Source of the DNA: an uncultured Pelagibacteraceae bacterium | GTDB taxonomy: Bacteria > Pseudomonadota > Alphaproteobacteria > Pelagibacterales > Pelagibacteraceae | Reading direction: 5' to 3' | Assembly (NCBI GenBank): GCA_902617975.1 | Contig: CACMYV010000005.1 | Span: 1-64,000 of the forward strand | DNA: 64,000 nucleotides | Shown here: piece after piece, positions 1-64,000 of the stretch | How the letters are laid out: each line of letters opens with the position of its first letter | Numbering within the stretch: the stretch's first letter is position 1 | Translations under genes and position numbers: made by a program | The notes under the pieces: generated by a model | Seen by the model: only the letters and a program-made list of their open reading frames with translations | What the model was told of the DNA's origin: nothing | The model's database searches: none

Positions 1-1
1 A

Positions 2-1312
2 CAATCAATAATTATTAAATGGATTGAAAAAAATCAAAGTTATAATTCATTAACATGGCAAACAGACATTTTATCGAAGAGAATAATATCTTGGATTGCA
101 AACTCTAAACTATCTTATGATGAAAGTGATCCTAAATATAAAAATAAATTTAATTTTTCTGTAAATAAACAAATTAATCATTTAATAAATGAAATAAGCA
201 AATCTCGATCTGTTAATGATAAATTATTAGGCTGTATAGCAATTATAATTACAGGATTATCTTACGCAAATGAAAAATTTTTAAATTATGGATTAGAATT
301 ACTAAGAAAAATTATTATTAATTCTTTTGACGATGAGTATTTTCCAAAAACGAGAAGTATAAGACAATTAAATTTTTATTTAAAATATTTTGTTCTTGTC
401 AGAGAATTATTAAAGGAGTCTTTTAATGATATACCTGAGTACCTTGATGAAATAATTTTCTATCTAGGAAAATCTTATTCTATTTTCTCTAAAATCGAAC
501 AAAGTTTACTATTTAATGGGAATCATCAAAATGATTTAAAGGAATTTAATAAATATCTTTCGCTTTATAAATATAAGTTTGAAAATTCAGATAACGTAGT
601 GGGAGGATATGCCATTTTAAAAAACAAAAATTGTATTCTTGCAATGGATGTTGGAAATTCACCCCAAAGAACATTTTCACATAACTATCAAAGTGGAGCT
701 CTTTCATTTGAATTCTTCTACAAAGATAGAAAACTTATTTCAAATTCTGGTTACTTTCAGGATTATAAAAACAAATTAAATTTAATTTCAAAATCTACTG
801 CTGCTCATTCAACACTTATAATTGATAATAATTCAAGTTGTTCGTTTAGAAACAATGGAAACTATAAAACATTAGAAAATGGTTTGAAAATTAGTAATAA
901 AAATATTGTTAATGAAAAAAACTATTGGTTAATCAAAGCATCTCACAATGGCTTTTTGAAAAAATTTGGAATTTTGCATGAGAGGTCTTTAGAATATTTT
1001 GTTGAAAAAAATAAATTAATTGGAAGTGATAAAATAATTTCAAAAAACGGGTTAGAGAATAGAAAGTATGATATCAGGTTTCATATGGAGCCAGGAGTTA
1101 AATTAACAAAAACTTTGAATAACAAAACTATACTGATTGAAATTGAGAATTCTGGATGGAGATTTTCAACTAATTGTGAGATTATTAATATTGAAACAGG
1201 TATATATTTCGGTAATAAAAATTTATCTAGTGAAAACCAAAATATATGTTTATCAGGCGAAATAAAGGATATAAATCAGGAAATTAAATGGGTATTCGAA
1301 AAAATTCAGTAA
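2..1312 (+). CDS. Heparinase II/III family protein, 5' end outside window
   Basis: The frame is open from base 2 with no start, so about 436 C-terminal residues of a longer protein are present. An in-frame GTG at 599 is internal, because the upstream codons read through without a stop. The first half is an alpha-helical region with W- and L-rich repeats and the second half is beta-rich with the HNGFLKKFGILHERSLEY stretch, the arrangement of heparinase II/III-like polysaccharide lyases. Alphaproteobacteria commonly carry such a gene just before purH, which supports the family call. Substrate is unknown; a role in cell-envelope glycan turnover is inference. It overlaps purH by 25 bp, so the two are probably cotranscribed. 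Confidence 0.75.
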   Translation, partial: QSIIIKWIEKNQSYNSLTWQTDILSKRIISWIANSKLSYDESDPKYKNKFNFSVNKQINHLINEISKSRSVNDKLLGCIAIIITGLSYANEKFLNYGLELLRKIIINSFDDEYFPKTRSIRQLNFYLKYFVLVRELLKESFNDIPEYLDEIIFYLGKSYSIFSKIEQSLLFNGNHQNDLKEFNKYLSLYKYKFENSDNVVGGYAILKNKNCILAMDVGNSPQRTFSHNYQSGALSFEFFYKDRKLISNSGYFQDYKNKLNLISKSTAAHSTLIIDNNSSCSFRNNGNYKTLENGLKISNKNIVNEKNYWLIKASHNGFLKKFGILHERSLEYFVEKNKLIGSDKIISKNGLENRKYDIRFHMEPGVKLTKTLNNKTILIEIENSGWRFSTNCEIINIETGIYFGNKNLSSENQNICLSGEIKDINQEIKWVFEKIQ

Positions 1313-2847
1313 AAATCAAGACTGCTCTAATTTCATTGTCAGATAAATCCAATTTAAGACAGTTATTAAATTTATTAAAAAAATATAAAGTTAAAATAAT
1401 AAGCTCAGGTGGCACTTACAAAAAAATTAAAAGCATGGGTTTTAATTGCTCTGAAGTATCTAAATTTACAAATTCAAAAGAATTATTAGACGGAAGAGTA
1501 AAAACTTTACATCCAAAGATTCATGCCGGGATTTTAAATGTAAGACAAAATAAAAAACATCAAAAAGAAATGAAAATTAGCAATTATGAAAATATAGATT
1601 TAGTTGTTATAAATTTTTATCCATTTGAAAAAGTTTTATTAAGCAATTCTGGTCACAAAAATATAATTGAAAATATAGATATTGGAGGACCGGCAATGGT
1701 TAGATCAGCTGCAAAAAATTATAATGATGTGGTGATCCTAAGTAACATAAAACAGTATGAAGATTTAACTTTAGAATTAAATAATAATAAAGGTTCGACA
1801 AGTTTAAAATTTAGAGAAAAATTAGCTCAGGAAGCATTTATGGAAACTGCATACTATGAATCAAGAATTTTTAATTATTTTAATGAAAAGTCTGAAAACC
1901 TTTTTCCAGTTAAAAATATTTTTTCAGGGAAATTAATCGAGAAAACAAGGTATGGAGAAAATCCTCATCAAAAAGCAGCAATATATGCACAAAATAATAA
2001 ACAGGAAATTATTCAAATTAGCGGAAAACAACTCAGCTATAACAATTATAACGATCTTTATTCAGCCCTAAGTATATCTAAAACTTTACCAATAAATAAA
2101 GGTGTAGCAATAATTAAGCATGCCAATCCTTCTGGAGTTTCTATTAATCCAAATAAAATAAAATCTTTTGAAGAGGCTTTAGAAAGTGATCCAATTAGCG
2201 CCTATGGTGGTATTGTATCATGTAATTTTAAACTAAATATCAGTTTAGCTAAAGAAATAAATAAGAATTTTTTTGAGGTAATAGTTGCAAATGGATTTGA
2301 CAAAAAATCAGTAAAACTTTTAAAAAAGAAAAAAAACTTAAGATTAATTGACTCAAGTAAAGTTAAAAAAAATTTTAAGTTTAATTTCATAAATAGATTC
2401 AATTCGATTTTAGTACAAGATACAGATAATTTAAATTTTTCTAAAAAAGATTTTAAAACAGTGTCAAAATTAAAACCTACGAATAAAACTTTAAACAAAC
2501 TTATTTTTGCATTCAATGTATGTAGAAGTGTAAAATCTAACGCGATAGTTATTACAAGAGATTACAAGACAATAGGCATAGGTTCTGGTCAACCAAGTAG
2601 GTTAGATAGTTGCAAAATAGCAATTGATAAAATGAAAAAGTTTCAAAAAATAAGCGATAATGATGAAATCTTAGCAGCATCTGATGCGTTTTTTCCGTTT
2701 GTGGATGGTATAGAAAAATTGGTACAAGCTGGAATTTCAGCAGTCATTCAACCGTCGGGTTCAAAAAATGATAAAGAAATTATTAAATTTGCTAACCAAA
2801 CAAATACTATTTTAGTATTTTCCAAAACAAGACACTTTAATCACTAA
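1288..2847 (+). CDS. purH: Bifunctional AICAR formyltransferase / IMP cyclohydrolase
   Basis: Catalyses the last two steps of purine synthesis in the cytoplasm: formylation of AICAR with 10-formyl-THF, then ring closure to IMP. The 519 residues match the usual length. An MGS-like cyclohydrolase domain occupies about residues 1-195, with KTLHPKIHAGIL at 72-83. The formyltransferase domain follows, with RYGENPHQKAA at 221-231 and KHANPSGVS at 277-285, which carries the catalytic Lys-His pair. The ATG at 1288 lies inside the upstream heparinase-family gene (25 bp overlap), and nothing later gives a complete MGS domain. The stop abuts the stop of the convergent phhB gene without a spacer. Confidence 0.97.
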   Translation: MGIRKNSVKIKTALISLSDKSNLRQLLNLLKKYKVKIISSGGTYKKIKSMGFNCSEVSKFTNSKELLDGRVKTLHPKIHAGILNVRQNKKHQKEMKISNYENIDLVVINFYPFEKVLLSNSGHKNIIENIDIGGPAMVRSAAKNYNDVVILSNIKQYEDLTLELNNNKGSTSLKFREKLAQEAFMETAYYESRIFNYFNEKSENLFPVKNIFSGKLIEKTRYGENPHQKAAIYAQNNKQEIIQISGKQLSYNNYNDLYSALSISKTLPINKGVAIIKHANPSGVSINPNKIKSFEEALESDPISAYGGIVSCNFKLNISLAKEINKNFFEVIVANGFDKKSVKLLKKKKNLRLIDSSKVKKNFKFNFINRFNSILVQDTDNLNFSKKDFKTVSKLKPTNKTLNKLIFAFNVCRSVKSNAIVITRDYKTIGIGSGQPSRLDSCKIAIDKMKKFQKISDNDEILAASDAFFPFVDGIEKLVQAGISAVIQPSGSKNDKEIIKFANQTNTILVFSKTRHFNH

Positions 2848-3186
2848 TCAATTTATCTTATCTATTTTAGCAGCTAAAATAAAATCACTCTCAGCAAGAC
2901 CTTTAATTGCATGAGTAAATATTTTAATTCTTGCATAGCCCCATCCAAACCACAGATCAGGGTGATGTCCCTCTTTTTCAGCAATTTCTCCAACTTTATT
3001 CACAAATTCTTGACTTTGTAAAAAATCATCAAATTTAAAATTTTTTATTAAGTGAAATCCATCGATTTTATCCTCTATAACCTCCCATCCATCAACTTGT
3101 TTTAAATATTTATGAATTTCTTCTGTGTTAAATGGCGGAATGTTACCTTCGCACGGGATACATTTTTTACTTGCTAAATCACTCAT
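2848..3186 (-). CDS. phhB: 4a-hydroxytetrahydrobiopterin dehydratase (pterin carbinolamine dehydratase)
   Basis: Dehydrates the 4a-carbinolamine form of a pterin cofactor, classically in phenylalanine hydroxylase recycling; in bacteria without that hydroxylase it may serve other pterin chemistry. The 112-residue protein has the family signature HHPDLWF at 74-80 followed by an aromatic-rich strand and the second His in IKIFTHAIKGL. Residues 1-30 carry a short Cys-containing leader (KKCIPCEG) typical of this subfamily. The gene lies 16 bp downstream of tRNA-Gly on the same strand and may share its transcript. It is convergent with purH with no gap. Confidence 0.9.
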   Translation of the reverse strand: MSDLASKKCIPCEGNIPPFNTEEIHKYLKQVDGWEVIEDKIDGFHLIKNFKFDDFLQSQEFVNKVGEIAEKEGHHPDLWFGWGYARIKIFTHAIKGLAESDFILAAKIDKIN

Positions 3187-3202
3187 AATATAATTCCTTT
3201 AA

Positions 3203-3277
3203 TGGAGCGGGCAATGGGACTTGAACCCACGACCTTCTCGTTGGCAACGAGACGCTCTACCACTGAGCTATGCCCGC
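3203..3277 (-). tRNA. tRNA-Gly(GCC)
   Basis: The reverse strand folds as a full cloverleaf. Acceptor GCGGGCA pairs with TGCCCGC, followed by discriminator T and an encoded CCA (3203-3205). The D-arm contains AGCTCAGTGGTAGAGC, the anticodon stem CTCGTT/AACGAG encloses GCC, and the T-arm contains GGTTCAAGTCC. The GCC anticodon reads GGC and GGT glycine codons. Length including CCA is 75 nt. It sits just upstream of phhB on the same strand. Confidence 0.97.
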
Positions 3278-3365
3278 TTATTCTTACATAACAAAACTAA
3301 AAGCTTTTTTTGAATTTAGCAAGTGATTAAATAGTTAAATGCGACTACGAATCATTTCTGAATAG

Positions 3366-3393
3366 TTGTAACCTTGAAAAGAATTATTATAAT
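3366..3393 (+). promoter_or_regulatory. Candidate sigma-70 promoter for the LON-domain gene
   Basis: TTGTAA at 3366-3371 and a perfect TATAAT at 3388-3393 are separated by 16 bp. Transcription would begin at about base 3400, which is the first base of the ATG, so the mRNA would be leaderless; no Shine-Dalgarno is visible before this start. In DNA this AT-rich a TATAAT match is weak evidence on its own. Confidence 0.35.
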
Positions 3394-3399
3394 TAAGAT

Positions 3400-4041
3400 A
3401 TGAAACTTGAAGAATTACCGAAAACTATACCAATTTTCCCTTTATCAAATTTCATAATGTTTCCTGGCACAACTGTTCCACTGAATATTTTTGAGCCTCG
3501 ATATTTACAAATGGTGAATGATAGTATGAAAAAACATAGGATAATAGGAATGATACAGCCAAAAAAAACAGGGTCTTTGAAAAAACCTGATTTATATGAA
3601 ATAGGATGTATTGGAAAAATCACAAGTTTCAATGAAACAGAAGACGGTAGAATACTTATTATTTTAAACGGAATTTGTAGATACAAAATTAACTCAGAGT
3701 TGAGTACCAACAAAATGTACCGTGAGTGCAATGTTCAATATGATCATTTTTCAAAAGATATAATGCAAAAAAGTAACGAAGTTAACTTTTCAGACTTAAG
3801 CTTAATTATGAAGAACATGAGAACATTTTTCAAAAAACAAGGGTATATTGTGAACTTAAAAGACTTAGAAAAGAAGGATCTTAGCCAAACTCTGAATGAT
3901 CTATCAATGGCATCACCGTTTTCATTAGAAGAAAAACAAATATTATTAGAAAGTCTTGATATAAATGTAAGAAAAGAAAAAATGGAACAAATTCTAAATA
4001 ATTATATTAAAGACGAATTCGAAAATACTACTCTTCAGTAA
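3400..4041 (+). CDS. LON substrate-binding-domain protein (no protease domain)
   Basis: A 213-residue protein that is essentially a free-standing N-terminal domain of Lon protease. The opening LPKTIPIFPLSNFIMFPG, followed by VPLNIFEPRYLQM and HRIIGMIQP, is the family hallmark. The ATPase and serine protease domains of Lon are absent, which is normal for this widespread bacterial family (COG2802). Its biochemical role is not established; substrate recognition or adaptor activity is only inferred from Lon. It is a single-gene unit, with tRNA-Gly upstream on the other strand and the UbiH-like gene converging 1 bp past its stop. Confidence 0.9.
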   Translation: MKLEELPKTIPIFPLSNFIMFPGTTVPLNIFEPRYLQMVNDSMKKHRIIGMIQPKKTGSLKKPDLYEIGCIGKITSFNETEDGRILIILNGICRYKINSELSTNKMYRECNVQYDHFSKDIMQKSNEVNFSDLSLIMKNMRTFFKKQGYIVNLKDLEKKDLSQTLNDLSMASPFSLEEKQILLESLDINVRKEKMEQILNNYIKDEFENTTLQ

Positions 4042-4042
4042 T

Positions 4043-5125
4043 TTACAAATTAAATCCTTTATCCGATAAAATATTAGAATACTTTTTAAAAATAGAATTT
4101 TTATTTAAAATACTAAAAACTGGTTTTGAAATTGAATTGTTAATGTTGCTATCTAATCTAAAAAATTCATATATACCATCGATAGCTTTTCCATAAAGAT
4201 AATTAAGGTGTTTTGTAGAATTCTGAAAATCTTCAGCAACAGAGATATCTATCGGAAGACCTAAAGATATCCTATCATTTACTAGTCTTGAGATTATTTT
4301 AATATCTCTAATTGTCATGTTAAATCCTTGCCCTGCAAGGGGATGAATGCGATGTATTAAATCGCCAAAAGCGAGGATATTATTATAAGTATAATTTCTA
4401 AGCATTTCAAAACTAAGACTAAAATTTTCAATTTTATTTATTTTAGCAAATGAATAGAAAGAATTATATTTTTTGAATATATCAACGATTTTCTCATCAT
4501 CTATTTGCACTCCCTTATAAGAAAAAACTATTGAAGTTTTGGTATTAGATAATGGAAGAAAAGCTAGGGGTCCAAATTTTGTAAAAACTTGAATAGCGAT
4601 ATCGTTAACTTTAGGACTATGATTTATTATAAATGTGTACGCTCTACTTCTATAATTTTTTTTTATTTTATTTGTAAAAAATTTATTTGATATAAAATTT
4701 TTATTTTCACTATTAATAACTAAATCATATTTTTTAATTTTATTTAGAATAAGTGAACTAGACGTATCTAAATGATATAATTTTATAAATTTTGATTTTT
4801 TTATTTTTTTTAAATAAATTTCATTTAATTTCGAATAAGATACTAAATTAAAAACCTCTTTATTTTTTTTAATAAAATTAATTATCTCTTTAGATTGTGA
4901 ACTTTCTGTAAAAATTTTAATTTCTTTACTTTTCCAAGGTATAATGCTCGATTTTGTAACAAATTTTAAATAATCAAAATTTTCGCTTGATAAAGCTATT
5001 GTTCTATTTGTTTTTATGTTCTGAAACTTTTTATTTAAATATATGTCAACATTGAGTTTTTTTTCCTCAAAAACTCTAGCAAGAATCAAATTTGTTAAAT
5101 TTTGGCCTATAAGACAAATTTTCAT
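4043..5125 (-). CDS. UbiH/UbiF/COQ6-like FAD-dependent monooxygenase
   Basis: Probably hydroxylates the aromatic ring of a ubiquinone precursor. The distal FAD-binding motif is clear: GDLIHRIHPLAGQGFN at about 254-269, the GD...HP..GQG.N signature of the UbiH family. The region around 190-206 (FGPLAFLPLSNTKTSIVFSY) also fits. The N-terminal dinucleotide motif is poor: MKICLIGQNLTN keeps only the first glycine of GxGxxG. At 360 residues it is slightly short of the usual 380-400. It may be a divergent ubiquinone hydroxylase or a paralogue with altered cofactor binding. It is divergent from ftsK across 61 bp. Confidence 0.75.
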   Translation of the reverse strand: MKICLIGQNLTNLILARVFEEKKLNVDIYLNKKFQNIKTNRTIALSSENFDYLKFVTKSSIIPWKSKEIKIFTESSQSKEIINFIKKNKEVFNLVSYSKLNEIYLKKIKKSKFIKLYHLDTSSSLILNKIKKYDLVINSENKNFISNKFFTNKIKKNYRSRAYTFIINHSPKVNDIAIQVFTKFGPLAFLPLSNTKTSIVFSYKGVQIDDEKIVDIFKKYNSFYSFAKINKIENFSLSFEMLRNYTYNNILAFGDLIHRIHPLAGQGFNMTIRDIKIISRLVNDRISLGLPIDISVAEDFQNSTKHLNYLYGKAIDGIYEFFRLDSNINNSISKPVFSILNKNSIFKKYSNILSDKGFNL

Positions 5126-5186
5126 AACAAAATAATTTTAACAATAAAAATTAAATGATACAAAGTGACAAAAGCAGTTTTGATTC

Positions 5187-7265
5187 ATGATATTTAAAAA
5201 TTATATCAATAAAATAAACGATTTTATCATAAGAAGATTGGCTGAATTAGTCGGTATTTTTCTGGTGGTTGCCTCTATATTACTGTTTATATCTTTAATT
5301 AGCTATTCACCAGAAGATCCAAATTTTATATTTCCAGAAAATCAGGAGATAAGAAATTTACTTGGATTTAGGGGAAGCTTCATCGCTGATATATTTTTTC
5401 AATCAATTGGTATAATATCACTTTTAATTCCTTTTTCTCTTCTATTTACCGGAGTATCAATAACAATTAACAAAAAATTTATTATTATTATAGAAAATAT
5501 TTTTTTCACAATTCTTTACATTATAGTTGCAACTTTTTTCTTTAGCATTTTTCATAAGGAAACCTATTGGTTAATAATAAACGGGAACAATGGTTTTGTT
5601 GGCGATTTAATGTCAGAAACTGTAATTGCAGATTTTTTGAAAATTAATCTAACATTGAGTTACTATTTATTAATATTTTTTATTTTATTATTTTTTTTGC
5701 TAAGCAGTAATTTCAAAATTTCTCATATTTTAAGTTCTTTCACTATGATAAAAAAACTGTTTTCGTCAAAAAAAAACAATTTAATTTCTCAAGAAAATAC
5801 TTTTAAAGAAAATACTATAATTGAAAGATCTAATGAACCTCCTGTTCAAGAAGATTTGTTTTCTAATAACAAATCAATTTTAAGTGATGTAAAAATTAAA
5901 TTACCTTTAATTGATTTTTTAAAAAAACCAGAAAAAGACTCTAATAAGAAAAATGATATTAAAATAGATGCAGAAGGTTTAGAAAAAATACTTCTTGATT
6001 TTGGTGTTGAAGGGAAAATAAAAAAAATAAGTCATGGACCCGTTGTTTCTCTCAATGAATTTGAGCCTGCGGCTGGGGTTAAAGTTTCCAAAATAATAAA
6101 TTTAGCAGAAGATATTGCTAGAAATACAAGTTCAGAGTCTGCAAGAATAGCCACAATACCTGGAAGTAATACTGTTGGTATTGAACTACCAAAGATATCC
6201 AGAGAAAATGTTTTTTTAAGAGAAATAATTTCAGATAAAAACTTTAAAAAAAGAGAAGTTAAATTACCTATTGCTCTTGGTAAAAGTATATCTGGAGAAC
6301 CAATAACTAGTGATTTAAGTTCAATGCCTCATTTATTAATAGCAGGAACGACCGGTTCAGGGAAATCCGTATGTATTAATACAATTATCCTATCACTCAT
6401 TTACAAACATACACCAGACGTCTGTAAATTTATTTTGATCGATCCAAAAATGCTTGAACTTTCGACCTATGAAGGGATACCACATTTATTATGTCCTGTT
6501 ATTACTGAAGCGAAAAAAGCAGCATCTGTTTTGGGTTGGGTAGTAAAAGAAATGGAAAGTAGATACAGGTTAATGACAAAAGTGGGTGTGAGGAACATTG
6601 ATGGATATAATGAAAAGCATAAAGTTAAGATGCCTTATATTGTTGTAATAGTTGATGAAATGTCAGATTTAATGTTGGTAGCTGGAAAAGAAATTGAAAA
6701 CTATATTCAAAAATTATCACAAATGGCCAGAGCGGCTGGAATTCATATAATAATGGCCACACAGAGGCCAAGTGTAGACGTAATAACTGGAACAATAAAA
6801 GCTAATTTTCCTACCCGTATTTCATTTCAAGTAACCTCTAAAATTGATAGCAGAACAATTTTAGGTGAGCAAGGAGCTGAGCAACTTTTAGGTAAAGGGG
6901 ACATGTTATATATGTCTTCTGCAAACAGAATTACAAGAATACACGCACCTTATGTATCTGAAATAGAGATTGATAAAGTAAATAACTTCCTGAGAAATCA
7001 AGCAGAGCCAGATTATGTTGATGAAATTTTGAATTTTGCTGACGAAAAAGAAATTGGTGAAAAAAATAAAGATAATTCTGATACAGATGAATTGTATAGC
7101 GAAGCATTAGAAATAATTAAATCAGAAAGAAAGGCATCTACTTCATTTTTGCAAAGAAAATTACAAATTGGATACAATAGAGCTGCAAGAATTATTGATC
7201 AAATGGAATTAAATGGTGAAGTAAGTAAAGCTAATCATGTTGGTAAAAGAGAAGTTTTAAAATAG
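5187..7265 (+). CDS. ftsK: DNA translocase FtsK
   Basis: Septum-anchored motor that pumps chromosome termini and activates dimer resolution at dif. Four hydrophobic segments lie at about residues 20-41, 65-88, 100-122 and 155-175, followed by a short charged linker (about 180-250). The linker is shorter than in E. coli, giving 692 residues overall. The motor carries Walker A AGTTGSGKS at 386-394 and Walker B VVIVDEMSDL with DE at about 490-491. The C-terminal winged-helix gamma domain (about 630-690, with YNRAARIIDQME) binds KOPS-type guide sequences. The stop codon overlaps the GTG of the lolA gene by one base. Confidence 0.97.
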   Translation: MIFKNYINKINDFIIRRLAELVGIFLVVASILLFISLISYSPEDPNFIFPENQEIRNLLGFRGSFIADIFFQSIGIISLLIPFSLLFTGVSITINKKFIIIIENIFFTILYIIVATFFFSIFHKETYWLIINGNNGFVGDLMSETVIADFLKINLTLSYYLLIFFILLFFLLSSNFKISHILSSFTMIKKLFSSKKNNLISQENTFKENTIIERSNEPPVQEDLFSNNKSILSDVKIKLPLIDFLKKPEKDSNKKNDIKIDAEGLEKILLDFGVEGKIKKISHGPVVSLNEFEPAAGVKVSKIINLAEDIARNTSSESARIATIPGSNTVGIELPKISRENVFLREIISDKNFKKREVKLPIALGKSISGEPITSDLSSMPHLLIAGTTGSGKSVCINTIILSLIYKHTPDVCKFILIDPKMLELSTYEGIPHLLCPVITEAKKAASVLGWVVKEMESRYRLMTKVGVRNIDGYNEKHKVKMPYIVVIVDEMSDLMLVAGKEIENYIQKLSQMARAAGIHIIMATQRPSVDVITGTIKANFPTRISFQVTSKIDSRTILGEQGAEQLLGKGDMLYMSSANRITRIHAPYVSEIEIDKVNNFLRNQAEPDYVDEILNFADEKEIGEKNKDNSDTDELYSEALEIIKSERKASTSFLQRKLQIGYNRAARIIDQMELNGEVSKANHVGKREVLK

Positions 7266-7819
7266 TGAGATATATAATTTTCTTTTTAATTTTTTTTTAT
7301 CCATCAAATATTTTTGCATCATCAACGGAGCAAATAAAAAATAAATTAAAACAGACAAATAATATGTCTTTTAAATTTATCCAAAAAATTGGAAAAAAAA
7401 CTGAGAAAGGCGATTGTATAATTTCATATCCAAAAAAAATTTTATGTAAGTATGATGATATTTATAATAAAATTATAGTCTCTAACGGAAGATCACTCGT
7501 GATAAATAGCCAAAAAATTACAAACTATTTAATATACCAACTTAAAGATACTCCTCTCAATTTAATCTTAGATAAAAAATTTCTATTAGACAAACTAGGT
7601 CAGGTTGAAACAATTAAAGAGAATGATGAAACGTTTTCTTTTAAAATAGTACATAACAATAATCTATTAAATATTTTTTTTGATAAAAGAAGTTTTGAGA
7701 TTAAAGGATGGACAACAACTGATATATATCTAAATACTGTTGAAACGAAATTATTTGATATAAATACGAATGTGATGATTGATGAAAGAATATTTAGAGT
7801 TCAAAATTATATTAACTAA
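7265..7819 (+). CDS. lolA: LolA-like outer-membrane lipoprotein carrier
   Basis: Periplasmic chaperone that would ferry lipoproteins from LolCDE to the outer membrane. The 184 residues start with a signal peptide (about 1-18, MRYIIFFLIFFYPSNIFA). The body alternates short beta strands with features such as MSFKFIQKIGKKTEKGDCIISYP and a KMLCKYDD-like strand, as in LolA/DUF-type carriers encoded after ftsK in many alphaproteobacteria. The start is GTG at 7265, read from TAGTG shared with the ftsK stop, which implies translational coupling. Sequence divergence is high, so the call leans on position, length and signal peptide. Its 3' end overlaps the convergent GNAT gene by 8 bp. Confidence 0.75.
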   Translation: MRYIIFFLIFFYPSNIFASSTEQIKNKLKQTNNMSFKFIQKIGKKTEKGDCIISYPKKILCKYDDIYNKIIVSNGRSLVINSQKITNYLIYQLKDTPLNLILDKKFLLDKLGQVETIKENDETFSFKIVHNNNLLNIFFDKRSFEIKGWTTTDIYLNTVETKLFDINTNVMIDERIFRVQNYIN

Positions 7820-8324
7820 TATCTAAATTAATAGTTTCAGATTTAAAAATTTTCATCCCCCTTCCTAGATAGTTTTTTAATGCATGTTTGTGATCTAATG
7901 AACAAGTATGTAGCCAAACTTTCTTAGTATTTTTTCTAAATCCAAGTTTCAAAGCTTCCGATAAAAGATAACCACCATATTTTTTTCCAATAAATTGATC
8001 AAGGATACCAAAATAGGCCACTTCACATTTTCTTGTCTCTGGATGAAATAAAAGTTCAAAAAAGCCTATTAAATCCTCATTTTCTGAAAGAATGTAAGTC
8101 TCTAAATTTGAATTGTTTGTATAATCAGTCCATTTAGTATCATTCCAAACCAACCTATCAATCCAACGATAACTTTTGCCAATTTGCTTATAAAAAAATT
8201 TATTGATTTGAAAATCTGGTGGATTTTTTTTTTCTAATTTGCAATTACTTTTGGGTTTTTTTGATAAATTAATTTCATCAATTGAATTAATTTCTAAGTA
8301 TTTCCTATCTACTTTAGTGATCAC
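7812..8324 (-). CDS. GNAT family N-acetyltransferase
   Basis: A 170-residue acetyl-CoA-dependent transferase of unknown substrate. The GNAT core is in the C-terminal half: the strand NEDLIGFFELL at about 81-91, then CEVAYFGILDQFIGKKYGGYLLSEAL (motif A with the acetyl-CoA loop G-K-K-Y-G-G), and VWLHTCSLDHKHALKNYLGRGM at the end (motif B). The N-terminal half is Lys-rich and less conserved. It is the last gene of a leftward unit pilin-HIT-GNAT and overlaps the HIT gene by 4 bp. Confidence 0.85.
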   Translation of the reverse strand: MITKVDRKYLEINSIDEINLSKKPKSNCKLEKKNPPDFQINKFFYKQIGKSYRWIDRLVWNDTKWTDYTNNSNLETYILSENEDLIGFFELLFHPETRKCEVAYFGILDQFIGKKYGGYLLSEALKLGFRKNTKKVWLHTCSLDHKHALKNYLGRGMKIFKSETINLDIS

Positions 8325-8686
8325 GAGACCATTTTTCCAACTTTTTCACCACCAAATAAATGAAAATGAAGATGTGGTACTTCTTGACCGCCATCATCAC
8401 TTATATTAGCGAGGGCTCTATAACCTTTCCCATCTATAGAAGAAATGCCTAATTTTTTTGCTACAGTTGTAACGCCTTTCATTAAACCAATAATTTCTTC
8501 ATTTGAAGCATTTGAATTAAAATCATCCAAATCTATATACTTTCCTTTTGGAATTACTAATGCATGAATCTTTTTTTGTGGACTAATATCATAAAAAGAT
8601 AAAACAAAATCATCTTCGTATATTTTTTTACAAGGAATTTCGCCTCTTAGTATTTTAGCAAATATATTATTATCATCATATTTCAT
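8321..8686 (-). CDS. HIT family nucleotide hydrolase (HinT-like)
   Basis: Small purine-nucleoside phosphoramidase-type protein. The histidine triad HLHFHLFGG places catalytic histidines at 105, 107 and 109, and the N-terminal NIFAKILRGEIPCKKIYEDD is typical of the HinT/PKCI branch. The 121-residue length is normal for the family. The substrate in the cell is probably an adenosine phosphoramidate or aminoacyl-adenylate, inferred from the family. It sits 9 bp downstream of the pilin-like gene and shares ATGA-type overlap with the GNAT gene. Confidence 0.93.
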   Translation of the reverse strand: MKYDDNNIFAKILRGEIPCKKIYEDDFVLSFYDISPQKKIHALVIPKGKYIDLDDFNSNASNEEIIGLMKGVTTVAKKLGISSIDGKGYRALANISDDGGQEVPHLHFHLFGGEKVGKMVS

Positions 8687-8695
8687 AAATTTTAC

Positions 8696-9241
8696 TTATC
8701 TAAAATCACAAAAATTAATTTCTCTAGACATAAAATCATCTGATCCATCTCCATCAGTATCTCCTAAATTGACTTTAACACAAGACATATTGCCAGCCAT
8801 TCCACATGTGTTATTTTTATGTGCATATCCCATAACTATTTGACCTTGAATCACATTCTGAGGTGGACATTTTCCGTTGCTCCAATTTATTCCAAGCTGA
8901 GAGCTACTAATTGGGTTTTTTAATCCGTAATTTTCTAAATACAGCTTATATGTAATCGAATCAGCATTTAACATATTGCTTGAAAAGCCCGAAGTATTGC
9001 AAGTATGCGTATTTGGTGATCTCCCGTCCAAATACGGACCAAATTTAATTTCTATTCCATTAAAACAACCTTGCGCTGCCAAATTAATTTTTCTCTCTAT
9101 ATTTGCAAAATTAGTTTTTAATACATTTTGCTTTGCAGCTGAAGTATATCCACTGTATGCAACTACACCGACAGCAGCCAAAATACCAATTATTGCAACT
9201 ACAACTAACAGTTCTATTAAAGTAAAACCTTTATGCTTCAT
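8696..9241 (-). CDS. Type IV pilin-like protein
   Basis: A 181-residue secreted pseudopilin or major pilin. The prepilin leader is MKHKG followed by the processed F6, then the hydrophobic helix FTLIELLVVVAIIGILAAV with the conserved E at +5. The globular domain contains several cysteines (for example in CFNGIE, HTCNTSG, NTCGMAG, MSCVKVN and FCDFR), so disulphides are likely. An acidic DTDGDGSDD segment near the end could bind calcium, as in some pilins and pseudopilins. No peptidase, ATPase or platform gene is in the window. Role in DNA uptake or adhesion is inference. It is divergent from the TRAP operon. Confidence 0.88.
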   Translation of the reverse strand: MKHKGFTLIELLVVVAIIGILAAVGVVAYSGYTSAAKQNVLKTNFANIERKINLAAQGCFNGIEIKFGPYLDGRSPNTHTCNTSGFSSNMLNADSITYKLYLENYGLKNPISSSQLGINWSNGKCPPQNVIQGQIVMGYAHKNNTCGMAGNMSCVKVNLGDTDGDGSDDFMSREINFCDFR

Positions 9242-9339
9242 ATAAAATAAGATTATTTTATTTTATTTAAAATTTCAAAATTTACATTGTTAAAATATAT
9301 GCAACTAATAAGATATTACTTAAAAAAAAGAGAGGAAAA

Positions 9340-10356
9340 ATGAATAAATTTAAATCAATTTATAAAGCTATTATTAGCTTAACATTTGTTTTTTCATTTG
9401 TTCTTACTTCAACAGCTGCTTTTTCAGAAATAGTTGGACGTTTATCTGTTCACTGGAGTCCGAAACACCATAGTGCAAAACATGCACAAATTTTTGCAGA
9501 TGAAGTTAACAAAAGAGCAAAAGGAAAATTAAAAATCGAAGTTTATCCATCTAAACAATTATTTGGAATTAGAGAAGTAATGGGAGCAGTAACTTCTGGT
9601 GCAGTTGAACTTGGAGGAATTGTTGGAGTAGTAAGTTTTCCACCAATTAATAAGAACTTTAATGTTGCTTCATTTCCAGGGTTATTTAATTCTTGGGAAC
9701 AACAAAGAGGTTTTTTTCAAAACTCACCAAAAGGAAAAGAAATTTGGGGTGAGTTAACTAAAAAAACTAATTCAACATTAGTTATGTATAACCCAGTTGG
9801 ACCTGTGATGACATTTTCTAGTGCTAAAGAATTAACAGGTATTGATGCTATGAAAGGTCTTAAGGCTAGAAGACTTTTAAAAAGTGAAGAACCAATGTGG
9901 GATGCTTTAGGAGCAAACAGAGTATCTTTGCCTACTGGAGAAGTTTATACATCTTTACAAACGGGAATGATTGATACAATAAACAGTCCTCCAGGAAGTA
10001 TTGAAGCATATAGCTGGTGGGAGTTTTTAAAATACGCTCAAAAGCCTTATCAGTATTATGCTGATGCATATATCATGGCAAACTCAACTTGGTTTAATAG
10101 TTTATCACCAGACTTACAAAAAATCATAATGGATGTTGGTAAAGAAGTTGGAAAACGATCAACTGACTTAATTATGGATACTGGAGAAAGTACTCTTAAA
10201 AAATTCCAAGAAAGAGGTGGAGTTGTTACTACACTTTCAGGGGCTGAAAAAGCTAAGTTTGATAAGCTTATGAAAGATGAAGTAATGCCAGCAATGGCTA
10301 AAATGATTGATGCTGACGCCTTAGAGGCAGCACAAGCATATGCTAAGAGCAATTAG
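9340..10356 (+). CDS. TRAP transporter solute-binding protein (DctP family)
   Basis: Periplasmic receptor of a tripartite ATP-independent transporter. The 338 residues begin with a signal peptide (about 1-30, ending TAAFS). The ligand region LKARRLLKSEEPMWDALGA, then LPTGEVYTSLQTGMID, carries the conserved Arg that usually contacts a substrate carboxylate, so an organic acid is likely; the exact ligand cannot be read from sequence. A good Shine-Dalgarno (GAGG at 9332-9335) precedes the ATG by 4 bases. It is the first gene of dctP-dctQ-dctM. A stem-loop follows its stop codon and may let it be expressed above the membrane subunits. Confidence 0.93.
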   Translation: MNKFKSIYKAIISLTFVFSFVLTSTAAFSEIVGRLSVHWSPKHHSAKHAQIFADEVNKRAKGKLKIEVYPSKQLFGIREVMGAVTSGAVELGGIVGVVSFPPINKNFNVASFPGLFNSWEQQRGFFQNSPKGKEIWGELTKKTNSTLVMYNPVGPVMTFSSAKELTGIDAMKGLKARRLLKSEEPMWDALGANRVSLPTGEVYTSLQTGMIDTINSPPGSIEAYSWWEFLKYAQKPYQYYADAYIMANSTWFNSLSPDLQKIIMDVGKEVGKRSTDLIMDTGESTLKKFQERGGVVTTLSGAEKAKFDKLMKDEVMPAMAKMIDADALEAAQAYAKSN

Positions 10357-10377
10357 AAGAAGTTAAACTTTTTCTAA
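10353..10377 (+). promoter_or_regulatory. Intercistronic stem-loop between dctP- and dctQ-type genes
   Basis: Bases 10353-10363 can pair with 10367-10377 in an 11-bp stem with one G-U pair and a 3-base loop. It starts at the binding-protein stop codon. The stem is followed by A-rich rather than T-rich sequence, so it is not a standard terminator. Hairpins in this position often stabilise the upstream binding-protein mRNA; that role is inferred here. Confidence 0.45.
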
Positions 10378-10384
10378 AAAGATT

Positions 10385-10879
10385 ATGAGGGCATTGCGAG
10401 CTATTAATAATTTGCTAGCAAAAGCTGCAATTTCGCTCGCAATGTTCATTGTCTTTTTAATGGTGGCAGCTTTAGCATTAAGTGCCACAACAAGATTTAT
10501 CACAGGTACAGGATTTGCGTGGTTTATTGAATTACCGCCTGTAATGGTGAGTTGGTTAGTATTTCCATTACTTGGTCCTTTATTAAAGCAAGGACAACAT
10601 ATTAAAGTAGACTTTTTAAGTCACTATTTATCAGAAAAATCAAAAAATATTATTGGAACAATCGTGAATTTAATTGCCTTAATTTCTGCATGCGTATTTT
10701 TTAAGGCAGGAGTTGATGCAACAACAATGTATTACAATTTAGGACAGATGATGGAATTAGAAATAAATATTCCTATCTGGTGGATGTTTTTAGCATTTCC
10801 AGTTGGTTTTTTAATTTTAGCATTAACTTCGTTAGAGCTTATTTTAGATAATTTAAAAAAACTTTTAGGAAAAGAATAA
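10385..10879 (+). CDS. TRAP transporter small membrane subunit (DctQ family)
   Basis: The 164-residue small permease subunit, with four predicted transmembrane helices at about residues 15-37, 50-70, 88-110 and 128-150. The WFIELPPVMVSWLVFPLLG segment and the following GQHIKVDF are typical for DctQ proteins. It joins the large DctM subunit to form the membrane part of the sodium-driven importer served by the upstream binding protein. Its stop is immediately followed by the ATG of dctM (no spacer). Confidence 0.92.
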   Translation: MRALRAINNLLAKAAISLAMFIVFLMVAALALSATTRFITGTGFAWFIELPPVMVSWLVFPLLGPLLKQGQHIKVDFLSHYLSEKSKNIIGTIVNLIALISACVFFKAGVDATTMYYNLGQMMELEINIPIWWMFLAFPVGFLILALTSLELILDNLKKLLGKE

Positions 10880-12145
10880 ATGTTTGGATTGGCTTTTATT
10901 ATTTCTCTTGTAACATTAGTTATTTCAGTTCCAATTTTTTTAGTGTTTGGTTTAGGAAGTTCATTAGCAGCTATTGCAGGGTTGAATTTACCTTGGTCAG
11001 TTCTAATTCAGGTTTCATTTGGTGCATTAACAAAACACGTTTTAATAGCTGTCCCACTATTTATTTTTACTGGAATGGCAATGTTAAAAGGTGGTGCTGC
11101 ATCAAGACTGGTAAAGTTTACAACAACACTAGTTGGTCATTGGCCAGGTGGATTGGGTGTTGCCATGGTAATTGCGATGGGTTTCTTCGCAGCTTTTTGT
11201 GGATCAATACTTGCTGCTATTACTGCAGTTGGAACAATTATGATGCCAAAGATGATTGAACAAGGTTATCCAACTCCATTCGTTGTAGTGTTAGCAGCTT
11301 CGGCTGCTTTATTAGAAGCTTTGATACCTCCATCTAATGCTGCAATATTATTTAGTGCTCTAACTAATGTTCCAGTCTCTAAAACATTTGCTGCAGGTGT
11401 TATTCCGGGCTTAGTTCTACTGGTTTTGATGGTCCTTCTAGTTTTGTTTAAATGCAGGCATATTAGAACAGATGAGAAAGCATCTTTTAAGGAGAGAGTA
11501 AGTTCTTTCATTGCTGCATTACCAGCATTGATCACTCCAGTGATAATTTTAGGTGGAATTTATGCTGGAATACTAACTCCATCTGAGTCTGCTGCTGTTG
11601 CAGGAGTTTATGCAGTGCTCATTGGATTTTTAATTTACCGTGAGCTTACATTTTCATCTTTGATGAGCTGTTTAAGGGAAACAGCAATCATAACAGCAGT
11701 TATTTTTGCAATTATAGCTACTGCAACTTTCTTAAGTGTTGTTTTAACGTACACTCAAGCTCCTCAAAAAATTATAACATTCTTCACTGATAAAGGGGTT
11801 AGTGTAAATCTATTCTGGATAATGCTTGGAGCAATTTGTTTAATTCTTGGAACATTTATAGAAATAGTTCCTGTATTTTATTTAACGGTTCCAATTTTTG
11901 CAGCAATAACATTATCATTTAATCAAAGTTTACTTCATCTTTATGTGGTGTTCGTAGCTTTTGCTGGAATAGGAATGATAACACCCCCCGTATGTGTTGG
12001 TATTTATACAGCTGCAGGAGTGATCAAAGAAAATCCAGCCAAAGCTTTCAAAGAAGTTCCTCTATTTACAATCGTTGGGATAATTTATGGAATACTAATG
12101 ATACTATTTCCAATATTCTCAACATGGTTACCTGGTAAATTATAA
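10880..12145 (+). CDS. TRAP transporter large permease subunit (DctM family)
   Basis: A 421-residue polytopic inner-membrane protein with about 11-12 hydrophobic helices, forming the ion-coupled translocation channel. Typical features are the N-terminal pair of helices, GALTKHVLIAVPLFIFTGMAML, the G-rich GHWPGGLGVAMVIAMGFFAAFCGS and the TPSESAAVAGVYA motif in the second half. The length matches the family. It ends two bases from the stop of the convergent hisE gene, with no terminator between them. Confidence 0.95.
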   Translation: MFGLAFIISLVTLVISVPIFLVFGLGSSLAAIAGLNLPWSVLIQVSFGALTKHVLIAVPLFIFTGMAMLKGGAASRLVKFTTTLVGHWPGGLGVAMVIAMGFFAAFCGSILAAITAVGTIMMPKMIEQGYPTPFVVVLAASAALLEALIPPSNAAILFSALTNVPVSKTFAAGVIPGLVLLVLMVLLVLFKCRHIRTDEKASFKERVSSFIAALPALITPVIILGGIYAGILTPSESAAVAGVYAVLIGFLIYRELTFSSLMSCLRETAIITAVIFAIIATATFLSVVLTYTQAPQKIITFFTDKGVSVNLFWIMLGAICLILGTFIEIVPVFYLTVPIFAAITLSFNQSLLHLYVVFVAFAGIGMITPPVCVGIYTAAGVIKENPAKAFKEVPLFTIVGIIYGILMILFPIFSTWLPGKL

Positions 12146-12147
12146 AA

Positions 12148-12420
12148 TTATTTTTTTCTACTATTTAATTCATCCATCACTTCTTCAATTTTTATACCAC
12201 TTTTTTCTAGATACACAATTAAGTGATATAAAACATCCGCAGCTTCATGGATTTTATTTGAGTCTTGCTCTACAGCTTCAATTAGTTCATTTATCTCTTC
12301 TAAAACCTTTTCTTTCGCTAAAGATTTGTCTTCTAAAAGCTTATTAGTGTATGAGCCCTCAACAGGGTTACTTTTTCGCTCTCTTGCAAGGTTTACGAGA
12401 TTTTCTAGAATCTTTAACAT
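12148..12420 (-). CDS. hisE: Phosphoribosyl-ATP pyrophosphatase
   Basis: Second step of histidine synthesis: hydrolysis of PR-ATP to PR-AMP. The 90-residue all-helical protein shows the MazG-like fold signatures SYTNKLLEDK, KVLEEINELIEAV and HEAADVLYHLIVYLE, with the acidic metal-binding residues E40, E43 or E44 and D63 in place. HisI is not fused to it and is not in the window. It is the last gene of the leftward his operon, 1 bp after hisF. Confidence 0.95.
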   Translation of the reverse strand: MLKILENLVNLARERKSNPVEGSYTNKLLEDKSLAKEKVLEEINELIEAVEQDSNKIHEAADVLYHLIVYLEKSGIKIEEVMDELNSRKK

Positions 12421-12421
12421 A

Positions 12422-13174
12422 CTAAATTCTAACAGGTATATCTTTTGAAGCCAAATATTGCTTAGCTTCGTTTACTGAATAAGTACCATAATGGAATATA
12501 GATGCAGCTAAAACAGCACTAGCTCCTGATTTTATCCCATCTACTAAGTGATCTAAAGTTCCAACTCCACCTGATGCAATAACTGGAATATTGACCATAG
12601 ACGATATCTTTTGCATCAATTCAATATCATATCCAGATTGAGTGCCATCTTTATCCATGGATGTTACAAGAAGCTCTCCCGCGCCACATTTTTCCATTTT
12701 AGATGCAAATTCTAAAGCATTTATGCCGGTTGGATTTCTTCCCCCATGAGTAAAGATTTCCCATCCATCGTCTTTTCTTTTTGCATCAATTGCAACAACA
12801 ATGCACTGTGCTCCGAATTTTCTAGAACTACCTTCAACGACTTTTGAATTTTGAACAGCTGCTGTATTTATTGATACTTTATCGGCCCCACAATTAAGCA
12901 ATTTATTAATGTCATCAATACTTCTAACACCACCACCTACAGTTAGTGGTACGAAACATTTTTTAGAAGTTTTCTCTACCACTTCATAAATAGTATCTCT
13001 ATTTTCATTTGAAGCAGTAATATCTAAAAAGCAAATCTCATCAGCACCGCCATCGCTGTAAATTTTTGCTTGTTCGACAGGATCACCTGCATCTTTTAGA
13101 TCAACAAAGTTAATACCTTTTACAACACGACCATTTTTAACATCTAAACAAGGTATAATTCTATTTTTAAGCAT
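12422..13174 (-). CDS. hisF: Imidazole glycerol phosphate synthase cyclase subunit
   Basis: Cyclase half of the HisH-HisF enzyme, making IGP and AICAR from PRFAR and ammonia supplied by HisH. The 250-residue (beta-alpha)8 barrel begins [20 protein letters not shown] with catalytic D11, and has the second acid in AIDAKR near residue 130. Phosphate-binding loops LTVGGGVRS and [11 protein letters not shown] are intact. AICAR released here feeds back to PurH, which is also in this window. The start overlaps the hisA end by 8 bp. Confidence 0.98.
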
Positions 13175-13886
13175 CTATTTCTTTTGCGAGTTCATTTAAT
13201 TTTATATCTCCATCGTATATAGCTTTTCCAACTATCACACCTTCGATGTTATTTAAATTTTTAGCTTTTTTAATGTCATTAATAGAAGAAACGCCACCAG
13301 ATATAACTACTGGGCAATTTGAAATATCTGCAACTTTTTGTGTCTCTTCAAAATTTGGGCTTTGCTTAGTTCCATCTCTATTAATATCGGTGAAAATAAT
13401 TCTGCTTACGCCATAATCATTAACTTTTTTTAAATACTCGGTTGTTAATTTATCAGATTCCTCTGTCCAACCTGAGATTGCGAGATGACCATCCTTTGCA
13501 TCTAAGCCTAATGCAATTTGGTTTGAAAATTTTTTACAAGCTTCTTCTAAAAATCTTCTATCTTTAATGGCAGCACTTCCCAAGATTACTTTTTCAACAC
13601 CAGCATCGATGTATTTTTGAATATTTTCAAAATTTCTTACACCACCTCCTATTTCTATTTTAAGGTCAAATTTATCAACAATATCCTCAATAATATCAAT
13701 ATTAATTGGCTCCCCAGTTAATGCACCGTCTAAATCAACTATATGTAAATTTTTAAATCCATTATCTTTGTATTTTCCAGCTTGCTCTACAGGAGACATT
13801 TCATATTCAGTTTTATTGTCAAAATCACCTTTAATTAACCTCACACATTTTTTATCTTTAATATCTATTGCAGGAAATATTTTCAT
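13167..13886 (-). CDS. hisA: ProFAR isomerase
   Basis: Isomerises ProFAR to PRFAR in histidine synthesis. The barrel starts [17 protein letters not shown], with catalytic D8 and the second Asp in GLDAKDG at about 128. The half-barrel phosphate sites EIGGGVRN and VISGGVSS are present. I place the start at the ATG at 13886 (239 residues): an upstream in-frame ATG at 13946 would add 20 residues not found in the family and would lie inside the preceding gene. With this start it follows the FkbM gene by 1 bp and overlaps hisF by 8 bp. Confidence 0.95.
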
Positions 13887-13887
13887 T

Positions 13888-14739
13888 TTAACTAAATTTA
13901 AAAAATTTATTGTTATAAAAAATCTCGTCTTGACCAACTCTATCAAAAAAAGAAAAATTGTTTTTTTTTAAAAAAGAGTTAAAATCTATCTTTTCAGGAT
14001 TATTATTCTCAACAGAAATAACTTTTATAATGTATTCTTGAAAATTTATTGATTTTAGGACATCTAATTCTGTACCCTCAATATCAATTGATAAGTAATC
14101 AATTTCTTTGGTTAAAATATTTTTATCAAAAGTTGAGGTTTTGATTTTATTTTTATTAAATTTGGTTTTTTTATTATTCTCTATAATTAATTTTGCTGAA
14201 TAATTTTCATCATCAATTCCACTCATTTGTGTTAACCCATCTATTACTTCAATAAACTCAACTTCTTTTTCAGTGGAACTAATGGCTTCATTCAAAACTT
14301 TACAACTTCTATTTTTTGAAAGTTTTTCAAATTGTTTTTTTGATGGTTCAATTGCTATTCCATCCCAATTCATAATTTTTTCAAAATATAAACAATTGCT
14401 ACCCATGACACCATCGAAAGCTCCTATCTCTACAAAAAAACCATTTTTTTTAGATCTAAAAAATGAATTTTTTATAATTTTATCTTGCCCAGACTGAGAA
14501 GAAAATTTTTCATTCCAAAAGAAACTTCGTTCACAATTCCATATTTTTTCTCTTAATAAACCTCTTAATTCACGAAATTTTATTTGTTCATAACTAATGG
14601 GAAGCTGTTCCAAAATAATGTTATAAATTTTATGAGAGTGTATTTTTTCTTCTAAATTACCATTAAATAGTTCGTCGCTTTTTTTAAGTAAAACTGAAAT
14701 GTCCTTACCAGCAAATTCTGATAGATTTATATTTTTCAT
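13888..14739 (-). CDS. FkbM family SAM-dependent methyltransferase
   Basis: The 283-residue protein carries the FkbM methyltransferase core: SQSGQDKII at about 81-89, the SAM-binding FVEIGAFDG at 102-110, the acidic strand IAIEPSKKQFEKL, and YLSIDIEGTELDVLKS near residue 213. Such enzymes O-methylate sugars, lipids or secondary metabolites, often in surface-polysaccharide clusters; the acceptor here is unknown. It is unrelated to histidine synthesis yet lies between hisH and hisA, 1 bp before hisA, with 85 gene-free bases upstream. It is part of a three-gene insertion in the operon. Confidence 0.88.
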   Translation of the reverse strand: MKNINLSEFAGKDISVLLKKSDELFNGNLEEKIHSHKIYNIILEQLPISYEQIKFRELRGLLREKIWNCERSFFWNEKFSSQSGQDKIIKNSFFRSKKNGFFVEIGAFDGVMGSNCLYFEKIMNWDGIAIEPSKKQFEKLSKNRSCKVLNEAISSTEKEVEFIEVIDGLTQMSGIDDENYSAKLIIENNKKTKFNKNKIKTSTFDKNILTKEIDYLSIDIEGTELDVLKSINFQEYIIKVISVENNNPEKIDFNSFLKKNNFSFFDRVGQDEIFYNNKFFKFS

Positions 14740-14824
14740 ATTTAAATATTTATAAAGTTACTTGTTATTTTCAGTTTGTTTTTATCACTTTTTTTTTTAA
14801 TTTCTATTGCTGAAAAATTTTCAC

Positions 14825-15475
14825 TTAATTTAATATTTTATTTTTAGCTTTTTCAAATTCTTCTTTTGATAAAACACCGTCGTCGTATAATTTTTTCAAA
14901 GATTTAATTTGCTCTACAAGTTCATTGTTTGATAAATTGGAATTATTATTTGAAGATGTATTATTACTTTTATTTGTATTTAAATTTTGAGTTTTACCTT
15001 TATAAAAATCTAATTCTTTCAAAATTGAAAAAGTCTTTCCTGCTTTAATTTCAGATTTTTTGAGTCGTCTTCTTTTTTTATCAGAACCATTATCCCACAC
15101 AATTTTTGTTTTGACAGCAAACAAAAAACATTCTTGTGGATAACCATCTTTTTGTGCCATTTTTTTACAATCTCCTATGGCTAATGCTGAATAGTTTTTT
15201 TGATCTACATTTTGAGAAGCAAATTTTTTTGGTTGTCTTATAATACCAAAATAATATCCATCCTCTGAAATAGCAATAACATAAGGATTCCAATCTGCTT
15301 TTTCTGGTTCTGCCCACTTTCCTTTTGTTCCTCCACTAAAATAATATTCCAAAACATGTGCTGTATTTTCAGAAAGATTTAAAGGTCCTTTACCTTTTTT
15401 ATAAGTCTTAACAGCGTAACTATTAGAGGTAAGAAATAATGCAATCAGCAAGTAAATTAAAATTTTAAAATTCAT
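14825..15475 (-). CDS. Exported protein with C-terminal SHOCT domain
   Basis: A 216-residue protein of unknown function. It starts at the ATG at 15475; a TTG two codons upstream is possible but less likely. It has a signal peptide (about 1-20, ending SNSYA), then a basic segment and a globular part with two cysteine-bearing stretches (GDCKKMAQ and PQECFLFAV). An Asn/Ser-rich linker follows at about 165-182, ending in LKKLYDDGVLSKEEFEKAK, a SHOCT-type helical hairpin thought to aid oligomerisation. The next gene upstream ends in a nearly identical SHOCT tail. The pair is inserted in the his operon. Confidence 0.7.
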   Translation of the reverse strand: MNFKILIYLLIALFLTSNSYAVKTYKKGKGPLNLSENTAHVLEYYFSGGTKGKWAEPEKADWNPYVIAISEDGYYFGIIRQPKKFASQNVDQKNYSALAIGDCKKMAQKDGYPQECFLFAVKTKIVWDNGSDKKRRRLKKSEIKAGKTFSILKELDFYKGKTQNLNTNKSNNTSSNNNSNLSNNELVEQIKSLKKLYDDGVLSKEEFEKAKNKILN

Positions 15476-15481
15476 TTGCAA

Positions 15482-16393
15482 TTAATTTAATATTTTTTTT
15501 TTAGCTTTTTCAAATTCCTCTTTTGATAACACACCAGATTTGTAAAGTTCGTTTAAATCTTGAATCTGATTTATAAAATCAGTATCTTTATTCGAACTCT
15601 CAATTTTAATAGATTTACTTTTCGATTTAAAAGAATCATCTATTATTTGGTCAAAATCTGAGAAGAAAGTTTTACAATTAACCACGCAATAACCATCCAT
15701 AACAAATAATTTATCATTAATTTCTGAAATATAGTAAGCAATATTACCCAATTTAATCTTCGACGAAGTAAGTAGATATGTAATATCGCCATTTATTATA
15801 AGATAAGGCTTATTATTTGAATATTTCGATATAGTAAATTTTTCAAAATTTATGAATAAACCATCCATAAACATATAATAATCTTTGCCAGATGTTATTT
15901 CGTTTTTAATTTTATTAGAGAATTTTTGTATTTCTTGTGAAGACATATCTCTTATTTCATCAATATTAATCCCATATTCAGATAATATATCATTATCATT
16001 TATATTTTCATCAGTTCTAAAATATGTAAAAAATGTTCCAGAGTTATTTTTTTTTAAAATATTTTTTGTAGTCTTAAACAAACTTTTAACCTTGGTATCA
16101 CTGAACGAATCTATCATATTATTATATTTAGTTATTATAGGCTTTATAGCTTTTATTTCTTCAAAATTTTTTCCAGCCTCTACCTGATTAACAATTTCTA
16201 GAGCGTTATTGTCAATTAAGCCAAAACAAGTTGAAAATTCTTGACAAAAAGAAGAGCCAAAACTTGTATCATTCCAATTAATTACATTGAATTTATTAGG
16301 AAAAATTATTTTGTGCATTCCTAGATCTAACTCTTTTGTAAAAGATTTTGTTGAAATAAATATTAAACTTAAAATTAAAATATATTTTTTCAT
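15482..16393 (-). CDS. Exported protein with C-terminal SHOCT domain (paralogous tail)
   Basis: A 303-residue protein with a signal peptide (about 1-19, ending KSFTK) and a body I do not recognise. The body contains paired cysteines (SFCQEFSTCFG and GYCVVNCKTFF), consistent with disulphides in the periplasm. The last 30 residues, with LNELYKSGVLSKEEFEKAK, form a SHOCT hairpin that matches the downstream gene's tail almost residue for residue, whereas the bodies differ. It lies 1 bp after hisH and 6 bp before its neighbour, so it is transcribed with histidine genes. No function is assigned. Confidence 0.7.
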   Translation of the reverse strand: MKKYILILSLIFISTKSFTKELDLGMHKIIFPNKFNVINWNDTSFGSSFCQEFSTCFGLIDNNALEIVNQVEAGKNFEEIKAIKPIITKYNNMIDSFSDTKVKSLFKTTKNILKKNNSGTFFTYFRTDENINDNDILSEYGINIDEIRDMSSQEIQKFSNKIKNEITSGKDYYMFMDGLFINFEKFTISKYSNNKPYLIINGDITYLLTSSKIKLGNIAYYISEINDKLFVMDGYCVVNCKTFFSDFDQIIDDSFKSKSKSIKIESSNKDTDFINQIQDLNELYKSGVLSKEEFEKAKKKILN

Positions 16394-16394
16394 T

Positions 16395-17021
16395 TTATAA
16401 CTTTATAAAATTATCAATTATTTTTAGACCAGTCTTATCACTTTTTTCAGGATGAAACTGCGTTCCAAATATATTGTCTTTTTCCACTGCACAAACTATC
16501 TTTGATGCATAATCAGTTGTGGCAGCAGTGACAGACTTATCATTTGGTATAAACTCATAACTATGAACAAAATACATATGTGAATTATTTTCTATATCTT
16601 TAAAAATTTTACTATCTTTGATAATACTTATTTGGTTCCAACCAATATGAGGGAGTTTATATTTTCCATTTTGATTATCAATTTTAGATACTTTACCAGA
16701 GATCCATCCTAAACCTTTTGTTTCAACCTCCTCGTATCCAACATCTGCAAACATTTGAAGACCTACACAAATTCCTAAAAGAGGTTTTTTGTTATTTAAT
16801 GCAAATTCACTTAGAGTATCTATTAAACCATTTATGCTATTCAAACCATCTATACAGCTCTTAAATGAGCCCTGCCCTGGTAAAACTACTTTATCACTAG
16901 ATTTAATTTTATCTAAATCTGAAGTTACTTCGATATTAACCTTGTCTTTGGCAACTTCAAAAAAGGAATTTATTACGGAACTAATATTACCTGATTTATA
17001 GTCAACAATAGTGACGTTCAT
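16395..17021 (-). CDS. hisH: Imidazole glycerol phosphate synthase glutaminase subunit
   Basis: Glutamine amidotransferase that supplies ammonia to HisF. The class I triad is complete: nucleophile C85 in LLGICVGLQMF, with H190 and E192 in GTQFHPEKS. The oxyanion loop region VVLPGQGSF is at about 45-53. The 208 residues match the usual length. It follows hisB by 5 bp. In most alphaproteobacteria hisA would follow closely, but here three unrelated genes intervene. Confidence 0.97.
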   Translation of the reverse strand: MNVTIVDYKSGNISSVINSFFEVAKDKVNIEVTSDLDKIKSSDKVVLPGQGSFKSCIDGLNSINGLIDTLSEFALNNKKPLLGICVGLQMFADVGYEEVETKGLGWISGKVSKIDNQNGKYKLPHIGWNQISIIKDSKIFKDIENNSHMYFVHSYEFIPNDKSVTAATTDYASKIVCAVEKDNIFGTQFHPEKSDKTGLKIIDNFIKL

Positions 17022-17026
17022 TAATT

Positions 17027-17617
17027 TTATAAAGAGCCCTTTGTCGAAGGAATTGCATTTTTGTTTCTTGGATCTAATTCTAATGCAGCTCTTAAAGTTC
17101 TTGCCAGTCCTTTATAGCAAGATTCTATAATGTGGTGACTATTGTCACCATAAATATTTTCAACGTGCAAAGTAATTCCAGCAGCTTGTGAAAATGCTTG
17201 GAACCATTCTTTAAATAATTCTGTATCCATCTCACCAAGTTTTTCTACTTTTAATTTCACATTCCAAATTAAATATGGTCTATTTGAAACATCTATTGCA
17301 ACTCTTGTTAATGTTTCATCCATTGGTAATAAAATATGAGCATATCTTTTAATGCCTACAAATTTTTTTGAGGCTTTTTTTAAGCATTCTCCTATAGCAA
17401 TTCCAGTGTCTTCAGTTGTGTGGTGAAGATCAATGTGTGTGTCACCTTTAGCTTTAACAGTTAAATCCATTGATGAATGTTTAGATAGCTGCTCGAGCAT
17501 GTGATCTAAGAAACCTATTCCTGTGTCAACTTTGTACTTACCTTTACCATCAATATTAAGGTCAACACTAATATTAGTTTCTTTTGTTTTTCTGGCTATT
17601 TTTGCTTTTCTTTTCAT
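17027..17617 (-). CDS. hisB: Imidazoleglycerol-phosphate dehydratase
   Basis: Removes water from IGP to give imidazole-acetol phosphate. The 196-residue monofunctional form (no phosphatase domain) shows both manganese-site motifs, [15 protein letters not shown] at about 62-76 and [18 protein letters not shown] in the second repeat, and [13 protein letters not shown] near residue 40. It is the first gene of the leftward his operon and diverges from hslV across 90 bp. Confidence 0.97.
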
Positions 17618-17672
17618 AATTTAAATTAGGTATATAGGTATTTTTGATTATATCAATAACACTAAACTTGGG

Positions 17673-17701
17673 CTTGAAGTATTTAAATTCGTATCCATTT
17701 A
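17673..17701 (+). promoter_or_regulatory. Sigma-32 (heat-shock) type promoter for hslVU
   Basis: CTTGAAG at 17673-17679, a 13-bp spacer, and ATCCATTTA at 17693-17701 match the E. coli sigma-32 pattern CTTGAAA-N13-CCCCATTTA with few changes. The -10 element ends 6 bases before the hslV ATG, so transcription would start at or very near the start codon. HslVU is a classic heat-shock protease, which supports the reading, and the grpE start has a matching element. Confidence 0.6.
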
Positions 17702-17707
17702 TAGTCC

Positions 17708-18223
17708 ATGACAACAATTGTACTTGTAAGAAAAAATAATGACGTAGTTGTGGCCAGTGATGGACAAGTTAGTATGGGAAACACTGTTATTAAAAAAACA
17801 GCTAATAAAGTTCGTAAAATTGAGAAAAGAAATGTGATCGCAGGTTTTGCAGGATCAACTGCAGATGCACTTACTTTGTTTGAAAGACTAGAGTCAAAGC
17901 TAGAAAAACATGCAGGCAACTTAACAAGAGCTGCTGTAGAATTAGCAAAAGATTGGCGTACAGATAAATATCTAAGAAGATTAGAAGCCTTAATGGCAAT
18001 AGGTGATAAAGAAAAAAGTTTTATAATTTCTGGAACAGGTGATGTTCTTGAACCTGAGGGTGACGTTATTGGAATTGGTTCAGGTGGAAATTATGCTTTA
18101 GCAGCTGCAAAGGTATTAATGGATACCGAGATGTCAGCAGAGGAAATTGCAAAAAAATCTATTAAAGTTGCATCTGATATTTGTGTATTTACTAATGACA
18201 ATTTGAGTATGGAAAAAATATAA
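17708..18223 (+). CDS. hslV: ATP-dependent protease peptidase subunit HslV
   Basis: Proteasome-like peptidase of the HslVU (ClpQY) complex. The start is fixed by biology: removal of Met exposes the N-terminal nucleophile Thr of [10 protein letters not shown], and the motifs [13 protein letters not shown] and [17 protein letters not shown] follow. The 171 residues are slightly short of the typical 174-183. The stop overlaps the hslU ATG by one base (TAATG). A heat-shock-like promoter sits directly upstream. Confidence 0.98.
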
Positions 18224-19590
18224 TGGAAAAATCAAATGTTACATCATTTCCGAAAGATAAAGTCGCTAAAGAGAATACATCAATAACAAATTCATTATCA
18301 CCTAGAGAAATTGTTTCAGAATTAGACAGATTTGTTGTTGGTCAAAATAAAGCTAAAAGGGCTGTTGCGATCGCTTTAAGAAATAGATGGAGAAGACAGG
18401 CATTAGAAGATGATATGAAAGATGAAGTTCTTCCAAAAAATATCTTAATGATTGGACCAACGGGTGTTGGTAAAACTGAAATCTCTAGAAGACTTTCAAA
18501 ATTAGCTGAGGCACCGTTTGTAAAAGTTGAGGCTACAAGATTTACAGAAGTAGGGTATGTAGGACGTGATGTTGAGCAAATCGTAAGGGATTTATTAGAA
18601 ATCGCAATTGCAATGGAAAAGGTTAAAAAAAGAAAAGAGGTTCACGCTCAAGCACAGAAATTAGCTGAAGAAAGGGTTTTGGATGCACTGGTTGGTAATA
18701 AAGCAAGTGTTGCAACAAGAGAAAGTTTTAGAAAAAGACTAAGAGATGGAGATCTAGATGATAATGAAATTGAAATAGCTGTTAGTGAGTCAAATCAAAT
18801 GCCATCATTTGAGATACCTGGAATGCCTGGTGCAAATGTTGGTATGATTAATATTTCAGACATGCTTGGAAAATCTATGGGCCAAAAGCCTAAAAAAAAG
18901 AAGATGACAGTTAAAGAATCTTATGACATTTTAATAAACGAAGAATCAGACAAACTTATTGAACAAGACAAAATTATAAAATCAGCAAAAGACTCAACGG
19001 AAAATAATGGTATCGTTTTTTTAGACGAAATTGATAAAATTTCTGCAAGAACAGATAGAGTTGGTGGTGATGTCTCAAGAGAAGGGGTTCAAAGAGATTT
19101 ATTACCATTAATTGAAGGAACAACGGTTAGCACTAAATATGGACCTGTTAAAACAGATCATATTCTATTTATTGCTTCTGGCGCATTTCAATTGGCAAAA
19201 CCATCAGATCTTTTACCTGAGCTGCAAGGTAGGCTTCCTATTAGAGTTGAACTTGATGCACTAAATAGTGAGGATTTTATAAGAATATTAAAAGAACCTG
19301 ACAACAGTTTGATAAAACAATACAAGGCTCTTTTAAAAACAGAGAATGTTGATTTAGAATTTACAGAAGATGGGATCAATACAATTGCTCATATTGCAAG
19401 TGAGGTAAATTCTTCAGTTGAAAACATTGGCGCGAGAAGATTGCATACTATAATTGAAAGAGTTTTAGATGAGATAAGTTTTACAGCAACAGATAGAGCT
19501 GGAGAAAAAATAACTGTTGATGGAAAATATATCAAAGACAATATTGGTGAATTAGTAAAAGATACTGATTTATCTAAGTTTATTTTATAG
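18223..19590 (+). CDS. hslU: ATP-dependent protease ATPase subunit HslU
   Basis: AAA+ unfoldase that feeds HslV. The 455-residue protein has the N domain opening [25 protein letters not shown], Walker A GPTGVGKT at 78-85, the pore motif [20 protein letters not shown], an I domain at about 120-250, and Walker B VFLDEIDK with D268 and E269. The [18 protein letters not shown] sensor-2 region is near the end. The C terminus DLSKFIL has the hydrophobic tail that docks in HslV. The 3' end overlaps the convergent Smr gene by 11 bp. Confidence 0.98.
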
Positions 19591-19993
19591 TTTTAAGAAA
19601 GATATCGAAATTACCTTTTGAAGTACTATTAACAGAATCGAAATCAATTTTAATTATTTTTTTCATTAATTCAGAATTATTTTTAATATATTCTGGTATA
19701 GAATGTTTTAGCATACTCAAATCTTTAGATTGATAAGGGTCATCATAATTTTTAGATCTCATCCCCTTTCCGGTAATCACATTTATTTTTTTAACTCCAT
19801 TTAGAAAAGAGTTCTCGATAAATTTTGAAATTTCTTTATTGGCTTCTTCAAGTGTGTATCCATGTAAATCAATTGATCTAACCATAATTTTTTTTTTCTG
19901 TGGATTATCTATATCTTTATTTTGAAGTTTGTCAGAACTATCTAGGAAATTCTGCCAATCTTTTTTATCTTTGTCTGTAAGCTTATTAGTCAA
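19580..19993 (-). CDS. Smr domain protein (MutS2 C-terminal type nuclease)
   Basis: A 137-residue protein with a charged N-terminal tail (about 1-36) and an Smr domain: [18 protein letters not shown] at about 38-55, [15 protein letters not shown], and the closing strand region FDIFLKTIK. Smr domains act as DNA or RNA endonucleases; the cellular target is unknown. The start is TTG at 19993, overlapping the upstream Tim44-like stop as TTGA. No later Met precedes the domain. The gene is normally beside hslVU or mltA/tim44 genes in this class. Confidence 0.85.
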
Positions 19994-20577
19994 GCCTGTG
20001 TATCAATTAATAGCCAATTAGGGTTTGAGGATCTGCTATCTTTAGAAAACTTCCAAGTATCTAAAACTTTTTTTATTTTTTCTGGATCACCAGATATAAC
20101 TTTATTATCTTTATCTTTAACGCACGAAATTATCTCACTCACAAATTCAACTGTAACTTCAAGCATATTTTTATTTTGCTCGTGTTGCTTTACTTCTGCA
20201 GAACTTATTCCAATAAATGTTGTTTCAGATGAGAGCTTCTTACTTTCTCTATCTTTTATTGCATCTTCAAATTGTTTATAAACACTTTTATCCAAAAGAG
20301 ATTTAATATCTTTTAGAGTTCCCTTTGCGAAGTTAGTTATTATACTTTCGTAAGCAATTTTAGCTCCTTTTACAAATTCTTTTTGTGCATTATCATCAAA
20401 TGTATTTGCATTTAAATCTACATTTGGTTTTGCAGGAGGAGCTTCGTGCGCAAAACTTGACTCAATATCTTCTTCAAAACCTGTTTTTTTTCCTAGAATT
20501 CCTCTTAATCTGAGGAAAATAAATCCAGCAATCATTGCAAGAAGTATAATATCAATGTACTCGAAGCTATAACTCAT
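19990..20577 (-). CDS. Tim44/TimA-like domain protein
   Basis: A 195-residue inner-membrane-anchored protein. An N-terminal hydrophobic segment (about 7-24, IDIILLAMIAGFIFLRL) is followed by a basic RGILGKKTG stretch, a linker, and a C-terminal Tim44-like domain (about 70-195, with FVKGAKIAYESII and [23 protein letters not shown]). Bacterial TimA proteins are relatives of the mitochondrial import motor subunit Tim44; their bacterial function is not well defined. It is cotranscribed with the Smr gene and divergent from fxsA by 58 bp. Confidence 0.85.
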   Translation of the reverse strand: MSYSFEYIDIILLAMIAGFIFLRLRGILGKKTGFEEDIESSFAHEAPPAKPNVDLNANTFDDNAQKEFVKGAKIAYESIITNFAKGTLKDIKSLLDKSVYKQFEDAIKDRESKKLSSETTFIGISSAEVKQHEQNKNMLEVTVEFVSEIISCVKDKDNKVISGDPEKIKKVLDTWKFSKDSRSSNPNWLLIDTQA

Positions 20578-20635
20578 ATATGTATAATATTTACTATGTT
20601 GCTAAATTTCAACCTGGTAATTAAATTATAGACAA

Positions 20636-21061
20636 ATGAACACAGCACTTATTTTAATAATTGGTATTCCACTTGTAGAGATCTATCTATTTATAAAAAT
20701 AGGTTCTCAAATAGGGGCTTTTAACACAGTTTTATTAATATTACTTACAGCTGTTGTTGGGGTTGCCTATGCAAGATATGAGGGTTTTAATACTCTAAAA
20801 TCAGGTGTAGGACAATTATTCAAAAACGAATTGCCTGTATACGAACTAGTTTCCGGAGCAACATTAGCATTTGCAGCATTACTATTGATTTTTCCTGGTT
20901 TTGCTACTGACTTAATAGGAATTCTTCTTGTAATTCCTTTAACAAGAAAAATTATACTCAACAGATTTATTAAAAAACCAAATCTTAAAGAGAAAGTAGA
21001 TGCAAATTATATTGATGGAGATTATGAAGATATAAGTGACGATAATGACAAAAAAATATGA
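20636..21061 (+). CDS. fxsA: FxsA family membrane protein
   Basis: A 141-residue inner-membrane protein with hydrophobic helices at about 4-24, 29-45 and 78-103. The opening IGIPLVEIYLFIKIGSQIG and the FPGFATDLIGILLVIP motif are the FxsA (F exclusion suppressor) signature. The C-terminal tail is acidic and cytoplasmic. Function is poorly understood outside phage exclusion in E. coli. It overlaps the secB-like gene, a pairing also seen in other alphaproteobacteria, where tim44 lies opposite. Confidence 0.88.
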   Translation: MNTALILIIGIPLVEIYLFIKIGSQIGAFNTVLLILLTAVVGVAYARYEGFNTLKSGVGQLFKNELPVYELVSGATLAFAALLLIFPGFATDLIGILLVIPLTRKIILNRFIKKPNLKEKVDANYIDGDYEDISDDNDKKI

Positions 21062-21467
21062 AATAGTTTTAAGGTATATCAAAGATCTTTCTGTCGAAAT
21101 ACCAAATGCAGAAACTTTTATTTTTAGCAGAGAGTATATTACAAAATATTCCTTAGGGATAAATATTACCACAAATCCACTAAAAGATGAAATGATAGAG
21201 ATAATAACTAAGATTAATTATAAAGATCCGTCAGAAAATAAAAGAAAATCTTACTTTGAGATACTCTATGCATCTGTAATAAAAATAAAAGATAAAAATC
21301 TAAAAAAAGAGGAACTAGAAAGAATAATTCTTTGTGATGTTCAAAATGAAATCTATCCAGATTTAGAAAAAATATTTTTAAATGTTATTAAAGACTCTGG
21401 ATTTCCAGACTTAAAACTTGAGAAAAAAGTTGATTTTGAAAAACTATATCAACAAAAACTAAATTAA
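21045..21467 (+). CDS. secB: Protein-export chaperone SecB
   Basis: Cytoplasmic chaperone that holds preproteins unfolded for SecA. The N-terminal YIKDLSVEIPNAETF is the conserved SecB strand, followed by YSLGINITT and an acidic helical end with NEIYPDLEKIFLNVIKDSGFPDLKLEKKVDFEKLY. The protein is 140 residues from the ATG at 21045; an in-frame GTG at 21036 would lie deeper inside fxsA and adds only three residues. Conservation is modest, but the Fxs-SecB-DnaQ neighbourhood supports the call. Overlap with fxsA is 17 bp. Confidence 0.85.
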   Translation: MTKKYEIVLRYIKDLSVEIPNAETFIFSREYITKYSLGINITTNPLKDEMIEIITKINYKDPSENKRKSYFEILYASVIKIKDKNLKKEELERIILCDVQNEIYPDLEKIFLNVIKDSGFPDLKLEKKVDFEKLYQQKLN

Positions 21468-21492
21468 TAGAAATTTTTTTTTAAATTATTTT

Positions 21493-22131
21493 TTAAGAAA
21501 GCTTTATGTTCATCAATTTCATTTTTTGAAATTTTAACAATTTTTTTGAATAATCTATTGGCACATTAGAAATTGGAATATTGCTTTGGCCTTCATTTTT
21601 AAATTCAAATATGGGCTCTTTTTGATCAATTAAATTAATGTATACTTTTGAAAGAAGTTCGCAGTCTATTAATGCAGTATGTTTAATTCTTTTTGAGTTA
21701 TCTATTTTAAATCTTTTACAAAGAGCATCTAGACTTATACTTGACCCTGGGAATTTATTCCTTGCAATTTCTAAAGTATCAATAACTTTATCTTTTGTTA
21801 TTTTATCTTTATTTATCAAAGATAGTTCATTATTTAAGTGAGCAATATCAAACTCAGCATTATGAATTATAATTTTTTTCCCAGCAATGAAATTTAAAAA
21901 ATCATCAACAATTTCTTTAAATTTTCTCTTATCTGATAAAAACTCGTCAGTATAGCCATGAACTTTTAAGGCGCTTTCTGATACTTTTCTCTCTGGGTTT
22001 AGATAACAATGAAAAACATTTTTTGTGGGTATTAAATTTTCAAGTTCTATACATCCTATTTCGATAATTCTGTGACCATCTTTGACAGATAAACCAGTTG
22101 TTTCTGTATCAAGTACGATTTCTTTCATCAA
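21493..22131 (-). CDS. dnaQ: DNA polymerase III epsilon subunit (proofreading exonuclease)
   Basis: 3'-5' proofreading subunit of the replicative polymerase. The three DEDDh exonuclease motifs are complete: DTETTGL near residue 8, HNAEFDIAHLN near 95, and HTALIDCELLSKVY near 156, the last with the histidine of the DEDDh class. At 212 residues it is a little short of E. coli DnaQ but keeps a C-terminal extension for alpha-subunit contact. It ends the leftward run ppsR-maf-aroE-SDR-coaE-dnaQ and overlaps coaE by 23 bp. Confidence 0.93.
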   Translation of the reverse strand: MMKEIVLDTETTGLSVKDGHRIIEIGCIELENLIPTKNVFHCYLNPERKVSESALKVHGYTDEFLSDKRKFKEIVDDFLNFIAGKKIIIHNAEFDIAHLNNELSLINKDKITKDKVIDTLEIARNKFPGSSISLDALCKRFKIDNSKRIKHTALIDCELLSKVYINLIDQKEPIFEFKNEGQSNIPISNVPIDYSKKLLKFQKMKLMNIKLS

Positions 22132-22696
22132 AAATTCTTTTTTTTAAAAGTTTAATTTTTTTTCTCATTATATCTGGTGGAGAATTATTATCGACAATAT
22201 AGTGTGCCAATTTTCGTTTTTTTAATATTGCTGCTTGATTTTTATTTAAAGTTTTATGAATTTTTTTGTTATAGTTTTTTCTTTTTTTTAATCTATCTAA
22301 AATATTTGACTTATTTGATTTGATAAATAAAAATATATCATCTTTTTTGTAAAGCTTATTCTCTACTAGGAGTGGAATATCCAGAACTACAATTTTTGAA
22401 AATTTGTTTTTTTTTAAAAATTTTATCAATCTTCTTCTTACTATCGGGTGAACAATCGAAGAAATTATTTTAAGATTGTTGTTATTTGAATTAATAGCTT
22501 TTATTAGCTCTTTTTTTTTAATCGGGAAGGATTTTATATAGCTTGATAATTTTTTTTTTAATTGATTGAAACATTTTCTATCCTTCCTATAAACATGATT
22601 TACCTCTCTATCTGCATTAAAAATTGGGCAATTAAATAATTTTGAGATAAATGATTTACCAGATCCAATACTACCTAAAACACAAATCCTTATCAT
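22109..22696 (-). CDS. coaE: Dephospho-CoA kinase
   Basis: Last step of coenzyme A synthesis: ATP-dependent 3'-phosphorylation of dephospho-CoA. The P-loop GSIGSGKS lies at 8-15, followed by NADREVNHVYR, HPIVRRRLIKF and VVLDIPLLVENKLY. The 195 residues match the family. The basic, Lys-rich character reflects the AT-rich genome. Alphaproteobacteria often group coaE with aroE, maf and dnaQ as seen here. Confidence 0.95.
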   Translation of the reverse strand: MIRICVLGSIGSGKSFISKLFNCPIFNADREVNHVYRKDRKCFNQLKKKLSSYIKSFPIKKKELIKAINSNNNNLKIISSIVHPIVRRRLIKFLKKNKFSKIVVLDIPLLVENKLYKKDDIFLFIKSNKSNILDRLKKRKNYNKKIHKTLNKNQAAILKKRKLAHYIVDNNSPPDIMRKKIKLLKKRIFDERNRT

Positions 22697-22714
22697 ATCA
22701 AATAATTAAAATAT

Positions 22715-23455
22715 TTATATACATCTCCCACCATCTACCTCTAATACTGTTCCTGTAATCATACTTGCTTCATCTGAACATAAAAAACAAGCTGCGTTAC
22801 CCATATCTTGTGGTGTAGAAAATCTACCAATAGGTATTGTTGATAAAAAAGCTTTTTTCTTTTCTGGGGTGTTGCCTCCCATAAAAGATTTTAACAATGG
22901 CGTTTTTCCAGCTACAGGAGCTATTGCATTTACTCTAACCTTATAAGGTGCAAGTTCGATTGCCATAGCTTTGGTGGCCGTAATCATCGCACCTTTGCTC
23001 GCATTATACCAATTAAGTTTAGGTCTCGGTGAGAGACCTGCGGTTGATGCAACATTTAAAATAACCCCTTTTTTTAATTTCTTCATTTTTGGAACAAAGT
23101 ATTTTCCAGATAAATAAACTGATTTTACGTTCACATTAAAAACTCTATCAAATTCTTTTTCGGTAACAGTCTCCATCGCCTTGGGTTTATGGGTTGTGCC
23201 AGCATTGTTAACAATGATATCAACCCTACTAAAGTTTTTCTGAACAAATCTTAACAATGACTTAAAATTTGAAGACTTTGATACATCAGCAACAAAGCAT
23301 TTTTGGGATAAATTCTTTGAGACTTTTTTGAGGAGTGAGGAATTAATATCTACCATTATTAGTTTGGCCCCTTCTTCCGTAAATTTTTTTGCTATTCCTT
23401 TTCCAAATCCAGATGCTGATCCAGTTATTATTGCGATTTTATCTTTTAATCTCAT
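22715..23455 (-). CDS. SDR family NAD(P)-dependent oxidoreductase
   Basis: A 246-residue classical short-chain dehydrogenase. The cofactor loop TGSASGFGKG is at 11-20 and D36 in IMVDIN suggests NAD preference. NNAG is near 83, and the catalytic residues are S137 in NVASTAG, Y150 and K154 in WYNASKGAM. The C-terminal IPIGRFSTPQDMGNAACFLCSD is typical of FabG/glucose-dehydrogenase-like members. The substrate is unknown. It sits between coaE and aroE, sharing one base with aroE, which is an extra gene compared with the usual ppsR-maf-aroE-coaE-dnaQ order. Confidence 0.9.
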   Translation of the reverse strand: MRLKDKIAIITGSASGFGKGIAKKFTEEGAKLIMVDINSSLLKKVSKNLSQKCFVADVSKSSNFKSLLRFVQKNFSRVDIIVNNAGTTHKPKAMETVTEKEFDRVFNVNVKSVYLSGKYFVPKMKKLKKGVILNVASTAGLSPRPKLNWYNASKGAMITATKAMAIELAPYKVRVNAIAPVAGKTPLLKSFMGGNTPEKKKAFLSTIPIGRFSTPQDMGNAACFLCSDEASMITGTVLEVDGGRCI

Positions 23456-24252
23456 TATATTTTTTTTAAAAAACTAATAAGTTTTTCATCAATTTTTGGA
23501 TCAATATTATGCCAAATATTGAAAGCTTTTTGAGCTTGAAACATAAACATATGTAATCCATTTTCAAAATTATTACCTGGCTTATTTCCGGCTATTGAAA
23601 ATTCTGTTTCATAAGGATTATAAATAACATCATAAAATAATTTGTCATTACCAGCTTTTGTAAAATCAAAACCAAATTTGTCGTTTTGATTTAAACCAAG
23701 ACTGGTTGCATTAATAATTATATCAAACGCTGGTATTTGTCCCCAATCTAATATATTTAAGTCATCAAATAATTTTTTTAAATCTTTGGCCTTTTCTTTT
23801 GTCCTGTTGCTTAAAAAAATCCTTCCAGACTTCATTCTTTTTAATGAATATATTATTGAAGGTACAACTCCTCCAGCACCTAATATAAATACAGATTTAC
23901 CACTTACGTCATAATTTAATTTTTTTATACTTAACTCAAAACCGTCTATATCGGTGTTATGCCCTATAAGATTTCCTTTTTCTACAGTGATAGTATTTAC
24001 AGACTGTGTTCTTAGCGCATCACCACTTAAAACATCCAAATGGGGTATAATTAGTTTTTTAAATGGTACTGTTATATTTAATCCGTCTAATTTCCCCTCT
24101 TTTAGGTTACTACAAAGTTCTCCAAGCTCATTGGCTTCTACCTTTAATTTTCCATAAATTGCTTCTAAACTGTGAGTTTTAATCCAGTAATTTTGTAGCT
24201 TTGGTGATAGTGAATGTTCTATAGGATTTCCAATGACTAAAAATTTTTTCAT
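23455..24252 (-). CDS. aroE: Shikimate dehydrogenase
   Basis: NADPH-dependent reduction of 3-dehydroshikimate in aromatic amino acid synthesis. The shikimate-binding motif GNPIEHSLSPKLQNYWI is at 8-24, LNITVPFKK carries the catalytic K65, and HNTDIDGF the partner D101. The cofactor loop GAGGVVPSIIYSL and the NRTKEKA motif follow. The 265 residues match the family. Its 4-bp overlap with maf and 1-bp overlap with the SDR gene indicate a single transcript. Confidence 0.96.
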   Translation of the reverse strand: MKKFLVIGNPIEHSLSPKLQNYWIKTHSLEAIYGKLKVEANELGELCSNLKEGKLDGLNITVPFKKLIIPHLDVLSGDALRTQSVNTITVEKGNLIGHNTDIDGFELSIKKLNYDVSGKSVFILGAGGVVPSIIYSLKRMKSGRIFLSNRTKEKAKDLKKLFDDLNILDWGQIPAFDIIINATSLGLNQNDKFGFDFTKAGNDKLFYDVIYNPYETEFSIAGNKPGNNFENGLHMFMFQAQKAFNIWHNIDPKIDEKLISFLKKI

Positions 24253-24833
24253 TTATAATTTTTAAGATAACCTTTAATTTTTTTTACAGGTAAACCCATA
24301 ATTGTATCTTCGTCCCCATCTATTTTTTCAAACAACTTTCTTCCTTCTCCCTCTATCTGATATACATTATAAGAATACAAATTATCGTCTGATATTTTAC
24401 CTAAGTATATCTTTAATTCGTCTTCTGAGAAATCTTTCATTACTAGTGAGGCTTTATCAGTATAATTCCATATCATTGAACCATTTTTAGAAATACAAAC
24501 CGAACTTATTAAAAAATGTTTTTTTCCATTTAATTTTTTTAAAATATTTAAAGCTTGCTCCCTATTTTCAGGTTTTGAGATCAGCTCTCCTCCTAGATCG
24601 ATTACACTATCTGCTCCTAATACCAAAAAATCGTGCATCTTCTGACTTACTTTATTTGCTTTTAATTCAGCTAGATTTTTTGATATTATTTCTGGTGTAG
24701 CACCCTCTTTAAGCAAGCTTTCCTTTACTGGATTTTCATCAACATTTGATGGTTTTATAATACATTGAACATTATTTATTTTTAGAATTTCTTCCCTGAC
24801 TTTGCTTTTCGAGGCCAATACAATTTCAAACAT
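24249..24833 (-). CDS. maf: Maf family nucleotide pyrophosphatase
   Basis: House-cleaning pyrophosphatase acting on non-canonical or excess nucleotides and linked to septum control. I prefer the ATG at 24833, giving MFEIVLASKSKVREEIL, the usual Maf start (194 residues); an ATG six codons upstream (24851) is possible. LGADSVID near 74-81 and SKPENREQALNIL follow, with NVYQIEGEGRKLFEKIDGD near the end. It overlaps the upstream ppsR by 8 bp and the downstream aroE by 4 bp. Confidence 0.93.
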   Translation of the reverse strand: MFEIVLASKSKVREEILKINNVQCIIKPSNVDENPVKESLLKEGATPEIISKNLAELKANKVSQKMHDFLVLGADSVIDLGGELISKPENREQALNILKKLNGKKHFLISSVCISKNGSMIWNYTDKASLVMKDFSEDELKIYLGKISDDNLYSYNVYQIEGEGRKLFEKIDGDEDTIMGLPVKKIKGYLKNYK

Positions 24834-25650
24834 TTTTATTTTGAATTTCAAATATTTTTATAATGGATGCGGCTGTCTCTTCTACAGATTTTCTTGTGAC
24901 GTCTATAATAGGCCATTTATTTTTTTTAAATAGTTTTTTTGAATTATTTACTTCATCTCTAATTTTGTCTAAATTTGTATAATCAGAGGCTTCGTTTTCC
25001 TTTAATGAATTAAGTCTGTTTCTTCTTATATCGTATAATCTTTCGGCTTCTGTAGTTAGTCCAATGACACATATTCTATATTTTGAATTTATTATATCTT
25101 TTGGAACACTCATTTCATTAACCAATGGAATATTTGAAGTTTTTAAACCTTTGTTTGCCAAATAAATGGATGTTGGTGTTTTACTAGTTCTACTAACTCC
25201 TATTAAGATTATATCAGATTCTAAAATATTTTCGGTATTATTTCCGTCATCATGATTCATTGTGAATTGAATTGCTTCTATTCGTTTGTAATAATCTTCA
25301 TCAAGCACATGTTGTGCGCTAGGTAAATGCATGGCTTTTTCGTTTAGTATTTTTGAGAAATTTAATATTAGATCTCCAAGTACTCCAAAACATGGGATAT
25401 TTTTTTTACTAGCTTCTTCTGCAAGAAATTTTGCTAATTTACTGTTAACTACAGTATAGAGAATTATTGGGCTTTCTTGTTTTTTTGCGTTATTTAGAAT
25501 AGTGGAAATTTGACTTTCTGTTCTAGTAAATGAGAATTGAGTTAAATCATAATTAAAGTTACTAAACTGCGCCTTTAAAGCCATGAATATTCTGTCAAGC
25601 GTCTCGCCTGTGGAGTCTGATATCAAATAAACTTGATGTGTACTTTTCAT
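24826..25650 (-). CDS. ppsR: Pyruvate,phosphate dikinase regulatory protein (DUF299/PPSR kinase-phosphorylase)
   Basis: Bifunctional serine/threonine kinase and Pi-dependent phosphorylase that switches PEP synthase or PPDK off and on. The opening VYLISDSTGETLDR and the unusual P-loop GVSRTSKT at 151-158 are diagnostic, as is LPSAQHVLDEDYYKRIEAI. At 274 residues it is full length. It is the homologue of Rickettsia RP001, the gene that flanks the replication origin in Rickettsia and Caulobacter. Here it diverges from hemE across an extremely AT-rich 281-bp gap. Confidence 0.95.
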   Translation of the reverse strand: MKSTHQVYLISDSTGETLDRIFMALKAQFSNFNYDLTQFSFTRTESQISTILNNAKKQESPIILYTVVNSKLAKFLAEEASKKNIPCFGVLGDLILNFSKILNEKAMHLPSAQHVLDEDYYKRIEAIQFTMNHDDGNNTENILESDIILIGVSRTSKTPTSIYLANKGLKTSNIPLVNEMSVPKDIINSKYRICVIGLTTEAERLYDIRRNRLNSLKENEASDYTNLDKIRDEVNNSKKLFKKNKWPIIDVTRKSVEETAASIIKIFEIQNKNV

Positions 25651-25931
25651 GTATAATTTGTCTATAAATTATTAATAAAATAAGAAATATTTTTAATTTA
25701 GCAACTGTAAGTAATTTTATTAAAAGTATTATTATTTAATTAACATATTTATATTTGTGAATATCTTATTAACAATTATAATTTATTAAGAAATTAATAA
25801 ATAAGCTAGCGTTTAAGCGACTTTTTTAAAAGTAAAATATAACAAATGGTTAATAAAATGTTTAAATTGAGTAATTTACGTTATCTACAATTCATACTAA
25901 TAATAAATTAAATATATATATTCTTATTTAA
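25651..25931. other. Probable chromosomal replication origin (ppsR-hemE intergenic region)
   Basis: A 281-bp gene-free stretch between ppsR (leftward) and hemE (rightward). I count 39 G or C bases, about 14%. The same gene pair brackets Cori in Caulobacter and the predicted origin in Rickettsia, and genes on both sides point outward. Candidate sites are weak: TTATCTACA at 25881-25889 and a reverse-strand ATATTCACA at 25756-25764 are each one base from the DnaA box, and ATAA-N7-TTAA at 25839-25853 resembles a CtrA box. Positional evidence is therefore stronger than motif evidence. Confidence 0.55.
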
Positions 25932-26933
25932 ATGACACCAATTAAAGAATGTTTGATTAACAAAAGAACAGATATAAACCCAATATGGTTAATGAGACAA
26001 GCTGGTAGATATCTCCCAGAATTTAGAGATATTAGAAAAGAAAATACAAATTTTATCAAATTATGCTTAAACGAAAAATTATCTGAAATCATAACCCTTC
26101 AACCAATAGATAGGTTTAATTTTGATGCTGCTATAATCTTTTCAGATATTCTTATGGTCCCCTACGGATTGGGACAAAATGTTGAATTTAAGAAAAATTT
26201 CGGTCCAACCTTAGGCAACATAAACATTAATGACTTTTTAGATCTTGATGAAAAAACATTCACAGAAAATTTATCGCCAGTCTATAAACTTTTAGAAAAT
26301 TTGAGCAAGAGCGATAAATTAAAGAACAAGGATTTAATAGGTTTTGTAGGTGCACCGTGGACTTTGTTAGTGTATATGGTCAATAAGATATCCCCAAAAA
26401 CTGGACTACCAGAAGATTTTCTGACGGATAAGACCTTAATAAATCATTTACTTGAGCTTTTGGATAGATTTATAAAAATCCATATTAAAAATCAAGTAAA
26501 CGCTGGCGCAACAATAATTCAAATTTTTGATAGTTGGGCAGGATTAATAAATAAAGATTACGAAAAATTTCTCTACAAACCCTTAGAGTCTCTTGTTAAG
26601 TTTACCAAAAGTCTTGGAGTTCCTGTAATATGTTTTCCAAGAGGAATTTTGAATTATAACGAATTCTGTAAAGTTGTTAAACCTAGTATGATAAGTATTG
26701 ATTATAATGTTGATCCTAAAAAACTTATCGATAAAATAGATTTACCTATTCAGGGAGGATTAGATCCAAGTATTCTTCTTACAAACAAAGAAAATTTGAA
26801 TCAAAAAGTGACTATGTATATGGAAATTTTTAGAGATCACCCATATGTATTTAATCTAGGCCATGGGATTATGCCAGACACAAAAGTTGAAATGGTAGAA
26901 GAATTAGTAAAAATAGTAAGAGATTTTAAGTAA
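25932..26933 (+). CDS. hemE: Uroporphyrinogen decarboxylase
   Basis: Converts uroporphyrinogen III to coproporphyrinogen III in haem synthesis. The signature WLMRQAGRYLPEFR is at about 19-32, with FSDILMVPYGLGQ near 76-88 holding the catalytic Asp. IQIFDSWAGLI and the C-terminal NLGHGIMPDT complete the family pattern. The 333 residues are normal. It is the first rightward gene after the presumed origin, and its TAA overlaps the hemH ATG by one base. Confidence 0.97.
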   Translation: MTPIKECLINKRTDINPIWLMRQAGRYLPEFRDIRKENTNFIKLCLNEKLSEIITLQPIDRFNFDAAIIFSDILMVPYGLGQNVEFKKNFGPTLGNININDFLDLDEKTFTENLSPVYKLLENLSKSDKLKNKDLIGFVGAPWTLLVYMVNKISPKTGLPEDFLTDKTLINHLLELLDRFIKIHIKNQVNAGATIIQIFDSWAGLINKDYEKFLYKPLESLVKFTKSLGVPVICFPRGILNYNEFCKVVKPSMISIDYNVDPKKLIDKIDLPIQGGLDPSILLTNKENLNQKVTMYMEIFRDHPYVFNLGHGIMPDTKVEMVEELVKIVRDFK

Positions 26934-27922
26934 TGGAAAATCATCCAAAAGTTAAATACGGCAAAACAGGGGTTTTAATTATAAATTTAGGAACCCCCGA
27001 TTCTACGAATTGGTTTGATATAAGAAAATATTTAAAAGAGTTTCTATCTGATAGAAGAGTAATTGAAGTTAATCCTGTAGTATGGAAAATAATTCTGAAT
27101 CTTTTTATATTAACCTTTAGACCTTCAAAAACTGCAAAGGCTTACAGGGAAATTTGGATGGAAAAAGAAAATATCTCACCCTTACTTTACTATACACAAA
27201 AACAAGCGGAAAAAGTTTCAGATCTAATATCAAGCGAAAATTTGATTGTAGATTTTGCTATGAGATATGGAAATCCAAGTATTAAGAGCAAAGTTAAAAA
27301 ATTACAGAATGAAGGATGTGAAAATCTGATCATTTTACCTCTGTATCCACAGTATGCTGCCGCAACAACGGCTACAGTTTGTGATGAAGTTTATAGAACA
27401 TTAATGAATATGAGATGGCAACCATCCTTGAAAATTATACCACATTACGAGTCAGAGCCACTTTATATAAACGCTCTAGTAAACTCCATTAATAATAAAA
27501 TTGAAACAATCGACTGGAAACCAGATTTAATAATAGCCTCCTATCATGGTATCCCAAAAAAATATTTTGATAAAGGTGATCCCTATCATTGTTATTGCCA
27601 CAAAACTACAAGATTAATTTCAGAAAAATTTAATTCTATTGAAATTAAAACTACTTTCCAGTCAAGATTTGGTCCTCAAGAATGGCTTCAACCATATACA
27701 GATAAAACACTAGAAAATTTACCGAAAGAAGGAAAAAAGAATGTTTTGACAATATGCCCCGGATTTTCCTCGGATTGCGTAGAGACCCTTGAAGAAATAT
27801 TAATTCAAGGCAAAGAAAGCTTTATTGAATCTGGAGGTGAAAATTTTGATATGATACCATGTCTGAATGACAATACTGATCATATAAATTTACTAAAATA
27901 TTTAATTCAAAAAAATATTTAA
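26933..27922 (+). CDS. hemH: Ferrochelatase
   Basis: Inserts ferrous iron into protoporphyrin IX at the inner membrane face. The active-site histidine is H195 in ASYHGIPKKYF, the acidic partner lies in DCVETLEEI near residue 275, and QSRFGPQEWLQPYTD is the second family signature. The 329 residues match the family. YHCYCHKTT has two closely spaced Cys that could bind a metal, but canonical [2Fe-2S] ferrochelatases place cysteines at the C terminus, so a cluster is not claimed. It forms an operon with hemE and hemJ. Confidence 0.97.
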   Translation: MENHPKVKYGKTGVLIINLGTPDSTNWFDIRKYLKEFLSDRRVIEVNPVVWKIILNLFILTFRPSKTAKAYREIWMEKENISPLLYYTQKQAEKVSDLISSENLIVDFAMRYGNPSIKSKVKKLQNEGCENLIILPLYPQYAAATTATVCDEVYRTLMNMRWQPSLKIIPHYESEPLYINALVNSINNKIETIDWKPDLIIASYHGIPKKYFDKGDPYHCYCHKTTRLISEKFNSIEIKTTFQSRFGPQEWLQPYTDKTLENLPKEGKKNVLTICPGFSSDCVETLEEILIQGKESFIESGGENFDMIPCLNDNTDHINLLKYLIQKNI

Positions 27923-27925
27923 TTA

Positions 27926-28360
27926 ATGAATTTTTATCTACTTTTTAAGTCTATTCATTTAATCGCAGTTGTGTCTTGGATGGCTGGTTTATTATACCTT
28001 CCAAGAATATTTGTTTACCATGCACAAAATAGTTCTGAGATAAAAGTTTCTGAAGTATTTAAGCTAATGGAGAAAAAACTATATTTTTATATTATGACAC
28101 CTGCAATGATTTTATCTTGGGCACTTGGTGTTTTGTTAATACATAGTATTGGTTTTGAACAACTAAGCCAAAAATGGATGATACTAAAAATAGTTTTTGT
28201 TATTATCTTGACTTTTTACCATTTCTACTTAGGCAATATACTTAAACAATTTAGTATCAATAATAACCATCATTCTCATAAATTTTTCAGGTTTATAAAT
28301 GAAATACCTACAATATTGCTAATTTTAATTGTTTTTGTTGTTGTTTTTAAGCCTTTATAA
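27926..28360 (+). CDS. hemJ: Protoporphyrinogen IX oxidase HemJ
   Basis: Membrane enzyme that oxidises protoporphyrinogen IX to protoporphyrin IX. The 144-residue protein has four hydrophobic helices (about 3-24, 54-76, 84-104 and 122-142). The conserved His of KSIHLIAVVSWMAGLLYLPR is at about residue 11, and the LMEKKLYFYIMTPAMI and QKWMILKIVFVIILTFYH motifs are typical of the HemJ/UPF0093 family. Being directly after hemE-hemH, it completes three of the last four haem steps in one unit. Confidence 0.93.
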   Translation: MNFYLLFKSIHLIAVVSWMAGLLYLPRIFVYHAQNSSEIKVSEVFKLMEKKLYFYIMTPAMILSWALGVLLIHSIGFEQLSQKWMILKIVFVIILTFYHFYLGNILKQFSINNNHHSHKFFRFINEIPTILLILIVFVVVFKPL

Positions 28361-28362
28361 AC

Positions 28363-28391
28363 TTGAAATTTTTTAAACAGATAACTATATT
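28363..28391 (+). promoter_or_regulatory. Candidate sigma-70 promoter of rho
   Basis: TTGAAA at 28363-28368 and TATATT at 28386-28391 are separated by 17 bp, each one base from consensus. It lies in the 61-bp gap between hemJ and rho and would give a leader of roughly 24 bases. This suggests rho can be expressed independently of the haem genes upstream. Confidence 0.5.
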
Positions 28392-28421
28392 ATATATATC
28401 TAACCAACTAATCCCTACATT

Positions 28422-29693
28422 ATGAACATACAAGAATTAAAAGAAAAAAGTTCCGAAAAGTTAATCACGGAAGCTGAAAATCTCGGTATTGAAAATGCTA
28501 GTACTTTAAGAAGACAGGAAATTTATTTTGCTATTCTAAAAAAATTAGCCGAAAAGGAAGAGGAAATAACTGGTGGTGGAGTACTCCAATTACTTCAAGA
28601 TGGCTTCGGTTTCTTAAGGGCAATGGAATCAAATTACTTGCCAGGCGCAGATGATATATATGTTAGCCCTAACCAAATAAGAAGGTTTGGATTAAGAACA
28701 GGGGATACTGTTGAAGGCCCAATTAGAGCACCAAAAGAAGGCGAAAGATATTTTGCACTTTTACAAGTGAGCAAAATAAATTTTGAAGAAACAGACAAAT
28801 TTAAACATAAAATTGCTTTTGATAATTTAACACCTCTTTACCCAAACAAACAACTAGTTATGGAAGTGGAAACAAACAAAGTTGAAAAAAAAATAGATTT
28901 AACTCCAAGGTTAATAGATTTAGTAAGTCCGATAGGAAAAGGTCAAAGATCATTAATTATTTCTCCACCAAAAGCTGGCAAAACAATGATTTTACAAAGT
29001 ATAGCTAATTCAATTACAGCAAATCATCCAGAGTGTTATTTAATGGTTTTGTTGATAGACGAAAGGCCAGAAGAAGTAACAGATATGCAGAGGACTGTTA
29101 AAGGTGAAGTTATAAGCTCAACATTTGATGAACCCGCACAAAGACATGTCGCTGTTGCCGAAATGGTAATAGAAAAGGCAAAAAGATTAACTGAGCATAA
29201 GAAAGATGTTGTTATTTTATTAGATTCTATAACAAGACTAGGAAGAGCATATAATGCAGTAGTCCCAAGTTCTGGTAAAGTTTTAACAGGAGGTGTTGAT
29301 GCAAATGCACTTCAAAGACCAAAACGTTTTTTTGGTGCTGCCAGAAATATTGAAGAGGGAGGATCTTTAACAATAATAGCCACTGCGTTAATAGATACTG
29401 GAAGCAGAATGGACGAAGTTATTTTTGAAGAATTTAAAGGTACAGGTAACAGTGAAACTATATTAGATAGAAAAATTTCTGAAAAAAGAATTTACCCCGC
29501 TATAGATATTACTAAGTCGGGAACAAGAAGAGAGGAATTGATATTTAATAAAAATGATCTTCAAAAGATGAATGTTCTAAGAAGAATAATAGCTCCAATG
29601 GGCTCGATGGATGCTATTGAGTTTATAAACTCAAAATTAAAAGATACTAAAAATAATTCAGATTTTTTTAATTCAATGAATAAGCCAAGCTAG
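28422..29693 (+). CDS. rho: Transcription termination factor Rho
   Basis: Hexameric RNA-dependent ATPase that ends transcription. An N-terminal Rho helical domain ([19 protein letters not shown]) is followed by a cold-shock RNA-binding domain with [25 protein letters not shown]. The P-loop PPKAGKT has K184-T188. [15 protein letters not shown], the Q-loop and the R-loop regions, including [13 protein letters not shown] and [20 protein letters not shown], are intact. The 423 residues are normal. With almost no intrinsic terminators visible in this window, Rho probably does much of the terminating here. Confidence 0.98.
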
Positions 29694-29702
29694 AATTAAA
29701 TT

Positions 29703-31652
29703 TTAATTAATTTTTAGATAAATTTCTTCGAGATCCTTTGTGAACTTTACACTATCAAATAAAAGTCCATTTCTGCTTTTATCTTTTAAATTTTCTTTTA
29801 TTTTTAATAATTTCTCTTTATTTAATGCAACATCTATAGCAATTTTTTCGTATTCATTTAACGATTTAGCTATTAGTTCAGGTATCCCCGCTGCATTTAG
29901 AACACTTGCGGCTACACGTGAAGAGAACGTTTTTCCTATCAAAGTAATTATTGGAAGTCCTACGCGTATTGCATCACTTGCTGTTGTGTGAGCGTTATAG
30001 GGAAATGTATCTAAAAATATGTCTGCTAATTTAGTTCTTTCCAAATGCTCTTTAACCACTGATATTTTTTCTGCAAAAATAATTCTTTTGGGGTCAACAC
30101 CCCTACTGCTAGCCTCATTTTTTAGATTATTTTTTGCTATATCGTTAGTTACATAAAGCCAGATCACACTGTTATTTACTTTTTTTAAAATATTCATCCA
30201 TGAATTAAAAATTAAAGGAGTTATTTTGTAATTATTATTAAAACAACAAAATATAATACCTTTATTTGGTAAATTAAAATCTTCTTTTGCAAATTTTTTA
30301 TTATTTTTTAATTCAAATATTTCTTTTGAATTTGGTTGATAACAATTAGGCATATATAAGATTTTTTCAGTATAATTTTTTTTCATTTCTTTCGGTATTA
30401 TTGTTTTGTCTGAAATTATATAATCTATAAATTTCGCACCCATTGTTCCAGCAAATCCCAGAAAATTAATCTGAATAGGCGCGACACGTTTTTTATATAT
30501 ATTAGTTCTGTGATTAGAAGTTAATCCTGTTAAATTAACTGCAATATCAATACCTATTTTTTTCGACAAACTCACTATTTCTTCATCACTCTTATTACTA
30601 ACATCAAAAAAATCATTAAAATATGGTTTGACTTTTTTTCTCCAAATATTCTCTTCTAAATTTGGACCGTGAGAAAACCCATATATTTCGAATAGCGATT
30701 TGTCATGATTCTTAAACAAATCCATGATTAAAAATAGTACGGGATGGTTATGATACTCTGCAGAAAAATATCCCACTTTAATTTTCGATTTTTTATTTTT
30801 TCTGTAATTTTTCTCATATTTTTCGTTATTACTTGTTAAATGATCAATATAATTTTTTGTATTAATTTTTTGTAATTCTGCATCATCAATCAAAGAAAGA
30901 AGAATAAATGGATCGATTAAAATTTTTCCATCTTTTATAATTTTTACAATTTTGTTATTAAAGCTATCAAAATCTTTCCAATCACATAAAAACATTTTTG
31001 AATGATGAATTTTACCAATTAGGTAATTCATGTTTGGATTTAAATATAAAGCTTTTTCAAGACTCTTAATACAATCAGCATATTCCCCTGTTTCATGAAG
31101 TGATATACCCCTATTGTAATAAGCATCTGAATTTTTTTGATTTAAAGATATTGATTTATTGTAAAATTTTATCGCCTGATCCTTGTCACCTTTATCCTTG
31201 AAAACATTTCCAAGATTATTGTAGACTTCGGAGTTATTTTCATCGATTCTGATAGCATCTTTAAAACAATCAATCGCTTTATCAAAATGTTTTAAATTTT
31301 TTAGTGCAATACCCTTGTTTATAATTGCGCTTACAAAATTTGATTGAATATTAATTACAATATTACAATCCTCTATAGCTTTTATATTTTCGTTGCACTT
31401 AATATATGCAATAGATCTATTATTATAAGCATTTATAAAATCATTTTTAAATTTTAAAGATAAGCTCAAATAATATATCGCCTTTTTATGATTATCTAAT
31501 TGTAGATAAGCAGTACCAACTAAATAGCTTATCTGATGATTATTATATCCAAAACTAATAATTTTTTCATAAAGTTTAATTGCACCATAAATTTCACCTT
31601 TACGATGTTTGATTTTTGCTCGTTCAAGTATTTGATTATTTTTGTTCATCAA
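29703..31652 (-). CDS. TPR-containing O-linked N-acetylglucosamine transferase (SPINDLY/OGT-like, GT41)
   Basis: A 649-residue putative protein O-glycosyltransferase. The N-terminal half (about 1-230) is a run of TPR repeats, for example FVSAIINKGIALKNLKHFDKA and SEVYNNLGNVFKDKGDKDQA. The catalytic GT41 half (about 290-649) contains VGYFSAEYHNHPVLFL, INLTGLTSNHRTNIYK-like sequence, NFLGFAGTMGAKFIDYI, LADIFLDTFPYNAHTTASDA and the nucleotide-binding VGLPIITLIG. Family members add a sugar to Ser/Thr of proteins; the bacterial target is unknown. It is the last gene of a leftward cluster with three sulfotransferases, 19 bp after the nearest. The cluster separates rho from mnmE. Confidence 0.88.
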   Translation of the reverse strand: MMNKNNQILERAKIKHRKGEIYGAIKLYEKIISFGYNNHQISYLVGTAYLQLDNHKKAIYYLSLSLKFKNDFINAYNNRSIAYIKCNENIKAIEDCNIVINIQSNFVSAIINKGIALKNLKHFDKAIDCFKDAIRIDENNSEVYNNLGNVFKDKGDKDQAIKFYNKSISLNQKNSDAYYNRGISLHETGEYADCIKSLEKALYLNPNMNYLIGKIHHSKMFLCDWKDFDSFNNKIVKIIKDGKILIDPFILLSLIDDAELQKINTKNYIDHLTSNNEKYEKNYRKNKKSKIKVGYFSAEYHNHPVLFLIMDLFKNHDKSLFEIYGFSHGPNLEENIWRKKVKPYFNDFFDVSNKSDEEIVSLSKKIGIDIAVNLTGLTSNHRTNIYKKRVAPIQINFLGFAGTMGAKFIDYIISDKTIIPKEMKKNYTEKILYMPNCYQPNSKEIFELKNNKKFAKEDFNLPNKGIIFCCFNNNYKITPLIFNSWMNILKKVNNSVIWLYVTNDIAKNNLKNEASSRGVDPKRIIFAEKISVVKEHLERTKLADIFLDTFPYNAHTTASDAIRVGLPIITLIGKTFSSRVAASVLNAAGIPELIAKSLNEYEKIAIDVALNKEKLLKIKENLKDKSRNGLLFDSVKFTKDLEEIYLKIN

Positions 31653-31671
31653 TTTAATTTTAACTTATTAC

Positions 31672-32505
31672 CTATTTAAGATAACCTAGAGTTTTCATTT
31701 CATCACAAAATTTTTTTTCAATTTTTTTAATTAATTCACTACTTATTGAATTCTTCCAATTGTTACCGAAACCTTTATAAAAAAATTTTTTTTTATTACC
31801 CATATAGTCACTCACTCCTTCATGAAAACCATACTTAGTCTCTTTTTCTTTTAGAACACTGAAGTCTGTTGTTTTTATAGCTGTCTCTAATTTTTTTTTA
31901 TTAACTCTTTCTGTTTTATTAAGAAGAGTATTGATAAAAACAACGATATCTCTAAAGGTTTCATATTTATTGTCCTTTAATTCTTCATATTTAATTATTA
32001 ATTTTCTATATTTTTTAGTATGAGCCCATGATTTATAATGATTAGACCAACTACTTAATAAAGCATAACTTGAAAAATCGTTATCAATTCGATGTATATC
32101 TCTATTATCATCAGTAATAAACTCCGCTGCTTCTTTTTCATTAAGTGAATAGTGGTTTATCAAAGATACCAGAACATTGCGTGGGTCTCTAACTACTTGT
32201 ATTGCTCCTAAAGTGTATTCGGGAATTGTAAAAGGGTGTCCTTTATAATTACCCAAAATACTATGAGTCTTTAAAAATTTTACTTCCTTAGCATCACATA
32301 TTTTTTTTTGTGCAGTAATATAATTTTTTGTTGCTTCCTCAACACTTCTAATTTTTTCATTAAAAAAAATTCTTTCAGGAAACTGCTTTATATTTTTAAG
32401 AAGATTAAAATTGAATTCCCCATCTTTTGAAAAATAATAGGCAGATAAAAAGGATCTTATATATGTGTTTCCACTTTTAGGGTATGATGCAATCCAAATG
32501 ATCAT
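31672..32505 (-). CDS. Sulfotransferase domain protein, copy A
   Basis: A 277-residue PAPS-dependent sulfotransferase. The 5'-phosphosulfate loop SYPKSGNT is at 7-14, and the 3'-phosphate motif VVRDPRNVLVSLINHYS lies near 118-134. FLKTHSILG, with a candidate catalytic His, is near 79-87. The C-terminal half has the KYEELKDNKYETF region of the family. The acceptor, perhaps a glycan, lipid or protein tyrosine, is not readable. The first 43 codons are identical at DNA level to copy B (129 bp), while the rest is diverged. Copy B lies 21 bp upstream and the OGT-like gene 19 bp downstream. Confidence 0.87.
   Translation of the reverse strand: MIIWIASYPKSGNTYIRSFLSAYYFSKDGEFNFNLLKNIKQFPERIFFNEKIRSVEEATKNYITAQKKICDAKEVKFLKTHSILGNYKGHPFTIPEYTLGAIQVVRDPRNVLVSLINHYSLNEKEAAEFITDDNRDIHRIDNDFSSYALLSSWSNHYKSWAHTKKYRKLIIKYEELKDNKYETFRDIVVFINTLLNKTERVNKKKLETAIKTTDFSVLKEKETKYGFHEGVSDYMGNKKKFFYKGFGNNWKNSISSELIKKIEKKFCDEMKTLGYLK
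32377..32505 (-). repeat. 129-bp perfect direct repeat, unit 1 (5' end of sulfotransferase copy A)
   Basis: Identical base for base to 33235-33363. It starts exactly at the ATG and runs 43 codons into the gene; the flanking base differs on both sides. The rest of the two genes is clearly diverged, so this block looks like recent gene conversion or recombination. Confidence 0.95.
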
Positions 32506-32526
32506 TTTTTAATATCTTGCATTTAG

Positions 32527-33363
32527 TTATATATATCCAATTTCTTTCATCTCCTTATTAAAAACATGTTCAATTTTTTCCCTAATGTCACTTCTTAGTA
32601 TTTTTTTCCACCTATTATTAAATCCTAAATTAAAAAATACTTTTTTCCTTTTTTTTTCTTCCGAATAAAGAGCTTCATTGAAACCTTCATTTTTCTCCTT
32701 GTTTTTTAAAACGTTAAAATTTGTTGAGTCTATAGCTTTCATTAATTTCTTTTTATCAACTCTTTCAGAATTATTAATAATAGTATTTGTGAATACTATT
32801 AAATCTCTAAAGGTCTCATATTTGTTTACTTCTAGATCTTCATATTTGACAATAATTTTTCTAAAATTTTTTGAATTTGCCCAAGATTTATAGTGTTTTG
32901 CCCAAGTGCTTAAATATGAATATGTTGAGTAATCATCATCAACATTAGATCTTATTCCCCTATGTATGTCAGTCATAAATTCGTAAGCTTTTTCAACATT
33001 TAAAGAAAAATGATTCATAATTGAGGAGATCACATTCCTTGGGTCTCTAACAATATAAATTCCTCCTAAGCTATAATCTAATGTTGTAAAAGGCTTGCCT
33101 TTGTATGCACCTAAACAGCTATGTGTCTTAAGGAACTTAATTTTTTTTCTATCCTTAATTCTCTTTTGTGCTTGCAACCAATTATTAGATGCATCATCTA
33201 AATTACTTATTTCTCCATCAAAAAATTCTGTATTAGGAAACTGCTTTATATTTTTAAGAAGATTAAAATTGAATTCCCCATCTTTTGAAAAATAATAGGC
33301 AGATAAAAAGGATCTTATATATGTGTTTCCACTTTTAGGGTATGATGCAATCCAAATGATCAT
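32527..33363 (-). CDS. Sulfotransferase domain protein, copy B
   Basis: A 278-residue paralogue of copy A with the same features: SYPKSGNT at 7-14, FLKTHSCLG near 79-87, and IYIVRDPRNVISSIMNHFS near 116-134. The N-terminal 43 residues are identical to copy A, with the identity reaching the DNA level. Past this point roughly half of the residues differ, including the C-terminal end, so acceptor specificity may differ. It lies 2 bp downstream of the third paralogue and 21 bp upstream of copy A, in one leftward unit. Confidence 0.87.
   Translation of the reverse strand: MIIWIASYPKSGNTYIRSFLSAYYFSKDGEFNFNLLKNIKQFPNTEFFDGEISNLDDASNNWLQAQKRIKDRKKIKFLKTHSCLGAYKGKPFTTLDYSLGGIYIVRDPRNVISSIMNHFSLNVEKAYEFMTDIHRGIRSNVDDDYSTYSYLSTWAKHYKSWANSKNFRKIIVKYEDLEVNKYETFRDLIVFTNTIINNSERVDKKKLMKAIDSTNFNVLKNKEKNEGFNEALYSEEKKRKKVFFNLGFNNRWKKILRSDIREKIEHVFNKEMKEIGYI
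33235..33363 (-). repeat. 129-bp perfect direct repeat, unit 2 (5' end of sulfotransferase copy B)
   Basis: Partner of the block at 32377-32505, with the same boundary at the ATG. The repeat units are 858 bp apart, so homologous recombination between them would delete one gene and leave an intact hybrid reading frame. Confidence 0.95.
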
Positions 33364-33365
33364 AA

Positions 33366-34190
33366 TTACAAATAATTTAGTTTTTTCATTAATATAGAGT
33401 ATTTTTCCTCGATTTCCTTTTTAATTTGTAAATTTAAGCTTTCTTCCCATCTATTATTTGGTCCTTTGTGAAAAAAGCTAAAGTTTCTTTTGTTTTCTTT
33501 ATACTCTTTAAAAAGTCCAACATTTTCCATTTTTTTTAAGTTTTTAAAACTAGTTGTTTCAATTATTTTTTTTATTTTATTTTTATTTATTTCTACCTTA
33601 GTAAACCGAGATATAAATTCTGACATCTTCAAAATTTGATGTTCAATATCTTTAATCAGATCTTCGTACTTAATAATTAAAAGATTATCATTAAAAGATG
33701 TCCAAGATTCATAGTGGTCTTCCCATGTTCCTACTAAAGTTAATACCCCATCATTTCTTAGAGTGTTTTCTTTAAGAGCTCTCTTTGTAAGAATAAAATT
33801 TTTTGCTTCTTCTTGACTAAAATTAAAATGATTAGTTAAAGAATTTAAAATGTTTCTTGGATCTCTTACAATATATATAGTCCCAATTGTATTCTTTTTA
33901 TTTGTAAATGGGTAATTATCTATTTTAATATTTGCGTTATGAGTTTTGTAAAAATATAATTTTTTATCTGCATTAATTTTTTCTTGTGCAGCGATCCAGT
34001 ATTTTTTTATTTCTTCAATATCATCAAAGTTTTTACAGATTCCAGTAAATTGCGATTTTCTTGGAAACTGTGGTATCTGAGATAGAAGGTTCATATTAAA
34101 TTCACCATCATGTGAATAAAGTAGAGCAGACACTATTGATCTAACCCACGTATTTCCACTCTTTGGATAAGAAGCAAGCCAAATAATCAT
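33366..34190 (-). CDS. Sulfotransferase domain protein, copy C
   Basis: A 274-residue sulfotransferase, more distant from copies A and B. It keeps SYPKSGNTWVRS at 7-18, FYKTHNANI near 81-89 and IYIVRDPRNILNSLTNHFN near 112-130. KYEDLIKDIEHQIL is the family's helix after the core. The first-gene position, 42 bp from the divergent mnmE start, suggests that the promoter for the whole island lies there or within mnmE. Substrate is unknown. Confidence 0.87.
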   Translation of the reverse strand: MIIWLASYPKSGNTWVRSIVSALLYSHDGEFNMNLLSQIPQFPRKSQFTGICKNFDDIEEIKKYWIAAQEKINADKKLYFYKTHNANIKIDNYPFTNKKNTIGTIYIVRDPRNILNSLTNHFNFSQEEAKNFILTKRALKENTLRNDGVLTLVGTWEDHYESWTSFNDNLLIIKYEDLIKDIEHQILKMSEFISRFTKVEINKNKIKKIIETTSFKNLKKMENVGLFKEYKENKRNFSFFHKGPNNRWEESLNLQIKKEIEEKYSILMKKLNYL

Positions 34191-34232
34191 TGAAATATTT
34201 TTATATTAAATTCATATTGTAGCTATAATAAA

Positions 34233-35564
34233 ATGACTATCTATGCACTTTCATCTGGACCAGGATCTTCAGGTATAGCAGTAATAAGAGTGTCAGGTTC
34301 AGATACAAAAAAAGTATTGGAAAACACAACGAATTTAGCCTTACCTAAGCCCAAAGTAGCCTCTATTCGAAAATTTATTGATTCAAAGACTAAGGATTTA
34401 ATTGATGAAGGTATTCTATTATGGTTTCCGGGCCCTCAGAGTTACACAGGTGAGGATATGGCAGAATTTCATGTTCATGGAAGCAAATCCGTGATTGATG
34501 CCTTGCATTCATCTATATCCAAAATTGAAGGGTGTAGACTTGCAGAACCTGGAGAATTCACAAAGATAGCTTTTCAAAATGGTAAAGTAAATTTGTTAAA
34601 AGCCGAGAGTATTTCGGATCTAATAGCATCTGAAACAGAAATACAAAGGCAACAAGCTATAAAATTAATGTCTGGAAAAAGTTCAGATAAATTTAATTTT
34701 TTAAGAGAAAGATTATTAAAAATTCTTTCTAAAATTGAGGCAAAAATTGATTTTCCAGAAGAGGATTTACCGGATGATATATTATTAAATATTAATTCAG
34801 AAGCAAAAAGTATCAGAGAAGAAATTAGGAAAATTTTAAATGATCAAAAAGTGGGAGAAAGAATTAGGGAAGGATTTAAAATTGCCATAGTAGGTCCTAC
34901 GAACGTAGGTAAATCATCTTTGTTAAATTATTTATCAAAAAGAGACGTGGCTATAGTCTCAGAAATTGCTGGAACCACTAGGGATATTATTGAGGCACAC
35001 TTAAACTTAGATGGATATCCTGTTGTTATTTCTGATACTGCCGGGATAAGAGACTCAAAAGATGAAATTGAAAAAAAAGGTATAAAGTTGGCTTTAAAAA
35101 AAGCAGAAAATGCAGATTTAAATATAATTTTAATCGAGCCAAAAAGTGTTGATTTTAGAGACTTTTTTAAAGATGAATTATTAAATAAATCAATATTGGT
35201 AGTAAATAAAATGGATTTAGGTTTAAATCAAATTAGTAGTTATATAAAAAAATATGATCCAATATATATTTCTATTAAAGACGAAATAAATTTAGACAAA
35301 CTTATAAATTTTATTAGAGAGAATTTAAAAAATAAATTCATGTCATCAGAAGACATTTTTATAACAAGAGAAAGACATAGGATAAATCTTGAACAATGTT
35401 TTGAGTGTTTAAAAAATTTTGAAGAAAAAAAATCACTAGAAGATTTTGATAAAGCAGCTGAAGACTTAAGATTAGCAACAAGATATTTAGGAATAATAGT
35501 GGGCAAAGTAGACGTAGAAGAGATTTTAGGCTCAATATTTAATGATTTTTGTATAGGCAAATAA
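34233..35564 (+). CDS. mnmE: tRNA modification GTPase MnmE (TrmE)
   Basis: With MnmG it makes the 5-carboxymethylaminomethyl or taurine-like modification of wobble U34 in certain tRNAs. The N-terminal tetrahydrofolate-binding domain begins MTIYALSSGPGSSGIAVIRVSG. The G domain has P-loop GPTNVGKSS at 221-229 and SEIAGTTRDII (switch). The C-terminal four residues CIGK include the catalytic Cys440. The 443 residues match the family. It lies upstream of mnmG, as in most alphaproteobacteria, although the usual neighbour rho is now separated by the sulfotransferase island. Confidence 0.98.
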   Translation: MTIYALSSGPGSSGIAVIRVSGSDTKKVLENTTNLALPKPKVASIRKFIDSKTKDLIDEGILLWFPGPQSYTGEDMAEFHVHGSKSVIDALHSSISKIEGCRLAEPGEFTKIAFQNGKVNLLKAESISDLIASETEIQRQQAIKLMSGKSSDKFNFLRERLLKILSKIEAKIDFPEEDLPDDILLNINSEAKSIREEIRKILNDQKVGERIREGFKIAIVGPTNVGKSSLLNYLSKRDVAIVSEIAGTTRDIIEAHLNLDGYPVVISDTAGIRDSKDEIEKKGIKLALKKAENADLNIILIEPKSVDFRDFFKDELLNKSILVVNKMDLGLNQISSYIKKYDPIYISIKDEINLDKLINFIRENLKNKFMSSEDIFITRERHRINLEQCFECLKNFEEKKSLEDFDKAAEDLRLATRYLGIIVGKVDVEEILGSIFNDFCIGK

Positions 35565-35640
35565 TCGTTGATAATACTTAATTTTAAGACGTTTTTAAGT
35601 GTTTTCTTGTAAATTTTAATATCAATAATAAATTACGTTT

Positions 35641-37512
35641 ATGAAAAATGATTTGTCATTTGATGTTGCAGTAGTAGGAGGTGGACACGCGGGCTGTGAA
35701 GCAGCGGCAGCAGCAGCCAGGTTAGGCGTTAACACAGCTTTATTCACTCATAAATTTGAGACAATTGGAGAGATGTCTTGTAACCCAGCGATTGGTGGTC
35801 TAGGAAAAGGGCATTTAGTAAGAGAAATAGATGCATTAGATGGTGTAATGGGAGTAGTGGCTGATATGTCAGGTATACAATTTAGGCTACTTAATAGAAG
35901 TAGAGGTCCAGCTGTAAGAGGACCAAGAACGCAAAGTGACAGATCTTTATACAAGAAATATATGCAGAAAACGCTTATAAACTATTGTAATTTAAGCATT
36001 TTTTCTGATCCTGTAATACAGTTTAATTTTAAAAATAATGATATAATTGGTTTCTCAACACAATCAGGCAAAGAGATTAAAGCAAAAAAAATAATTCTAA
36101 CCACTGGCACTTTTTTAAATGGGCTAATACATATTGGAGAGGAAAGGACACCAGCTGGAAGATTTAATGAAAAACCTTCAACTGGTTTAAGTGAACAATT
36201 AGAGAAATATAATTTCAAAATTGGAAGATTAAAAACTGGAACACCGCCGAGACTAGATGCTCGTACAATTAATTTTGATAATTTAGAGAAACAACACGCC
36301 GATAAAGAACCATACTTCTTTTCATTTTTCACTAAGAAAATTTTAAATAAACAAATTTCATGTAGTATGACTTACACAAATGAAGATGTTCATAAAATAA
36401 TTTCTAAGAATATAAAACGTAGTGCTATCTATTCGGGGAGTATACAAGGAGTTGGTCCACGATACTGCCCATCAATAGAAGATAAGATAAAAAAATTCGC
36501 TGACAAGCAGAGACACCAAATTTTTTTAGAACCCGAAGGATTAAATGATCATACAATTTACCCAAATGGAATCTCAACATCACTACCTGCTGATATACAA
36601 GAAGAAATATGCAGTAAAATCAATGGTTTAGAAAACGTTAAAATTATAAGACCTGGTTACGCAATAGAGTATGATTTTGTTGATCCAAGAGAACTGTTTT
36701 TAACACTTGAGACAAAAAAAATTAATAATCTCTACCTTGCGGGTCAAATAAATGGTACTACAGGTTATGAAGAGGCTGCTGCCCAAGGATTGATTGCAGG
36801 TATAAATGCTGCTCTTGCTTTTAAAGATAAAGAACCGTTTATTCTAGATAGGTCAGAGGCATACATAGGAGTTATGATAGATGACCTTGTAACCAAAGGT
36901 GTTGCAGAGCCTTACAGAATGTTTACATCAAGAGCTGAATATAGACTTACGCTAAGATCTGATAATGCTGACGTTAGATTAACTCAAAGAGGTATAAATA
37001 TTGGGGTTATTCAAAAAAACAGACAAATTATTTATAAAGAAAAATATAATGAATTATCAAAAACTCATTCTAAAATGGATAGTCTAATGATTACGCCATC
37101 AAAAGCTGAGAAATTTGGAATAAAAATTGCAAAGGATGGGGTAAGTCGAACAGCAAATGAGTTATTGGGGCAAAAAACAGTAAATATGTGCAAAATAAGG
37201 GAAATATGGCCAGAAATTAAGTATATTTCTAGTGAAATTGACGAGCAGTTAGAGATTAATTCACATTACAAAGGGTATTTAAAGAAACAAAAAGCTGATA
37301 TATTGGCTTTTAAACGAGATGAGAATCTTATAATACCAAAAAATTTAAATTATGATAGTTTTGCAGGTCTATCAAATGAAGTTAAGTCAAAATTTAAGAA
37401 AATTAAGCCTAAAACAATGGGCCAAGCTTTAAGGATTGACGGTATCACTCCTGCGGCTGTATATATTTTGTTGTCTCATCTTAAAAGAAAGTCTATTAAG
37501 CATATAGCTTGA
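35641..37512 (+). CDS. mnmG: tRNA uridine-5-carboxymethylaminomethyl modification enzyme MnmG (GidA)
   Basis: FAD-dependent partner of MnmE in U34 modification. The dinucleotide motif GGGHAGCE is at 13-20, the family signatures are [24 protein letters not shown] near 46-69 and [13 protein letters not shown] near 84-96, and [23 protein letters not shown] lies near 367. The 623 residues match the usual length. Its TGA overlaps the TTG start of rsmG by three bases, so the two genes are translationally coupled. Confidence 0.98.
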
Positions 37513-38153
37513 TCGATTCGCATTTTATAAAAACAGATAAATATATATCCAATAATGTTTCACGTGAAACATTAGGCGAGCTCGAGGAATTTACGAATTC
37601 AATATTACACAAAAATAAGAGTATTAATCTTATTAGCAAAAGCACAGAAAAATCAATAAAAACAAGACATATATTAGATAGCGCGCAAACTATTGATTTT
37701 GTTGATAATAATGATATTAAAGTCTGCACTGACCTAGGGTCAGGTGCAGGTTTACCTGGCATAGTTTTAGGTATTTTGATGAAACCAAAAAAACCTCTAT
37801 TTAAGGTAGTTTTTTATGAAAAAAGTTACCACAAAAGTATTTTCCTAAAAGAAATGACAAAAAAATTTAATTTAAATTCTGAAATCTACCAAAAAGATAT
37901 TTTCTCTGAAAAAAATTTACATACAGATGTGATTATTTCAAGAGCATTTAAACCACTACCCATAATTTTTAAGATAGCAAAAAAAAATTTTAGAAATTTT
38001 AAGTATATAATTTTGTTTTTGGGAAAAAGTAGAAAAAAAATTTTACAAGAAGCTCTAAAAATTTGGAAATTTGATTATGAAGAAAAAAAAAGTTTAACTA
38101 GCAATGAGTCCATTATTATAAAAATTTCAAATTTGGAAAAAAAAAATGAATAA
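37509..38153 (+). CDS. rsmG: 16S rRNA (guanine-527-N7)-methyltransferase RsmG (GidB)
   Basis: Methylates G527 of 16S rRNA. The SAM-binding loop [14 protein letters not shown] is at about 76-89 and VIISRAF at about 140. The start is TTG at 37509, overlapping the mnmG stop; no later Met is available before the conserved core. The 214 residues match the family. The N-terminal segment NVSRET is encoded by a perfect parS palindrome, a feature shared with many RsmG proteins encoded beside parAB. It is followed by a 93-bp A-rich gap before parA. Confidence 0.95.
37556..37571. promoter_or_regulatory. parS: parS centromere-like site, perfect consensus
   Basis: TGTTTCACGTGAAACA is a perfect 16-bp palindrome identical to the consensus parS site for chromosomal ParB proteins. 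Symmetry extends to 22 bp (37553-37574). It lies inside the 5' end of rsmG, about 0.7 kb before parA, and would be loaded by the ParB encoded at 39044. I saw no second perfect copy in the window. Confidence 0.95.
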
Positions 38154-38246
38154 AATAATTATATCACAATTAAAATAAAAAAATTATTAAGAAAATGAGT
38201 TTAATAAATAAAAAAAAAAAATAGAAACATAAAATCGATAAAAAAA

Positions 38247-39047
38247 ATGCAAAAAAAAATAATTTCAGTCATAAATCAGAAAGGAGGAGTAGGGAAAACG
38301 ACTACAGTTATCAATTTAGCAGCTGGATTGTCCATGAGGGGAAAAAAAATACTTGTAATTGATCTAGACCCTCAGGGAAATGCTACAACAGGACTTGGAT
38401 TATCAAATAATACAAGTTCAGAGAAAACAATCTATAGTGTATTAAATGGAAATAAAAAAGTTTCAGAAGTCATACAACAAACAAGCTTTACCAATCTTAA
38501 TATAATACCTTCAAACGTAGATTTGTCAGGACTAGAAGTAGAAACTGCTGGTGATAGCCGTAGAGCATTTAAATTAAAGGATGAATTAAGCCTGATTTTA
38601 AATGATTCTAGAGCATCATATGATTACATACTTATTGATTGTCCCCCATCTCTTAGTTTACTTACAATTATGGCATTAGTGGCTTCCAATGCTCTAGTTG
38701 TACCACTTCAGACAGAATTTTTTGCATTGGAGGGGTTAACACAACTTATGAAAACAATTGAAAGAATTAAATCTAATTTAAACCCATCCCTCGAGATTAG
38801 AGGAATACTTCTTACGATGTTTGATAAAAGAAATAAGCTTTCAGGACAAGTAGAGACAGAAGCAAGAAACTATTTTAAGGAAAAAGTATACTCCACATCA
38901 GTGCCAAGAAATGTAAGACTTTCAGAAGCACCATCTCATGGTGTACCCGTATTACTATATGATAAAATCTGCCCAGGAAGTAAGGCATATTTTAAATTTA
39001 CAGAAGAATTTTTAGAACAAGACAAACAAGTGGATAGTGCAGCATGA
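38247..39047 (+). CDS. parA: Chromosome partitioning ATPase ParA (Soj)
   Basis: Deviant Walker ATPase that moves ParB-parS complexes to segregate origins. The motif KGGVGKTT is at 12-19 with the signature Lys at 12, followed by LVIDLDPQGNATTGLG near 36-51 and YILIDCPPSLSLLTIMAL. The absence of an N-terminal HTH marks the chromosomal type. The 266 residues match the family. It overlaps parB by 4 bp (ATGA), giving the usual coupled parAB operon. Confidence 0.98.
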   Translation: MQKKIISVINQKGGVGKTTTVINLAAGLSMRGKKILVIDLDPQGNATTGLGLSNNTSSEKTIYSVLNGNKKVSEVIQQTSFTNLNIIPSNVDLSGLEVETAGDSRRAFKLKDELSLILNDSRASYDYILIDCPPSLSLLTIMALVASNALVVPLQTEFFALEGLTQLMKTIERIKSNLNPSLEIRGILLTMFDKRNKLSGQVETEARNYFKEKVYSTSVPRNVRLSEAPSHGVPVLLYDKICPGSKAYFKFTEEFLEQDKQVDSAA

Positions 39048-39892
39048 TAAATCCCTTTAAAAGTAAAAAAGGTCTAGGTAGAGGTTTATCATCTTTAATA
39101 GGTGATAGTGATGTAAATACATCTAATGTAAAAATTTCAATTAGTTCAATAATCCCAAATAAAAATCAACCTAGGAAAATATTTGAAAAAGAATCATTGG
39201 AAGAATTGACAAATTCAATTAAGGAAAGAGGTATTATCCAGCCTTTAATAGTAAGAAAGTCAGATGATAACAATGATAAATTTGAATTGGTAGCAGGAGA
39301 AAGAAGGTGGCAAGCAGCACAATCAGCCGGCTTACATGAGGTTCCAGTTGTAGTTATAGACGCTGATAATTTAAAATCACTTGAATTTGCAATTATAGAA
39401 AATGTCCAGAGAAAAGATCTTAATGTGATTGAGGAGGCTGAAAGTTATAAAAATTTGATAGAAAATTTCGGTTATGACCAAGAAAAGGTTTCTCAATTTA
39501 TTGGCAAAAGTAGATCGCATATTTCAAATACACTTAGACTTTTAAACTTACCCCAAAAATTAATTGAAATGATAAGGCTTGAAAAAATTTCTCAAGGACA
39601 TGCAAAAATATTAATTGGTCTAGAGAATGCATCTTTATTAGCTGAAAAAATACTGAAAAAAAAACTATCTGTAAGACAAACAGAAAATTTGGTAAGATTT
39701 TTAAAAAAAGGTTCAAGTAAGAAAATATTTAAAGACCCAAATGTCACCGCAACTGAACAAGAATTAACAGAAAAAATAGGCATGAAAGTTTCATTAATTA
39801 ATAAGAAAAAAAATTCAGGCTCCTTAACTTTTGAGTTCAAGAACTACGATCAATTGGATAGACTTATTAGTGTAATTAAAAAAAACTATTAA
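39044..39892 (+). CDS. parB: Chromosome partitioning protein ParB (Spo0J)
   Basis: CTP-dependent clamp that binds parS and spreads along the origin region. The N-terminal KKGLGRGLSSLIGD is a ParA-interacting motif. The nuclease-like fold includes IIPNKNQPRKIF and the GERRWQAA box near 86-93, which with ENVQRKDLN forms the CTP site. The helix-turn-helix QEKVSQFIGKSRSHISNTLRLL is near 146-167. The 282 residues are typical. Its end overlaps the convergent holA gene by 4 bp. Confidence 0.97.
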   Translation: MINPFKSKKGLGRGLSSLIGDSDVNTSNVKISISSIIPNKNQPRKIFEKESLEELTNSIKERGIIQPLIVRKSDDNNDKFELVAGERRWQAAQSAGLHEVPVVVIDADNLKSLEFAIIENVQRKDLNVIEEAESYKNLIENFGYDQEKVSQFIGKSRSHISNTLRLLNLPQKLIEMIRLEKISQGHAKILIGLENASLLAEKILKKKLSVRQTENLVRFLKKGSSKKIFKDPNVTATEQELTEKIGMKVSLINKKKNSGSLTFEFKNYDQLDRLISVIKKNY

Positions 39893-40866
39893 TAATTGAA
39901 AATAAAATCTGAAATTAAGTTTAGAGAGTTTTTGTTATTACTCTTAATTGTTAATTCAATTTGATTAATTTTATAAATTTTACCTTTTAATTCATCTGAA
40001 TTCCAAGTTTTTAATTGTGCTTTCATATTTTCTTTCTCTTTCCAAAATATCGGTGGTCTTGCTTTTGATATAACTTCATCAATATTATTAATTGTTTTAT
40101 TTTGCTCGATCATAACTAGTAGTTTTTTGGATTTTGCAAGTATTGTCCTTAATATTAAAATACAATCATCATCCGAATAATTATTTTCATTTAAAATTTT
40201 AGCAACATACTTTGTATTTTTTATTAAATAATTATTAACTAATTCATTCACTCCGTGATTTTCCGTTAAATTAGTAAGCCTTTCAATATTCTCAAGGGTT
40301 ATTTGTTTATTGGAAATTGAAAAGCTGTAGATTTTATTTAACTCTGAAATAAGATTTCCCCTATCACCACTTGCTCGATTAATTAATAAATTTATGCTTT
40401 CTCTTGACAGATTAATTTTATTCTTTTGCAAAAATCCTTTTGCTATTGAATATAATTCTACACTGTTATCCTCATAGAATGGTATCGCAATTAGTGATTT
40501 ATTTTTTTCAAATAGGTTTCTCAGTTTAGATTTTTTTTCAAGTACTCCTGATCTTAAAATTATTGAAATATTTATAATTTTTTTTTCAATTATCTCCTGA
40601 ATTGTTTTGTATATTTTTTCAGTTACTCTTGAAATAATAACCATTTTTTGACTCTCAAATAGAGATTTATTTAATAATTCACTTATAATTTCATCTTGGT
40701 TTTCAATGAAACTATTCTCCTCATATTTATTTATTTCCCCATCAAAATCCTTTAAAAAATAGTTATTAATTATGTCGTTTTTAAAACCCTCATTCTTTCC
40801 ATACATTAAAAAAAGACTGAAATTTTTAAAACTTTTTTTTTTTAATTCTTGAGTTTTGATGATCAT
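39889..40866 (-). CDS. holA: DNA polymerase III delta subunit
   Basis: Clamp-loader subunit that opens the beta clamp. The 325-residue protein has a divergent AAA+ fold with N-terminal SLFLMYGKNEGFKNDII and a C-terminal helical domain containing NRASGDRGNLISELNKI, the best conserved part of bacterial HolA. The sequence is weakly conserved overall, but the leuS-lptE-holA-parB neighbourhood is characteristic of alphaproteobacteria. It shares one base with the lptE-like gene. Confidence 0.88.
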   Translation of the reverse strand: MIIKTQELKKKSFKNFSLFLMYGKNEGFKNDIINNYFLKDFDGEINKYEENSFIENQDEIISELLNKSLFESQKMVIISRVTEKIYKTIQEIIEKKIINISIILRSGVLEKKSKLRNLFEKNKSLIAIPFYEDNSVELYSIAKGFLQKNKINLSRESINLLINRASGDRGNLISELNKIYSFSISNKQITLENIERLTNLTENHGVNELVNNYLIKNTKYVAKILNENNYSDDDCILILRTILAKSKKLLVMIEQNKTINNIDEVISKARPPIFWKEKENMKAQLKTWNSDELKGKIYKINQIELTIKSNNKNSLNLISDFIFNY

Positions 40867-41315
40867 TATTCAGAAGATGTTACAGAAATAAGTATCTCAT
40901 CTGCTATATTTTCTGAAATAATATCTGTTATATTTTCTTCGTATTTTAGTAACTCAAACTTATCATTTATATTGTTGTAAGTTACCTCTTTAAAGATTGT
41001 ATTGTTTAGGATGACTTTCTGTTCTTTAGAAAGCATGTATTCTGATTTTATTTTTAGTCTAAAAACAGATGGGTCACCTTTACTATTCGAAGATATTGTC
41101 TCTTTATTCTTTTTGGATTTAATAAATATAGAATATTTTTTTTCACCTGAGCTTTTTAAAAGTAATCTTTTTTTAATATTTTCACCAATTTGATTGTCTC
41201 CTTCCAGGTCTATTCTTTCAAAACCAAAATTATTTTTTTTATCTGAAAAAATTGGTTCATAACCACTACAACTTGATAAAATAAAAAATAGTAAAAAAAA
41301 TATTAATCTATTCAT
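40866..41315 (-). CDS. lptE: LptE-like LPS-assembly lipoprotein
   Basis: A 149-residue predicted outer-membrane lipoprotein: a signal peptide ending FILSSC with the lipidated Cys at 16, then [10 protein letters not shown]. LptE plugs the LptD barrel that inserts LPS. The small beta-rich fold and the position between leuS and holA match E. coli and alphaproteobacterial lptE; sequence similarity alone would be weak. It overlaps leuS by 8 bp and holA by one base. Confidence 0.8.
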
Positions 41316-43875
41316 TCAATAATATATTCATTAGTCGATTTTGTACAAAAATAACTTTATTTATTTCTCTTCCATCTAAATGTTTATTTATAATATTATC
41401 TTTTTTTATAATTTCCAAAACCTCAGATTTAATTATGTTTTTCCTAACTTTTAAAACAGTCCTCTTTTTACCATTAATTTGAATTACAAAATTTATCTCT
41501 TCCTTTTCTAGTAGTTTTAGATCAAACTTTGGCCAAATCAAATTTTGATCTTCCTTAATTTCACTTAAACATTCACTTGCAAAGTGAGGTACAACCGGTG
41601 AAAAGCAAATAAGTATTTTTTTATAATTTTCCTTTAAATTTATTATATTTTTGTTGTCTTTAATATATTTTATAAAAAAATTGTAAGTTTCATACATATT
41701 TGCAATTATCACATTGTAATTAAATTTTTCTAAGTTACCCGTGATCTTTGATATCATCTCATTAACAAAACTGTCGAGGTTTTCGTCTTTTTTACTTTCT
41801 TTTTGATATAATATTTTATTTTTTACCTCTGTGTGAAGTATCCACAATTTTTGAATAAATTTATAAGATGACGCCATTCCTTGGTCTGACCATTGCACAT
41901 CTTTTTCCGGAGGACTATCAGATAATATAAATAATCTTACTGCATCTGCACCGTAATTTTTAATAATATATTCTGGATCAATTACATTTTTTTTTGATTT
42001 TGACATTGACTCTGATGGACCAACTTTGACAATTTTATTTTTTGATCCTTTTTGAAAAAATTGATTATCAATTTTCTCAACATCATCAGGACTAAGCCAA
42101 TTATCATTTTGATCTTTATAAGTTTCATGACAAACCATGCCTTGTGTAAATAAACTTTTAAATGGCTCTGTAATATTAAAATTTTTATTTTCAAAATCTA
42201 AAGCTCTCACAAAAAAACGAGAATAAAGTAAGTGCAAAATTGCGTGTTCTACACCTCCGATGTATTGATCAACTGGCATCCAATAATCAATATCTTCTTT
42301 GTTAAAACCATATTTTTCTTCTTTAGGCGAACAGAATCGCAAATAATACCAAGATGAACATACAAAAGTATCCAATGTATCTGTTTCTCTGGTGTATTTT
42401 TTTCCATCTATAATTATATTTTTCCAATCATCTTGTGAATCTAAAGGATTACCTTTTGAATTTAGATTTACTTTTTCAGGTAGCTTGACTGGTAAATCTT
42501 TTTTGGGAATTGGAGTAACATTTCCTTCACTATCATAGGCAACTGGAATTGGACAACCCCAATACCTTTGTCTTGAAACTCCCCAATCTTTTAATCTATA
42601 ATTTATCTGTTTTTTACCGATTTTATTTTTTTCTAAATACTCAATTGTCTTAATTATAGATTCTTCAGGAACTTTTAAACCATTCAAAAATCCCGAATTG
42701 AAAATTTTACCTGGACCTGTGTAAGCTTCGTTTTTGATAACAAATTGTTTTGTATTATTGTCGTATTCATGACCTGAAGTATCTAATGGTTCAACCACAG
42801 GTGTGACTTTTAAATCGTATTTTCTTGCAAAATCAAGATCTCTTTGGTCGTGTGCAGGACATCCAAATACAGCACCAAATCCGTAATCCATTAATACAAA
42901 ATTTGCAAAGAATACCGGCACTTTTTGGTTTGGATTTAATGGATTTATAGCAGTTAAGTTTGTTTTAAAACCAATTTTTTCTCCTACAGCTATTGCCTCT
43001 TCAGTTGTTCCAGTCTTTGAACATTCATTCTTAAATTTTATAAAATCTTCATTTTTATCGTAAAATTGTGATACCTCGTGATCAACAGAAAGTGCGAGGA
43101 ACGAAAATCCAAAAAGTGTGTCTGGTCTTGTTGTAAAACATTTTATTTTTTTTACTGGCAAATCTCCTTCAACTTTAAAATCTATTTCACAACCAAATGA
43201 TTTACCTATCCAGTTTTTTTGCATAGTCTTTACTTTATTTGGCCAAGTTTTTAATTTATTTAATCCATCTAATAGATCTTGCGAAAATTTAGAAATAGAG
43301 AAAAACCATTGATTTAATTTTTTTCTTTCAACAATAGCTCCTGATCTCCAACCTCTTCCATCAATTACTTGTTCGTTAGCAAGTACAGTTTGATCTATTG
43401 GATCCCAGTTAACATAATTTTCTTTTCTGTATACTAAACCTTTTTCTAATAATTCTAAAAAAAAAGTTTGTTGATGTTTGTAGTAATCCTCATTACAAGT
43501 TGATAATTCTCTATCCCAGTCAATAGATAGTCCAAGACTCTTAAGTTGATTTTTCATTGTTTGTATATTTGAATTTGTCCAGTCTTTTGGATCTAATTTA
43601 TTATCTCTAGCAGCATTTTCTGCTGGCATTCCAAATGCATCCCATCCCATAGGGTGTAATACATTAAATCCTTGTAAAATTTTGTATCTTGAAAGCACAT
43701 CTCCAATTGTATAATTTCTTACATGTCCCATATGAATTTTTCCTGAAGGATAGGGAAACATTTCTAAACAATAAAATTTACTTTTATTTTTTTCAATTTT
43801 TGTTTTAAAGATTTGGTTCTTATCCCAAATCTTTTGCCATTTTTCTTCTACTTCTTTGAAATTGTATCTTTCCAC
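41308..43875 (-). CDS. leuS: Leucyl-tRNA synthetase
   Basis: Class I synthetase charging tRNA-Leu. The HIGH-type motif [11 protein letters not shown] is at 41-51, and the KMSKS-type SMSKS is near 622. The CP1 editing domain lies between, with the TTRPDTLFG signature near 247-255. The 855 residues are the usual bacterial length. The start appears to be GTG at 43875. It leads the unit leuS-lptE-holA, with the DUF3576 lipoprotein gene 46 bp upstream on the same strand. Confidence 0.97.
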
Positions 43876-43921
43876 AAATATAGCTTTAAAATGTTTGTTA
43901 TAAGTATTTTATATTAATAAC

Positions 43922-44437
43922 TTATTTTTTCTTAGACTTATTTTCTTTTTCATAAATAGCAGCTTTTGTTAGAATTTTCTTTTCTATATCATTTGATAAA
44001 GCACTTGTTTTATCTGTTATGGTACAACTATCTTGCACTGAACATTTTTTATAAAAAACTTTTATAGATAACGCATCAGATCTAATTTCATTACTTAAAA
44101 ATCGTACTGAGATTTTGACTGATTCATTAGATGAACCTTCACTAGTGTACCAGTCAGTTACAATAATGCCACCACTATAATTTGCTAATGATAAAGGCAT
44201 AAATTCTAAAGTGTCTAATGATGCCCTCCATAATTCATTTGAACTTGCAAAATCAAAATCACCACCTTTATTATTGAACACTTTGCCTAGACTTAATCCT
44301 CTTCCTTCCTCAATGTTTTGTCTTTGTCTTTCCTGCATATTTGCTGGTATTTTTCTAGCATCTGCCCCTTTGAAACCTCCGGAGCAAGAATTAAGAAGCG
44401 TAATTATCAACAGCAATTTGATTATTTTAAAGTTCAT
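43922..44437 (-). CDS. DUF3576 domain lipoprotein
   Basis: A 171-residue predicted lipoprotein. The signal peptide LLIITLLNSC places the lipidated Cys at 18. The body contains LWRASLDTLEFMPLSLANYSGGIIVTDWYTS near 69-100, the conserved block of the DUF3576 family, which is almost always next to leuS in alphaproteobacteria. Function is unknown; an envelope role is inferred from lipidation and neighbours such as lptE. It diverges from the porin gene across 229 bp. Confidence 0.87.
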   Translation of the reverse strand: MNFKIIKLLLIITLLNSCSGGFKGADARKIPANMQERQRQNIEEGRGLSLGKVFNNKGGDFDFASSNELWRASLDTLEFMPLSLANYSGGIIVTDWYTSEGSSNESVKISVRFLSNEIRSDALSIKVFYKKCSVQDSCTITDKTSALSNDIEKKILTKAAIYEKENKSKKK

Positions 44438-44631
44438 TGAATTTAAGTCTCTTACTAAAATTAATATAAATATTTAAGAAAATTAATAAATATTAAAGAT
44501 TTTAGAAAAATAATCAAAAAATCGTTATTTATTGGTCTTTTTAGTGATGTAATTTTGCAACATAGTAAATATTATTTTGATTAATTTTGCTTAATTTCAT
44601 TAGTTTTTCAAGTTTTTTGGTAAATAAGTCT

Positions 44632-44647
44632 TGTTTAATATTAAACA
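44632..44647. promoter_or_regulatory. 16-bp palindrome upstream of porin
   Basis: TGTTTAATATTAAACA is a perfect inverted repeat ending 5 bases before the Shine-Dalgarno of the porin gene. It could be an operator or a short mRNA hairpin controlling access to the ribosome site. AT-rich DNA makes short palindromes common, but 16 bp next to a major outer-membrane gene is notable. Confidence 0.35.
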
Positions 44648-44666
44648 TAAACAAGGAGTACTTAAT

Positions 44667-45644
44667 ATGAACAAATATAAAAAAATAGGACTAACAGCTC
44701 TTGCTGGTTCTTTAGTTGCTGGATCTGTTTCAGCAGCTGAGATGTCAGCTTCTGGTAGTGCTACAATGACATTTACTGGTGGTGATGAGAAATCAAACCA
44801 CGGTAATGGTTGGACAATGGCTGACTCAGTTACATTTTCTGCTTCAGGAGATGTAAATGATATCGGTGTAACACTTTCTATAGAGTTAGATGGTGACGCT
44901 CAGTCAGAAAAAGTAGACCCTGCTGCAAATTCAGCAACAGCAACATCTTCAAACGTTGTTGACAGTCACTCAATCACATTTGATTTTGGTGATGCTGGTA
45001 CATTAGTATTTGCTGGTCACGGTGGTGATGGTTTCATGAGTGCAAACGATGACGTTATGCCAACTGCTTCAGAAGAGCCATGGGATGTAATCTCAGGTGC
45101 TGATGCTGGTGTAATCAATGGTTTCTCAGGAAACAACATGTTTACTTATAAATACAGCCATGAGTCAGGACTAAATCTAACTTTAGGATACATTAATGCA
45201 TCTGATGGTGTAACAGATGTATCATACAGTGATTACGGTATAACTTATACTGGTATGGACGGTCTTACTCTTGGTTATGGTGAAGGTGACGTAGAAAACG
45301 TAACTAACACTAAATCTAACGAGAGCACAATGTTTGCTAAATACTCTATTGGTGCTGCTACTGTAGGTATCCAAGTTTCAGAAAAAGATATGGAAACTGG
45401 TACTGATACTGAGTCAACAGGAATTGGTATTTCTTACCAAGTAAACGATGACTTAGCTATCTCTTATGGTACTAACACTTTAGAGAAGACTGGATCAACT
45501 GACCAAGACGCTTCTGCAATTGGTATATCATATACAATGGGATCACTAGGTGTTGCATTGTCAATGAACCAAGTTGATAACATTGCTAACTCTTCTTCAA
45601 ATGATAGAGAAGGTTATCAATTAGGTCTAAGTTTTGCATTCTAA
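44667..45644 (+). CDS. Outer-membrane porin (general bacterial porin type)
   Basis: A 325-residue porin. The signal peptide (about 1-23, MNKYKKIGLTALAGSLVAGS...) precedes a mature chain of alternating strands rich in Gly, Ser, Asp and Thr, ending GYQLGLSFAF with the terminal Phe needed for BAM. I start at the ATG at 44667, which follows AAGGAG (44653-44658) by 8 bases; an in-frame upstream ATG at 44631 adds 12 residues that spoil the signal peptide. Codons use more C-ending forms than neighbouring genes, as expected for very high expression. It has its own terminator. Confidence 0.93.
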   Translation: MNKYKKIGLTALAGSLVAGSVSAAEMSASGSATMTFTGGDEKSNHGNGWTMADSVTFSASGDVNDIGVTLSIELDGDAQSEKVDPAANSATATSSNVVDSHSITFDFGDAGTLVFAGHGGDGFMSANDDVMPTASEEPWDVISGADAGVINGFSGNNMFTYKYSHESGLNLTLGYINASDGVTDVSYSDYGITYTGMDGLTLGYGEGDVENVTNTKSNESTMFAKYSIGAATVGIQVSEKDMETGTDTESTGIGISYQVNDDLAISYGTNTLEKTGSTDQDASAIGISYTMGSLGVALSMNQVDNIANSSSNDREGYQLGLSFAF

Positions 45645-45665
45645 TTTGTAAAATTTAAATTATTT

Positions 45666-45697
45666 AAAAGGCCCCATGTTATTGGGGCCTTTTTTTT
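45666..45697 (+). terminator. Rho-independent terminator of the porin gene
   Basis: A perfect 10-bp stem pairs 45666-45675 with 45684-45693, enclosing an 8-base loop, with GGCCCC/GGGGCC at its core and a T run at 45690-45697. It is the one clear intrinsic terminator in the window. It touches the stop of the convergent ThiE-like gene and could partly stop that transcript too. Confidence 0.95.
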
Positions 45698-46223
45698 ATT
45701 CAAAAAAAGATATTCCACTAAATCCGTTACAATCTAATAAACTCAATTTTTTTAGATTTTTTTTTGATATACCTCCAAGGGCGATAATTTTCTTATTTGT
45801 CTGTTTTCTTAAATTTCTAAATTTATAAGTACCAAGGTAATTCTTATTTTTTTTAAATATCGAAGAAAGAAATATTATTTTTACACCCTGTTTTTCTTTT
45901 TCTCTAATCTCTTTAATATTGTGAGCGGACCCAAGAATTAAAAATGAGGATTTTGTTTTATAGCTTATATGTCTTAAATTTTTATAAAAAGAGGGTAAAT
46001 ATGCTCCATCTAAACCGAGTTTCAAAGCAATTTTGAAATTATTGGAAATGTAAAATTTTTTCTTTTGTTTTGAACAATGGTCTCTTATCTCTATTATCTC
46101 ACTTATATTTAAATTTTGTCTGTAGTTTCTATAAATTACACCTGTATTATTGTCTAATTTATCAATATTATTTTTTTTAAAAGAATTTATAAAATAAAAC
46201 TTATTTGGAAATTTATTATGCAT
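45696..46223 (-). CDS. Thiamine-phosphate synthase-like (ThiE/TenI family) protein
   Basis: A 175-residue protein of the ThiE/TenI barrel family. Supporting stretches are KKFYISNNFKIALKLGLDGAYLP (the strand before the LG-type loop), FLILGSAHNIKEI (ThiE has G-x-S-x-H here), IIFLSSIFKK and KKIIALGGISKKNLKKL (phosphate loop). It is shorter and more divergent than true ThiE (about 200-220 residues), so it could be a TenI-like or salvage enzyme. The start codon ATG at 46223 forms ATGCAT with the oppositely oriented PLPBP start, so the two share their first two codons. Confidence 0.72.
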   Translation of the reverse strand: MHNKFPNKFYFINSFKKNNIDKLDNNTGVIYRNYRQNLNISEIIEIRDHCSKQKKKFYISNNFKIALKLGLDGAYLPSFYKNLRHISYKTKSSFLILGSAHNIKEIREKEKQGVKIIFLSSIFKKNKNYLGTYKFRNLRKQTNKKIIALGGISKKNLKKLSLLDCNGFSGISFFE

Positions 46224-46880
46224 ATCTCTGTTAAAAACTTACTGAAAATTAACGAAAAAGTTAAGTCAAAGTTTGAAATAAGTAAAAATATATCTAATTT
46301 ACCGAAAATTATAGCAGTTTCTAAAACCTTTGAAATAAATCATATTTTACCCCTAATCAAACATGGACACATACATTACGGAGAAAATAAAGTTCAAGAA
46401 GCAAACCAAAAATGGAATGAAATTAAAAAAGAAAATAAAGATATAAAATTACATTTAATAGGTCGACTTCAAACTAATAAAGTTAAAATTGCTGTTAAGT
46501 TATTTGATTATATTCATTCTTTAGACAGCAAAAAACTCGCTGATAAAATTAACAAAGTTCAAAAGGAATTAAATTTAAAAACTAAATTATTTATTCAAGT
46601 CAATGTTGGAGATGAAAACCAAAAATCTGGAGTATCAATAGATAATGTTTTTGAATTTTATGATTATTGTTTAAATATAGACCTAAATATTATTGGTCTA
46701 ATGTGTATACCACCATTTAATCAGGATCCAATAAAATTCTTTAAGAAAATGAATGATTTAAATAATCGATTAGGATTAAATGAATTAAGCATGGGCATGT
46801 CATCTGATTACATAGATGCAGTAGGGTATGGATCAACATTTTTGAGAATTGGCACAAGTATTTTTGGCGAGAGAGGTTAA
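46218..46880 (+). CDS. YggS/PLPBP family pyridoxal-phosphate-binding protein
   Basis: PLP homeostasis protein without a known catalytic reaction. K36 in IIAVSKTFE is the PLP Schiff-base lysine. HYGENKVQEANQKW near 54-67, HLIGRLQTNK near 78-87, LSMGMSSDYIDAV and GSTFLRIGTSIFG near the end are diagnostic. The 220 residues match the family. It starts in the same 6 bp as the ThiE-like gene and overlaps the convergent L,D-transpeptidase gene by 4 bp. Confidence 0.95.
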   Translation: MHISVKNLLKINEKVKSKFEISKNISNLPKIIAVSKTFEINHILPLIKHGHIHYGENKVQEANQKWNEIKKENKDIKLHLIGRLQTNKVKIAVKLFDYIHSLDSKKLADKINKVQKELNLKTKLFIQVNVGDENQKSGVSIDNVFEFYDYCLNIDLNIIGLMCIPPFNQDPIKFFKKMNDLNNRLGLNELSMGMSSDYIDAVGYGSTFLRIGTSIFGERG

Positions 46881-47371
46881 AGAATTTTAATTTTGGTTTT
46901 TTTGTTGATTAATTTTACTAAAATAAGAAAGTCTTTTTCAGAGATACCTATACATCCAGCTGTTGGTTTATAATTTTTAGTTAAGTGTATAAAAATTGCA
47001 CTTCCTTTTCCTTTTTTTACGTTATCCCAATTATATTTTATTGGTATTAAATAATCGTATTTATAATCTGTTCTAAATAATTTTTCTCCATTCTCATTTA
47101 AATCTAGATTAATTAATTTATTATAATTAAGTTTTGAATTTGGATTATTACACCATCCCATATTTTTCCTTATTTTTACTAATTTTAATTTTGTCTCAGG
47201 TTTAGTTTTTCTATCTTCCCTAAAGTAAAGGTTTTCCAAGGCAAATTTACCTGTTGGAGTTTTTTTATCTCCTTCGATTTTTTTATTAGAAAATCCGTAC
47301 TTTCCAATACAACACTTAAAAACAAAATCATCATATATAAGCGTATCTTTATTTTTTATTAATATTATCAT
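46877..47371 (-). CDS. L,D-transpeptidase (YkuD) domain protein
   Basis: A 164-residue YkuD-type domain protein that could cross-link or trim peptidoglycan peptides. The TPTGKF motif at about 38-43, conserved H129 in IFIHL and catalytic C140 in PTAGCIGIS mark the subfamily in which the usual Arg after Cys is replaced. No signal peptide is evident (MIILIKNKDTLIYDD), so export is unclear. It diverges from the winged-helix gene across only 11 bp. Confidence 0.85.
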   Translation of the reverse strand: MIILIKNKDTLIYDDFVFKCCIGKYGFSNKKIEGDKKTPTGKFALENLYFREDRKTKPETKLKLVKIRKNMGWCNNPNSKLNYNKLINLDLNENGEKLFRTDYKYDYLIPIKYNWDNVKKGKGSAIFIHLTKNYKPTAGCIGISEKDFLILVKLINKKTKIKIL

Positions 47372-47382
47372 ATTGTACCTTT

Positions 47383-47946
47383 ATGAGCGTAAACCAATCA
47401 TTAATAATTTATAAATTTCCAATTTTGTTTAACATACTAAATGAAATAAGAAGTAAATTAAATTTTAAAATAATTTATTACGATAATAAGGATTTTAATA
47501 ATTTTCTAGATACAACAAATGCCGTTGTAATTTCTGGCGAAAAAAAAAATGTAGTTAAAAACCAGATAAAGATATCTGAATACCCAATAAATATTCAAAA
47601 ATTGATAGAAATAATTAACATTCAGTTTTTAAAAAATAAATTTAATCAACAAATTAACATTAAAGCAGGTAAATATTTTATAAATTTAAATTCCAGAGAA
47701 ATGAAATATAATGATCAAATTTTACAAATAACTGAAAAAGAACTAAAAATAATAAATTTTTTAAACTCTTCAAAGGGACCTGTCTCTATAAGTAAGCTAC
47801 AATCAGAGGTCTGGGGATACAATTCAACACTCGAAACTCATACAGTCGAGACACATGTTTATAGACTTAGAAAAAAAGTTGAAAAAAAATTCAAAGATAA
47901 AGCATTTATAGTTAGTTTAAAAAATGGGTACAAAATCGAAACTTAA
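47383..47946 (+). CDS. OmpR/PhoB-type winged-helix protein with degenerate receiver-like N-terminus
   Basis: A 187-residue predicted DNA-binding protein. The C-terminal half (about 95-187) is an OmpR-type winged helix: ITEKELKIINFLNSSKG, SKLQSEVWGY, HTVETHVYRLRKKVEKKF (recognition helix) and IVSLKNGYKIE. The N-terminal 90 residues resemble a truncated receiver in strand and helix pattern but lack an obvious phosphoacceptor Asp, so phosphorylation control is unlikely. No partner kinase is nearby. The 42-residue ArfA-like gene starts inside its last 23 bp. Confidence 0.82.
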   Translation: MSVNQSLIIYKFPILFNILNEIRSKLNFKIIYYDNKDFNNFLDTTNAVVISGEKKNVVKNQIKISEYPINIQKLIEIINIQFLKNKFNQQINIKAGKYFINLNSREMKYNDQILQITEKELKIINFLNSSKGPVSISKLQSEVWGYNSTLETHTVETHVYRLRKKVEKKFKDKAFIVSLKNGYKIET

Positions 47947-48052
47947 AAAAAATCAATACGCGAAGGATCTATTTTCAAGAAAGTATAAGCCTAGAGTGGT
48001 AAAACCAAAAAAAGGAAAAGGTAGCTTCTCGAGGAAAAATCCTAAAGTCTAG
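47924..48052 (+). CDS. Small ArfA-like ribosome-rescue factor candidate (42 residues)
   Basis: A short, strongly basic protein beginning ATG GGT ACA. The segment DLFSRKYKPRVVKPKKGKGS followed by FSRKN resembles the ribosome-binding core of E. coli ArfA (LF...R...KKGKGSYMRK). ArfA recruits release factor 2 to ribosomes stalled without a stop codon. The E. coli hydrophobic C-terminal tail is absent, and the gene ends soon after the core. It overlaps the winged-helix gene by 23 bp and the convergent PfkB kinase gene by 11 bp. No separate promoter is visible. Function is inferred from the motif only. Confidence 0.6.
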   Translation: MGTKSKLKKNQYAKDLFSRKYKPRVVKPKKGKGSFSRKNPKV

Positions 48053-48971
48053 CCCCAATTTTTTGAATAACTTGGGATGACATTTCTCTTCCCTTATTAA
48101 GATTTTCTAAATTACTAAGACCTCTTAAATATCCATGCAAAAATCCGGCAGCAAATAAATCTCCTGCACCAGTAAGATCTTTAATACTTAAGTTTTTTTC
48201 AACATCATTTTCTACCACTTCATCACCCAAAATTGATACTGCTCCTTTTTCTCCTCTAGTTATTACAACTAGTTTGTTTAAATTTTTTCCAAACTCAATT
48301 ACATCTTTAAAATCTTTGGCATCAATCAATGACATCATTTCTTGTTCATTTGCAAATGTAATATCTAATTTGTTTTTTACTAAATCTAAAAAATGTGGTT
48401 TGTGTCTGTCAACACAAAATTGATCTGATAGAGACATGGCAACTTTTTTTGCATAATTAATTGATTTTTCAAACGCTTTTTTAGGTTCACCCTCATCCCA
48501 TAAATAACCTTCTAAAAATATCATTTCTGATTGTTTTACAACGTCAGTATCAACATCGTTTTCATTAATTTTTCCTGCAGTACCAAGGAATGTACACATT
48601 GTTCTTTCTGAATCTGGAGTTACTAAAATTAAACAAGTCCCGGTTGGTAATTTTTCTTTTTTTTTAGAGTAAAAAAACTCTACGTTCTCAGACTTTAAAC
48701 CAGATTCGTATTTACTCCCTAAAGCGTCATTACTCACTTTTCCAATAAATCCCACTTTATTACCTAGCTGAGATAAACCAACAATAGAATTTGCTACTGA
48801 TCCACCCGATATAGTTTTTTCGATATTTAGATTTGATAGCATTGATTTAAATTCTTTATCATCAAAAATAAGTTTCATCGTTCCTTTTGTTAAATTATTT
48901 TGATCAATAAAGTTTTCATCGACTTTACAAATTACGTCTACAATAGCATTTCCAATTCCCAAAATTTCCAT
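48042..48971 (-). CDS. PfkB family carbohydrate/adenosine kinase
   Basis: A 309-residue ribokinase-fold kinase. The N-terminal MEILGIGNAIVDVICKVDENF and ISGGSVANSIVGLSQLG near 59-75 resemble adenosine kinase and related enzymes. The catalytic motif DLTGAGDLFAAGFLHG near 263 carries the anion hole and base Asp. The start is the ATG at 48971; a longer frame reaching 49079 would run into nth. It follows nth by 1 bp. The preferred sugar is not fixed by sequence, although adenosine kinase-like is the best fit. Confidence 0.88.
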   Translation of the reverse strand: MEILGIGNAIVDVICKVDENFIDQNNLTKGTMKLIFDDKEFKSMLSNLNIEKTISGGSVANSIVGLSQLGNKVGFIGKVSNDALGSKYESGLKSENVEFFYSKKKEKLPTGTCLILVTPDSERTMCTFLGTAGKINENDVDTDVVKQSEMIFLEGYLWDEGEPKKAFEKSINYAKKVAMSLSDQFCVDRHKPHFLDLVKNKLDITFANEQEMMSLIDAKDFKDVIEFGKNLNKLVVITRGEKGAVSILGDEVVENDVEKNLSIKDLTGAGDLFAAGFLHGYLRGLSNLENLNKGREMSSQVIQKIGARL

Positions 48972-48972
48972 T

Positions 48973-49626
48973 TTAAGCTTTCTTTGTTTTAATTGGTTTT
49001 TTTCTTTTAGGATAACAAGAAGTACAAATTTTACAAGAAATACCGTAACACTCTCTAGCTTTACAATATTCTCTTCCATAATAAATTATTTGAAGATGAA
49101 GTTTGTTCCAATATTTTTTTGGAAATAAACGCTTTAAATCTTTCTCCGTTTGGACAACACTTTTTCCATTAGTTAAACCCCAACGTTGGGCAAGTCTGTG
49201 TATATGTGTATCAATTGGAAATGCTGGATAGCCAAAACCTTGAGACATTACTACACTTGCTGTTTTGTGACCAACACCGGGCAATTCCTCTAATTCATCA
49301 AAAGTCTTTGGAACTCTACCATTATATTTTTCAACTAGAGTTTTTGAAAGATTGTAAATACTTTTAGCTTTAATTCTAAAAATTCCAATACTTTTGATTA
49401 ATTTTTCAATTTTCTTTCTACCAAGTTTTACAAAATGGTCTGGTTTATTATATTTTGGATAAATATTTTTGGTAACATTGTTAACATTTACATCTGTACA
49501 TTGAGCTGAAAGCAAAACAGATATTAAAAGTGTGAATATATTTCTATGTTTTAATGGTATAGGTGTTTTTGGATAGGTTTTATTCAGTATTCTTAAAACT
49601 ATTTTGGCTCTTTGAAATTCATTCAT
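48973..49626 (-). CDS. nth: Endonuclease III (DNA glycosylase/AP lyase)
   Basis: Base-excision repair enzyme for oxidised pyrimidines. The helix-hairpin-helix LPGVGHKTASVV has catalytic K121, and the aspartate D139 lies in PIDTHIHRL. The 217 residues match the family. The C-terminal cysteine cluster is unusual: C188, C193, C198, C201 and C204, rather than the standard C-x6-C-x2-C-x5-C iron-sulfur ligand set. It overlaps the dapB stop by one base and precedes the PfkB gene. Confidence 0.93.
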   Translation of the reverse strand: MNEFQRAKIVLRILNKTYPKTPIPLKHRNIFTLLISVLLSAQCTDVNVNNVTKNIYPKYNKPDHFVKLGRKKIEKLIKSIGIFRIKAKSIYNLSKTLVEKYNGRVPKTFDELEELPGVGHKTASVVMSQGFGYPAFPIDTHIHRLAQRWGLTNGKSVVQTEKDLKRLFPKKYWNKLHLQIIYYGREYCKARECYGISCKICTSCYPKRKKPIKTKKA

Positions 49627-50402
49627 TACCTAAAATTCAGAAGATTTCTCATTGAGTAAAGACCTGGTTTCTTGTTAATTAACCATTTAGCAGCAGTTAT
49701 CGCTCCTTCTGAGTATAGAGCTCTATCGAAAGCTTCATGGTTTAGTGTTATAATTTCTTTTCCACTTGAAAAAGTAACTTCATGTTCACCTATAATTTCA
49801 CCTTTCCTGATTGAGTTGAAATTAATTTTTTTTCCATAAGGAAAGTTTTTTTTATTTAAGTATTTTTTTCCAATTAATGTATCAAAGTTTTTATTTTTTC
49901 CTACAGCAATTCCCTTTCCAAGCATTAAAGCTGTTCCAGACGGATGATCTTTTTTATGCTTATGATGTATTTCAAAAACTTTACTTAGGTAATTACTGCC
50001 GAGTGATGCCGATGTGATCTCTGTTAAGTACATAAGTAGATTGATTCCAAGACTCATATTGCCCGCTTTTAAAATAGGTATTTTTTTGGAAAACTTTTTT
50101 ATTAAATTTTCCTCTTTTTTCGTAAAACCTGTCGTGCCTATTACTACTTTTTTTTTAAGTTTTGCAGCTATTTTTAAAATCTCAAATGTGCATTTTGGAA
50201 TTGTGAAATCTATTATGACATTTGCTCTATTTAGAGATTTTTCAGAATTTAATTCTGGTTTAATTCCATTTATCTTTTTATTAATTGCTCTATTTTCAGT
50301 AAGAGTTACTAAATTAATAGACTTATCTTTATTAGCAGATTTAATGAGCTGTTGACCCATTCTCCCCATGCAACCTGTTATGGCTAAGTTAATTTTACCC
50401 AT
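49626..50402 (-). CDS. dapB: 4-hydroxy-tetrahydrodipicolinate reductase
   Basis: Reduces HTPA to tetrahydrodipicolinate in lysine and diaminopimelate synthesis. The NAD(P) loop GCMGRMG is at 10-16, VVIGTTGFTKKE near 92-103, and EIHHKHKKDHPSGTA holds the catalytic His and Lys. I take the ATG at 50402 (258 residues); a GTG at 50423 would prepend seven unconserved residues. It lies 27 bp after dnaJ and overlaps nth by one base, so it is in the heat-shock chaperone run. Confidence 0.95.
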   Translation of the reverse strand: MGKINLAITGCMGRMGQQLIKSANKDKSINLVTLTENRAINKKINGIKPELNSEKSLNRANVIIDFTIPKCTFEILKIAAKLKKKVVIGTTGFTKKEENLIKKFSKKIPILKAGNMSLGINLLMYLTEITSASLGSNYLSKVFEIHHKHKKDHPSGTALMLGKGIAVGKNKNFDTLIGKKYLNKKNFPYGKKINFNSIRKGEIIGEHEVTFSSGKEIITLNHEAFDRALYSEGAITAAKWLINKKPGLYSMRNLLNFR

Positions 50403-50429
50403 TCTCAAAATTGAGATTAGCACTATTGA

Positions 50430-51554
50430 TTAGTTTTTCCAGAAACTTTTAGCCTTTTGAAAGAACTTTTTGATACTTGGATTAGATTTTTCGTTTTCAA
50501 TTTCTCTAAACTTTTCAAGCAATTCTTTTTGTTCCTTATTTAAAGAAATTGGTACTTCTGTATTAACTTGCACATAAAGGTCTCCAAAATCGCTACCTCT
50601 CATATATGGCATACCTTTACCTCTTAATCTAAATTGTTTTCCACTCTGAGTACCTGCAGGAATTTTGATCTTAGCCTTACCTCCATCAATTGTAGGAATT
50701 TCAATTGAAGTTCCAAGAGCAGCATCTGCTATAGAGACCGGGCATTCAAAAAATAAGTTTTCATCGGACCTTTTAAATAAGTCATGGGAGTGAACATTGA
50801 TGAATAAGTATAAATCACCACTACTACCACCTCTTGACCCAGCTTCACCTTTTCCAGAAAGTCTAATTCTTGTTCCGTCATCCACCCCTTTTGGAATGGT
50901 AACTGATAATCTTTTTGAAGCCTGTTTTTTACCTTGTCCATTACAACTAGAGCAAGGATGAGTTATTTCCTCTCCCGCACCAGCGCATTGAGGACATGTT
51001 TGTTGGACTGTAAAGAAGCCTTGGCTTGATCTTACTTGACCATGACCACCACACATCGAGCATGCTCCAGCTTGATGACCTGGTTTTGAACCTGACCCAC
51101 TACAAGTATCGCATTTTTCAGATGTAGAGAATTTTATGTCTTGCTTCTTTCCAGAAAAAGCCTCCTCCAAAGATATAGATAAATCATATCTTAAATCTGA
51201 CCCTCTATTATTTGACCTTCTTGATCTACGGCCTCCACCAAAACCCTCTCCAAAAAAGTCTTCAAAAATATCAGAGAAGTGATTTGAAAAATCAAAATTT
51301 CCAAATCCACCTCTTCCACCACCTCCATTCTCAAAAGCTGCATGACCAAAGTTATCATAATTTTGTTTTCTCTCTGAATTAGAAAGTACATGATAAGCTT
51401 CAGATGCTTCCTTAAATTTTTCTTCAGCGCTTTTATCGTTTTTATTTTTATCTGGGTGATATTTAACTGCGAGTTTTCTGTAAGCTGATTTTATTTGATC
51501 TGCTGAAGCATTTTTATTTACACCTAAAACTTCATAATAATCTCTTTTTGCCAT
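50430..51554 (-). CDS. dnaJ: Chaperone DnaJ
   Basis: Hsp40 co-chaperone that stimulates DnaK. J domain residues 1-70 include the HPD triad in VKYHPDKN near 31-38, followed by a Gly/Phe-rich linker ([13 protein letters not shown]). The zinc domain has the four CxxCxGxG repeats: [24 protein letters not shown] and CSSCNGQG. The C-terminal substrate domains follow. The 374 residues match the class A type. It is 28 bp downstream of dnaK. Confidence 0.98.
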
Positions 51555-51582
51555 AACATGTTATAGACAAACAGTTGTTTTT

Positions 51583-53505
51583 TTAGGCGCTTTTTTCTTT
51601 ATTCTCGTCTTTCACTTCTTCAAAATCTGCATCAACAACGTTATCGTCTTTTGTATTTTCTTTCTTTACGTCTTTTGGAGCATCTTCAGGTTTTGCACTT
51701 TGTTGTGATTTGTAGATTGCTTCACCTAATTTCATAGATGCCTGAACTAGATCTTGTGTTTTTTTCTTAATTTCTTCAACATCAGTTCCTTTAAGGGCGT
51801 TTCTTAGATTTGCTGATGCATCTTCAATAACTTTTTTATCTGCATCTGAAACCTTACTTCCATGCTCTTTTAAATTCTTTTCAGTTGAGTGTATCAGTGT
51901 ATCTGCTTGATTTCTTGCATCAACAGCTTCTCTTTTCTTTTTATCTTCTTCTTTATTTGACTCTGCATCTTTTACCATTTGATTAATCTCTTCATCGCTT
52001 AGTCCTCCAGATGCTTGAATTTGAATTTTTTGCTCTTTACCAGTTCCCTTGTCTTTAGCAGAGACATTAACTATACCATTTGCATCAATATCAAATGTTA
52101 CTTCAATTTGTGGAACACCCCTTGGTGCTGGCGCTATGCCAACTAATTCAAAATTTCCTAAAACTTTATTATCCGATGCCATTTCTCTTTCACCCTGAAG
52201 AACTCTGATCGATACAGCGGGTTGATTGTCTTCAGCAGTTGAAAATACCTGACTCTTTTTTGTCGGAATTGTTGTATTTTTATCAATTAATTTTGTTGAT
52301 ACACCACCCAATGTTTCTATTCCTAAAGATAAAGGGGTTACATCCAAAAGTAATACATCTTTTACATCGCCTTGTAATACTCCGGCTTGTATTGCAGCAC
52401 CCATTGCAACAACTTCATCAGGATTTACAGATTTATTAGGATCTTTTCCGAAAAAATTTTTTACTTCCTCAATAACTTTTGGCATTCTAGTCATACCACC
52501 TACTAATACAATTTCATCCACTTCACTTGCAGATAAACCTGCATCTTTTAGAGCAGTTTTACATGGTGGAATAGTTCTTGAGATTAGATCTTCTACTAAA
52601 GCTTCAAGCTTCGCTCTTGTCATCTTTAAGTTAATATGCTTTGGTCCGGTTTTATCCGCTGTTATAAATGGCAAATTTATTTCAGTTTGAGTTGCCGATG
52701 ACAATTCTATTTTTGCTTTTTCAGCAGCTTCCTTAAGTCTTTGTAATGCCAATTTATCAGATTTTAAATCAATACCATTTTCTTTTTTGAACTCTGATAA
52801 AAGGTAATCAACTATTGCATTATCAAAATCTTCTCCACCTAAAAAAGTGTCACCATTAGTTGACTTTACTTCAAACACGCCATCCCCTAATTCAAGAATT
52901 GAAACATCAAATGTTCCTCCACCTAAATCATAGACTGCTATTTTCTTGTTTGCTTTTTTGTCTAAACCATAAGCTAGAGATGCTGCTGTTGGCTCATTTA
53001 TAATTCTTAAAACTTCAAGGCCAGCTATTTTACCGGCATCCTTGGTAGCTTGTCTCTGAGCATCATTGAAGTATGCTGGAACAGTTATAACAGCTTGTTT
53101 TACCTCTGAACCTAAATATTTTTCTGCTGTCTCTTTCATTTTTTGCAATGTGAAAGCTGATATTTGTGATGGAGAATATTTTTGGCCTTTTGCCTCAATC
53201 CACGCGTCGCCTTTTTCAGAATTAACTATTTTAAAAGGAGCAGTCTCAACATCTTTTTTAACTGTTGGATCATCAAAATTTCTTCCAATTAGTCTTTTAA
53301 CTGCAAATATTGTATTTTCAGGATTTGTAACTGCTTGTCTTTTTGCAGGTTGACCTATTAATTTTTCACCTTCATCTGTAAATGCAACAACTGATGGCGT
53401 TGTTCTTGCTCCTTCAGCATTTTCTAAAACTTTTGCTTGTGTTCCCTCCATAACGGCTACACAAGAATTTGTTGTTCCTAAATCTATTCCTATTACCTTA
53501 CTCAT
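51583..53505 (-). CDS. dnaK: Chaperone DnaK (Hsp70)
   Basis: Main Hsp70. The ATPase domain opens [16 protein letters not shown] and includes [12 protein letters not shown] and the LVGGMTRMP motif. The linker [13 protein letters not shown] joins the substrate-binding domain and the helical lid. The tail [12 protein letters not shown] is the conserved bacterial end, followed by a charged extension. The 640 residues are typical. It is the second gene of grpE-dnaK-dnaJ, 61 bp after grpE. Confidence 0.98.
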
Positions 53506-53566
53506 AATTAATCCTGTTTGATGCTCATATAAGTGTTAATTTTACAACTACAACCATAATAAATAA

Positions 53567-54205
53567 TTAATTTTTTGCTTCTTTTCCCTCATTTTCTTGG
53601 TTTTTTTGATTATTCTGTTTATCTTCGACTTTTTTTTTGGATACGGCAACTAACGATGGTCTTAGCAATCTATCCTTCATCATAAAACCTTTTTGAATTT
53701 CTTGAACTATTGTCCCTTGATCTTTTGTATCATCCTCAACTTCCATCATAGCCTGATGTAAATTTGGATCCAGTTTTTCGTTAATTGCTTTAATAGGCTC
53801 AATATTATTTTTTTTGAAAATTGAAATCATATCTTTATTAATAATATCTATATGCTCTATTAATTTTTTTAGTGTGTCTTTATCTTTTATAGTCTCATCA
53901 CTTTCTAGGGTTTGTTTTGATCTCTCTAAATTATCGAGAAGATTAAGAGTTTCTCTTGCAAATGAAAATCCACCATATTCAAAAGCTTCATCTTTCTCTT
54001 TTTCAAATCTTCTTCTTTGATTTTCCATTTCAGCATAAGTTCTAGCAACTTTATCTTTAAGATTTGCAATTTCATCTTCAGGCGAAAGTTGTTCCTCCTC
54101 CTCTTTTTTCCCAGTCTCTTCCGGGGCCTGATTATCTATACTTGGCCCTGAGTTTTCGTCTTTTAAATTTTGATCTTCCTTATTTTGTGAATCTTCTTTT
54201 TCCAT
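53567..54205 (-). CDS. grpE: Nucleotide exchange factor GrpE
   Basis: Dimeric nucleotide exchange factor for DnaK. The acidic, Glu/Asp-rich N-terminal 45 residues are followed by a long coiled coil (NLKDKVARTYAEMENQRRRFEKEKD) and the C-terminal beta domain with LDPNLHQAMMEVED and IVQEIQKGFMMKDRLLRPSLVAV. The 212 residues match the family. It is the first gene of the heat-shock run, with a sigma-32-like element 7 bases before its ATG. No HrcA gene or CIRCE inverted repeat is visible nearby. Confidence 0.95.
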   Translation of the reverse strand: MEKEDSQNKEDQNLKDENSGPSIDNQAPEETGKKEEEEQLSPEDEIANLKDKVARTYAEMENQRRRFEKEKDEAFEYGGFSFARETLNLLDNLERSKQTLESDETIKDKDTLKKLIEHIDIINKDMISIFKKNNIEPIKAINEKLDPNLHQAMMEVEDDTKDQGTIVQEIQKGFMMKDRLLRPSLVAVSKKKVEDKQNNQKNQENEGKEAKN

Positions 54206-54212
54206 TACATTC

Positions 54213-54241
54213 TATATGGTAAGAAAATCATTTATTTCTAG
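54213..54241 (-). promoter_or_regulatory. Sigma-32 type promoter of grpE-dnaK-dnaJ
   Basis: On the reverse strand, CTAGAAA (54235-54241) and TACCATATA (54213-54221) are separated by 13 bp. This is the same spacing as the hslV element and close to the E. coli CTTGAAA-N13-CCCCATTTA pattern. The -10 ends 7 bases before the grpE ATG, so a nearly leaderless mRNA is expected. It ends exactly where the divergent rdgB ATG begins. Confidence 0.55.
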
Positions 54242-54844
54242 ATGTTAAAAAAAAAAAATAAAGAAATTGTAGTAGGGTCAAATAATGACGGAAAAATAAA
54301 AGAAATTAAAGATTTGCTGCCTAAATATTACACTGTTACCTCTCCAAAAGACTATGGGCTCAAAAGCCCTAAAGAGAACGGAAATACTTTTCTAAAAAAT
54401 TCTTTAATCAAAGCGAAACATTTTTCAAAAAAAACAAAAAAAATTTGTATCGCAGATGACTCAGGGCTTGAAATCGACTTACTAAATAATCAACCGGGCA
54501 TTTTTTCAGCAAGATGGGGTGGAAAAAAGGGTGATTTTAATTTGGCAATATTAAAAGTATATAAAAGGCTATCGAAGGCAGATAAAAACTGGAGGTCAAA
54601 AAAGATTAAAGCAAGATTCATTTGTGCATTAACTATTTATGGATTAAAGAAAAATCCTATCCAATCCCAAGGGATTATTAATGGTAAAATTTCAAACAAG
54701 AAAATTGGAACTAAAGGTTTTGGCTACGATCCAATTTTTATTCCTGAAAATAAAAGATTAACATTTGGTCAAATGAGTAAAAAATTAAAATTTAAAAATG
54801 ATCACAGAGCAAAAGCTTTCAAAAAAATCAAAAAATTTCTTTAA
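54242..54844 (+). CDS. rdgB: RdgB/HAM1 family non-canonical purine NTP pyrophosphatase
   Basis: Removes dITP, dXTP and ITP from the nucleotide pool. The N-terminal KEIVVGSNNDGKIKEIKDLL, the ADDSGLEIDLLNNQPGIFSARWGG block and FGYDPIFIPENKRLTFGQMS are diagnostic. The 200 residues match the family. It is divergent from grpE across 36 bp, an arrangement typical of alphaproteobacteria. It overlaps the convergent lpoA-like gene by 17 bp. Confidence 0.95.
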   Translation: MLKKKNKEIVVGSNNDGKIKEIKDLLPKYYTVTSPKDYGLKSPKENGNTFLKNSLIKAKHFSKKTKKICIADDSGLEIDLLNNQPGIFSARWGGKKGDFNLAILKVYKRLSKADKNWRSKKIKARFICALTIYGLKKNPIQSQGIINGKISNKKIGTKGFGYDPIFIPENKRLTFGQMSKKLKFKNDHRAKAFKKIKKFL

Positions 54845-55985
54845 AATTTTTATCTTTTATTTCATAAAAGTTTAATTGATGAGTTATTGTTTTTTTATTT
54901 ATTTCAAAAATACCGATTTTTCCTTTAAATTTATTTTTCTTAATAAATAAATTTTCATTAGTCTTAAAATCATTATTTATTAACAAGTAATATACAAACC
55001 CTATTAAATCGTAACTTAAAAAAGAAATTTGATTTGGATTATTTTTGAAGTTTTGAATGTATTCTTTTTGAAATAATTCAAAATTATCTTTATTTATCGA
55101 TGGGAAATATATTGGATGTAATGAAGTTTCCCTTAAAAGACTTTCATCAAACCATTGGTTCAATGTGATGTATTTAATTCTTTCTGAAGACACATCGGTA
55201 TATAATAATGATGTAGCAACACTTTTTAGACTTTCACTAAAATCAGCAATTATTACTGAATCAAAATTAATGAAACCTAAAGTATCCTTTTTTTTTAACT
55301 CATCTACTTTCTTCTTTTTATTGAATGTATTTGAATTTTCTATTCTTTTAATTTCGTTTTTTAAATTTTGTTTTCGTTGTTGATATCTTGTTAAATCTTC
55401 TATTTGCTTTGTTAGCAATGTTGGGTCTTTGCTATAAATAAATTTTTCTTTTAATATTAAATTAGATTTTGCAATAGCTTCTTCAATTTCTCTTTTATAG
55501 TTAGTTTCAGGAATCAAAAATATTGTATTTTTTAAATTATTTTCACTTAAATATTTTTTAATTGTATTTATTTGCGATATTGCATTTACTCCTGCTGAAA
55601 TTACGTTTTTTGGATTATTTCTAATTTTGTTTGTAAAAGATAAGAATGTGACTTCATTTAATTCATCTAGATATTTATTACTTTCATTAAATACTGGTCC
55701 AATAATTATATTTACACCATTATTGTAGAGTTCATTTGATACTCTTAGTGCATCAATTGGGTTTGCCTTTGTATCTTTGGGTATTACTGTTATTCTATTA
55801 TCATTAATTTTATTTAACGCCATCCTTGTCGAGTTAAGAATTGAATTACCAATATATGAATATTCGCCTGATAAAGGTACAATTAAACCTATTTTAATTT
55901 TCTCATCTGAAATTGCTTTAAGATGTGAGAAAAGGATTATAAGTAAAACTTCTAAAATTATGATATATAATTTTCTCATTGTCAT
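54828..55985 (-). CDS. LpoA-like penicillin-binding protein activator (periplasmic binding fold)
   Basis: A 385-residue exported protein. After a hydrophobic signal segment (about 5-26), the chain DEKIKIGLIVPLSGEYSYIGNSILN is the start of a type I periplasmic ligand-binding domain, continuing with VNIIIGPVFNES. There is no lipobox Cys, unlike E. coli LpoA, and no N-terminal TPR-like domain. LpoA relatives activate PBP1A; the call rests on the fold and on the position beside rsmI and dolP (as yraM in E. coli). A generic amino-acid binding protein is the main alternative. Only 3 bp separate it from the divergent rsmI. Confidence 0.72.
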   Translation of the reverse strand: MTMRKLYIIILEVLLIILFSHLKAISDEKIKIGLIVPLSGEYSYIGNSILNSTRMALNKINDNRITVIPKDTKANPIDALRVSNELYNNGVNIIIGPVFNESNKYLDELNEVTFLSFTNKIRNNPKNVISAGVNAISQINTIKKYLSENNLKNTIFLIPETNYKREIEEAIAKSNLILKEKFIYSKDPTLLTKQIEDLTRYQQRKQNLKNEIKRIENSNTFNKKKKVDELKKKDTLGFINFDSVIIADFSESLKSVATSLLYTDVSSERIKYITLNQWFDESLLRETSLHPIYFPSINKDNFELFQKEYIQNFKNNPNQISFLSYDLIGFVYYLLINNDFKTNENLFIKKNKFKGKIGIFEINKKTITHQLNFYEIKDKNFKEIF

Positions 55986-55988
55986 TAA

Positions 55989-56846
55989 ATGTATAATTTT
56001 GAATTAAATGATAGTTTAAAACCTGGGCTATATTGTGTTTCTACTCCAATAGGAAATTTAGGTGATATTACTTTTAGGGCTGTATACATACTTAATAAAT
56101 CTGACTTGATTTTGTCAGAAGACACGAGAGTTTCAGGTAAACTATTATCTAGGTTCAATATAAATACAAAATTATTATCTAATCATAAATTCAATGAAAA
56201 AAAAAACATCAAAAATGTATTAAATTTACTAAAAAAAAATAAAATAATTTCTATAATTTCAGATGCGGGTACTCCAACAATTTCTGATCCGGGTGGAATT
56301 TTAATTAAAGAATGCATCAAAAATAAAATTAATATATTCCCAGTTCCAGGATCCTCTGCTGTTGCTGCAGCTGTTTCTATAAGTGGCTTTTCAAACAATT
56401 TCTTTTTTTGTGGTTTTTTGCCAGATAAAAAATTACAAATTGATCGACTTTTTCAAAAGATTTTTAATTTAAATTACTCAATTGTTTTCTTTATTTCACC
56501 CAAGAAAATAAAAAAAATAACAGATAAAATCCAAAAATATTTTAATGATAGAGATATTTTGATTACTAGAGAAATGACAAAATTCCATGAAGAATATATT
56601 AGAGATAAGGTTAAAAATCTTAGTAATATTAACATATCAGAAAAAGGTGAGATTACTGTAGTTATATCAGAAAATTCAAATTTAGAAAATAGGTTACAAG
56701 TAATTGAAGAATCAGTTAAAAAAAAAATTATCAGACTTTTAAAAAAAATGTCAATTAAAGATATTACATCAAAAATTAGTACGGAGTATAATATATCAAA
56801 AAAAATTGTTTATGATTATTGTTTAAAGAAAAAAAATGAAATTTAG
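55989..56846 (+). CDS. rsmI: 16S rRNA (cytidine-1402-2'-O)-methyltransferase RsmI
   Basis: 2'-O-methylates C1402 of 16S rRNA, using SAM. The tetrapyrrole-methylase fold shows VSTPIGNLGDITFRA near 17-31, EDTRVSGKLLSRF near 46-58, SDAGTPTISDPGG near 91-103 and FPVPGSSAVAAA near 116-127. The 285 residues match the family. It overlaps the dolP-like gene by 11 bp and lies back to back with the lpoA-like gene. Confidence 0.95.
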   Translation: MYNFELNDSLKPGLYCVSTPIGNLGDITFRAVYILNKSDLILSEDTRVSGKLLSRFNINTKLLSNHKFNEKKNIKNVLNLLKKNKIISIISDAGTPTISDPGGILIKECIKNKINIFPVPGSSAVAAAVSISGFSNNFFFCGFLPDKKLQIDRLFQKIFNLNYSIVFFISPKKIKKITDKIQKYFNDRDILITREMTKFHEEYIRDKVKNLSNINISEKGEITVVISENSNLENRLQVIEESVKKKIIRLLKKMSIKDITSKISTEYNISKKIVYDYCLKKKNEI

Positions 56847-57429
56847 AAATTTAATATTAATTATAATTTTTTTTTTAATTTCAGGATGTGTTGGTTATTC
56901 ATCAACGGGAGTTTTGGGTACAGGAGTTTCAGTTGCTATGGACCCAAGAACTATTGGGACACAAATAGATGACTCTATAATGCAAAAAAATTTGAGGGCA
57001 AAATTAATATTAATTGATCGTAGTTATTTATTAAAAGTAAAGACCAAAGTTTTGGATGGTCGAATTTTTATAACAGGTAAAGTGGACACTGTAGAAGAAA
57101 AACTAAAAATCACAAAATTAGGCTGGGAAATAAAAGGAGCAAGATCAGTTAAAAACGATTTAAAAATTAAAGAAGAGTTTAATTTCAAACAAACCGCAAA
57201 AGATGTACTTATAACTTCTCAATTAAGAACTGCTCTTATAACAAATAAAAAAATTAAGTCTGCAAACTATGATATCGATACTTATAAGAAAATTATTTAC
57301 ATTTATGGGATATCCCAAAATGAGGAAGAAAGAGCTGAGGTTATAAACGAAGCTAAGCAAGTTCTTGATGTTGAAGATGTTGTTACGAGCATTTTTTTAG
57401 TAGAGGACCTTAGAGTAGTAAAAAATTAA
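56836..57429 (+). CDS. BON domain lipoprotein (DolP/YraP-like)
   Basis: A 197-residue predicted outer-membrane lipoprotein: signal peptide ending FLISGC with the lipidated Cys at 18, then a Gly/Ser-rich segment (VGYSSTGVLGTGVSVAMD). Two BON-like domains follow (about 52-118 and 124-192, with KTKVLDGRIFITGKVDTVEEK and DIDTYKKIIYIYGISQNEEE). DolP in E. coli supports the BAM complex and envelope integrity. The order rsmI-dolP beside lpoA matches the E. coli yraLMNP region. The end overlaps maeB by 4 bp. Confidence 0.88.
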   Translation: MKFRNLILIIIFFLISGCVGYSSTGVLGTGVSVAMDPRTIGTQIDDSIMQKNLRAKLILIDRSYLLKVKTKVLDGRIFITGKVDTVEEKLKITKLGWEIKGARSVKNDLKIKEEFNFKQTAKDVLITSQLRTALITNKKIKSANYDIDTYKKIIYIYGISQNEEERAEVINEAKQVLDVEDVVTSIFLVEDLRVVKN

Positions 57430-59714
57430 TTTGGTTTTTTATAATTGATTACACCTGCCGAATATGCTGCAACAGATGCTAAATTTAATATGTCAGATGT
57501 CGATGATCTTAAGGGTGCAATTTCAATTGCCTGACCTAAACCGATTAATAGTGGTCCAATAACTTTAGCGCCACCTAATGTTTTCATTATTTTATAAGTT
57601 ATAGCAGCGCTATGTTGTCCAGGCATAATTAATATATTTGCATTACCAACAATCTCAGAGAATGGATAAAGGTCTTTATATTCATCACTTAAAGCTACAT
57701 CAGGCTGCATGTCTCCATCAAACTTAAAGTTAACATTTTTATTTTTTAAAATTTCTACAGCATCTCTTATATGTTTAGTTCTAGCTGTAATTGGTTGGCC
57801 AAAGGTTGAGTGAGAAAGAAAAGCAACTTTTGGTTCAAAACCGAATAATTTTGCTACTCTAGATGCAGAAATAGCTATTTCAGAAAGTTGTTCAGATGTT
57901 GGATATTCATGAACACTGGTATCTGCAATAAAAACTGTTTTTCCCTTATTTACAATCATGTTCAATCCAAACATAATTTCTCCCGGTCTAGCATCTATGA
58001 CTTTTTTTACTTTATCGAGAGATTGTCCATACCTTCTTGAATTTCCAGTTACCATTGCATCAGCATCACCACATGCAACCATGCAAGAACCCCATATAAC
58101 TCTGTCATTTCTTACCATTTTATCACAATCTCTTTCAAGCAATCCCTCTGTTCTTTGAAGTTTTTTAAATAAGTAATTCACATATTTTTTTCGTTTGTCG
58201 CTCAAAGTAGAATTCACAATTTGAATATCAAAGTTTTCTCCGTAACCAATCTCTCTAAGTTTTTCTTTAACCACTTTTTCTTTAGCAACCAAAATAGGCG
58301 TACCTAATCCACTATTTTTAAATGCTATAGCTGCTTTCAAGGTATTTTCATCTTCACCATCAGCAAATACAACTTTTTTGTTCGTTTTTTTAATTTGATT
58401 ATTTATTCCCTGCATAATTGTTACAGATGGATCAAGCCTTTGTTTTAGCTGTTCAGAATATTGATCAAAATTTTCTATTTTTTTTCTTGCAACACCAGAT
58501 TTTATAGCAGCTTTTGCTACAGCAACTGGTATTACGCTTATTAACCGTGGGTCAAAAGTAGATGGAATGATATATTCTTTACCATAATTAGGTCTTTCAC
58601 CACCCATTGCAGCTGCGACCTCATCAGGCACAAATTCTCTTGCAAGTGAGGCGATAGCATTAGCTGCCGCAACTTTCATTTCTTCATTAATAGTTTTTGC
58701 TCTAACATCTAATGCTCCCCTAAATATGTAAGGAAACCCAATTAAATTATTTACTTGATTTGGATAATCTGATCTACCTGTTGCTATAATTGCATCATTT
58801 CTCACTTCTTCTATATCTTCTGGTTTAATTTCAGGATCTGGATTTGCGCATGCAAATATAATTGGATTTTTTGCCATTTTTTTAACCATACTTTTTTTTA
58901 CAACACCTGCTGCGGATAAGCCTAAAAATACATCTGCATTTTTCATCGCATCGTCTAAACTTTTATCCTTTGTTTCTACTGCAAATTCTTTTTTCCAAGA
59001 ATTAATATCTTTTCTATTTTTGTTTATTACGCCCTTTGTATCTAACATTTTAATATTATTTTTTGGAATACCAGTGCTTCTAAATAATTTTGCGCATGCC
59101 ATAGCTGCGGCACCTGCACCATTGATCACTATTTTAATTTTTTTTAAGTTTTTTTTTGCTATATCAACTGCATTGATTAGTGCGGCTGTTGTAATGATTG
59201 CAGTTCCATGCTGATCGTCATGAAATACAGGAATATCTAGAATTTTTTTTAATTCTTCTTCAATTATAAAACAGTTTGGAGCCGCAATGTCTTCAAGATT
59301 TATACCACCAAAACTTTTTGCTATATGCTTTATTGAATTAATTATTTCTTTTGTATCTTCTGTGTCTATTTCTAAATCAATCGAATCAATATCTGCAAAT
59401 CTTTTAAATAGAACGGCTTTTCCTTCCATCACTGGCTTTGATGCTATCGCGCCCAAATTTCCTAGCCCTAATATTGCTGATCCATTACTAATTACTGCAA
59501 CTAGATTTCCTTTAGTAGTATATTCATATGCCAACTCAGGATTATCGGCTATTGCTTTTACAGGAGCCGCAACACCAGGAGAATAAGCTAACGCTAGATC
59601 TCTTTTTGTAGTTACGGGCTTAGATGAAACAATCTCTATTTTGCCAGATTTATCATTAGTATGAAAATCTAAAGCTTCTTTATCAGAATAATGTTCAATT
59701 TTGTTTTTTTTCAT
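57426..59714 (-). CDS. maeB: NADP-dependent malic enzyme with C-terminal phosphotransacetylase-like domain
   Basis: Oxidative decarboxylation of malate to pyruvate, giving NADPH. Residues 1-430 are the malic enzyme: LALAYSPGVAAPVKAIADNP near 42-61, FHDDQHGTAIITTAAL near 160-175, and the cofactor loop INGAGAAAMACAKLF. The remaining 330 residues form a Pta-like regulatory domain (GQHSAAITYKIMKTLGG near the end) that binds acetyl-CoA in related enzymes. The 762 residues are typical of MaeB. It stands alone, divergent from murJ. Confidence 0.96.
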   Translation of the reverse strand: MKKNKIEHYSDKEALDFHTNDKSGKIEIVSSKPVTTKRDLALAYSPGVAAPVKAIADNPELAYEYTTKGNLVAVISNGSAILGLGNLGAIASKPVMEGKAVLFKRFADIDSIDLEIDTEDTKEIINSIKHIAKSFGGINLEDIAAPNCFIIEEELKKILDIPVFHDDQHGTAIITTAALINAVDIAKKNLKKIKIVINGAGAAAMACAKLFRSTGIPKNNIKMLDTKGVINKNRKDINSWKKEFAVETKDKSLDDAMKNADVFLGLSAAGVVKKSMVKKMAKNPIIFACANPDPEIKPEDIEEVRNDAIIATGRSDYPNQVNNLIGFPYIFRGALDVRAKTINEEMKVAAANAIASLAREFVPDEVAAAMGGERPNYGKEYIIPSTFDPRLISVIPVAVAKAAIKSGVARKKIENFDQYSEQLKQRLDPSVTIMQGINNQIKKTNKKVVFADGEDENTLKAAIAFKNSGLGTPILVAKEKVVKEKLREIGYGENFDIQIVNSTLSDKRKKYVNYLFKKLQRTEGLLERDCDKMVRNDRVIWGSCMVACGDADAMVTGNSRRYGQSLDKVKKVIDARPGEIMFGLNMIVNKGKTVFIADTSVHEYPTSEQLSEIAISASRVAKLFGFEPKVAFLSHSTFGQPITARTKHIRDAVEILKNKNVNFKFDGDMQPDVALSDEYKDLYPFSEIVGNANILIMPGQHSAAITYKIMKTLGGAKVIGPLLIGLGQAIEIAPLRSSTSDILNLASVAAYSAGVINYKKPN

Positions 59715-59758
59715 TATTTGTTTAGATATACAAAAGGATTAAGTTAGTAATATGATTT

Positions 59759-61285
59759 ATGAATTTAATTAAGTCAACAGGCACATTTAGTCTGTTTGTT
59801 ATACTAAGCAGAATATTAGGATACATTAGAGATTTTTTTATAGCTATTTATCTTGGTTCGGGACCAATTGCTGATGTATTTTTCGTAGCATTTAGAATAC
59901 CGAACACTTTTAGAAGATTGTTTGCAGAAGGTACTTTTAATGCAGCATTTGTTCCATCTTACACATCAGAACTTTTGTCTAGTAAAAAAAATGCACAAAA
60001 GTTTGCAAACTCAGTATTTAATTTATTGGTCCTAGCACTTTTAAGCCTAACAATACTTATCGAGATTTTTATGCCAAGCTTTATAAAATTGATCGCTCCT
60101 GGCTTCTCAGACATAGATGAAAAGTTTAAGTTAGCAGTTGATTTAACAAGAATTACTTTTCCATTCTTACTTTTTATAAGTTTAGCCTCTTTTTTTTCAG
60201 CAATTTTAAATTCTCACAACAAATTTGCCGCTGCAGCCGCAGCCCCACTTTTTTTAAATATAATATTAATAATATGTTTCTTTTTTATAAAAAACGATAC
60301 TGATTTAGTTTACTATCTAAGTTATGCAGTAACATTTGCGGGAATTATACAATTTATATTTTTAATTATTTTTACTAGAAAATATTTTTGTCCAAATTTT
60401 AAACTCAATTTTCAAATAGATAATAAAATAAAATTTTTTTTTAAAAAACTCTTGCCGAGTATATTTTCGTCTGGCGTTACTCAAATTAACATATTAGTTG
60501 GTACAATAATTGCCTCTTTCCAGGCAAGTGCTGTTTCATATTTGTATTATGCAGATAGAATATACCAGATAAACTTAGCAATAGCAGGAATTGCAATCGG
60601 TATAATTATTTTACCCAACCTGAGTAGATATGTTAAGATTAAAAACAAAATAAAATTGGAAATTTTACAAAATAAGTCTTTGGAGTTGAGTTTATTTTTA
60701 AGTCTTCCAGCTACCTTAGCATTAATTATTGCTTCTGAAGAAATTGTTTCTGCACTTTTTGGTTATGGATCTTTTAATGAAGAAAGTGTTAAAAATTCAG
60801 CTCTTGCACTATTTTATTTTGCATTAGGTCTACCTGCATTCTCAATGATAAAAATATTTTCAAGTTTTATATTTGCCAGAAATGATACAAAAACACCCTT
60901 TTACTTTTCATTGATTTCTGTAATTTCGAATATTGTTATTAGTGTATCTTTGTTTAGTAAAATAGGTTTTATTATAATTCCTATAGCAACAACTATTTCT
61001 TCGTGGTTGAATGGTTTCTTACTAATGGTATTTGCTCTAAATAAAAATTATTTTAATTTCAAAAACTCGTTTTTTATACAACTTCTTAAAATATCAATTT
61101 CAAATTTAATTTGTTTGGGATTATTTAAAATATTAATAAATTATTTTGGCAATTATTTTATATTTTCAAATAGTTACAAATTTTTAGCAATTATATTATT
61201 AGTTCTTCTAACTTTTGCTTTTTATTTATTGATTTCAATACTCATTAAGGCCTTTAAAATATCTGATATTAAATTAAACTATTAA
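59759..61285 (+). CDS. murJ: Lipid II flippase MurJ
   Basis: Flips lipid II across the inner membrane for peptidoglycan synthesis. The 508-residue protein has about 13-14 hydrophobic helices. The N-terminal STGTFSLFVILSRILGYIRD, FFVAFRIPNTFRRLFAEGTFNAAFVPSY and the IAIGIIILPNLSRYV region are classic MurJ/MviN. It precedes trpS by 3 bp, an order also seen in other alphaproteobacteria. Confidence 0.97.
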   Translation: MNLIKSTGTFSLFVILSRILGYIRDFFIAIYLGSGPIADVFFVAFRIPNTFRRLFAEGTFNAAFVPSYTSELLSSKKNAQKFANSVFNLLVLALLSLTILIEIFMPSFIKLIAPGFSDIDEKFKLAVDLTRITFPFLLFISLASFFSAILNSHNKFAAAAAAPLFLNIILIICFFFIKNDTDLVYYLSYAVTFAGIIQFIFLIIFTRKYFCPNFKLNFQIDNKIKFFFKKLLPSIFSSGVTQINILVGTIIASFQASAVSYLYYADRIYQINLAIAGIAIGIIILPNLSRYVKIKNKIKLEILQNKSLELSLFLSLPATLALIIASEEIVSALFGYGSFNEESVKNSALALFYFALGLPAFSMIKIFSSFIFARNDTKTPFYFSLISVISNIVISVSLFSKIGFIIIPIATTISSWLNGFLLMVFALNKNYFNFKNSFFIQLLKISISNLICLGLFKILINYFGNYFIFSNSYKFLAIILLVLLTFAFYLLISILIKAFKISDIKLNY

Positions 61286-61288
61286 ATT

Positions 61289-62290
61289 ATGTCTAAAAAA
61301 ATTTTTTCTGGAGTTCAACCAACTGGAAATTTACATCTTGGAAATTATATAGGTGCAATAAAAAATTTTGTTGATTTACAAAACAATAAAGATAATAGCT
61401 GTATTTTTTGTGTGGTTGATCTTCATGCCATCACTGTAATGCAAGATCCGATAGCGTTAAAAAATAATATTAGAGAAACAGCAGCAACATTTATAGCAAG
61501 CGGTATTGATCCAAAAAAAAGTATAATATTCAATCAGTCTTTAGTTCCTGCACATTCTGAGGGCTCTTGGATTTTAGGATGTGTAGCCAGAATGGGATGG
61601 CTTAATAGAATGACGCAATTCAAAGAAAAAGCCGGAAAAGATAAGGAAAAAGCTAGTGTTGGTTTATACATTTATCCCATTCTAATGGCCTCTGATATTC
61701 TTTTATACGACGCTACTCATGTGCCAGTTGGAGATGATCAAAAACAACATTTAGAACTCTGTAGAGATATAGCTCAAAAATTCAATAACGAATATAAATG
61801 TCCAGATTTCTTAAGACCTCCTGAACCTCTAATCCAAAAACATTTTTCAAGAATAATGAGTTTGAAGGATGGCACAAAAAAAATGAGTAAGTCAGATATT
61901 GCTGAAGGCAGTAGGATTAATCTAACAGATAACGAGGATCAAATTATTAACAAAATAAAAAAAGCAAAAACAGATAATGATACTTTACCTGGAAAAGAAG
62001 ATGGACTTAAAGGTAGACCCGAAGCAGAAAATTTGATGGGTATTTACTCAAGCTTAAATAATCAAAATATTACTGATACATTAAATGAATTTGAGGGAAA
62101 AAATTTTTCTGATTTAAAAAATAAACTATCTGAAATAATTGTGACCAAACTGTCACCTATATCAAAAGAAATACAAAAATTGCTCTCAGACAAAAATTAT
62201 ATAGACCAAATTTTAGAGGATGGTGCAGCAAAAGCGCATGACATTTCCTTTAAAAAAGTTAAAAAGATAAAAGAAATAGTTGGTTTTTAA
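61289..62290 (+). CDS. trpS: Tryptophanyl-tRNA synthetase
   Basis: Class I synthetase for tRNA-Trp. The opening [20 protein letters not shown] carries the HIGH-like [24 protein letters not shown] near 198-213 is the KMSKS loop. [11 protein letters not shown] near 50-60 and [20 protein letters not shown] near 130 complete the pattern. The 333 residues match the family. It is 3 bp after murJ and 37 bp before the nfu-type gene. Confidence 0.97.
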
Positions 62291-62327
62291 CTATTTAATA
62301 ATTTGAAATAACCATTATATAAAATTC

Positions 62328-62870
62328 ATGTTTATACAAACTGAGAATACACCAAATCCAAATTCATTAAAGTTTCTTCCTGGTAGGAAGGTTTCTATGA
62401 ATGGTCCTTTAGAAATTTTAAATCAAGAAGATACAAATAATTTATTGATAAAGAACTTATTACAGATAAATGGAGTAACTGGAGTATTTTTAGGAGAAGA
62501 TTTTTTTTCTATAAATAAAGAAGAGAATAAAGAATGGGAAGATATTCAGCATATTGTTATATCTTACGTAAACGAGCATTATGCAAATGGTAATACTTGC
62601 ATTGTTGATAAAACAAGTGAAGAGGAACAAAACAAAAATTATTCAGAGATTGAAAAAAAAATAATAAGTATTCTAGACTCCAAAATAAGACCTGCTGTTG
62701 CAAGAGATGGAGGAGATATAAAGTTTCAAGAATTTAAGGATGGAAAAGTTAAAGTTTTATTAAAAGGCAGTTGTTCAGGCTGTCCATCTTCAACTCTCAC
62801 TTTAAAAAAAGGTGTAGAAAACTTGCTTTGTCATTACATTCCAGAGGTTAAAGAAGTTTTAGCTGTATAA
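62328..62870 (+). CDS. NfuA-type iron-sulfur cluster carrier (Nfu N-terminal + NifU-like domains)
   Basis: A 180-residue carrier that delivers [4Fe-4S] clusters to target enzymes. The N-terminal Nfu domain begins MFIQTENTPNPNSLKFLPG, and the C-terminal NifU-like domain contains VARDGGDIKFQEF and GSCSGCPSSTLTLKKGVENLL, with the CxxC ligands of SCSGCP. This two-domain form is the mitochondrial-type NFU1 seen in alphaproteobacteria. It is in the murJ-trpS-nfu-glucosaminidase unit. Confidence 0.93.
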   Translation: MFIQTENTPNPNSLKFLPGRKVSMNGPLEILNQEDTNNLLIKNLLQINGVTGVFLGEDFFSINKEENKEWEDIQHIVISYVNEHYANGNTCIVDKTSEEEQNKNYSEIEKKIISILDSKIRPAVARDGGDIKFQEFKDGKVKVLLKGSCSGCPSSTLTLKKGVENLLCHYIPEVKEVLAV

Positions 62871-62898
62871 TTAATTAATAATAATTATATTGAAATTA

Positions 62899-63990
62899 AT
62901 GGTTAGACGTACAAAAAATAAAATTATTAAACTTAAGCAGAAGAAAAACAATATATTAAGATTTTTGTCAATTAGTATTTTTGTAATATTCTCATTCTTT
63001 TCTTTACCAACAGTAAGCAATTATTTGGATAAAAATTTAAATTTTAAAAAATCTATAATCTCAAATGCTGGTGTAAATTTTGACCTTGAACTAGAAAAAA
63101 GAAAAAAAGCAATAGATGAAGAAACTGAAACAAAAACAAATAAACTAAGTCTAAAAAATATTTTTGCTGATATTGATTTTTTTAGTACAGATGACGAGGG
63201 ACAAAACTCAATTAGATTTGATGCAAGAACTATTGAACAACTGTTTAAAGATACAAATTATAATCTCGAAAAAGTCCGAGAAACTAAGCTAGTAAATATA
63301 GGTAACAAAATTGATCACCTTCCAAAAGAGATTAAAAGTATTGAGAGTTCAAAAAAGAGAAAGAGACTGTTTATTCAAATAGTTTTACCGTTAATCGTAG
63401 AAGAGAATGCTAAAATCCGGCTTGATAGAAAGGAATTGTTTAGAATATTGTCTAAAAATATAAATACGCAAAAAGAAAAGAACTGGTTAAAAGAAAAATT
63501 TAAACAATATGGTTTAAGAGATGGAGATTTTTATTCTCTGAAAGTTAGAATGGATGAAATACCTGTCTCTTTAGCGCTTGCACAAGCTGCAAAAGAAACT
63601 GGATGGGGTACATCGAGATTTGCTCAAGAGGGTAATGCATTATTTGGACAATGGACATGGAATGGTGAAGGAATAAGACCAGCAGGTGTAGATAAAGATG
63701 CAAAACACAAAGTTGCAAAATTTGCAGTCCTTAAAGCATCAGTTAGAGCATATCAGCGAAATTTAAATACTCATAACAGTTATATCGAATTTAGAAAAGA
63801 AAGAGCAATTCAAAGGGATAACGATGAAAAATTAGACAGTTTAAAGCTGGTAAATTATTTAGATAAATATGCAGAGACAGGGCAACAATACATTGACGTG
63901 TTAAAACAAATTATAAAGCAAAATTCTCTAACGGATTTTGATGATGTAAATGTAATGCCTACAAGCAATAAGACTAAAAAATTAATTTAA
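62899..63990 (+). CDS. Bax-like glucosaminidase domain protein
   Basis: A 363-residue predicted peptidoglycan hydrolase. A single hydrophobic anchor (about 21-40, FLSISIFVIFSFFSLP) follows a basic N-terminus, then a linker and a glucosaminidase-type (GH73-like) domain: VSLALAQAAKETGWGTSRFA (catalytic Glu in KETGWG), GNALFGQWTW, FAVLKASVRAYQRNLNTH and YAETGQQYIDVLKQII. E. coli Bax has the same architecture. I prefer the ATG at 62899 to a TTG three codons upstream. Ten bases remain to the window end. Confidence 0.88.
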   Translation: MVRRTKNKIIKLKQKKNNILRFLSISIFVIFSFFSLPTVSNYLDKNLNFKKSIISNAGVNFDLELEKRKKAIDEETETKTNKLSLKNIFADIDFFSTDDEGQNSIRFDARTIEQLFKDTNYNLEKVRETKLVNIGNKIDHLPKEIKSIESSKKRKRLFIQIVLPLIVEENAKIRLDRKELFRILSKNINTQKEKNWLKEKFKQYGLRDGDFYSLKVRMDEIPVSLALAQAAKETGWGTSRFAQEGNALFGQWTWNGEGIRPAGVDKDAKHKVAKFAVLKASVRAYQRNLNTHNSYIEFRKERAIQRDNDEKLDSLKLVNYLDKYAETGQQYIDVLKQIIKQNSLTDFDDVNVMPTSNKTKKLI

Positions 63991-64000
63991 TTTTGAACAA

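Follow-up and report, generated by a model that had tools for sequence, protein, structure and literature searches.

The KGKGS motif of ArfA has a role in the empty mRNA channel (PMC6299226), and the role of the ArfA C-terminus is described in PMC5378476, according to which the E. coli protein is active when cut at Asn47 and inactive when cut after Met40. The same account has residues L19, L24 and F25 touching release factor 2 (RF2) and the A18T variant inactive. In the cited section of a review, ArfA is limited to part of the Beta- and Gammaproteobacteria (PMC8012679), and the cited part of a survey of 15,259 genomes by DNA profiles gives ArfA in 0 of 2,376 Alphaproteobacteria and ArfB as common in that class (2,022/2,376; PMC11633108). 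No paper on a chromosomal SAR11 arfA was recognised in the parts of the open-licence PMC literature that were covered. Here we describe an ArfA-like gene in a window of 64,000 nucleotides (the whole stretch of DNA that was analysed) from a 1.07-Mb draft genome, 77% complete, of an uncultured Pelagibacteraceae bacterium.

A 42-codon ArfA-like gene overlapping both neighbours

The gene, its two halves and its neighbours are arranged as follows.

47383..47946, plus strand: upstream gene, 187 aa, with a C-terminal winged-helix domain Trans_reg_C (PF00486; Pfam 46.7 bits), response-regulator-like
47924..48052, plus strand: arfA-like gene, 42 aa, ATG start, TAG stop (open reading frame, PF03889, conserved frame)
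47951..47998, plus strand: N-terminal half, residues 10-25 (NQYAKDLFSRKYKPRV), putative RF2-activating part (alignment of 27 sequences, match to 5h5u_3)
48002..48049, plus strand: C-terminal half, residues 27-42 (KPKKGKGSFSRKNPKV), putative mRNA-channel-binding basic part with the invariant KKGKGS
48042..48971, minus strand: convergent gene for a pfkB-family sugar kinase, 309 aa when read from an internal start (the longest ORF, 48042-49079, matches PF00294 at 140.2 bits)

The frame at 47924..48052 translates as MGTKSKLKKNQYAKDLFSRKYKPRVVKPKKGKGSFSRKNPKV. As the sequence-only reading had described it, this 42-codon frame lies in a double overlap, and the lengths given there are exact: 23 bp with the upstream gene (47383..47946, plus strand) and 11 bp with the convergent frame (48042..49079, minus strand). 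The proposed likeness to ArfA was borne out by a Pfam search, in which the ArfA family PF03889 matched at 27.5 bits (E 2.2e-6) and passed the gathering cut-off of 25.5. A ribosomal or unrelated basic family had been named as the finding that would speak against the proposal; ArfA was the sole Pfam family up to E 1. When the PDB was searched by phmmer with the 42 residues, six sequences were returned at E up to 10, every one of them named ArfA (E 0.0037-0.012). The alignment runs without gaps over query residues 3-39, which correspond to residues 7-43 of the 72-residue chain 5h5u_3 (offset +4). There was no match in NCBIfam, and the PHROGs scan gave a single unnamed family at E 0.16. In an alignment of 27 sequences, N10, K14, L16, K29-S34 and R37 are invariant and K8, Y21, K22 and K27 nearly so; measured against these positions, the motif first used to recognise the protein was worded slightly loosely, and the ArfA-like core that it pointed to stands. 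An ArfA-like peptide is expected to fold only on the ribosome.

In the window, the coding sequence ends with a TAG stop after the basic tail. A search of 46850-48350 gave no terminator-like site, and there is no unusual fold at the 3' end (z -0.54 and 0.86 in the window; -0.64 to 0.87 over five stretches taken from the window and three relatives). Control by an RNA element at the 3' end of arfA was also considered and was dropped on these grounds, the 64-kb stretch holding no Rfam family except one tRNA. These observations agree with the earlier remark that an ordinary stop leaves no control through truncated mRNA. There is no sign of E. coli-type control, in which a hairpin or terminator yields a non-stop message and the tail is hydrophobic and degradable; this concerns the mode of control and not rescue activity.

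Conservation, presence and absence in SAR11

A set of 138 matching Pelagibacteraceae loci was gathered, at least 10 pairs among them being one genome represented twice. The frame is intact in all 138 (134 parsed by regular expression and 4 read by eye, one of which, L028, has KGRGS instead of KGKGS); because the loci were chosen by matching, this figure measures frame intactness and not prevalence. The 134 parsed cores comprise 123 distinct DNA and 104 distinct protein sequences. Pooled pN/pS over these loci is 0.19 (0.188) in frame versus 1.20-1.85 in shifted frames, values that are indicative, since pS (0.68) approaches saturation and the loci are not independent of one another. Stops occur in 0/134 cores in frame and in 113/134 or 134/134 in the shifted frames. 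The arfA-like frame is under purifying selection, and its conservation across SAR11, on which the sequence-only reading had let the gene stand or fall, was observed. By the rule applied, the start codon is ATG in 116 loci, TTG in 12 and GTG in 6.

The surroundings of the gene are likewise kept. In the first 28 loci, the regulator gene lies upstream in 28/28 and the YkuD gene in 26/28; over all 134, the regulator lies upstream on the same strand in 131. It overlaps arfA by at least 1 bp in 120 of these 131, abuts it in 5 and is separated from it in 6. Because the arfA start usually overlaps the upstream gene, arfA is probably translationally coupled to it. Pfam reported no receiver domain in the regulator of the window (47383..47946). 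A convergent pfkB gene follows in 127/134 loci, its end ranging from a 17-bp gap to a 36-bp overlap in 118 of them, with a gap of 423-620 bp in the other 9.

PF03889 matched 28 of 61 genomes (the source genome and relatives), 19 of them over the cut-off, including the source genome; the other nine of the 28 miss it. All 28 belong to the source genus (28/37), and family f2 of the same order gave 0/24. A profile built from 27 proteins of the genus matched 219 of 298 genomes of the order, in 10 of 11 genera (116/150 among genomes at least 90% complete). For 210 of the 219, the match had E 1.3e-8 or better or was ranked between listed ones of that kind; the remaining nine were weak (E 3e-5 to 5e-4; seven in family f2, two in genus g6), and the seven of these nine that were read lack KGKGS. 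Excluding weak matches leaves 210 genomes in 7 genera, all in the source family. In a genome collection, at least 428 of 597 candidate stretches were confirmed, and the 80 named loci kept are assigned to Pelagibacteraceae, Pelagibacterales or Candidatus Pelagibacter, which confirms that the DNA of the window is from SAR11. The notion of a minimal ArfA in a streamlined alphaproteobacterium is upheld as regards a short ArfA in SAR11 and does not hold as a peculiarity of one genome, the gene being widespread in Pelagibacteraceae and short forms occurring in phages.

Elsewhere in Alphaproteobacteria, ArfA is sporadic. In a sample of the class, PF03889 matched 9/372 genomes, 7 of them outside the source family, and the SAR11 profile at E 0.01 matched 19/385, three in the source family; in a sample of the phylum, 42/369 matched. 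The short proteins of family f2 and genus g6 (L232-L240) have the ArfA N-terminal half, NPIAKELRTxKFK, with Lys-rich tails replacing KGKGS. Their profile resembles the SAR11 profile with a probability of 96.8% (E 2.3e-10), a likeness that is partly circular because these proteins had been found as weak matches of the SAR11 profile. They may be rescue factors that have diverged, or the RF2-binding half may serve another purpose in them. DUF7230 was tried as a wider family home and dropped, being rare in the class (3/289); when diverged relatives were scanned for it, one lay exactly at the cut-off and three below.

Nine genomes of the source genus gave no profile match, and in these the regulator is directly followed by pfkB with no arfA between. 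Four of them are single contigs at 99% completeness. There was no residual match at E 1 in 6/9; the other three gave only stretches at E 0.06-0.18 that lie within large genes or in frames of 15 codons. The regulator gene is retained in all nine. Mapped on a tree of pfkB proteins (79 rows), the absence of arfA requires 3 changes, and well supported branches force at least 2 of these; G061 and G065 were scored as carriers, the gene being elsewhere in both and present only in diverged form in G065. As carriers dominate, the clean absences are read as losses, and they indicate that the gene is dispensable.

G066, which is among these nine genomes, consists of one contig of 1,308,759 bases. It has a tmRNA at 10219-10520, a glycine riboswitch at 649787-649876 and an SRP RNA at 493568-493660 (37.5 bits, cut-off 40). 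These fall at the intergenic regions 10302-10518, 649763-649953 and 493521-493664 tabulated for 'Cand. P. ubique' (PMC2704228), for which reason G066 was taken as HTCC1062; the tmRNA exceeds the tabulated region because a neighbouring gene was misannotated, as stated in that table's source. In G066 and in G067, arfA is absent at the locus (L305, L306, L252, L259) and there is no profile match at E 1. Work on strains such as HTCC1062 would miss arfA.

Other rescue components were counted in the 61 genomes. A tmRNA scored over the cut-off in 49/61 and SmpB in 54/61; both were matched in 18/18 genomes at least 90% complete. The RF-1 family, which includes RF1, RF2 and ArfB, gave at most two matches in 60/61 genomes, many of them drafts, so that no clear ArfB was seen. 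The frames concerned are nearly all of 338-378 codons, the exceptions being G060 (265 and 223) and G044 (5795), with G007 apart (three matches, in frames of 363, 267 and 151 codons); in the other 60 genomes, no RF-type match lay in a frame shorter than 223 codons. In G044 (family f2), the release-factor domain at G044:C1:87605-87934 sits in a frame of 5795 codons versus about 356 in relatives, perhaps through a stretch of N. The RF2 of the source genome (L284:981-1802), aligned to PDB RF2 chains, keeps SPF, GGQ, the switch-loop Trp and F217 and has Ile for V198. In E. coli, V198, F217 and the other kept residues contact ArfA, as described in PMC5378476 and PMC6299226.

Relatives in marine phages

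At least 156 relatives were confirmed among the 600 candidate stretches listed from IMG/VR, and 80 loci were kept. The ORF was parsed in 70/80: 55 are of 29-69 aa and 15 have a long C-terminal extension. K or R stands at the position of E. coli A18 in 60/70. In L111, the arfA-like ORF adjoins endolysin and tail-fibre genes. The ArfA core is found inside a phage protein of 117-142 aa in L144, L146, L153-L155, L158, L160 (cut by the contig end), L167, L174, L179, L181-L183, L186 and L187. In the three extended forms that were scanned, the C-terminal part matches PHROG 17747, and in HMO-2011 this part is present without the ArfA core. One extended form (L183) lies about 3.8 kb after a major head gene. 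Judging from these sequences, the extended form is possibly a virion-associated ArfA.

Among cultured phages, tblastn with the 42-aa protein of the window found nothing, perhaps because of the low-complexity filter. A longer viral form used as the query found twelve records, with HTVC027P at E 2e-14 and the others at E 4e-5 to 0.8, mostly weak, in phages of Roseobacter, Caulobacter, Brevundimonas, Erythrobacter, Citromicrobium and Microcystis. Gp30 of HTVC027P is 58 aa long, with an N-terminal extension and a core containing KGRGS, and its 20.2 bits lie below the Pfam cut-off. In the cited part of PMC12753301, an HTVC027P protein is labelled ArfA and highly expressed early and late in infection. 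The novelty that had been suggested is narrowed by this label: the chromosomal SAR11 form appears new in the literature covered, and the ArfA label on a pelagiphage protein was already published (PMC12753301). Citromicrobium phage RXM g10 is likewise named ArfA (PMC8953757), and a 36-aa gene of Brevundimonas phage Kikimora is annotated as 'alternative ribosome-rescue factor'. In Roseobacter phage CRP-212 (MZ892988), a 41-aa ArfA-like ORF (L301:589-714) is placed in another frame inside the annotated large gp38, where it is hidden from gene callers.

These relatives raise an alternative that is compatible with the reading preferred below: that the gene was acquired from or is shared with marine phages and mainly serves the cell during infection or when trans-translation cannot keep up, rather than as a routine backup. 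The number of viral relatives speaks for it, as does HTVC027P, which carries ArfA and infects HTCC1062, itself without arfA. In a tree of 101 cores over 30 columns, ArfA of other classes forms one group (96%); outside it, host and viral cores are intermingled in the best tree. However, this mixing is without support, hosts may be one group, and the tree was dropped as a test of the direction of transfer, be it from host to phage or from phage to host. Against exchange stand also the fixed chromosomal locus in most carriers and the five SAR11 neighbour genes, which occur in 0/80 of the viral loci kept. We consider phage exchange, as the reason why the gene is kept, to be unlikely and still the best placed of the alternatives.

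A probable minimal ArfA among known rescue factors

The 42-aa protein ends at the equivalent of E. coli ArfA residue 46 and most relatives end at 44; these end points fall inside a doubtful zone between Met40 and Asn47. In the 134 hosts, 5-17 residues follow KKGKGS (6 in 78). The A18 position (K14 in the window) holds Lys in 133 hosts and Arg in one; at the F25 position (Y21 in the window), 130 have Tyr and 4 have Phe. The hydrophobic and here aromatic residue suited to the V198/F217 pocket of RF2 is present, RF2 having Ile and Phe at these places. The L19 and L24 contacts correspond to D15 and K20, and both positions also vary in ArfAs of other classes (e.g. L340, L341). The same residue parsing was applied to 38 loci from the class and phylum samples, of which 28 could be parsed and 10 could not. 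At A18, 20 of the 23 parsed ArfAs of other classes have A and 3 have S, and their open frames run on for 16-49 residues past KKGKGS; of the five parsed alphaproteobacterial relatives, one (G061, another genus of the source family) has E, two R and two A. On the sequences compared, K/R at A18 characterises the genus-level set and most viral forms but does not extend to the class as a whole, and the pattern of D15, K20 and K14 appears to mark an ArfA sub-type.

With K for A18, RF2 activation may differ from that in E. coli, and an ArfT-like rescue factor, which would be short and stop-terminated and would recruit RF1 as well as RF2, has to be weighed. ArfT of Francisella belongs to the same size class, a 40-aa ORF often missed in annotation, with a basic C-terminus and no control like that of E. 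coli arfA, in the description given by PMC6299226. By the same description, however, ArfT is without a hydrophobic residue at F25 and has a KKGGSTNKK tail, whereas SAR11 hosts have Tyr or Phe in 134/134 and the 42-aa protein has Y21, an exact KKGKGS and a Pfam ArfA score over the cut-off; an ArfT-kind factor is decidedly improbable. Somewhat more improbable still is a peptide that resembles ArfA through its lysines but has no rescue function, being instead ribosomal or a basic RNA binder. The protein is indeed Lys-rich and short, and several E. coli contacts are missing, but the gapless alignment of 37 residues includes the non-basic N, L, aromatic, G and S positions, no other Pfam family was found, and PF03889 at E 1e-3 occurs in 0/24 genomes of family f2 and in E. 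coli alone of 14 control genomes. That a short ORF overlapping both neighbours arose there by chance and is no gene is refuted by frame conservation, with purifying selection specific to the frame, 123 distinct and stop-free DNA cores among 134, and the whole unit missing, not decayed, in nine genomes.

We conclude, with a probability of about 0.85, that the 42-aa gene is a genuine minimal ArfA, for which comparison of sequences suggests RF2-dependent rescue as the most likely function. When a ribosome has stalled at the 3' end of an mRNA that has no stop codon, the empty mRNA channel would be occupied by the basic tail KPKKGKGSFSRK. The N10-V25 segment, in which Y21 takes the position of E. 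coli F25, would recruit and open RF2, and the GGQ motif of the opened RF2 would hydrolyse the peptidyl-tRNA. The ArfA route would provide a second, tag-free rescue beside tmRNA-SmpB in a group with no clear ArfB. Given the ordinary stop, the lack of a terminator-like site or unusual fold and the overlapping start, the supply of arfA is probably constitutive and translationally coupled. Against the conclusion count K14 for A18, the missing L19 and L24 contacts, the short tail, the lack of an NCBIfam match, the nine of 28 genus matches that fall below the Pfam cut-off, and dispensability.

A wider scenario is offered tentatively, and as a whole it is rather doubtful. SAR11 and marine phages would share a distinct minimal ArfA sub-type, mostly with K/R at A18 and with host tails ending just past KGKGS, that opens RF2 by another N-terminal packing. 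It would be the sole backup that the group has to trans-translation, supplied constitutively via coupling; it would have been lost in lineages including HTCC1062 and returned by phages, e.g. HTVC027P, on infection. One phage group would embed ArfA in a protein encoded near capsid genes, possibly so as to enter with the DNA.

If the gene is a minimal ArfA, many members of a very abundant group of ocean bacteria carry this factor, which is easy to miss in so small an ORF that overlaps both neighbours. It would offer a natural minimal ArfA for testing which residues are needed in RF2 activation, and would allow a direct comparison of host lineages that have a backup rescue route, lineages that lack it, and a phage supplying one.

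Among described systems, BrfA of Bacillus subtilis is, by description, likewise an RF2-dependent rescue peptide; it has a distinct sequence and shares the regulatory mechanism of ArfA (PMC8012679). ArfB (YaeJ) belongs to the same class of role, that of a backup rescue factor, but has its own RF1-like catalytic domain (PMC6299226), whereas the 42-aa protein has no GGQ. The phage ArfAs (HTVC027P gp30, RXM g10, Kikimora) resemble the SAR11 protein as short, stop-terminated forms, mostly with K/R at A18, and differ in lying in phage neighbourhoods instead of the SAR11 locus. With ArfA of E. coli (YhdL) and other Beta- and Gammaproteobacteria, the SAR11 protein shares the core N.....L....[FY]...V.K.KKGKGS, gapless over 37 residues, an RF2 with the ArfA-contact residues and coexistence with tmRNA-SmpB. 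It differs in size (about 70 aa in most organisms for classical ArfA, PMC5378476; 34-49 aa from the chosen start, mostly 35, in the 134 loci), in the tail past KKGKGS (16-49 residues in classical ArfA, most often 6 in SAR11), in K/R for A18, in its ordinary stop, in a start overlapping the upstream gene, and in being chromosomal and widespread in an alphaproteobacterial family. As judged from its sequence, SAR11 arfA is a minimal, stop-terminated variant of arfA, mostly with K/R at A18, widespread and related to the forms of marine phages.
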